DNA from: Lepidurus packardi
Taxonomy: Eukaryota > Arthropoda > Branchiopoda > Notostraca > Triopsidae
Reading direction: 5' to 3'
Assembly: GCA_023053545.1 (NCBI GenBank)
Contig: JAKZAN010000002.1
Location: 8,862,790 to 8,926,789 of the forward strand
Length of the DNA: 64,000 bases
The translations under genes were made by a program, and so were the position numbers. How positions within the stretch are numbered: position 1 is the first letter of the stretch; every line of letters begins with the position of its first letter. The notes under the pieces were generated by a model. It was not told where the DNA came from. It did no database searches and was given only the letters and a program-made list of their open reading frames with translations. Below are positions 1 to 64,000 of the stretch, one piece after another.

Positions 1-146
1 ACCAGACACTACCATGTGAATTGCATTAGTTTAGCCTTATTTTCGTGGGAGGAATAGGACATGTTGAGCAAGACCCCTTCGCGATCAATGGATGCTGCAT
101 TCATACGCACAAGCAGACGGTTATAGACGCTCAACGGCTAAACCGG

Positions 147-160
147 GTTACCATAGCAAC
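147..160. promoter_or_regulatory. RFX X-box (perfect match)
   Basis: The 14-mer GTTACCATAGCAAC fits the RFX X-box consensus GTYRCC-NN-RGYAAC exactly and lies within a longer dyad (GGGTTACCATAGCAACCC). X-boxes are characteristic promoter elements of ciliary genes and usually lie within about 200 bp of the start codon. No coding exon is recognised nearby on either strand, so the target may lie left of the window. A chance match cannot be excluded. Confidence 0.45.
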
Positions 161-3100
161 CCAAAGCTGGACCTCGTGACGTTCTCTCTTATTATTTCCG
201 TGCTCCAAATCCCACTTGTTGACTGTTCCGTGCCCGCAGCTTCTCTCATGTGTGCACGCTTTAGACAGTGTCTTGTCCGCAAACAAGTATGCCTATAACA
301 GCTACAGCTGCTTCTGCTAGTGTTTCTTAATTCGAGGTTGTTAAGAAACATTTCCTAGAACCAGCACGACACTTGATTTGCAAAAATCTTCCCAAAAATT
401 CCATAAAACGCATCAACTTTTTTCTTGAGTTGTGCTCCATTTTATTTTCAATTCACAGTCATGGGTCATCTGTCAACCTTGAGAAGAAATCCGAAACAGA
501 AAATAAAATATCGAAAAATCGAACATAAAATATGAATGACCGAGCCCACTTAAAACGCCGTGAGGTTTTAAGAGATTAACTTTGCGATTTAAATAAACTA
601 CCAAGTTATCCATCCTGATAAGTTTTGCTAATCTTATGAATAATTTTGTAATCTATTAATTATCTCTATAATTATTTAAAATAAGTAAAATCGCAGGGAA
701 TTTTTGTTTGTGTGAATTTTACTCCCAACTTTTCTTTCGCAATGATGATACAATTCAACACTTTCTAAAGCACGCTAAGTAAGGCCTAAATTACAACACA
801 GTGACTCATAGATTGTAATTCTTTCTGACTTAATTGTAATCGTTGTTGTACTACAAAATCGGTCTGTTGTTAAAATATGGCATGTTCATACTGTTATTAA
901 AATACGGCATGGCATGTGGTCCATACTGTACAGACGAGTAAGAGTGAGATTGCTTGGCCCTGAACTGAATATTTATGTTGTGAAAGACCGGTTTAGCTAT
1001 GTTTCTAGCGTAAGCATGAGAGTAAGAAGCACCGAATAGTATAGAGAAATTGATGTGTAACTTATTACCCAGGTGAAGGTAATATTAAGCTACATTTAAC
1101 GATGAAACAGGTATTTGAGCCAAGCGAGGGTGAAAGTGCTTGAGCTCCGGCAGCGTCTTGAGGAGTTTTGAACTCTAAAAGGTCTCAAAACTACTACTGC
1201 GATCCTTCAACGTCAACCGAAAAGGAAAAAAGGTTCCGTTAATCGACCTAGTGCAATATTTACGCATTCTCTGTAATTTGCGGGGTAACTGGACAACTCA
1301 ACTCATTTAACGCACCTCGTACTCGGACCAGCTTGATGGTCCTTGACTCCACAATTCCGTTGGGATGTTGATAATTGTCAACACATGCTCGTTAAACATA
1401 CCCATATGTTCAAATGCGGGTTCTGTTTTATTCTTTTAATTACCCAACCTCATTACGTTTTCGAACTTCTCAACGTCAACAGTTGAATGATCTCCATTAT
1501 GTATTTTTAATAAATCTATGTAAAAATGCCCCTATTTCGAATTCCCTCTATACTTAACGTAATTATCCATAACCTTCTAGGATATCTGCCTCAAGGCCAC
1601 TGCAAATGCGAAATGAGTATGCAACATCGCACATGTCTATAAAACGTGTTCCTGTTTTGTGCTGGTCGCATCATTATAAATTTGCGCGAATTTCTTCTAT
1701 TTTCCTTCTGCAAGTTTTCCTTCTCTACCAGTTTTATTTGATTTATTGGAGCTCATTCTACTTTTCCCTTTTAAAAAAAGAAATCCTAAAAAACAAGACG
1801 AGTTCCGGAGGTCTAAGCAACGTGATGTTTATATAAACGGATCAGATAAAACGGGGAGTGAAAAATTAACTAGTGTAATCCAGTATTTAAGCATATCTCA
1901 ACTGGCCGGCTGGACGCTTATCGGTTATCACCAAAGTGTTTTTCATAAGCTAAGAGATTTCTCTGTCTGTCTCTCCGCTACAACCCATGTAATCCGACCA
2001 ACATCCTAATATCACGTGGCATAAGCTTGCAGGAACTCTCCAGTCTTCAGGCCTTTTTTTCACAGTTACCAAGCCGCCTTTTGCCCTCAGCCGAGCCCGC
2101 TTTTCAACCGCGCCAATCCGCATCACTCTTTTACGCCCCGCACTCGATCGTCTCCCACGACACCAGCATTTTGCTGTAAACCTTTACTAGTTTCAATCGC
2201 TTGAACTCTTGAGCATAACCAATCTTGTAAGCAAATAAGATACAACTGCTCGTCATTCTTTTTCTTAAAAAAGCACAACCAATTTCCCGTGATTCGAATT
2301 TGGAGGTCAATTTTTCGGTAAGTTCCTTTAGCACGGTCGTGACCACGCACAAAACTCGAGTCGGGTTTATGCCCAGGGAGTCTGGGTTTTGCTCGTATAG
2401 ACACAGTGCGGGGGCTTGACTTGTGTCTGTGCTGCTGTTCAAGGGGACATCTAGAAACGTCAGCTTGTTTTAACCGCATTCGTTGCTCTCGTTGCCAATT
2501 CCCCTCCCCCCCCCCCCCCAACAAAAATAAAGAAATTAAATAAAATATCGACACAAAGTGCGTATACTTTTAATAAAACGCCCTCGATCGATTACGATTT
2601 TCCGTTTAGCAGAGCATAACAACGTAAGTTACTTTCATTCCCTATAAGATCTTATCATATAAAACGTTTAAAATAACTATTTATCTCGAATAGCGGAATT
2701 GGTACTGAAGTATCTTAACCATTAGTAGGATCTGAATTGCGGCACTGTGGGAGACCTTGTGGCGACTTCCCCCCGCATTGTGCATCAGCGCATCTCTTCC
2801 TTTTCGGGTTTCTCCCTTTATTTTTCGGATCTATTTTTGTTGTTTAGCTTAGTTTTACGGTTTCGGTGTTATTCGTTTATTCGGGTTTTGACTTTCAACA
2901 CTTTTTATCATTCTTCCTTCTTCTCTTCTCGTATTCCGTAAATTCTGCACTTCTGTTTTCTTCAATCCCCATCTTTCTTCGGTCGAAACATCCCATTCCG
3001 CTCGGGAAGTAGGAATCCTCAAACTTTACCCAAACCCGAAACTCGGGGAACATTTTTTGGTCTTCAAACTCTGCCAGACGTCGTTCGACGTTGACCCGAG

Positions 3101-3593
3101 ATTTTTCTCTGGAAATCCGTCAGTGCATTTTGACCATCGTCAACGTTGGAACTATATCCAGAGCCATCTTTAGCTTTTGTCTAACTCCCTCCGCAGCCAG
3201 TTCTATCTCGGGAGCCAAGTTCTGCTCTACTGTAGTTCTCCTGGAACCTTTGCCCTTTTGACACGTTTGAAACTATCGAGCCAAGAACAGCAAAAGAGAA
3301 CGTTTTGTCTTTGGTGTGCAAAAATCTTCCCAGCCACTGCGACAACCAACCAAAAAGTGCAGCCAAACAGCAAGTGTGCGTTATTATAGTAAACTTTGGA
3401 GGAGTTTGCCATTCCCACTCGTCGCAGTTCTTATTGAGCGATCTATCGATTTTCTTCCCTCGCTTATCGTCTCGCCAGTACACGGTCAACAGTTCCAAAG
3501 CGGATATTGCATTGTTTCAGAATTGCCTGAATTTGGAAGCTGTACGAATTAAGTGCTTTTATCACGAGTCCTACTGAAGCCACCACAGTCATC
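161..3593. other. Non-coding 5' flank of TENT5
   Basis: No open frame here has recognisable protein character; the longest (minus, 2123-2554) is low-complexity and begins beside a run of 14 C residues (2506-2519). The last few hundred bases before 3594 presumably include the TENT5 promoter and 5' UTR. No TATA box or initiator could be placed with confidence. Confidence 0.5.
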
Positions 3594-6500
3594 ATGGAAC
3601 AAGCTCAACATCTTCAGAAGTGCACTTTCCCGTTAATGCAGGTAAGGATTTCGGTTTCCATTGATTCTCCTACAACGTGCACGTGACGTATACGGTTTCT
3701 TCTTGTAAGCGTTCCGCAGAATGTTCCAGATTAGAACCGACAAGCGACACGTATATAGCTCTTAATCTCACTTGTAGATAAAGTAATGCAACATTATTAA
3801 CTGTGTCCCTTTTGCGTTTATTCTGTTTGTTTTTCCAACTTTCCAGTCTCGTCTTGGATACACAAGTGGGGTCCTTATCAGCCTCTGCCTCACGTTAAGC
3901 CATTTTCTGCTAACAAATAACAAGAAAAAATCGCGTTTCTTTTTTTTTATCCGAGTAATTTAAGCCGGGCTATCTTGAAATGATATCTGGCACGTAACCA
4001 TGTATAAGGAGTCGACTCGATGAAGATGATTCCGAGACCCGAACTGTAAACTCTCTCAAGATCTTGGACCACTCTAATTACATTTTAATTGCAGTTCGTT
4101 TCGTTTCACTTCATTTCTCTTAGTGTTTTTAATCTTTCTGAAAGTCGGTAATATTCTTTTTTAAAGCTTTTCCTCGTATCGAAAATGTTTCGGTATTTCT
4201 CCTTGACAAAGAAGGAAAACCCCTTTTATTATTTTTATTTCTTTTATTTCGGCCTTTTGTATAAGCGGATTTCCTTGGGAAAGCTTACAGGCAACATGTA
4301 AAGAATTGCTAATTGGCATAATTTAAGTTGTGTCCGTTCTTCAGCCTAAAGGAGAGATATTTATACACGAAAGGAGTCGAGGTTGGTATTCTGTATCTCT
4401 GTTAGAATGTCCCGCAGCCCAGTCGAGCCAACAGGGAATACGAAAAGTCACGTGCTATATATACCACGTGGACCAAAAAGGCAATGCCGACCAATTCTAC
4501 ATGGCAAGGCACAGGCACTTCTGAAATGTGCATATTAAGCTCTCTTGATTCCCAAGGTGTATGCCCACGTGTCCTAGTTTGAAAAATGATCCGTGTCGGA
4601 ATGAAATGAAACCGGCAAAATCTAATGTAATTCTCAATGTCTGAATGAAAGAATACCTTTACCCAGTAGCCGGTTAGCGTTAGCGAAAAGATAAACCGAC
4701 TGTTGGCCCCAAATTATAGGAAGTGATGTCATAGTATGCCTAATAGAAGTAGACACGCCATATCCAGGTGTGTTTTCGTTTCTTGTTGCTGTCATGTGTT
4801 TACTCTCTTGTGTACGCTGTATGCGTGGCATATAGGTCAAACACTCGAAGACTGTAATCATTTTGACCTTGAATCCTATGACCTGTAAACCTAAATCCAA
4901 ATAGCCAAAGGTTAAAGCTAATTAACCAGCTGTTGAAAGATAATTTCCGTTTCTCGTTTTATTTTATAAAGTTTTGCGAGAGAGAAGAATGACAATAGTT
5001 ACGGAAAATACAAGCTTGCCAGAATTTTGGGGGGATTTTTCCCGCAAGTTATCGATGTCGCAATGCCAGACATAGACTAGGGTGAGCGTGATCAATAAGA
5101 AGGCGTGTTTTAACCAGGCCTGTGACGTCAGAATGTTGCGGGGGTGTAAAAAAAAACTTAAGAGGGGGAGACAACTGGAGTGCTTCCGAAAGACGTCATC
5201 CGTTGTATACTGCCTGAATCCAGAATGTTTGAAAATTAGTTTTTTTTTCGTATTTAGTTAATCCTTGAAATTGGGCTTGGGACATTTTCTGGTTCGGTTA
5301 TGCGGAAAAGTGGTTATCAAGACCCCCGTAGCCCGTACTCGGGCACCTTTACGCTAATGGTATAAACCCTAGTAGCGTAGGACTACGCGGAGTTGCTGCT
5401 ATTTATTGTCACGAGGCCATGATACGAATGGCCTGGTTGCTATAGTGATTGTTTGAATCATGGGGAACTTTCTTTTTAGTATACATTTCCTGTGACAAGT
5501 GAAGGCACTTTTGGCGTGCTTTCAGCTAACAGATACACTCTGTAGGGCAAAAATATTGTAACATCTCTGACCAGAATCCACCCCACCCCCCCACCCCACC
5601 ACCACAACCACCAAAAAGAGGGAAAACAGAAAACACGGAAAGAAAAAACCCCAGAAATTCCGAAATACTTGGCACGATTGATTACGCTCATTTAGGGACT
5701 GGCAGTAAGGCTTACCCGGCTAAGAATAGACTTCCTCATAACGCTCCCATATTCCCAAACTACTTTCTCAGAAGAGACAAACAACCCCTGGTATGCCAAA
5801 GTCTTCCTAAACTGTGTTCTCTATAGCCAATAGGAATTCTTTGTTCTTTTACACAACAATAGGACAACCCCGGGTGATTTTCCTCCTTCTTAGAATTGAG
5901 AAATCTTGATAAAACTGGTCTTTCCATTTTTTTAGTTGGTGTACTAATTATATAATATTTAGGTAATATTTTTAATGTTTAAATCACCCTCTTCTCCTCC
6001 TCCCCCTCTTCCTTCCCCCTTGTACAGAACTTGTACAATCCACTCAGATAACTTGAATCATATGTAAATTGAAGACCCAGTAATAGGCTTCGGCCTAAAC
6101 TGGTATACAATAAAAAAAATTTGGGTCCTCAGTTAGTCATCAAGTTTTCGAAAATTGAACGTAGATCAGAAAAAAATAAAGTAATTCAGTAATGTCATAT
6201 CAACGGCATCACTGTCGGCAATTGTTTGTTGATTCGAATCAATCCGTACACGTGTTGCGCAGATTCAGCAAATTTGACGTCTTTTTATCAGCAACCTGTC
6301 TTTCTTTAGCAACTTTTTCGAATGACAAGGAAACCGGAAGTGATTGTTAAAAAAAAGGCTTTGCGCCCGTTCACCTTTTTCCTTTTTTAATTCAATAATA
6401 TTTTGTAAAAAATAAAATGGTCAACCTGCTACAAAGGTACGGATGTGATTAGATTGTTACAGATTGCTGTGCATTTTCTATGTATGTCGAACTGCGCAGT

Positions 6501-9500
6501 TTCCAAACTTGACTGAATCGATTAATGGAGTTAAATAAACCTAAAAATTTGAAATATAATCTACATAAAAATCGGATACTTAACTTAGACTCGCAATGAG
6601 CGTAGCTCGTGCTATTAAATACAGTAAAAAGCGCATACATTGCAAAAAATTGGTCATTTTAAAAGTAAATATTGTTACCATGTAAATGTTGTGTTACCAT
6701 TTATGGCAATATATTATTGCAAAATTACCAGCATTTCTTTACAGTGCATGTTGCTTTATTATCTACGCATATTAATTTTATAGATTATTTATATAGTATA
6801 ATTATATGAATTAGTTAGATAAATTAGACACATACAAGTAAAGCAATTAGGCTTCTTTTGCTATAAAAAGTGTGTACATATTTGTTATTATTATTATATT
6901 ATTTTGTTATACTATTTAGTTTCGTGAGCACGTGTTGTCTTATCACCTGGTATGGGTTACAGGCAAATCCAATTGGCATTGAAAGTCATTCGACAGGCTT
7001 CCTCTATTACGTCGTTCTTCTCTCTCAAAAAGATTAGATATCCACACTTCCCACTGTGATATGCCAAGTTCTCCCAAACTTAAGAGCTAGCAACGTAGAG
7101 TCACTTGTCTTGCCGGTCAGATGAGGCAGTGACAAAGTCGAAAACGTATTATAAACGAATAAATAATAACTGTCAAGCTCGTATCATTTCGATACGCCTT
7201 GCTCTTGCCTTCACACGGTTTGTTTACTTTTCCTTGCCCAGAAATGCATGTGTTTTTTATCTCCATCTCGACTCAAAGTCTGAAAAGCCAATACCAGAAC
7301 CCATTAGCAGACGTTTTAGCATTAGCAGATTTTCCTTTTCAAGGCCAGTCGAGAAAGCCCATATCTGTAACTTTTTGGCCCTTGCCCTCGTCGGTGAATG
7401 CGCTCCAAAATAAAAACTATAACACCTCTTCTCGGAACTGTCTAAAACGCGTTTCTATATGGTCATCTTGGCAACTGTGACTCTTTTTTCTTTTTTTTCT
7501 ATTTTTTTTAGGGAGGAGGGGAGGGGAGTGGGAATATATTTCTACGGGAAATGCCAATTTTCATTGTTGAAAGCTGACCTCTACGCTTTTGCTTCCATTC
7601 GATCTAATCAGCTACGTATTTAGCGTACCGCAATTAGATTTTACTTTCAAGCGTGACGTTGCCCGCTTTTTACTTTATTTTTTAGTTTCTTTTTCTTTTT
7701 GGGTTTACTTGGTTTGATGTTGTTTGATTTGGCGAATACGGAAATCTTCAATCTTCATGGTCAAGGCTACTCAAGGTTGGTCCCGCATATAGACTATGCC
7801 AAAACATTGCAAAGATTGCTAGTGATCTAGAAAGGGTGGGGTGTCTTCCATTTTTTTGTTTGTTTTTCCCCCAGAATGATTTATGTGCCACGCTTAGGAC
7901 TGCTTCTGCATCGTTAATACATCGTACTACTTGAAACATACTTAAAGCAGCGAGTAAGAGTACCGGTTGGGCTCGCCTCGAGCATGGGTTTGGTGTTTGA
8001 CTACAAACAGCGACTTTTAGAACTCGACGGAAACTTTCCACGATGCCTTTTTGATTAAGATTTTCAAGGGCAGGGTGGAGTTTGGGAGAAGTTTTTTTTC
8101 TGACGATGTCAAACCAGACCCGGACCTGGCCATTTGTATTTATTGAATAATCTCTGTGAGCTTTAGTTAACAAGGGGTTTATAATTCATCAATTGTAAAT
8201 GAGGGGAATTATGAACCAGATCCGGCTAAAGGCTCAAGTTTCAATATTGGCGTTATCTGGCGTCTTTTGTATTTATTTTTTATTTTCTGTTTTATTTTAT
8301 GGTATTGTATCGTTTTTTGAAGGAGCCTTTGAATTGAGCGTTGCTTATTAATTGTCAAAATAATGAACGCGATCAATGCTTCTGAGCCAGCTGTGTAGCA
8401 TTGTAAGGGCCAACCTACACCTGTGGCTATTCAATTCGGAATTCTCTTGTTCCCTGAATATGATTTGAGCCACAGTAGCCCACTTACGTCAGTGCTTTTG
8501 AGACGTAAAACAGCACTTCCTTTTCGTGACGACGTACTGTATGCGTAAGTAACCGAATCTATTACATAGTTGGCTCATCGGACATTATGGACGTTTAATG
8601 CTACGACTACGCTAATTTAACCGTTGTGTCCCGAGACACTGTAAACGGAACAACTTTCAAATTGTGGGTTGTCGTGTCATTGGTATAGGAAAACGGTGAT
8701 TGACACACTATCTAACGTCCTTTAGAATGTTCTTTGGTATTATTGTTGTTTGCAGTCTTCTCTGGTGCGTAAACTGGGTCAAGTTTCGTCCCTATCTTGT
8801 CAAGGTCCCTTGCCAACCCTCTTTCTTTTTCGCTATCTTGCTCAATTGTATACCTACGTGCTGCAGGGAAGATCAGATTCTCAACTGTATGCTGGGCCTA
8901 TATAGCGAAAGCCGACTGCTTTGTTTACCTTCTTGCGTGGCCTTCATTCGGGGCTTATGTGTGATACTTTGCGCGTAGATTGATCAGCAAGTGCAGGAGA
9001 CAAAAACACAATAAACTGTTAAACTTTAAATGGTCTATATCAAATCTGTTTATTAGAGCTGCGTTGCACCTTTCTTGACTCCTTTAGATCTATCGCGTGG
9101 TATACTGGAACAGTAATAAATAATTGAGGCACAATTGCGTGCAGCAGTTTGTACTTCATAAAAAATATTGTTCAGGAAATTAAATATAAATTAATATTAA
9201 ATATATACGCGGGCGTAATTTGTATTGTATTAAAATATAGAATTTTATTTAAAAAAAATACACGAAATTATTTTCTGATTATTTGCAATAATTTTAAGAT
9301 CTTAGAAAAGTTTTCCATTTTACTCTTAGAAACATATGGAAGTTAAGCTCGTCGAATGTAATTACACATGCATTTATTCTTTTAGTTAATCCAAGGCTTC
9401 AATTCACGTTAAAAATTTTAATTTGTGTCGTTTTTTAACTAAAAATTGAATAACAAATAAGCACAACAGCAAACGTGAAGCCAAAGTTGTAAAGAGTGCG

Positions 9501-12500
9501 GTTTAGGCCATTAAAACTCGAACCCCACGTTGTAAAGAAAGGGTTCAAGCTTTGAAAAAGTGATTTGTTTTCCGAAACAAAAAACAGTTGTCCTTGGCAA
9601 GTTAAATTTTTTCCTCGCCCTCGTGTGCTTGGATGGACAAAGGAGTTGGAATCGAGTTCTGCCAAGACTTGGTCTAACAGAAGGGGTTAGGAAAGGGAGG
9701 GGGGAGGGGAGCACCGAGAAATACGCTTACGCTGCGTGCTTTGTAAAACAGTTCGGTTGCTACCCGAGCCCGAGTCTTGGGCAAAACCGGTCCCTTTTTA
9801 TTAAACAACCATAGCCCCCTACAGCTACAACAACAACGACAAAGCTACGCCACCCTTTGTTGTTCCCTTGGTTAGCTAGCCTGACAGCTTCCAGGTCCTC
9901 CTTGCTTGTTGCTTTTAATTCAGAAAAAGGTGAAGAAGTCCTTGTTGTTGTTATTGTTGGGAAAAAATGTTGGCGTTTGAAAGCAAAATTAAAAGCCCTC
10001 TCTCTTAGAAATTTTCCCCTTGACCCGGGTGCACAAGAATTGTCGCCTCAGAAACAGCCCCCAAATCCCTCGTCTTACTCCCAAGCTTGTATATTTCCGG
10101 ATCCTTGTCTCAAAACATTTATCGAATAACAGATACTCTTATTCTTTCTCTCTACTCCTCCCCTTCCGATAAATAAATGAATAGGGGAAAACCCTATTAC
10201 CAAATTCGGTCTTTTCCCCTCTGAGCTTTGAAACAATTTCCAGTCCCAATTTACTCCCAATGGATGTAATCCCCCGAGTAAAACTACGTTATTTGCCCTT
10301 TATTTTTACTCACAAAGTGCAAAAATAGGGACAAAACCGCTTCTGAAACTACGACTTTTCGTTACCTAATCTCGCATATGCATGGTAAATTATCGTAAAA
10401 CTAAAAACCGTAAACCGGGACTGTTGGTCTTTTGCGGTTTGGATCGGTTTTCCTTTGTTTGGCAGAAAAGTAAAGTCAGCGAACGAAGATCAAAAGCGCA
10501 AAACACTCTGGTGGCCTAGTTGAGCAAATTTTGCGCTTCATAAGTCCTAACAGGCTTGTAAAATCTAAGAAACATTCAAAATTATCCCCCCAGGTGCCCA
10601 GTTGCACCTTCCAAGCGTTACAAGTCGTGGACCAGAGACGGTTCGAAAAGAACCTGCGCAGTTGCGCACTAAGTGCAATTCGGTTCCTTGTGCTTCCCTT
10701 GCCTCACCAATTGTTAAATTGCACCTTGGCGAACAAAAGGGGGGGGGGGGGGGGCTGAAAAGGATCGAGTTCGGGTTGGATCGGTTTTTTCCCCCTGTGG
10801 AAGGAGCGTGGAGCTCACAGGAGCAGCTGTCGTATGAATTGACTTGACCGTTGGCTTGGTTGGTGGGTGTTGTAGGTCCATACAGTGCGTCTCCGTAGTC
10901 CCGTATTGTACTGTATACACGGGGCGCAGCGGGCTTTATTGTGTTAGTTGATGGAAGGCTGTAGCTGAAGACGGTAGTCGCTACACAACCGCTTGTTGTG
11001 ACCGGTGTGTGCGTCAGTTGCAATCTCTCCAGGAACGTTGTCTGTTGTGGTGGAGATCCAGGAAACAAACACAAGTGGCTTTACAAGTTGTTTTGTTTTT
11101 CTGGTGCTAAAACACAAATCCGACAGTACAGTATTTAAAACTTCCTTGCAAGAGTCGAGTGATAAGATCTTGAAGAAAGTCTTCATTATAAACAAATCTC
11201 TGAATGTTTTTACCCGTTCGTCCTGCTCTTAAGTTAGATTTTCAAGAAAGTGTGGACCGAAACAGTGAAATTTGTGGTCTTTACGAAAACGCATCCTTTA
11301 TCTAAAGCTTCCTAGAGGATTCTTATCACTCTCTTATTAAATCCTGGTGCAAATAATTTACATTCCATACGGAACGAACACTGGAAAAGTAAGTTCGTTT
11401 GTGCATTCTAAAATTCATTTTTGGAGATTTTCTTTAAAAACATTATCTTCCTTGCTTTCTCGATAAGTTATTCGACAAATAATGGGGGTAGTGATGAGAT
11501 AAAGCCAGAGATTTAATTTAGTGAAGGAAAAACTTCTCAAACATGACCAAACATGGTCCTTTATCTGTCTGACACAAGTGTTCCAGAAAGTTAAAAAGAA
11601 GGATTTACGGTTACGAATGTTAGGTCAAATATCACAGTAAAGTTTGACCAAGTTCGAGTTTTCCTCTTCGTAACCGCTGGCCAGTTAACGAAACTTAAGT
11701 GACAAAGACTTTCTCCGATCTCCTTTTTATCCGTAACGGCATCTAAAAATGTTGAAACGAGGCTTTACGTTTCCTTGAGCCAAAGAAATGTTATCTGGGC
11801 GAGATCAGTTCGAGTTCAAAAATGGCTTGGGAGGTTTACACTTTTCCCCCTTTCTTGAGCTTGCATGGCTAGCAAAGTAAACTAGTCTAAAAATCTGAGA
11901 GTGCCATTCAATTCTGACAAGTTATCAACGCAAAGCGAAACCTGTTTCCCCACCGCATTTTTTACACGCTGATTGAATTTCCTTGCTTATAAAACATGAA
12001 ACGAGGTTAGGCTCGCCTTATTTCTCGTGCAGTATCTAAAACGAAAATAAAATGCAACAAAAATAAAACTGGCTTTTTTGCTGGTAGGTGCGAATGTGTG
12101 CATCGCTGGTTAAGTAATTAGGGAATACGAGAGAGAACAAATAAAAAAGGAGAAAATACAGTGTCGAGACGTTTGATAATAAATGCAAAGAAAGAGAGAG
12201 GAAGAGATGCTTGGGACTTAAAAGCAAAGAAGGAATATAAGGGAAGGTATTTTTGCGGAAAGGAAAAGGTGCTAGTTTTGGACGGGACAAGGCAAAAAAG
12301 TGAGAGTGGTGTGTGGTGGTGGTGTTTGGTCTTCATGGACGCCCTTGCTTAATGCAATCATGCGACCTCAATACCTGAATCACGATCGCCAAGGATGCAA
12401 AGAGTGGAGAACGTTCACTTCCCATGTTCAGTTCGGATTGAAACAACATTCTCAAAACTTGTTACTCCAACACACTGACACATTCTTCAGCTCTCAAACT

Positions 12501-15122
12501 TTATTGGCAGATCTAACGCTTGTACAAATTTTGCGTACCGACTACCAAGAAAGAGTGCATGACAAATAGAAACGTTTTTAGACGAGCTCAACATCAAGAA
12601 GGCGTTTTTGAACTCTTACCGCGATATACGCAAGGTTATACGTTGGGAAATCAAACGTGCACTATTTATAAACTTTTCCTCTGTTGCTGGAGTCTTTCGT
12701 ACACCGTGTGAATTCGTGCACAAATTTCAAGGGGTTTTCTAAATACTTGTACCTGGAAGCATGGCTGTGGAGGTGAACAGTTGTTGACATGACTTTCTCT
12801 TTTTTGGAACGCTTTCTTCCTTCGTCCGTTTCTTTTTCTATTATACGTGAGAAATTGGGGGAAACTGACAACTTACATTGGGAGTTCAATTTGAAATTTC
12901 AATTTCAGTTAAAATCTAATCCTGAACTTGCAGTTTATTTGGAATCTAATTAGGCTCGGAATCGATTTCTTTTTATTAGGAGCGATAAAGTTGGAATCGA
13001 ATTAAATTTTAATCTCGATCCTAATCATGATTAGAACAACCAGTGTCGTTTTAAGCTTTATTTGGACGGGAAGAAAAGACTTACGAACTAAATTTTGACT
13101 TTAAGATTTTGAATTTCAAGCTAAATGTTTTCCCTTTTTTTCATTTTGCAGTCTGGGACGCTTGAATTGACGAGTGCCGCACGAGAAAGATTGGAGCGCT
13201 TGCATTTGGGGATTGGCGTATCCATCATGGAAGTCCTGCAACTTCACCAGCAGCAACGGCCGCGCCCAACGGGCATCACTACGAGCGTCCCGGTTGGCAC
13301 GACTCTCCTAACGCCCGAGTTGGAGGGCTTGGAGTTGCCGAGTACCGTCGCCAGAAGCGCTGCCTCCGACACGGGTGGCGGTTCAAACGCCGTCAGCGAC
13401 TCGGACAGCGACAGTGGCATTGATTTTGCCGAGGAAGACGCGCCACTGTCCTCAGCGCGATCAACATCAGGTGACTCGGAATCCTTTTCCTGCTCGAGTC
13501 GGAGTAGCATACTGGTCCCCGGTACGGACGCGGACGCGACCGACCCTGACCAGGATGACTGCGACGAGTTGTCATCGGCGATGACGTCCAATTTGAACTT
13601 GGGTACGAGCGGCAAGCCTGCCTACTACGCTTCCACGCCGGCCAGCAAAGCCGTCACGTGGCAACGCCAGCGCTTCGCCGTCCTCAGCTTCGACCAAGTA
13701 AGACGATTACATGACGTCATGAACGAGGTCGTCCTCATCCACGGCCGCGGTAACTTCCCGACCCTGGAGCTCCGTCTGCGCGACCTGGTCAACGTAGTGC
13801 GGACCAAGCTCGAGGCCGACTCGGTGGTCGTCAAAGACATTCGCCTCAACGGCGGCGCCGCGTCCTACGTCCTGTCGTTGTCGGGCACGGGCAGATCTAC
13901 CAACGCTCCCTATGACGGGCAGCAGCAATCTTATAATGACTTGGATCTCATCTTTGGTGTGGACTTGTCGTCGGCGCGGAGCTACGACCGGATCAAGAAC
14001 GCCGTCTTGGAGTCGCTCTTGGATTTCCTGCCCGCCGGCGTGTCCCGGACGCGGATGTTATCTTGTTCGCTGAAGGAAGCTTACGTGAGCAAGATGGTCA
14101 AAGTGACCGAAGGCGATAGATGGTCCTTAATCTCGTTAGGAAACCACCGCGGCAAGAACGTAGAACTCAAGTTCGTGCACCACATGCGACGCCAATTTGA
14201 ATTCTCGGTCGACTCATTCCAAATCATCCTGGACTCGCTCCTGCTCTTCTACGACTGCGCCGCCATGCCCATCGGCGAAACCTTTTATCCGACGGTGGTG
14301 GGCGAGTCCGTCTACGCCGACTTCCGCGAAGCCTTACACCATCTGCACCACAAACTTATCGCCACACGTAACCCCGAAGAAATCCGCGGCGGCGGCCTCC
14401 TCAAGTACTGCAACCTGCTGGTCAAAGAGTACCAGCCGGCGAATTCGAGCGAGATCAAGACCTTGGAGCGCTACATGTGCTCCCGCTTCTTCATCGACTT
14501 CCCCGACATCCACCAACAGCGCTGCAAGCTCGAAAACTATCTCTGGAACCATTTCATCGGCACGGACGAGGCCCTCAAGTACGATTTCCTCATGATCCTG
14601 TACTCGGTCGTCGACGATTCCACCGTCTGCCTCATGGGCCACGAGCGACGCCAAACCTTGACGCTCATCGAGGAACTGGCGTGCCAGGCCTACTACGCGG
14701 ATCAACAGGCCGCCGCGATACAGCAACAGCAGCAGGCCATGGCCGTCACCGTTTCGAGTGCTGCTGCCCAGCAGCAGCAGAATTGCAATACCAGCAATGC
14801 CTCGAGTAGCGCGGGAGCGACGCATTTGACCCTCTCGGCCCCTCCCCCGCAGCCCACCTTCCACCACGCTCCGGTCTATGAAGTCCGAATATCCGGCTGC
14901 CAACCCACGGTCGTGTATTCCAGCTCCGGGTACTTTTACGCGCCACTGATGTCCGCACATCATCACCCGCCGCCCCCACCGCCGCCCAATGCGTCGAATG
15001 GCGCCTCCTCGACGGTGTGCGCGACCGCCCCGCCACCTGCTTCCGCGCACACTACCGCCACCTATGCTACCTGTCACTCCAATTCGTGCTCATGCACTTG
15101 TGGGTGGATTGCCTGTTCTTGA
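3594..15122 (+). CDS. TENT5: Terminal nucleotidyltransferase 5 (FAM46) poly(A) polymerase
   Basis: The coding exons are 3594-3641 ([16 protein letters not shown], then a GTAAGG donor) and 13152-15122 (TTTTGCAG acceptor), joined in phase 0 to give 672 aa. TENT5 enzymes add adenosines to mRNA 3' ends and stabilise selected, often secretory, transcripts. The nucleotidyltransferase signature is visible: LNGGAAS at about residue 248, the catalytic pair in YNDLDLIF at about 279-281, and a third acidic residue in FEFSVDSF at about 370. Further family blocks are [26 protein letters not shown] and [14 protein letters not shown]. Vertebrate members have about 390-440 residues. This one is longer because of an N-terminal Ser/Asp-rich region (about 90-155), a loop before the DLD motif, and a tail with polyQ, His and Pro tracts. 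Exon 2 is markedly more GC-rich than its surroundings. The alternative start MFSLFF at 13125 lies in intron sequence and was rejected. Confidence 0.94.
4449..4470. promoter_or_regulatory. Palindromic double E-box with TA-rich core
   Basis: Two CACGTG boxes flank the ten bases CTATATATAC, making a 22-bp element that is palindromic except for one base pair on each side of the core. A third CACGTG lies at 4566-4571, and another, overlapping a CRE-like TGACGTA, at 3680-3690. CACGTG is bound by bHLH and bHLH-PAS factors. The position in TENT5 intron 1 suggests, but does not prove, an intronic enhancer. Confidence 0.35.
10739..10754. repeat. Poly-G run (16 G)
   Basis: An uninterrupted run of 16 G residues lies inside TENT5 intron 1. 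A comparable run of 14 C residues lies at 2506-2519. Such tracts can form G-quadruplexes and are also frequent sites of sequencing or assembly error. Confidence 0.7.
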
Positions 15123-16020
15123 GAACCCGTGGTTTGGAGAAATGGGAAAATAAAAGTGTTCCTCTCCCTGGCCACGAGGTGGATAGAATATTCGTTGGGG
15201 AAGAAAGGAAGAGAGAGATCGAAAAGAAGAAAGAAAATATGTTTATAAAAAAATTTACGAGTCTATGGTGGCGGCGCTTGACCACTGGGGGAAACTTAAC
15301 CAAGTGAAAACGAAAAGAAAAAGACTTCAAAAAAAGAAACGAAGAGTAGAAATACGATGTCAACGTCTTTCCATTGCATTTTTCCTGGTTGGGGAAAACG
15401 AGGATTTTTTTCTTGGTTTTTTTCCCCTGCGGACTGGACTGCAGAGATGCTCTTCTGGTTCGCATATGGCATTTTGAAGCATTATTTGGGATATGCAACT
15501 TTACGGGGGAGTGAAAGAAAGATAAAAAAACGGTGGCTGTTTTGAGGGGAAATTGATCATTTCTTCGGTACCTTTTATGCTGATTGCGTGTTTCTTGGCG
15601 GTATACACGATGAAGAAGCCCCTCCCACAGCCAGTCGCGAAAAATCCAAGAAAAAAATGCGTTTTATTTTGTTGTCTTTTCCTGGAAAATTTTTTGGAGC
15701 AAGACCTTTACAATGAAGCCAAGGAAAAAATGAAAATGGTGGTGTTTCTTCTCTCCCACGTCTATTTAAGTTTGTGCTCAACCAAGTGTTTCTTGTGCAA
15801 GAACAATCCCCCCTGCCCCTCCCCACCCAAAAAAAGAAAACTGGAAAATCCCCCAAACTTCCTAATGAAAGGCAGCCTTCAAAACGCCAAAAGATTGACT
15901 TTGCAAAGCGAACTGGCAATCTTAATTTGAGTTTTTATGCGCGCAAGCAAAGAAAAATAAGTAAACAGGAAAAAAAAATCTACAAACGCAAAAAAATAGT
16001 GTATATTTAAACTTTTTGGG
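15123..16020 (+). other. TENT5 3' UTR (extent uncertain)
   Basis: AT-rich sequence with many A and T tracts follows the TENT5 stop codon. An AATAAA hexamer lies at about 15147, only some 25 bases after the stop; later A-rich stretches could support a more distal end near 15.95-16.0 kb. Open frames here on both strands are low-complexity Lys/Phe-rich and are not considered coding. Confidence 0.4.
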
Positions 16021-19000
16021 GACACGTGCTATTTTTGTTTTGGAGAGAAGTCTGTTTCACTCTTAATTCCACATCCACTTCCCTATGCCAATTACCCGTT
16101 AACGTTGTGCTTTAATCAGCATTATTCTATATTATTCTCCTACCCAAACTGAATCATTTTTTGGATCTTGTTTTTCCCCCTTTATACAATCTGTTAAAAA
16201 TTCGATAGATAAAAATTTCACGACACGATACAGAAACCGAAACACGTACTTTTTTAAAGAAAACTTATTGCTCTTATTATGATTTTTCGTCACTTTTTGG
16301 ATACTCCTTTGCCATCCCCCAAGACTTAAAAACTGCGCATGATTGTGTCAAAAATCGCTACTATAAAAATGTGATGGGACATATACAAGAATGAGGTCTG
16401 GCCCCACCAAAATATTCAGACTTGGTTTCATTTTCCATAGCAAAACCAAAAAACTACATGAATGCTTATTTTCTAGTTTGTCTTTCGCTGTCTTATTTTC
16501 TTTTAGTTTTTTTATTCTTTATTTTAGTTTTTTCTGTTTCTTCGAAAAGCACATGCGTAGGAAATTGTCAAGCTGCACCTCTTTGTATTCGTACTTCATA
16601 AGGCTTCCAAGACATTTTTTTTATTTTTTCCGTATACTTGCCCTCCCCCTGTTCCTTTCACTCTTGTAATCGCACCTTTCATTTTACCTTGGAAAGCCTT
16701 TTAAACAGTTGGGAAATGAGCCGTTAGTCAATGTTCCGTACCAAGCTTCAGCTCCTGCTCAGTAATTTCCTTTACAAGTGCTTTGCGGAAAAATTCGCAG
16801 TAGTCTTAAAGTTATCCTTCTGCCCCCCAACTTTTTCTTTTGATTTAATTCCCCATTAAGAAAATCGCACTTTTTCAAGCGAATAGCTACTACGTATTTG
16901 GGAACTTGAAAAATGCGAACGCGAAAAGCGACTTTCCCTTTCACTTTACCTGTTTTCCGTCTCAAGGTGACCCACTTTGTGGGACAACTCCCCTTTATGT
17001 CATGCAAGTAACCTTGATGGGCCATACGCATTCAGCATTACCGTTAACAAGTATATAATAAAGGTCAGCATTGTTAGCATTTTTTCCGACTGTAATTTCG
17101 ATTGAATCCGAATTTCTTTGTGCATTTAATTTCTGCTTTGAAATTAGTGCAAATCCAGAGTGTGAGAAATTTCCAGTCCAAAAGTGAACTCGATTGCGAT
17201 TCTTTGGGGAGTTTTTCGCCAGCGAACTAGACAAATCCTTCCATGAAATTCGCCTAAGAAGTTTGTTTTTGTAAGAAAAAACAAACGAAAATTATCAGTA
17301 AACCGATCGTGCAACTCGCAAGCTTGCAAGCGGGTTCTTAAAATAGACTCAAATCATGGCTTTCACATTATAGTTTCTTTCGTAATTTTTATTACATTTT
17401 TATTTATTGTTTTTTAGTTTCTCCCCCCCATAAAGTTAGCATAGGTAATACGGCATATCAAAAGCCTGGTAGGCAAAAAATCTTAGAAGAATAAAAAAGC
17501 TCAGCCTTGGGAAAACTGTGATATTTTCAAGATGTTCGCGGGCTCAGCTAGAAAAAAGGCGTGGAAAACCAGAATGTTCATTTTTCAATCCAATTCATTT
17601 TTGCTAAGGGACCCACGTCTATCAACAACAGGCGAATTTCATGGACTGTTACACGTTCATTGTCAACTTGATTGGTCGAGTGGGCCAGAAATTTTTTCAA
17701 AAATTTTTCCAATTTTTCCAAGTTAAAAGTGAAAGGAGCTTTTATTGTTATTGTTTCTTAGCCTTGAATTCATTTCCATGCCCAACTCGAGATCTCCTCA
17801 ATTAAAGGCTAGAAGCGTCATTAAAAGCTCGCATTCAATCTTTTTCAATTTATTTTTATTTCAAGAAAAATTTAACTACACATAATGGGATTCCTTAAAT
17901 TGATAGTCGATTGATCGAGGTAGTTGTGCTGTCGAGGGGCCTTTACTATAAGAAACTATATCATTCAAATACAGAGGGTCTCCTGTTCTATTTTCTGGGG
18001 TAATTAAAAGGTTTTTGGGAGAAATTAGCCTTGAGTAATTACGGAAAAGTAGAAATCTTTACGAGATACCAATGCTCTTAATTCATGCTTTCAAATTGGA
18101 AGAAGGGGAGCAAAAAAAAAGGGGAGGGCATTTCGGTAGGTTTTTTTTTTTATTTGTAGTTGTGGTTTTTTGTTGTCTTGTACTGTGTGTCAACACTTCC
18201 CAATTCTTTTTTTTATTTATTTTATTTATCTTTTTGCCAGTTAGCCCTTTTTTTGCCTTGCACGCTCCAGTTGTGACGTCGCAGTTGGTTTACGAATTCG
18301 TGCTGGGTACAAAAATTTATAGTTGCGGGGGTTGGACTTTCTTCCCATATTGTGATATAATGAATTGTTTCAAAAGAAAAAAAACCTGACCGTCACGAGT
18401 CGTCGTTCATTGACATGCACCCTTACTGCTTTGATGTCGAGTCGAGTTTTTCCGAGTTCCAAAACATATGCATATGTAATCCCAAATTAAGAGGAATTCT
18501 AAGACCAGTTGATTTTTTATATTTTTTTTTTTTGTGCTTATCGTTCCCGTTTTTGATTTGTAAATTATGCATATCCACGCGATGCTCTATGGATTTAGTA
18601 CGGACAAACTTATGTTTTTAGAAGAAAAAATTTAAAAATGCCCCAGAGGTGTCAGGCGAGAAATTCCAGTAGATTTTTTGGTGTGCTTTTTCCGTGTTGG
18701 GCTTTTTAAAAATCTATTTATAAATTCTGTTCTGGGAAGGAGTTTACGCCAAATGGTTCCTTTTACTTTTGATTCCTTTCCTATTTCTAATCCAGTCTTG
18801 TAATGGTGTGTGTCGCATCGGCACCCAAGACAATGGAAATTAACGTTATTAAAGCGACCTCTCGTCGACCCTCCAAAAAATCCTATGCTAAACGCGAAAT
18901 GGGCAAATTAGTAGTACAGCCCCTCAGGTTTTTGCTCGTTGAAGTTGAAATACAAACGGTGACAAGAAACAAGAAAAATTACAAAAAATGATAAAGTATG

Positions 19001-19536
19001 TACAATTAAACTAAAGTGTGAAAATTGTGTTAAAATGCCCGAGTCAATAAAAAACATACAACAATTTCTGACTTGCGGAACTTTACTATTGAATAATGCA
19101 TTAATTTACTCAATTAAGCTTTGGACTTTGAAATTTATCACTAAATGTGTACTAAATTAGTTTATTGGAAGGAAATTGTTGTGAATTGTTGAAGTTAAAT
19201 CCTTGGATCCGTAAATTCTCTGTGAACATTGATTAATTACGTAATTGAGAAAAGAAAATTTGAAGGAACACATTTTCTTCCAACTTCAGAAACATTAGAA
19301 TGCATCTCGTTCATACAAATCGCGGATGTCAGTGCAATCTCCAAAGAAATCAGTGAGAGATGCGAGACAAAGATGGGTTTCCAGACGCATTGCATTGGCT
19401 GATCGATGTGCGGTCGTTATGCTCTCTTTTCTTGCGGAGATTCCATTTCGTTCCGTCTCTTTTGTTTCCGCGAAGTAAATCAAAACGATGTACGTGGTGA
19501 TTGCAGACATGGGCTGCAATTTCAACCACACAACAA

Positions 19537-19574
19537 TCCATTATGTAATCCATAGTAAGGACGAAACAGACCGA
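19537..19574 (+). repeat. 38-bp inverted repeat, left arm
   Basis: This 38-base stretch recurs as an exact reverse complement at 22644-22681. Similarity stops sharply on both sides. Perfect identity over 38 bases in otherwise degenerate AT-rich DNA implies a recent or conserved event. No matching target-site duplication is visible outside the arms, so a simple terminal-inverted-repeat transposon is not established. Confidence 0.85.
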
Positions 19575-22500
19575 GTACTATTTCCTGTCCATTCTCTACC
19601 TTCTGCACATTTTCAATTTTTTTGTTTCGAACATCCCTTCCTTCCAAGGGAAGTACAATTTCCAAGTGAAGTACTATTCCATCTAGAATCTAAGCAACCG
19701 ACGTTTACTGTAAAGGCCAGGTGGGACTCTTAGCGCTACTCCGGCCAGCCTTGGCAGTGGAGCAAGACTGCAATAATGAATAATAATAATAACGGAATAA
19801 ATAGTAACCGAACAAGTGGCACCCCTGACCCCGAATTCGTAGCGTTACTCCGGCTTGCTTTTACTTCGCTCGGTCGCCTTTTCTTGTGGCGGATATTATG
19901 CTACCCTGGTAATATCCTGCGAACATCCCGACTGCTCTATATGTTCTATGTGTAGGCAAGTATCGTGTTGGCATCCGAAGCAGTTTACATCCCCCTTACG
20001 TTTCTCAATGGTTTTTCCTGCTCCTGTTCAGTAATCGAGACTCGTCGCTTGGGATTCCTTATAGCGTATGCTTAAATCTACAAAGAAACCTGTCATCGCC
20101 CATAATTCTTAATGAGGCTACCACCCGTGTATTTCTGAGTAGCATTCTGTTAACGAATAAATTGGCATAATAAAGCGGTTCAACTTCAACTTATCCCATA
20201 CCCTTGTACTTGTATGGCAATAAAAGTAGCAACCAACCTTGGACCTGGCATGACACCAACCCTTACTTTGTAGAGAAAAAAATGTGCGTATTTCGACATT
20301 GCAATTAAACATAACGGACCCAAAAGGGAACTCTTCCTTTAGAGCTATAGAACAAAAGCTGTCTTCTACGCTTCCATTCGCGTCAGTCCGCCAAGACTTC
20401 CGAAATTCTAAAGGCAAGAGTTCTGCATCTCGGCGACCGAGCTAAACTCACTAATCATGAATCTGTTTGAAGGAAATCTACCCAAAGCAGCCAATGCAAA
20501 CGCTTTAATAACTAGAGAAAATATCTGCCTCTCAACAATATCCGCTATCCCAACATACCAGCCTCTTGGGAGCCTCACCGGACAAATGCATTTTCTTGCT
20601 AAAATTTTCCTTCCAATCAAATAGCTCAATTAATTGGAGCAAATCTAAACATTGCCCAACAGCGGCTCTTCTACACAGAATCGGAAAATACCATCGCCGT
20701 CCTGTCCTTGTACTACTCTTGTCAGCCAAACACTATGTTAGATTGTCTTTCTCTGTCGCTGGCTTTAACAAAGCTTGATCAACCCTAATTAGATTCCTTA
20801 GTCAAAACAAAATTCACTTTTTAGCAACCGAATTCCTCTCAAATGAAAAAGCTTTCCCAGCGATGCTGGGTCAGTCTTACAAATCGCGATGAAAACCTAC
20901 CTATAGTAAACATGTCACTGCGAGCGATATTGCCTGATGTTAATTTGTTTCTTGTTATTCGTGTTCGCTGCTTTTGGCCAAATCAAAACTAGGTATAAAG
21001 CATTATAATAGGAGTAATGGTGTTGCATGAAACTTTAATGAACCGTAAATAATTAAAATAAATATGAATAGGAAATAACATTACATTAAGTATATAATAA
21101 TACCTATTATAGTAATACTTTTATCACATAATACTTTTTTTTAATTTAATCCTAAGCTATAACACCAAGGTATACGTACTATTTTATCTCTTTGAACTAT
21201 TATATCTTAGAACGTAATTATGATTGCGCTAGAAAGTCTAAAGCCCTTGTGACCTATATGTACTGCAATTATTTCCAGCAATTATGTTGATGTACCAGTT
21301 ATGTAAGGGTTCTAAGGCGGAAACATGGAAAGCGACTACATGTCAGCCGTTTTGCTTTATTATATGTGTATTATACCTACATTACAAACGTATGTGTAAC
21401 AAAGCTTTTCTGTCGCGGTTCTTCTGTTTTTATAAGAATTTCCATAAGTGAAATTCCCAAAAGACCTACGTAGAATCTACAGTAAATGTCCCTATAATAT
21501 CAACGCAATACATTATCTTTTAATACATTTTAAGCTACAGATTTTGCTTGGTTAAGTAGAAACATGCGAATTAATTTTTTACCGATGCGAAAATAGCATA
21601 ACTTCAAAATGGGAACTGTAGTCTCCTTATAGGTATCGTTAAACTTTTTCTAAACCAACAATTTTCACAGACATTGGTTTCATGGCTAACTAGTTATAGA
21701 GTATGTCGGGTCAATGCGTAGAAGCCACGCGCACTAATTTGCTTCCATGTACAACATAAGTGCACTTTGTGGTATAGTTGGGTGGAAACTCGCTAAGCTC
21801 TATGGTACTCAACTAGTTTTTTTTGCTTAGCCGAAAACTGCAGGACTTGACGTTGACTTGTCAAACGAATGTTTGTCATTTGCCGTTAACTCTTTGACCG
21901 ACTTTTCGATTCTTATAGCCTTCACCTGTCGGCTTTTACTTTACCGGCTGTCCAACTCGCTGATTGCGAGCTTTAATTAAATCTGCGTTTTTTTAGTGAT
22001 ACAGGGTAAGTTTTTCTGAGAATTCAAGCCTTACAGAAAGAAACAGCAAGAGACAACTTTTCAGCGTAAAAATACCCGTAAACGAGTAAAATCAGTTTTG
22101 GCCACGCTGTGACACGTCAAACACCTAATTGTATGCACCTCAGACTAAGTTAGGCTTGCTCTACTCAACTAAAACACAAGACAAGACACTAAAACTAAAA
22201 CACAAGACAAGGTTTTGCATTTAAGATGAAGATAACAAAAGAGCTCTTTACCACAGATCCGAAACGGGTTGCTCACTTAGCTTCGATAACAGAAAGATCA
22301 TGTTCGGTTTTCTTAGACCGAAACGTGCCGAATCTAAAATTTTTCGCACTTGGTTAGTATTCAAACCATTCGCAACTCGAACTAGCTATCCGTGAAGAGA
22401 AGGTTTGATTAATGTTTACTGAAACGAGAATACAGTGAACTAGAATGATGTAAAATATTATTTTACTCTTGCAACCCAAATGAAGCATGCAGCCTAAATG

Positions 22501-22643
22501 TAGCGATAAACAAGCCGAAATGTACAGTTCAAGCTTGCATAGTTACATTTGGCCTTGCATAGCCGAATTAAGCAATTAAATATCTTAACTGTAAAATTAG
22601 TTAAAATTAGTCGGTCGGTAATTAGCCTGGTCTGTAAAATTAG

Positions 22644-22681
22644 TCGGTCTGTTTCGTCCTTACTATGGATTACATAATGGA
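22644..22681 (-). repeat. 38-bp inverted repeat, right arm
   Basis: Exact reverse complement of 19537-19574. Just to its left is a short direct duplication of a GTAAAATTAGT-type motif (around 22589-22643). No transposase-like open frame was seen in the 3.07 kb between the arms. Confidence 0.85.
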
Positions 22682-22809
22682 AACTTCCTTAAATAAACTT
22701 CACCCATTTATAATTTTTTGCGGTTTATTTACAATTCAAACTAAACGTTAAAATTACCCTCTTTAGGGTTTTTGTATTTGTTATACACTGGTAATGTGTA
22801 CAACCATGA

Positions 22810-23029
22810 AACTTTCTAGTCAGCATAGTTCGTGTCTAAATAAAGATTTGTTATTTATATATTTTTAATTGTCTAATATATTAATCATGCTTCCGAAGAA
22901 AAGAACCGTAGAAAATATGCAGATAAAAATAAGGGGAAAACTTTCGTTTGAACTAAAATTTCAAAAACGTATAAAATAAGGTTCAAAAGCCAGTACCGAT
23001 TTAATCTCAATGGAACTTTCTAGTCAGCA
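22810..23029 (+). repeat. Dispersed 16-base direct repeat pair
   Basis: The 16-mer AACTTTCTAGTCAGCA occurs at 22810-22825 and again at 23014-23029, followed in both cases by loosely similar sequence. This may be the remnant of an old duplication of about 204 bp. Confidence 0.5.
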
Positions 23030-26000
23030 CATCTTGTATCCAAAAAGAAGCAAACAATTCCAAAGTAGATAACCTGCAAAACCCAACAAAACGAATTCGC
23101 GTGACTTTTGCAGAAAAAGAAACGAACAAATCTCACTTTCATAACAGCTAGAATATTTCCCATAAATTGCACTAATTAAGACACTCTTATGTAAGCTTTC
23201 GAGGGAAAAATTGCCGTAAACATTTCGTAGGAATTCCGTACACGTGTGCGTAACTCCGACCACCAAAAACCAAAAAAGACTAAAAATTCCGCAAAATCAC
23301 ACACGAAAACGAGTGCAAATCTAGAGTTTCGCGTCAAACCCAAGTGCATAAGAAAGTGTTTACTACTTGTGACCAGAACAAACCTGCCAAAAAACGGAAT
23401 CAAACCGATCTTACGATATACTTATATTACGGAGCTGGCTTACGTGCGTCGTAGCGCGTTGAACGCCCTACTATTAGGACACAAAGATGAAAACAAAATT
23501 GGATTCGAATCAAAAACTAGTCTGAAGCTTAACGGCCTTGACCTGTAACCTGAGTTATAAAACTTGTGAAATCTCACCCCTTCCTTCTCTAGAAACGGAA
23601 ATAAATAAACAAACAAACAACTCAAATGAATTAACTACTGTAAATTTAGCCCATGTCACTTCTCTTACTAAGAAATTATGTAAGAAAATAGTAGAAATTC
23701 TGTTGAAGAAAAAGAGAGTTCAAATATGCTGTGATTAGCTTGCCAGAGGCGACTCCCTGTCCTAGTAAAATTCGTCGTCATATATACCCGAAACCCACAC
23801 AGCTCCTCGTGCTCTCAAACTCAATCTTCTAAAACGCTCACGACCACGACCATATATTTTTTATTTCCCCCTTCTTTTTGTCTCTAATTCCTAAGAAAGA
23901 AAGGAAGAAACTTAAAAGAAGATTTGGCTTGCATGAAAGTTGGCAAATATTTTCAGAGACACACATATGCAATTCGCCTTTCGTTTTTTTGACCTCGTAC
24001 AAGATATCCAAATCGTTACAAACAAGAAACCTCCACAAATGTGAATGTGCGTGAATGTAAAGATCTTCAGATTGACTTGACCTTGGGGTACAATACCAAA
24101 CTCCCTCATTTTCAACACGCTTAAAACCGTCTTGGACCATCTTCCACAACATATCCGCCGTCCCAGAAGACGAACAGTACCAAAGAGAAAGGAGATACTA
24201 AAACTAGACACCGCACCTGCGAGTCAAATACACCAGCCTTGGCTGATAACTTTTACTATTGCGATTAAAAACCGATTCATTTTCATTTTTTCTTCACCAT
24301 AAATCATCAACGGAATTAAGTCACAAACATTAGAATGTATGGCTATAGAAGATTCGCCTTCTGTGTGCTTCTAAAAAACTGCCCTAAAATAAAATAGAAT
24401 TATGTAAACTAAGAAATTACATCTAAACAAAAGAACGAATTAAAAATTCATAAGCGAAATATTAAACAAGGATGAAATTATTGTAAACATTCAAAACGTA
24501 TGTACTATTCACCGGGAATTAAATTCCTATACAGATTACAATAATTTACCCTATTTTAAATTTAAAATGGCGTAAATTACCCTCTCAAAAATGGCATTAT
24601 AAATGTTTCATAAACGTAATGAGTACCAACAATGAATGGAAATTGCAGGAGTATATAATTTTAAAAACTATAAAAAAAAATCCAACATGCCAAAAGACTT
24701 GCTGTCGGAAAAGAATTCACGGAAATCTGTTCGCAAATTGGCAATCTTTCAGATAAACTTTTATATAGTATTTCCACGTGCGAGACGCATAGTTTTAGTC
24801 TTGTTTGTCAAGGGCGCAACAAAACAAGCGAGTGGAACAAAGCGACAGACAGAGAGAAAGGTAGAAGAAGACGACCCGGAAACACATAAACGTTGCTTAT
24901 TGGTGGTAATTATCTGGCTGTAAAGGACACGCAATAAAGTGGTAGCACAAGGTCGTGATGAGCCTCGTCTTCGCCCTATAGGGTTGGGAAAAAACTCTCT
25001 GTTGCAAAATACGGACCGGTTTATTTCTTTAACAAGCGTCACACTTTTACTTTTCATTGTTAAATGCCGCTCTTTTCGCCTCTCCGCCGTATACCAGTTA
25101 TTCCACGTTTTTCCATAACATCATCGCTCTTATCACTCCTTCCCAGCAAATCAAATCATGGATATTTTCTGACTATTTTGTAAAATTGAACGTTCTTATT
25201 TCTCAGCTATTTTTTTTATTCCGAAGCGCAGTTTGTTTATTTTTACATATTTTTTTATTATTATTATTTTACTTTGTATGTCGTCGAGTCAAGTTAACCA
25301 CGTTCTCCTCCATCTCGTCACGCTAGCTTTCTCCGGATCTCATTAAAAAATAACTCTTCGTATTGACAGCCTGCTCATTAGTTATGCATTGCGGAGTAAG
25401 CAACTGTACTATACTCTGAAGTTTTCCAAAAGTGAAACATTACAGCTTTCCCCACAACAATTGAAACCCCAACTGATCGGCAAAAGACTTTTACTATGAA
25501 ATTTATTAGTACAACCTAGAAATGAAAGTTTGGATATTCAGACATCTTTCAAAGCGAAAATGCTACTATTTATTATTCGTAATATGAACGCTGCATTTAC
25601 TTGAAAACTCGTGCAAGAAGCTTTTTTCTCTAGTAAGCAATCTATATCGGTCATTCTTAATAAGATTAGTTTAATAATGTATCTCAACTGGAATTAACTA
25701 AATAATCTATTTAGTATTAGTACAGTATAGTACATTAGTATTAGTCCAGTAAAAAAATTCTCAATCGTATTATAATTTTATGTAATTATTAATTTCCTTA
25801 TAAGTTTTCAATTTTGAGTCGCATGAAAAGACTGGAGAAATAGCTTTTTTTCTCCTCGTGGCAATCTATTTATAGACTACATGAAACCGAAGAAAGTTTG
25901 GTAATGCGAATGCGTTCTTGTAAACAAACCGTAAAGGTTATAGAAAGACAACCTCCGGGTTTTCGTAGTTGTAAATAACTGAAGTTATGAAGTAAGAAGA

Positions 26001-28784
26001 GAGAGGGAGAATAACGTCTTTTTTTCTGATCCCAAGATTTTTCTTTCTTTTCTTGAATTTTTTTTTGCACCTGCCTCTGTGGTGGCCTGTAACCTGCATG
26101 CTCCTTGTCTCGTTTCTCGCTAACACGATGAAAACATGAAGGCAAACTACTTTTACTTCCATCTCTTTTCACTGCGAGAAGGGCATGGGCTCTCCCATAT
26201 GCGAGTCTCGTTTTTACTGTAATTTTCCATACACTTCCTCGCATGCTGAGCAAATACCCTTCAACTTTAATAGAGCCGTTGATTAATTCGTGTTTTTTTT
26301 TTATGCCTTTCACATCACACCCATTACTGTAATGAAATTCGAACTGTTTACAAACTACAATTGAAATTAGCTTTCATGTTCGAAGTTCTCAAGTGGAACT
26401 ATGTCAACAGCTGGAGCTTTTTTGGGAAAAGAGCATTTTTGGAGCCAATTACATTTGTAGCACGCGTTTAACTCGTTTCCGCATTTTGCGCAACGTGGTT
26501 TACACATATGCAGAAACGAAAAAGGAGCCCAAATTCTCATTGAACGCTTTCGTGCAGGATGAAGTACACACAGGAAGTCGAACGCATAAGCATTAGAGCT
26601 TTGAGAAGAGGGATACATTGAAGAGATGAAAGGATAGAATTTGGTAACGGATCAAAATGCAATACATTTTAAAAGCAAAACATTAATCAACAAATTCAAA
26701 TCTTTTTGCAGACTTTTTTGTGAAGAATTATAATTTATTTCAGTTAGATTGCCTTACCTAGCATAGTAACTGAACTCAAGATTTTCTATTCGATTTTTTT
26801 TTGCGTTGTATGACTTTAGAATCAAAAGAAGATAAAGATTCTTCCGTACTGACCTATCGCAAGCAAGATATGGCGTTTGGCCAATATTTCACATTTGAGG
26901 CTGATCCGAATGTCTACTTTCCCAACGCTTGGGACTACGATGCGATAAATACTGAGCAAAGCTCAGAAGGTTACAAAGTTTTAACGTTCTTTGTAAACGT
27001 CAGTGTCTGCCTGTAAGACCCAACTTATGCTACTGATAAATACGGAAAGTAATATAGGAATTTAGAAACATTAAGAGAAGAGTAAGCTTCACTTTTCATG
27101 TTCTATAAAAACCATAAGAAACTCGACTTCGTGACTTGGCGGATCAAATTAAGAGTGTTTTTGGTCTTGAAAAAGTAATTAGAACGTGATAACAAGGGCA
27201 CGTGCAGTTCAAGGATCTAATTTCGGAAGATCCCATAACATCCAAGTTGTTTATACCCCGGACTCCTCCTAAGCTGATTATGAAGAACGAATTACGCAAG
27301 CAAAAGCAGGAAATCAACTTCTTTATTTTTTCTTGTCCCGCTAAAAAATTTAATATAACAACTTTGGAGACTACCCATGCCATCTATTGTGCAGATTGGG
27401 GATAAACAATAAGGTTAAGTGTACCTCTAGGGACAGTCTTACAACTTCGGACTACAAAAGGCGCCAGCTTAGTTGGGTTCCTGGAAAAGCGCTTCCTTTG
27501 AATCCTATTTCGCTAACGCTCCTTTTATATTACAGAAAACGAAATAAAGCTGAATTTTAATTAATCAGCATCAACTAATCCTTGATTTTAATCCATATCG
27601 TATCGATATCTTGAAGAGAAACCTAAGGCTCAGTTGCAAATTGACAACTAACAAGCAAAATGAATTTCGCATGTTAGTAAAATATATACAACTCAATCAC
27701 AAATCATCAAAAACTTTTTGTCAAGTTATATCCTCAACATAATTGTGCAGATATCTGTACATATTTTTTTTATGGCGAATTTGTTCACTCATTCACTAAT
27801 GATTGATTTTCGCTGCAGACCTCATTTTGCTGTACCATTTTGGTAAGTGCAATAATCACCGCAAAATTATCTACTACACAGAAAGGTACAACATTTTTAA
27901 TGTCTAAAAGGCTGTAAACCGCAATTAGAATTCCCCCTTTTTTGTTCTATTTTCCTTTCCATCTCTTTCTATGTTTCCGAGTCCTGAGTTGAAAAGTTGC
28001 CAAACTCCCCTCCAATCTGAGTCGGTAGAAAGTTGACAACTTTATCGCAATTCTCACAAAACTCGGAGATTATAACTTAACAACTCGAAGCCGAAAACTT
28101 GAAAACGGATGTACACGGAAACTTCGCCGAAAAATGGGGCAATACGAGTGGTTCAAGGGAGAAAGACGCGAATTCTTATACGAAGTTGACGGAAGGTTCA
28201 GAGAAACTTCAAATTTCATATATCCCAAGCTCGTAACAAATTACACCTTTCTTAAAATATAAAACTACTTCGACTTCTTAATTAACTTCCAGGCAAATCC
28301 GCAAATGTGTCATAATAACCGGTATAATCCAATATTCACCTTTGTAAATTGGCGTAACTCAGCAGAATTGGCAGCTAAACCCTACTCTGGTTCAGCTTTG
28401 GTCTTCAGGGGTTGGCTGAGGTTTAAATACCGACATTTGTGGTTGGCTACCAGGTAGAACAAAGAAACCGCGCCAAGCCTTTACATCAGCTTGGTGTACT
28501 CAACGTACAAAATTCTGCGAAAAATAACCAAGTCAAAATATTGAAAAATAGGCATACTTTGAAACTGGGGGAACGACTTTAGGGAATTCAATCCGAAGAG
28601 ACATTAACCCAAAAGGAACTTTAATCCAACTTTTTTTTTATAGAAGAATGTAATCCCGTTGTCGGAGAGAACCGAAGCTTATTCCCAAGAAACAACGCTA
28701 AAGCTTTACTTGAAAGTTTGCAACTCACAGATACCACCAGACTTGACCCAAGTAACTCACAAATTGTACGAATAACTATAATTA

Positions 28785-28860
28785 TACGAATAACTGATGA
28801 AAGTGCGTCCCTGTTCACTTCATACGAATAACATACGAAAGCGCGTCGTTGTTCACTTCA
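28785..28860 (+). repeat. Two-copy 38-base tandem repeat
   Basis: Two adjacent 38-base units (28785-28822 and 28823-28860) both begin TACGAATAAC and end TGTTCACTTCA with several mismatches in the middle. No function is apparent. Confidence 0.55.
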
Positions 28861-29749
28861 CAATGCAACTGAATGTTGAATAGCCGTTACCCTACAGGTG
28901 GCGTGTGTGACATCATATTTCCCGCTTACAATGACTAAACTGAAATGAGCCCCACTACACGCATTAAGGAATGGAGGAAATTTTGTCGTAGCTAAATTAT
29001 TATTCACACAGTATATGAGCGTACATAAGGAAAACACGGCTACGACGCGAAACATAACCAAATAGTTTTTTAATGTGATGGAAGGATCTTATAGTTAATA
29101 ATAGTCTTCCGATAAACTCAGCCACTAAGTTACTCTAACAACAGTTCCTTTTCAAGAACGCACATAAAAAGTCGTTATTTGCAGCGATTTCTTCATCCCA
29201 GTGCACGAACATAACGAAATCACACGCTTAAACTTAGTAGTAAAGTACGTGCAAAATATCTAGCTTGAAATAACAGGAAGACATAATTCGTCTACAATTC
29301 GCAAGAACTTTACAATGTAGTCTACTTTATCTAGTAGCTAGAGGCACTGCCTTTGACACAATGGGGCACACACAAATAATACAAAAACTGCTTTAAAAAA
29401 CATGACCTATGGCCTATTTCAATTTTACTTCAACAAATATAGAAGAGCAAAAGAAAGGACTTTAACATTGAAAATAAAACTGTGTTGCATAGAACCAAAC
29501 TTAAGTGTACCGTGGTTGTGGTTTTTTGAATACCTGAATAAACACACACTCATTGTGCCGCTTATTATGCTACACTGCCCAGAGAATCTGGATATGAAAT
29601 AGGGTGTGTGGGGGTAGGAAAAAGCGCGTTTTTGATCGTTTATCTTGCTACGTTACGAACTTCCAACTCCTCCTATTACTGTCTATATGTCAGACTCGGG
29701 ACGATAATATCGCACCCCATTTACCTGTTAAAGGAAATTAATTATTAGA

Positions 29750-32700
29750 TTAGTAATGCAAAATGTGTCCCGTATTTACTGTCATATCGTATTCTGTTAA
29801 GAAGACGGGGATTTCAAGCTGGTCCATGTCTATCACGCTATACAAGTACTCGATGCCAGGAACGGATTGAACCTTTTCTTTAATAGCAGGAGCCATGAAA
29901 GTAGTAAACCACCATGTCATGATCTTTGTCCAAATCGTGGGATGCACAATATAGAAGGACTTCAAATGCTTTCTATGTCTGTAAAAGTAACAATAAAGCA
30001 GTTTTATCATCTCATTGTCTTTAATCCGTGACCAGACTTACTTGTACTCCAACACGTTGTACACTTCTCTGATCCAACTCATGGAAGGATGGTTTTCGCT
30101 GCTGGTTAACGTGTGAAAATATACCACGACATAATCGCCCTTCACAATGGGGTCCAAAAGGTAGATCAGATATAACAGTGCCTGTAAACAACCACATGAA
30201 TCAGTCTCATATTAGCTCCTTTGCAATAGCAAACGTACTTTGTCCAGATTGATCTCGCTAAACTTGAACCACTTGCCAACAAATACGATAACAGGTCTGC
30301 CCAACTTATCCACTCCGCTTTGGTAAAGGCACCCAATCCCAGAGACTTCAGTCAAATCCTCAGTTTTTGCTCTTCTCAAAAGGCGTTCGTATCTTTTTAC
30401 AGGTAGCGAAAAGTGTAGAAAAGTAAACAATCAGAACCAACTAGACCAAAAAGCCTTATAAGGGCTACACGGGAACCATTCTTTATAGAGCTTTAAAGTT
30501 TTAGAACTACACCACGAAGACATAACAAAATAAGGAAAAACAGATCTACCAATATTGTTATAATTCCCTTATTGCGTTAGAAAATAAGTAATTAAATTTA
30601 TGAAACTAGCACGCTAGAAAATAGGTCTTCGATAGAACGACTTTTATCTTTTGATAAGAGATAAAAATTTCTTGATAATCAGTTTAATTGCTTAATATGA
30701 GTAGTAAAATAACTACATAGAAATTTAAATAATAAATATAAACCTATTTTGTTGCCTTTATTAGTAGAAAGCTTCCACCTGGTTTATAATTATTGCGTTT
30801 AGTTCCGTTTAGCGCCACAAGATGTTACTGAATTACGGACACGTAAAAGCATTACCAAAATTCATTTCAATTACAGAATACTAGGTAACTACGACTCGAA
30901 TAATTGTTATAAAGATATACTAGGAATTAAGGAGATCTTATCTCTCTTTCCAGTACACAATATCATACTTATATAATTAGCCCAACGCATGACACGTAAT
31001 TACCTTTCGTGACGTTGAGCTTCTTGAGTTAAAGTCTCTATCGCAGTCGTAGGACGTTCTCGCTCAGCTCCGCCCAACAATCGCATCTTGTCCACATCAT
31101 CCTCCATGTGTGCGAAGGCGTGACTGCCTACCGCCACTGAGGAATTTAATTGGGACGCCAGATCCACTGATTCTTCCAAGTAACCTGCACAAGAAGAGAC
31201 CCCCCAAGGCATCCTTTTAGAAAAAAAGCAAGACAGCCTGGGAATAACCTACAGGAATCAATTACCACATACAAGCGCTCTTATGTTTCGTTCCGAGAAC
31301 CAAAAGAGAAAAACAAATGGAAGAGAAAAGAATCTTGAGGCCTTTCTAGGGTTCACGGAGGCCTCCTGTTCCAACTTTTAAGCCAACTAATGAGCGAGAG
31401 AAAGGTAGGTAAGTAATAGTCCCCAATTAACCTTTCAGTGCTGCCCGACTTGGTAATGACATTACGACTTGTGCATCGCATATTCATTAACGTGTTTCTC
31501 AATTCGCAACAGGATTTTAGACTAGAGCCTCCAGGTACAAGTTTATTTCCCTCCTTTAACCGGTTCCTTTTCTTGAGTCTTTCTCGCTATGAAGCAATAC
31601 AACTCCGAGCAATCCAACAATCGATATGGCGGTAACGTTGTAAATTCAATACTCGATTCGCTTTTCGACGTACTTTACGCATTTTACACGGAAACATACA
31701 CTTCGTTTACTTCTTCAACTAATTCATACAAATCAATAATTTCTGCGCAAATCTCAACAAAAGGAATTACTACCCTAGGGAATAATGGAAAAGGAAAGCC
31801 AATCAACAACCGTGAGGCCCCCGGCGGAAGTGACGCTGTAAACGGATGTAAGTCTGAGCTATAACGGAAAATAAAAGCTGCGTGCCAGAGCCCTAACAGT
31901 GCCTATTTACCACCAAGGTATCTAAGAGCATTAAAACACAAGACGTGTCGTGACCTCGCACTCATTAGCCTCCTTTTCCCTCCGTGTCACAAGCAGATAT
32001 GTTACGGTACGCGTCACTCCCAGAAGGAAACAGGTAAAACAATCTAGAAACTCATGTCTATCAATAACGAAACATTACCCCGATTAGCTGAACAAAACAG
32101 GAAAAAATCTCAAACCACAACCACAGAAGAGGAGAGAAAAAAGGCAATTTTTCTCGTCAACTCAGAACATGACCCCCAGATATGACGTCAAGAACAGAAC
32201 GATCTGACTACGCGACCACGTGAGCTTCAACTGACGTCTCTTTCCCCTTTCCAAGGGCTAGAATATTTCCCACTCCCAGCTGGACGGTATTGAACCACAC
32301 TCTAGCTATCTGATAAAAGTCTAATCAACGCCTAAAAACTACAAACAGGAACATACGCAGATTACGAGGTAATAAAAGCAACAGCTGACTGGAAAGGGAA
32401 AACCTGCAGGAACGAACCTAAAATCGTAGCTTCCGGCAAGACAACTATGGATCACTCGGCGGTGTTTTGGCTGGTTATGGTAATAGCAAGTGAAAGGAGT
32501 GCACAAGTGGCATGGAGCCAAGGGAAGCCAGCTTAGAACTAACACACGGGACCAAACATTACTGAAGACTGCGGACGCCAATATCCGTTAGCATGCACAT
32601 ACACCCACAAGTTTCAAGGGGGAGCTCGTGCTGGTGCCGCTGCTGCGCATTAGGCCGTATGGGAGAAGCTTATCTTGTACATACCTTGCCCTGCACTTGT

Positions 32701-33902
32701 AATAAAGCAAGGGGTTCTTGTTGGACTACTGAGGCAATCGCCTAGCACTTTGGACGGGCGGGGCAAAGTGTTGTACCCTCCACTTACTGATTGCATGCTT
32801 ACTTAATAAATGAGGACAAAAAATGAAAAAAAACAAAGCGGGTGGGAAAGACTTACTGTGTTGGGGGTTATCGATAATGCGGATTCGACGGTCGTGAATC
32901 ACAGGTTCGCCAGTCTGGTTTCCAATATCCTGAGGTAAATGCTTGAGAGCGTAGCGCTCTTCTAAAAGTGAGCGAGGAAAGTACAAAGGAGTGAGCAATT
33001 CGTAGATGCACCATTCAGCACTGTCCACCACGAAGACGACACGCTGGATTGTGTCGCCGTATTGCTCCAAGAACCTGCGAACGGTTCCTTTAGAGGAGAA
33101 AATGAATTAGGAAATTACTAAGAGCTTTTGTGGGAAGGATATGTTTCTATTACGTAGGGCGATATGAGCTCCTTCATCAGGCGGATAGCTTCTCCGAACT
33201 GAATGGATCGTAGGAATGGCCACAGTAGACAAGCGATGTTCTCTTACGAGTTCCATAACGTGCCTGAAAAGAAAAGAAACGTTCATAAATGACGTTAGAG
33301 CTGAAACTTAAGTGGAAAAGTACCTGTAGCAATGATATAGTGAAGACTCAGCTGCGGTTTTGTACTTGACGTGATATTTGGGGCCCACGGTATGAATAAT
33401 ATATTTTGCAGGTAAGTTGTAACCTTTGGTGATAACTGCGTTGCCCGTTCGACATCCTTTAAGTAGAACATACGTATTTCAAAATTTTTTACAAACCCAC
33501 ATGATAAAACAACACGAAGAGTCTTACCCTGAACATTATTGAAAATTTCTTCTTTGAGACGCGAGCCAGCCTTACTAAAAATTGCGTCGCTAATGGGGTT
33601 TTTGTCCGTCAATGATTCGTTGGTAGAATTTACAATAGCGTGAGCATTAAATGAGGTCAGATCCCCAATCCTAATAAGGATAAGTTAGTGCAATTCCAAT
33701 TAATGAATAGGGAGCCATACCACAAACAGACTTTCGCGTTTAAATCAGATCTGTAACGAAATGGACTAGATTCATAAAGACAACCGTCGGCATCGGTTGT
33801 GAGGTTCGCAAGTTCAGCAGCCAACGATGGTTGAGTTAAACTCCAAGTAATGAGAGATTCCACATCAATAGATTCCTTTTCATGTTCACGATTTGAATCC
33901 AT
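29750..33902 (-). CDS. GDAP2: GDAP2: macro domain plus CRAL-TRIO domain protein
   Basis: Nine exons give a 500-aa protein, about the length of human GDAP2 (497 aa): 33902-33721, 33670-33528, 33456-33324, 33263-33154, 33087-32857, 31184-31004, 30392-30239, 30181-30042 and 29978-29750. All splice sites are GT-AG and every phase is consistent. The N-terminal macro domain shows [23 protein letters not shown] and [10 protein letters not shown] (about residues 60-200). Family blocks LYFPRSL and [14 protein letters not shown] follow, and a CRAL-TRIO (Sec14-like) domain fills the C-terminus with [30 protein letters not shown] and [11 protein letters not shown]. Macro domains bind ADP-ribose-type ligands and CRAL-TRIO domains bind lipids; the cellular role of GDAP2 is poorly defined. 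Introns 5 (1.67 kb) and 6 (0.61 kb) are unusually long for this block. The gene diverges from DYNC2H1. Confidence 0.95.
31185..32856 (-). other. GDAP2 intron 5
   Basis: This 1.67 kb intron separates the macro-domain exons from the linker exon. A plus-strand open frame at 31589-31864 is Ser/Thr/Asn-rich and matches nothing known to me; I do not call it a gene. No repeat or RNA gene was recognised. Confidence 0.7.
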
Positions 33903-34376
33903 GGCATTATTACAACATTTAACACAAAATTATTACAAGCAGTCCTTCCAACAGTAAAACCAAAGTCTAGACTAAAATCTGTGCCAACTCTCAACGCTGA
34001 ATTATTCAAGATAAGGCGTGGTCTAAGTTAAATAACGAATCACAGCAGCGCGGCATAGTGCAACGAAATTGGCGCGAGATTTTAACACGTGAGACTTCAA
34101 ATCGGTCGAACGATTTTTGCTTCAAACAAAACTGAAAGCTCGTGCATTATTTAACTAATTTACGAGTAATTTTTACATATGGACTTTTTTCCAATACAAT
34201 CCTTTTTGACAGAGAGTGCACTAAAACTTGAAAGCTTTCCACTTCTGATTGCCATAGCAACCTTTTGTTTATTTTCATACCGAAAAGGTAAAGGCGCGAG
34301 CAGACGTAGGAGAATGTCAAAGTGACAATGTGTAATTAACAATCATTCCAGCAGCCTAAACTGGGACGTGGGAGGG
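33903..34376. promoter_or_regulatory. Shared GDAP2-DYNC2H1 divergent promoter
   Basis: The start codons of GDAP2 (minus) and DYNC2H1 (plus) are 474 bp apart, so both promoters must lie in this interval or overlap the first exons. An X-box lies at 34248-34261. No TATA box stands out, as expected for broadly used promoters. Confidence 0.65.
34248..34261 (+). promoter_or_regulatory. RFX X-box upstream of DYNC2H1
   Basis: ATTGCCATAGCAAC matches the RFX X-box consensus except for A in place of the first G, with an intact GCC-AT-AGCAAC core. It ends 115 bp before the DYNC2H1 start codon, inside the window where X-boxes occur in ciliary genes of worms, flies and vertebrates. Because DYNC2H1 is a core intraflagellar transport motor, direct RFX regulation is the natural reading. 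Confidence 0.7.
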
Positions 34377-52244
<17,868 letters not shown>

Positions 52245-52361
52245 TGCAACCGTAAAACTATTCAAATTGTTAACTATGTTTCTTTGCACCTTTTGTGTGT
52301 TCGAGTCACTGTATTTGTCAACACAGAATACAATCACTTGAAAAAGGATGTCTCGAGATGG

Positions 52362-52897
52362 TTAACGACGTTGAGCAGCTCCTTGGCCGGGCCGGGCTGC
52401 ATCCTAACAGATATAAGACGTTAAGTTGTTTCTTTAACTTGAATAGATGACTTACTCCTGCCCTGGCAAATCGTGGGGGAGGCGTACGGTCCTTACGAGC
52501 CTCGTGGGAACGATTGCGGACGACTTTGGAGTGGATTGCGCAAGATACACAATAATGCAACTTGGCGTACAACTTGGGCAGTTGGTAAGCTAAAGAATGT
52601 TCGGCGTTACAATAAGATGAGTTTAAGCCTCAAGGTGGATCTTACAAGTGTAAACGCTGGCATCGGAGATATCACGCACAGCGGCAGCCTCTACGATGTT
52701 ACGAATAACGAATTTCTTGATGGCTTTATCCTTGGGCACGCACCGGGCGCAGTTGGTACAACGCACGGGGTTAACGTGTCCACGGCCGTGTTTGGAACGT
52801 CCATTGTTGCGTCGCTTGGAAGTCTATAATGAAGGGAGACCACTAAGTATGTTTATCTTCTATATAAATAGCAGACAAATGCGAAATGAATTACCAT
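52362..52897 (-). CDS. RPS26: 40S ribosomal protein eS26
   Basis: Four coding exons: 52897-52895 (the ATG alone), 52823-52646, 52589-52456 and 52403-52362, giving 118 aa (human 115). The sequence is almost invariant in the family: [67 protein letters not shown] and [10 protein letters not shown]. The four zinc ligands sit at C23, C26, C74 and C77. The first intron begins directly after the start codon (ATG|GTAATT), the same place as in human RPS26, which supports this start. The tail [13 protein letters not shown] differs from vertebrates, as is usual. The protein is part of the small subunit near the mRNA exit. The gene converges with DYNC2H1 (stop codons about 117 bp apart) and diverges from COX17. 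Confidence 0.95.
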
Positions 52898-53195
52898 TCT
52901 GAAATTATCTGTCCCACGCACGGGCGAATATCAACAGAGAACAGCACGGTCAACAAAGTAGAAAGGAAGCTAAAGGCTACCAAGTTGAGAATAGCAATTT
53001 AGGGAACATATTTCTCTTATAAAATGCTGCCATCAAGCGACATCTTCTTAAACCTTAAAGCCGGCTTGTTTCACGTGACTAGCCGTGACTGTTTTTGTGT
53101 GAAAGCTTTTGATATCAACAATATTAATCACGCGGCAATAAGCACAAGTTCGTGGATCTTGCAGTTAGGAACAGATAATTTAGTTGTGTTTTAAA
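52898..53195. promoter_or_regulatory. RPS26-COX17 divergent promoter
   Basis: Only 298 bp separate the RPS26 and COX17 start codons, so the two housekeeping genes probably use one bidirectional promoter. No TATA box in a good position was seen on either strand. Exact transcription starts cannot be read from the sequence. Confidence 0.6.
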
Positions 53196-54657
53196 ATGGG
53201 AGATGATAAAGAGAAAATGTATCCTGTCGATGCCAACGGAAAGAAGCTAAAGCCATGCTGTGCTTGTCCGGAAACAAAACAGCCCCGAGATAAATGGTAA
53301 TATAGTCCAGTCTTCATTACATTATGTGTAATATTATTCTCTTCGTAGTTTTATTTATTGGCTTAAAATCGCTCGCTCTTGCGTATGATAGTTGTAGTTT
53401 TCATTTGGGCGACTGCTTTCAAAAGCTGACAGATGGCGAGCTTAGCTTCAAAATTCATCAAATAATGAAATATGCAGTCCCAAGTTTTGGCGCGAGATAG
53501 TTTGAATGACAGCGTTTAAGTTGCATCCTAATCGGTGTCACAATTGTCTGGAAAAGACTTCGGTCTTGTTGTTTAAACAGCGACGCATGTAAGTAGGGAA
53601 CTTAATCTTTCGACACCTTCTTTTTCCTGAGCAGTGAGGTCTACCGAGACAATTCTTGGGGAAAACCAGTCGGAAGCTGTAAAAACTATCAAAGGTCTCT
53701 GGACGTAACTCCATAGCCTACGCAATCCATTAGAGGATTTCCGATTGCTTTTTGATAAAATCCAGGTCTTTGTGGGGTTTATTACCTTCGCTGTTTATGT
53801 CAGTTAATCTACCGTGCAAGGCATCAGACATCTCGTCACATCACGACACACGTCACATTAAAAACCGGTTTTTAGCGTATTACATGAATACATTGTCTTC
53901 ATTGGGCCATACTAATATCTACCGGAGATATAGACCGAATTCCTCATTCTAATACCATAAATAGCATACGATGTTCTAAGAAACTTTTTTTTACAAAGAT
54001 TCTTTGCTAACTTGTGCAGCAAATTAGGCAGAATTCTTGGAATAGTCCACGTCGTTTCGTGCTTTGTAAAGCACGAAAGTGGGATTTTTTAAAGCGGAAT
54101 TCCTTTCTGATCGGACGCGTAAATAACCGAGTTAGTAGTAGATAGTTTTTTCCTTAGCAGTTTTTTATAGCTTGTGTATTTTACGGTAATAAAACCTGTA
54201 ACTTCTATAGGGCTGGTAATAAACCTGGGGTAGAGGAAGGATATGTGTACGTCTTTCCATAACTTAAAATTCAGTCACAAACCCTAAGCGTGCAAAAAAA
54301 GGTTTAAAAAATAGGAACAAGAAACTACAATTACTTTATAATAAGCTTCTGGGATGTAATCTAGAGACATGGTGTTTCCTTGTAATAATAACCACATGAA
54401 ACGCATCCGTCTGATGATTAGATTACGCAATCCCTTGCGCAATCCTTTGCATGATTAAAAGAAAACGCCCTTGCTTGACTTTATGACTGTTGCAAGTTCT
54501 TGTTCATAACTATGTAAACCTTAAGTCTGTAATGCCCTTTTCTATTGATGTTATTTTCTTTATTTCTTTTAGCATAGTCGAAAATGGGGAAGAAAACTGC
54601 AAAGAGCTAATTGAAGCTCATTTGGCATGCATGAGAAAACTCGGATTCAATGTATAA
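53196..54657 (+). CDS. COX17: Cytochrome c oxidase copper chaperone COX17
   Basis: Two exons, 53196-53296 and 54573-54657, encode 61 aa (human 63). COX17 carries Cu(I) in the mitochondrial intermembrane space to SCO1 and COX11 for cytochrome oxidase assembly. The copper site KPCCACPETK is present, with C21, C22 and C24. The twin CX9C pattern for MIA40-dependent folding is complete: C24 to C34 and C43 to C53. The splice falls inside the codon for C34 (TG|C), so both exons are needed for a working protein. The C-terminus CMRKLGFNV resembles human CMRALGFKI. The 1.28 kb intron shows no embedded gene. The start codon is the first in frame and shortly follows the divergent promoter. Confidence 0.95.
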
Positions 54658-56351
54658 AAACGGTCACGTGAACAAGGTATGTAATTTTTCTCAATTTATC
54701 CCCACAAAGAATATATAATGCCTTAATTTCGCCTTTGGCTGGCGTGACAGGTCTTATTATCAAGCCGTGTCTGCCTGAGAACACTCTTCTAGTTCAGTTT
54801 TTGGGGTTTGATGACATCGGAATACACGTTTAGGGTATTTCCAATTATCTATTCCTCTTTTTTACAAAAAACTTCTAAAGGATCTTTGGCTTTGGAGCAA
54901 GATAAGAAAGTGCTGTGACAGTTAGTGACCAACAATTGTAGCTGGGTATTTTTCGTATTCCCAACATGGCGATTGACAATTTTGGACTTCCGCTGGTTTC
55001 TTATGTTCTACAGATAATGCTTAGGCAACCTTGCTGACTTGAGTTTGTTTCGTGTCAGGTTGAAAAAACTTTTTGTCCGCTTCCTGGCCTTGTGAAGGTC
55101 AATGCAATCTGAAAAGATCCCGAAACAGCTCCGTCGTTCTGGATGATTCAGCCAGAGCTTTTGTTACAGAACAGGTCTCGTTTTTTCGACGTTTTGGTTC
55201 TTTTATGAGATGCTAATCGCTATGTGTGATGCAAAGAGAAAGGCTATGCTTTGCATTAGTTTTCAACTTTTTTGTCCTAAGTGGTATACTGCAATTTATT
55301 GATGTGGTAAAACAGGTAAAAGAAAACTTGAGTGTTTTTAGCACCATTCCAACATGGTCATTATACCTGACAGGTTTCATACAGCGATACGATATCGCGC
55401 GAGGCGCGAAAATAAGAGTATTTGCTCGTCGCTCTCGATAAGTCTGTGGGTGGTGTTGGAGAATGAATGGTTTACAATGGCGTTCAAGGCTAAAGATTTT
55501 TTCGCGTTTTTTTCAGCGGTATGGACAAAGTCAGCATTTGCGATAGAAGCGAATTTTGCAGTTGTCCAAGATGAAACCAAGATGGATTTTTAATTAAAAT
55601 TGAAAACTTCGCAGTCGTTAAAACACAATCGTTATGCGTATGTGAATTGGCCTTCTGTCTGTATACTGTACGTTTTTTAACTGTCGAGAAAGGTGTAAAT
55701 CAATTTTTAATGCTATCTTGCACAATCAGAGATGTAACTCAATGAGAATTGTTTTCTGAGTCAACTGTCATTAAAAGCTTCCTTTACTTCTTACGTCTTA
55801 GGTAAGCATTTTAGTTTACAAGATAATCAAAACATTATATGTGGATGTTTGTTTCTTATGTTGCCAAATAAGTCGAAACCCTAAGATGAAACCGGATCGA
55901 CAAGCTCTCAAATGTTTGCATTGTATACATACAACGTTATAAATAAAATGGTGAATAAGTCATGCAAGCCCAATAAAAAAATCACATGCATTTCTAGCGA
56001 AGGATTGAACTGTATTTAATTATATAATATATTGTAGTATTGCCGTACAATTATTATAAGCATATATGCAATTATGACCCGTGCAAACTGCCTCTTTGCC
56101 ACGCTTGATCACTAGTCCAATTTTGCTATGCCTATCTGCCGCGCTTATTGCTAATGCGCGCGTTTCAAGCGCCTCCATTTGCACCTTGTCCATCGTGTCC
56201 GATTCCAACTAGTCGCGTTCCTTGCCTCAGTTTCTACCACCGCCTTCTTTTCCACCGAATCCTTGTGCACCGAGTCCCTGCCCACCCACTTCGTTTCTAC
56301 CGTGTCCCTCTCCACCCTGTCAATGTCCATTACCTCGGTTTTCGCTTTGTC
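54658..56351. other. Intergenic, no gene seen
   Basis: About 1.7 kb between the COX17 stop and the end of the glycine-rich gene. Open frames are short on both strands. An ATTAAA on the minus strand near 56010-56020 is a possible polyadenylation signal for the glycine-rich gene. The first 190 bases left of its stop codon (56160-56351) are glycine-rich in another minus frame (see findings). Confidence 0.5.
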
Positions 56352-59029
56352 CTAGCGTCCGCCTCCTTTGAGGACGCCTCCCTTGTCGGCCTGGCCTTTT
56401 CCGATGCCTGCTTTGATGCTGCTTCCCTTTTTGCCGTCGCCGATCCCCTTGAAGCCCTGGCCACCGCTTCCTTTGATACCATGGCCACCGCTTCCTTTTG
56501 TACCATGATCACCGCTTCCCTTGATGCCTTGGCCGCCGTTTCCTTTGATACCATGGTCGCCGATTCCTTTGATACCATGGTCGCCAATTCCCTTGATACC
56601 ATGGCCGCCGCTTCCCTTGTTACCATGGCCGCCGCTTCCCTTGTTACCATGGTCGCCGATTCCCTTGATACCATGGTCGCCGATTCCCTTGATACCATGG
56701 CCACCGCTTCCCTTGATACCATGGCCACCGCTTCCCTTGATACCATGGCCGCCGGTTCCCTTGATACCATGGCCGCCGATTCCCTTCACACCATGGCCGC
56801 CGATTCCCTTCACACCATGGCCGCCGATTCCCTTCACACCATGGCCGCCGATTCCCTTGATACCATGGCCGCCGATTCCCTTCACACCATGGCCGCCGAT
56901 TCCCTTCACACCATGGCTGCCGATTCCCTTCACACCATGGCTGCCGATTCCCTTGATACCATGGCCGCCGATTCCCTTGATACCATTGCCGCCGATTCCC
57001 TTGATACCATGGCCACCGTTTCCCTTGATACCATGGCCACCGATTCCCTTGATACCATGGCCACCGATTCCCTTGATACCATGGCCGCCGATTCCCTTGT
57101 TACCATGGCCGCCGCTTCCCTTGTTACCATGGCCGCCGCTTCCCTTGTTACCATGGCCGCCGCTTCCTTTGTTACCATGGCCGCCGCTTCCCTTGATACC
57201 ATGGTCGCCGATTCCCTTGATACCATGGTCGCCGATTCCCTTGATACCATGGTCGCTGATTCCCTTGATACCATGGTCGCCGCTTCCTTTGATACCATGG
57301 TCGCCGATTCCCTTGATACCATGGTCGCCGATTCCCTTGATACCATGGTCGCCGCTTCCCTTGTTACCATGGCCGCCGCTTCCCTTGATACCATGGCCGC
57401 CGCTTCCCTTGATACCATGGCTGCCGCTTCCCTTGTTACCATGGCCGCCGCTTCCCTTGATACCATGGTCGCCGATTCCTTTGATACCATGGTCGCCGAT
57501 TCCTTTGATACCATGGTCGCCGATTCCCTTGATACCATGGCCGCCGCTTCCCTTGTTACCATGGCCGCCGCTTCCCTTGTTACCATGGTCGCCGATTCCC
57601 TTGATACCATGGTCGCCGATTCCCTTGATACCATGGCCGCCGCTTCCCTTGATACCATGGTCGCCGATTCCCTTGATACCATGGCCGCCGCTTCCCTTGT
57701 TACCATGGCCGCCGCTTCCCTTGTTACCATGGTCGCCGCTTCCCTTGTTACCATGGCCGCCGCTTCCCTTGATACCATGGTCGCCGATTCCTTTGATACC
57801 ATGGTCGCCGATTCCCTTGATACCATGGCCGCCGCTTCCCTTGATACCCTGGCCGCCTCCCTTGTTGCCATGTCCGTCTTCATCAGATAAGCTGCATTCA
57901 TCTGAGTTTCCGACGTCTTCCTTGTTGCCATGTCCGTCTTCATCAGAAAAGCTGCATTCATCTGAATTTCCACCTTCTCCCTTGTTGCCATGTCCGACGC
58001 CTCCCTTGATACCAGCAACCTTGATACCATGGCCGCCGCTTCCCTTGTTAACATGGCCGCCGCTTCCCTTGATACCATGGTCGCCGATTCCTTTGATACC
58101 ATGGTCGCCGATTCCCTTGATACCATGGTCGTCGATTCCCTTGACACCATGGCCGCCGATTCCCTTTATACCCTGGCCGCCTCCCTTGTTGCCATGTCCG
58201 TCTTCATCAGATAAGCTGCATTCATCTGAGTTTCCGCCGTCTCCCTTGTTGCCATGTCCGACGCCTCCCTTGTTGTCATGTCCGTTTTCATCAGATAAGC
58301 TACGTTCCCTTGAGTTTCCGCCGCCTCCCTTGTTTCCATTTCCGTCTTCATCAGAAAAGCTGTATTCATCTACATTTCCACCGTCTCCCTTGTTGCCATG
58401 TCCGCCGCCTCCCTTGTTGCCATGTCCGCCATCTCCCTTGTTGCCAAGTCCGTCTTCTTCTGAAAAGCTGCATTCATTTAAGTTTCCGCCGTCTGCCTTG
58501 TTGCCATGTACGTCTTGGTTAGAAACTTCATCTGAGCGTCCGCCGTCTCCCTTGTTGCCGTCTCCCTGTCCATCGCCTTCTTCAGGGGAGTTGCATTCCT
58601 CTGCTTGAGCGATACCGAAAGCATTAGCATTACCACCGTATCCAGAATAGCCACCTCCTTGAGCGTCGTCATTGGCGTCAGCATTAGCATTATAACCGCT
58701 ATCGAAAGTGTCATCTTCCCTAGCTTGGGCAGAGGCGTCAGCATGAGCAGTACGGCCTTCTTCAGGAGAGCGTTCATCATCTTCTTCATCTCCCTCAGCG
58801 TGGGCAAAGGTGTCAGCATTAGTATTAGCGTCATAAGAGCCACCTTCGTCGGCTGTATCGAACCTGTACGTCAACGGAACCTCTGGTGTATCACCACTAT
58901 CAACATACTCAGAGCTGGCCCAACAGTAGTAGTGGCAGGCAAATAGTAAACTCGGCAGCAACTAGATTGATACAGAAAAACTTGAACCAAGAGTTTAATT
59001 TGCGGTAGCAATCTTACCCAGATTCTCAT
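56352..59029 (-). CDS. Secreted Gly/Lys-rich octapeptide-repeat protein
   Basis: I do not recognise the family. Exon 1 (59029-59018) encodes only MRIW. After a 56-bp intron, exon 2 (58961-56352) runs to a TAG, giving 873 aa. The joined N-terminus MRIWLLPSLLFACHYYCWA is a good signal peptide split after four codons, as in many arthropod cuticle-type genes. The mature chain has an acidic region with alternating Ala (NANADAN, NANAFGIAQAEE; about residues 20-135), then acidic modules GNSDECSLSDEDGHGNKG (four or five variants, about 160-270 and 330-375). Two blocks of octapeptides of the form GHGIKGIG/GDHGIKGS follow (about 265-320 and 375-850). The composition (Gly, Lys, Ile, His, almost no hydrophobic core) suggests an extracellular structural or matrix protein. 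A paralogue with the same split signal peptide lies at 61372-62116. Silk, cuticle or adhesive function is conjecture. Confidence 0.82.
56490..57851 (-). repeat. 24-bp minisatellite, main block
   Basis: Roughly 55 tandem 24-bp units, typified on the plus strand by CCATGGCCGCCGCTTCCCTT followed by GATA, encode the main octapeptide block of the glycine-rich protein. Units fall into a few interleaved types (I/N, G/D and S/I variants), implying slippage plus unequal exchange. Unit length is a multiple of three with no stop in most frames, so several frames stay open. Confidence 0.95.
58012..58181 (-). repeat. 24-bp minisatellite, second block
   Basis: Six or seven further copies of the same 24-bp unit, separated from the main block by two copies of the SDECS(L/F)SDEDG acidic module. 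The same module recurs on the far side, so the acidic module and the octapeptide run have been duplicated together. Confidence 0.9.
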
Positions 59030-59139
59030 GGTTACGAGTGCAAAGATTACCACAAACTTTTAAGTCAAACTCTTTTAGAGATACACTGTATATTTAACCG
59101 TTCATCATCTAGTCTCTGTTAGGAAGAAAGCAGAACGCC

Positions 59140-59145
59140 TTTATG
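59140..59145 (-). promoter_or_regulatory. TATA-like element of the glycine-rich gene
   Basis: CATAAAGGCG on the minus strand starts about 116 bases upstream of the ATG at 59029. The paralogue has TATAAAGGC at nearly the same distance. The match is imperfect (CATAAA), but the conserved context supports it. Confidence 0.45.
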
Positions 59146-59204
59146 TAGACGGTAGCCATCGCCTAAGTACGTGATAATGAAGCATGAGATAATTTACTGT
59201 TTTG

Positions 59205-59420
59205 CAGGTATACACGTTCACATGTATAAGGCATTTACAAACGCTGTGGTGGAAAATGTATTGGAGCTTATGCTGAACCAGTAGATGCTGATTAGTATTT
59301 GTTCAGAGTAAAGTACACACGAGGTGAAAAGATCAGTGCTTTTTCTGCAGATGTGCCAGAATTCGCCTCGACTTCAGTAGATTCTTTATTGCGCACAGGT
59401 ATAACTTGGTTTTCTTGTTT
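59205..59420. repeat. Upstream unit U1 (beside the glycine-rich gene)
   Basis: One of four diverged copies of a sequence of about 215 bp. Landmarks in order on the plus strand are TGCTGAACCAG, AGATGCTGATT, ACGAGGTGAAAAGATC, AGTGCTTTTCTGC and CAGAATTCG. It lies just upstream of the TATA-like element of the glycine-rich gene. It may be a duplicated promoter-distal region or old enhancer. Confidence 0.5.
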
Positions 59421-60154
59421 AAGAATTACTGTGTTGTCCCTACAGAAGGGCCGGATTAAAAGTACTTGGTGCTTAAGGATAATTAGAAAGATCAATACTG
59501 TAGCAAGTGCCCGTAATTTTACAGTAATTAGGTCTCGTGGTAGATGAATCATTGCTGATAATTGTAGCCGATCGCAGTTGTAACGAATTCCATGGGTCCC
59601 GTATCCGTTTATTTATAGGTGAGATGAAAAGAAAGGAAAGATTACATTTTTGTCGAACACTGCAACGATCTATACAACATACCATGGAGGAGGAGGAGTA
59701 GGTTGTGGTAGTATAGTAGTAGTTTGGAGTTGTTCGTCGTCATCGTCATCGTTACAGTCGTCGCCCTCTTCGTCAGACTCGTCGTCGTTGTCCTTGTCGT
59801 TGCACTTTTTCCCGATTACTCGGGAAGGGACGAATTTCATATGTTAGGATGTACTGGCTGACTCCTGCAGATATATTAATTATTTGATTGAAGGACCTAC
59901 GCTTTGTTTATAACATGCCATCGCCTGACCGTTGTACTGGTATGCGTAGGTATATGCTGGTGCTGGCCGTTCCTACTGAGTCTGGGAACAGAGACCGAGC
60001 GACTGTTTACTATGTCGTAAAACTGGGCCCAAAATGGACTCCTACCACTGACAGTTAGGCAAGGTGTATTTTCATGTTCACAATTGAACACAATATTTAC
60101 ACTTTTGTTCTTAAGACATATGGCGTAATATTTCGCAAATGTAGTGTACACGTC

Positions 60155-60365
60155 ATACACGTATTGATACGTGAGTGACATTTGTCAATGCTGAGTTTGA
60201 AAAGTACCCGGAACTTTTACTGAACCAGATGCGGTTGATTCTTATGTATTCCCAGTAGAATCCGGACGAGGTTGAAAGATCTGTGCTTTTCTGTTGATAT
60301 AATTTCGAATTACTCTGGCTGTCTGCAATAGGTTCTAGTTATGCAGCGTAACTTTGTTTTCTTCT
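60155..60365. repeat. Upstream unit U2 (orphan)
   Basis: Carries the same landmarks in the same order as the other units: TGAACCAG, GATTCTTATGTATTCCC, ACGAGGTTGAAAGATC, TGTGCTTTTCTG. No MRIW-type exon or signal-peptide exon is visible to its left, where the other units have their gene. Confidence 0.45.
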
Positions 60366-60664
60366 TCAGATTACGGCATAGCCTTTGTGAATGCCAGAAA
60401 GGGTAGCTGGAGGCTAAAGGCTAATAGGATAAATGACCTGCGTTGCAGAAAATGTCCTTAATTTTATCATACTAATTTTATTTTTTACAAGTTCCTAATA
60501 TAAATGTATAGCTTTCAAGTCGGACTCTTGTGATATACGGTGATCTACTCCTCACCTCCTCACCAAGTTACTGCGCTTGCATGTAGTACATACAAGACCC
60601 CGATGTATAATGCTAACTTTACCTTCAGCAAATCGTAAGATAATGAAATTATTTGTAGATATAA

Positions 60665-60880
60665 CACATGTTACACGCCAAATGTGTTATTTAGTAAAGC
60701 TCAGTTTAAAAATAGTGAAGTCTGGAATGGTGTTAAACCAGCAGAGGCTAATTCTTTTGTATTCCATGTAGAACGACCCACGAGGTAGAAAGGTTTGCAG
60801 ATTTCTTTACGTCTTGGACTTATCTTGGCATGTTCAGTAGGTCTCTGGCTACGGAGAGCCATAACCATGTTTTCTGTCTT
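60665..60880. repeat. Upstream unit U3 (orphan)
   Basis: The most diverged copy, recognised by AACCAGCAGAGGCTAATTC, TTGTATTCCATGTAGAACGA and CACGAGGTAGAAAGG in order. No gene is recognised between it and U2. Confidence 0.4.
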
Positions 60881-61371
60881 AAAATTACTGCGTAGACAGC
60901 GTAGGGCCATTAAAGGTATTTGTAGCCAACAATGTCGAGTTTCCCCGTAATGTCAGTCAGGAATTCGCTACGTTAGTTTCGCTTGCTTATATACCACTGG
61001 TGTAACGACAATAGTGAATCGCGAAAAAGTAACCGATTGAATTTGTATTCACCAAATAATGAAAGAACTTCCAAAGCGTGATAATGTGAAAATAAACTCA
61101 TCCCGAACGAAGAAGGGAAATTCCAATTGCTTGTTAGCCATCAACTTTTCTTTTTTGAGTTACTCCTTTGGAATCACTATCAATACAGAACTGAGAAAAT
61201 CGTACTAATTTAGGAGCTAGCTCATAGAATTTTCAATCTTTCGTTATAGCCAATGGGATATCCAATGTATTAGCAAATATACCTTGCTGGTTTACAACAA
61301 ATTCAAATAAAAAAATACTCTCACTACGTTTAGTCTGTTAACATTCGTTTTGTTTACGTTAAAATTTCGAA

Positions 61372-62116
61372 TTAATGCTTACCTTTTCTACCATGACCTT
61401 TACGACCTTTATGACCTTTTCCCTTTTTTCCTTTTCCCTTTTTTCCTTTCCCCTTGTGACTACGGCCTCCTCTGCCTCGACTGCAACTTCCACTTTTGCT
61501 GCCGTGTCCTCGGCTTCGACTACCACTTCCACTTCGGCTACATCGTCCAACACTGCTGCGGGACCCAGATCCACAGCTGCTGTTTCTACTCCTGTCACAG
61601 TTTGAAGAACCACATGGACATTAGTAAACGTAGGTTGCAAGATAGTTGATTAAAATTACCGATTGAAATGTCGATTTCTTCTTGTTGGTCCGTACCCGTA
61701 ATAGTACCTGAAATTAGAAAGAAAAGTAAAAGCTAGATATGCCTGTTATACTCTACCTCATTCTGTTTCAACGTACTTTCGAGAAGGACCTCGGTTTCGC
61801 GTCAAACTCGGTTTGTTGCCAAAGTGTTGAGGCCTCCTCTTCAGCGGTGCAAAACGTCTTCCGCTCTTTGCATAGGCTATGGCAACGGCCTGCGCCTTAC
61901 CATTGCCATCTTCACAAGAAGAATCACCTGCGTTAGCGGCGGCCATAGCCAGAGCACTTGCCCCCCTGCGTCCTTCTCCGCTTTCGCAATGACTTCCATC
62001 ACAAGCCCAACAGCAGTATTGACAGGCAAATAATAAACTCCATAATAACTACATGGATGAGGCACATTTGACATGGGAAATTTAATTTGCATTAATTATA
62101 TTACCCAGATTCGCAT
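61372..62116 (-). CDS. Secreted basic Cys/Ser-Arg/Gly-Lys-rich protein, paralogue
   Basis: Unrecognised family, but clearly related to the glycine-rich gene at 56352-59029. Four exons, 62116-62105 (MRIW), 62048-61777, 61707-61660 and 61591-61372, keep phase and give 183 aa. The split signal peptide reads MRIWLLWSLLFACQYCCWA. The mature part has a Cys-containing acidic start (CDGSHCESGEG), an alternating-Ala stretch (KAQAVAIAYAKS), a basic middle, a short Tyr-rich exon (YYYGYGPTRRN), then Ser-Arg-Gly runs with three Cys and a tail of GKGKKGKG-type repeats ending GRKGKH. The last codons GGTAAGCAT also form a strong donor; if used, the next acceptor (61340s) leads to a stop almost at once, so the product barely changes. 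A structural or matrix role is inferred from composition only. Exons 3 and 4 are the least certain. Confidence 0.72.
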
Positions 62117-62229
62117 GGTTTTCGGCACGGAAATTACGAGAGACTTTCAAATCGGGCGTATACAGAAGTGCGGCAGACACTTAACCAGATGTCGACGTAC
62201 TGGTAACTTAAGATGAAAGAGACAAAGCC

Positions 62230-62235
62230 TTTATA
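62230..62235 (-). promoter_or_regulatory. TATA box of the paralogue
   Basis: TATAAAGGC on the minus strand lies 114-119 bases upstream of the ATG. An initiator-like CCAGTA with its A at about 62201 sits 34 bases downstream of the start of the box, the right spacing for a focused promoter. Confidence 0.6.
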
Positions 62236-62294
62236 GAGACAGTGGTACCCATTATATTATATGAAATCTTACCCTGAACAAAGCATATGCTAAT

Positions 62295-62510
62295 ATACTG
62301 TTTTGCAGATAGACAAGTATTCACACGTTTGTGACATTTAGCAGTGCAGAGTTGTAAAAATACTCGTACTTGTGCTGAGCCAGAGGATGTTGACGCTTAG
62401 TTATTCCAAGTTAAGTGCGCATGAGATGGCAAAATTTGATCTTCTCTGCTGAGGTAGTTTCAGAATTCGTCTTGCCTTCTCCAATGGATTGTCCGATTTT
62501 GCAGCCATGA
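62295..62510. repeat. Upstream unit U4 (beside the paralogue)
   Basis: Fourth copy of the upstream unit, with TGCTGAGCCAGAGGATGTTG, GAGATGGCAAAATTTGATC, TCTCTGCTGAGG and CAGAATTCGTCTTGCCTTC in order. It occupies the same position relative to the TATA box as U1 does at the glycine-rich gene. Confidence 0.5.
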
Positions 62511-63875
62511 GTTTGTTCTATTTCTGAGATTTACCTCGTAGTGCGTCAGCAGCAAAGTTAAGAAAAGGCGAGCACATTTATATATATAACCCTTTATAAG
62601 TTATAAATTACGTGTCACTGTAAGAAAAATTATAGTAAATAGTAAACTGGGGAGTTTCGAATTCTGAAAATTCGTACAGAATTCAATACTAAAACTTAGA
62701 CGAACAAACCGAAAGCACAATTGCGAATTTGGATTTTTTTATTTGATTTGTAGAATGTTTTGAGTTAAGCCAGAAAAAAATAACTTTACTCTGCAACATT
62801 AGTCGTCTGATGTTATTTTCGATTGACAATTGAGGCTCCCGTATATCGTAGCTTATTGATACGGAACAGACACAGATGGCACTGGTGCTTGCTATTGTTT
62901 TTTCGAAGACTTGAATAAGAAAATAAAAAATTAAGTAGATAGCTAATGACTGCAAAGTTTCTACGCTTGTTTTGATTCTGAAAAGTACAACTTGTTACCA
63001 CAATTTGCTGTAGCAAATATATCCAAATCAAGTCATCGAACTTTCGGAGCAAGATTTCTCGACAACGGCTTGTCCGATATGAAAGCAATCCAGAACAAAA
63101 GTTTTCTTTCGTAAGCAGCTAGTGAACAATCAAATGACATCATTTTAGGCAACGTATTTTTCATAGTTGCAAACTTCATTTGCATATTGGTAATGTATTA
63201 GTCATTGGAAAGAAACGTGCATTGATTGTGCACCACCTGTCAGAAAGCTTAAGATTACTGTCAACTGCCAAGGAACTCCAGGACTTGAAGTGATTTTGTT
63301 CGAAGTTTTTTATATGTGAAAAATAGTAGATATGTATAAATGAAGGTATTTTGCGAGTAAACGGAGAATTCAGACCCAAGTTTCAAGCCCTTCCCTTTGA
63401 AGAAAGGAAATCGTAATTTCAGAGTATCCAACGACACGGAAATAAATTATGGGCCTGAGTTTTTTAGTTTCCTTTTTTTAAATCCCGGAAATAGTCATTT
63501 TGTGAAGACGGGGATGCTGGAGTCTGCCTAAATGATTCAGTATTACCTTCTTCGCCACACCCTATAGTGGCATTGGAAAACTGAGGTATCATTCCTGCTC
63601 TTATTCTGTTTGAAATACGAGGTCTTACAAAAGAACAAAGTGAAAGGCGCAGAATACGACAGTTTGGATTATATTCAATCTGTAACACATACAAGTTACA
63701 CAAGCTAAACCACTCCGTGCCCTTGATGGAATACCGGGATTACCTTAAACTGTCCTCCATCCAAGTCATGGTCAAGTCCCACCTTTCATTCTTTTGCGAG
63801 GACCATCAACCATCACTTTTAACATAAAAAAGTGGTCCGTCTGGTTCCCTGACTCAGAACCCAAAGCTAAACGTG
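62511..63875. other. Intergenic, no gene seen
   Basis: AT-rich sequence between the minus-strand secreted-protein cluster and the plus-strand gene that starts at the right edge. Open frames are short, and nothing was recognised on either strand. Confidence 0.55.
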
Positions 63876-63884
63876 TATATAAAG
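63876..63884 (+). promoter_or_regulatory. TATA box of the right-edge gene
   Basis: TATATAAAG is followed about 34 bases later by TCAATC, an arthropod-type initiator (A at about 63910). The ATG follows some 59 bases further on. This is a textbook focused promoter. Confidence 0.7.
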
Positions 63885-63968
63885 CCCTGCGTGTGCCACA
63901 AATTGTATCAATCGCTCCCAGTTTGTTGATCCAGTCACTACTGGCCCCTTCCTTTTCAGCTTTACAAG

Positions 63969-64000
63969 ATGTTTCGTTTGGTAAATCTAATTCTATCTCT
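63969..64000 (+). CDS. Start of a probable secreted-protein gene (partial)
   Basis: ATG TTT CGT TTG is followed at once by GTAAATC, so the first coding exon (63969-63980) would encode only MFRL. Together with the TATA box and a short 5' UTR, this matches the layout of arthropod cuticular and other secreted-protein genes, where the signal peptide is split after about four codons. The rest lies outside the window, so no product can be named. The intron call rests on the donor alone. Confidence 0.45.
   Translation, partial: MFRLVNLILS

Follow-up and report, generated by a model that had tools for sequence, protein, structure and literature searches.

Apparent tandem duplicates encode two putatively secreted low-complexity proteins in Lepidurus packardi

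Two minus-strand genes, g59 and g62, located in the 64,000-nucleotide stretch analysed here (the window; C2:8862790-8926789 of a 108.6-Mb genome in 344 contigs), appear to be old whole-gene tandem duplicates and not, as an earlier note on this DNA had proposed, a leader driving unrelated bodies; promoter, UTR and intron were duplicated together with the leader. We consider it somewhat probable that both genes stem from an ancient duplication, are probably intact and code for secreted structural proteins with no enzymatic role, perhaps confined to this lineage. The common promoter, UTR, intron and leader support this explanation, as does the constraint on the leader and on the repeat scaffold of g59. 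A low-complexity body is in itself no proof of a structural role. The pair clearly illustrates how duplicates can retain their promoter and secretion leader during turnover of the low-complexity bodies.

Table 1. Features of the g59 and g62 region (positions are those of the window)
Feature	Position	Strand	Basis or remark
g59 upstream region, homologous to that of g62; ATAAAGGC at 59144	59030..59375	-	alignment
g59 exon 1, MRIW, ATGAGAATCTGG	59018..59029	-	sequence; 11/12 bases identical to g62
g59 intron 1, 56 nt, phase 0, GTAAGA...CTAG	58962..59017	-	36/55 aligned bases identical to g62
g59 exon 2, rest of leader LLPSLLFACHYYCWA, then acidic alternating-Ala and Cys/Ser block, Gly/Lys/His octapeptide block, stop	56352..58961	-	sequence and ORF
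24-nt tandem array coding GxHGxKGx, ~58-59 copies	56438..57857	-	sequence
g62 upstream region, homologous to that of g59; TATAAAGGC (ATAAAGGC at 62234)	62121..62485	-	alignment
g62 exon 1, MRIW, ATGCGAATCTGG	62105..62116	-	sequence
g62 intron 1, 56 nt, phase 0, GTAATA...GTAG	62049..62104	-	sequence
g62 exon 2, rest of leader (LLWSLLFACQYCCWA) and alternating-Ala segment	61777..62048	-	35/45 leader bases identical to g59
g62 intron 2, predicted, 69 nt	61776-61708	-	splice signals
g62 exon 3, predicted, 48 nt	61660..61707	-	GT...AG and pyrimidine-rich acceptor
g62 intron 3, predicted, 68 nt	61659-61592	-	splice signals
g62 exon 4, Cys/Ser-Arg, then Gly-Lys tail, stop at 61372	61372..61591	-	splice model
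Orphan upstream copy	60157..60329	-	70.7% identical to 62313-62485
Second, shorter upstream relic	60736..60792	-	75% identical to 60223-60278
Exon 1 (MFRL) of the neighbouring RR cuticle gene (L064)	63969..63980	+	comparison gene, divergent from g62

As read from the genomic sequence, the gene models (Table 1) agree with the earlier description of MRIW first exons, 56-nt phase-0 introns at the same position, a shared leader and low-complexity bodies in both genes. The predicted g59 product (p59) has 873 aa. Its irregular 5' part (58182-58961) contained no stops in the g59 frame and 3 to 37 stops in the other five. Within the repeat array, the long open frame was rejected as coding proof since a second frame is also stop-free there; further long ORFs were present in the array. 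Immediately past the g59 stop lies a Gly-rich relic in another frame (56349-56227), suggesting that the g59 end was altered or that an exon was missed. The four-exon model of g62 gives a predicted product (p62) of 183 aa, for which exons 3 and 4 are putative, being called from splice signals; the frame of exon 4 depends on the splice model because a second frame is also open in that exon.

The g59/g62 alignment runs from approximately 300 bp upstream through the leader, and the span comprising ATG, intron and leader showed 74% DNA identity over 119 columns (E ~1e-12 in the window). Divided by part, identity amounted to 163/262 upstream, 73/130 from the TATA motif to the 5'UTR and 30/60 just past the leader, with the values for the first exon, the intron and the second-exon leader listed in Table 1. 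Homology of promoter, 5'UTR and intron along with the leader argues for tandem duplication of the whole gene; the two copies are 2.3 kb apart, stop to start. The motif M[RK][IVLMF]W occurred at four places in the window, and no related leader followed at 26540 and 25522. Likewise, no leader was found after the longer of the two orphan upstream copies. A third copy was detected at C2:8958724-8959302, 37 kb beyond g59, with 73% identity over the g59 promoter and leader. TAG stands at the Trp codon of its first exon and TGA at that of its leader, the intron acceptor has AA in place of AG, and the match to the coding part of g59 stops after ~210 bases. We read this copy as a broken 5' fragment; it serves as an internal neutral comparison.

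The leader is conserved beyond its surroundings between g59 and g62. The two leaders were identical at 16/19 residues and 46/57 bases, while simulated neutral leaders matched on average at 6/19 residues and reached 16 in 0 of 20,000 runs. Outside the leader 61% of the aligned upstream, UTR and intron bases (272/447) were identical (P = 0.001); this comparison, covering 57 leader bases, is conservative because the yardstick contains promoter sequence, itself possibly constrained. Leader dN was 0.09 and dS 2.2 (Nei-Gojobori, 19 codons only). No excess was seen between the g59 leader and the broken third copy (45/57 bases, surroundings 353/455, P = 0.48). Judged by eye, the leader resembles a signal peptide, with Arg at position 2, a hydrophobic run and CWA before the proposed cut, and both products are probably secreted by means of it.

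The alternating-Ala segment noticed earlier in both proteins proved to be a real feature of each, but no alignment joins the two. A-x-A occurred 9 times in residues 20-130 of p59 (shuffle mean 2.3, P ~5e-5) and 8 times in residues 20-75 of p62 (shuffle mean 2.2, P ~1e-4); the alignment score of the two segments was 32 with a shuffle mean of 30 (P = 0.35). The earlier statement that the proteins diverge completely after this segment is too strong: both C-terminal ends are Gly/Lys/His-rich, a likeness by composition only.

The GxHGxKGx repeat of g59 looks to be under selection as protein. In 58 fixed-register units, the five codons of the scaffold (for Gly, His, Gly, Lys and Gly) kept 286/290 residues, with 20 synonymous vs 4 replacement changes, and codons 2, 5 and 8 mostly alternate between G/D, I/N/V and I/S, respectively. 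If the changes were independent, the synonymous excess in the scaffold would have P ~2e-9, a value that is only indicative because array units copy one another. The fixed-register units replaced a set of 64 motif-picked units, discarded because selecting the motif itself fixed the conserved residues.

The notion of one acidic and one basic protein held for g62 and failed for g59. Mature p62 has a computed charge of +36 and pI of 11.6, and is a small, strongly basic polycation. The computed net charge of mature p59 is ~ +1, residues 20-150 contributing -29 and residues 260-873 contributing +43. Mature p59 is a near-neutral two-block polyampholyte, the acidic block cancelling the Lys/His repeat block. 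It is rich in Gly (36%), Lys, Ile and His (8%); four of its six S-[FL]-S-[DE]-E-[DN]-G motifs follow EC, and its octapeptides are cationic with Gly at positions 1, 4 and 7. The idea of charge partners could survive only as the acidic block of g59 with g62. The origin of the pair is an event ordinary in kind; more noteworthy, for being unusual, are the repeat and the arrangement of charge in two blocks.

Under the structural-protein explanation, in which expression, secretion, tissue and assembly of the products are all presumed, the TATA-type promoter, the mini first exon and the hydrophobic leader ending in CWA would lead to export of the product. Mature p59 would then present its acidic alternating-Ala block, which carries five Cys and the six Ser/acidic motifs just named, ahead of ~58 cationic octapeptides, and together with p62 and its six Cys might form a matrix through charge pairing and cross-linking. 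Phosphorylation or cross-linking at the six motifs of p59 and at the Cys residues of both proteins is conceivable. Our best guess is that such a matrix would belong to cuticle, egg case or gland secretion. A bolder form, which we regard as quite improbable, is a co-regulated, lineage-specific two-gene system. In that system, p59 would be a self-complementary diblock of an acidic Cys/phospho-Ser-like part and ~58 His/Lys octapeptides, forming a coacervate with the duplicate-derived polycation and cross-linking into a pH-/metal-responsive matrix.

The relatives of both proteins were sought in Pfam, NCBIfam, PDB sequences and viral and prokaryote contigs; arthropod proteomes were not among these libraries. 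Pfam at E up to 1 returned no family for the first 303 aa of p59, for p62 or for g59 exon 2 (869 aa), and no enzyme or binding domain; NCBIfam and PDB gave no match. Viral contigs yielded 13 pattern matches and prokaryote genomes 149, none confirmed as relatives, and for an animal gene both negatives are to be expected. The claim that no characterised family matches thus holds for these libraries, and a literature search found no description of the family. In the host genome, the Ala segment of g59 or an idealised version of it retrieved g59 alone, and a 30-aa leader query recovered g59 and the broken copy and missed g62; another search missed the broken copy. No convincing further member was found in the host genome by these searches, which are insensitive to the leader. 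Weak matches lay on C6 (E = 0.008), C3 (0.07) and C4 (4.3), the former two containing a stop, and by eye their ORF lists showed no split leader. A match on C1 (E = 0.007) was rejected as a relative, as it lies in a different 369-aa frame.

Capture of a conserved promoter and signal exon by unrelated bodies would account for the lack of significant alignment between the bodies (P = 0.35), and the orphan upstream copies together with the detached fragment 37 kb away show that the 5' end is copied alone. However, the alternating-Ala segment opens both bodies directly after the leader, and repeat turnover is able to erase similarity in an ordinary duplicate; we judge such reuse quite unlikely. Decay of one or both genes seems very unlikely: the third copy is broken and a Gly-rich relic follows the g59 stop, but constraint on leader and repeat scaffold, frames that stay open for 873 and 183 codons and intact splice signals speak against relics.

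Oppositely charged secreted partners recall sandcastle-worm type cement, which contains acidic and basic proteins; the likeness is one of idea, and g59 differs in that a single chain bears both charges. A secretion that acts as underwater glue or resembles silk, in which p62 and the cationic p59 repeats would coacervate with the acidic, possibly phosphorylated block of p59, is unlikely in our view, although the charge blocks of both proteins and the repeated SxSDED motifs and Cys would suit it, and the common promoter region could give co-expression. The nearly complete cancelling of charge within p59 counts against it. Were the proteins to act as glue or form a matrix, GxHGxKGx would represent a new way of building a protein polymer. 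Gly/His-rich cationic antimicrobial peptides form a further class for comparison. The secreted leader, the Gly and His content of p59 (36% and 8%) and the strongly basic p62 fit such a role, but p59 is long, contains a large acidic block and repeats regularly, and Pfam and NCBIfam gave no family match; we hold this role to be highly improbable.

Barnacle cement proteins alternate low-complexity with charged stretches (PMC5099703), are Gly/Ser/Thr/Ala-rich and favour SS motifs; the mark of GSrCP is blocks of this composition that are homologous to AaCP19 or to the SSXX motifs of silk. The Gly/Ser-rich and silk-like proteins described there resemble g59/g62 in being secreted and in having low-complexity beside charged blocks, which favours a glue. 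The Gly/Ser/Thr/Ala richness and SS motifs are not shared by the Gly/Lys/Ile/His-rich, eight-residue-period p59, a difference that weighs against a glue and sets p59 apart by composition only. The Gly residues at positions 1, 4 and 7 of the octapeptide (GxH GxK Gx) are reminiscent of collagen-like Gly-X-Y, but the triplet slips every eighth residue, giving an 8-residue period, and no collagen model matched (Pfam). The conserved N- and C-terminal domains of spider spidroins likewise had no Pfam match in g59 or g62.

The four-codon first exon, previously taken as a mark of the family, was rejected as its signature, since mini first exons occur also in the neighbouring RR cuticle gene and in an RR array. 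Among RR cuticular proteins (CPR), signal peptides split by a mini first exon are common without defining the group, a view based here on the loci of this genome. The RR gene adjoining the pair, 1.85 kb from g62, matched PF00379 (Chitin_bind_4) with E = 1e-14; a 55-nt intron starts at 63981 and is followed by the rest of the leader. The mini first exon and the short phase-0 intron in the signal peptide of RR genes are as in g59/g62, but the RR consensus that defines CPR is absent from both (Pfam). In a strict scan, 11/30 RR loci had a three-codon MKL exon separated by a short intron from a hydrophobic one, and the reverse-strand control gave 0/30. These 30 were the best-scoring of 150 listed PF00379 matches (266 first-look candidates), and the 150 bear out an arthropod host. 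PF02949 had no match, a result of little weight for the taxon since its control was empty as well. All 11 MKL loci come from one tandem array (C3:1.78-1.81 Mb) and are not independent; the other 19/30, L064 included, failed the strict filter, and the L064 exon was taken from a looser scan, which also misjoined, plus a sequence check. Beginning with a mini exon is thus habitual among the secreted structural genes of this genome, and such a layout is in itself no novelty. A branchiopod crustacean is suggested by the globin matches in the same genome, of which 10/13 form five closely spaced two-domain pairs, three in tandem on C3, which we take to resemble the two-domain haemoglobin clusters of water fleas.

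Directly after the stop codon of g59, the longer of the two duplicated minus-strand genes, a Gly-rich stretch was found in a different frame. It reads GNGH, then a stop and then QGGEGHGRNEVGGQGLGAQGFGGKEGGGRN, as if, judging from the sequence, the g59 protein had formerly been longer or an exon had been overlooked. In the interval between g59 and its shorter duplicate g62, there is a short open frame, acidic in composition and 56 aa long, which begins MKFVPSRVIGKKCNDKDNDDESDEEGDD and is located downstream of an orphan copy of the promoter region of these genes.

An NTP_transf_7 open frame and a dynein heavy-chain gene of the window were recognized by their domains; by eye, the latter resembles the cytoplasmic dynein-2 heavy chain. 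The RR (PF00379) cuticle gene L064, adjoining g62, has its exon 1 inside the window; Gln, Trp and Pro are abundant in its tail.

Features of the window
Feature	Position	Strand	Remarks
NTP_transf_7 frame	13125-15122	+	open frame with full PF07984 domain (TENT5/FAM46-type), E=5e-153
Dynein heavy-chain gene	about 35 to 53 kb		extent judged by eye
Dynein motor exons	about 42900-46800	+	3 exons matching AAA_5, AAA_8, MT stalk
Gly-rich stretch	56349-56227	-
Acidic open frame	59840-59673	-
L064	63969 onward

Elsewhere in the host genome, RR cuticle genes form very large arrays on contig C3 (about 0.4-2.8 Mb), which hold many of the 150 PF00379 matches listed. Globin domains occur in five pairs, three of them in tandem, at C3:8583227-8698346 and C1:8303282-8304135, a paired arrangement like that of two-domain haemoglobins.
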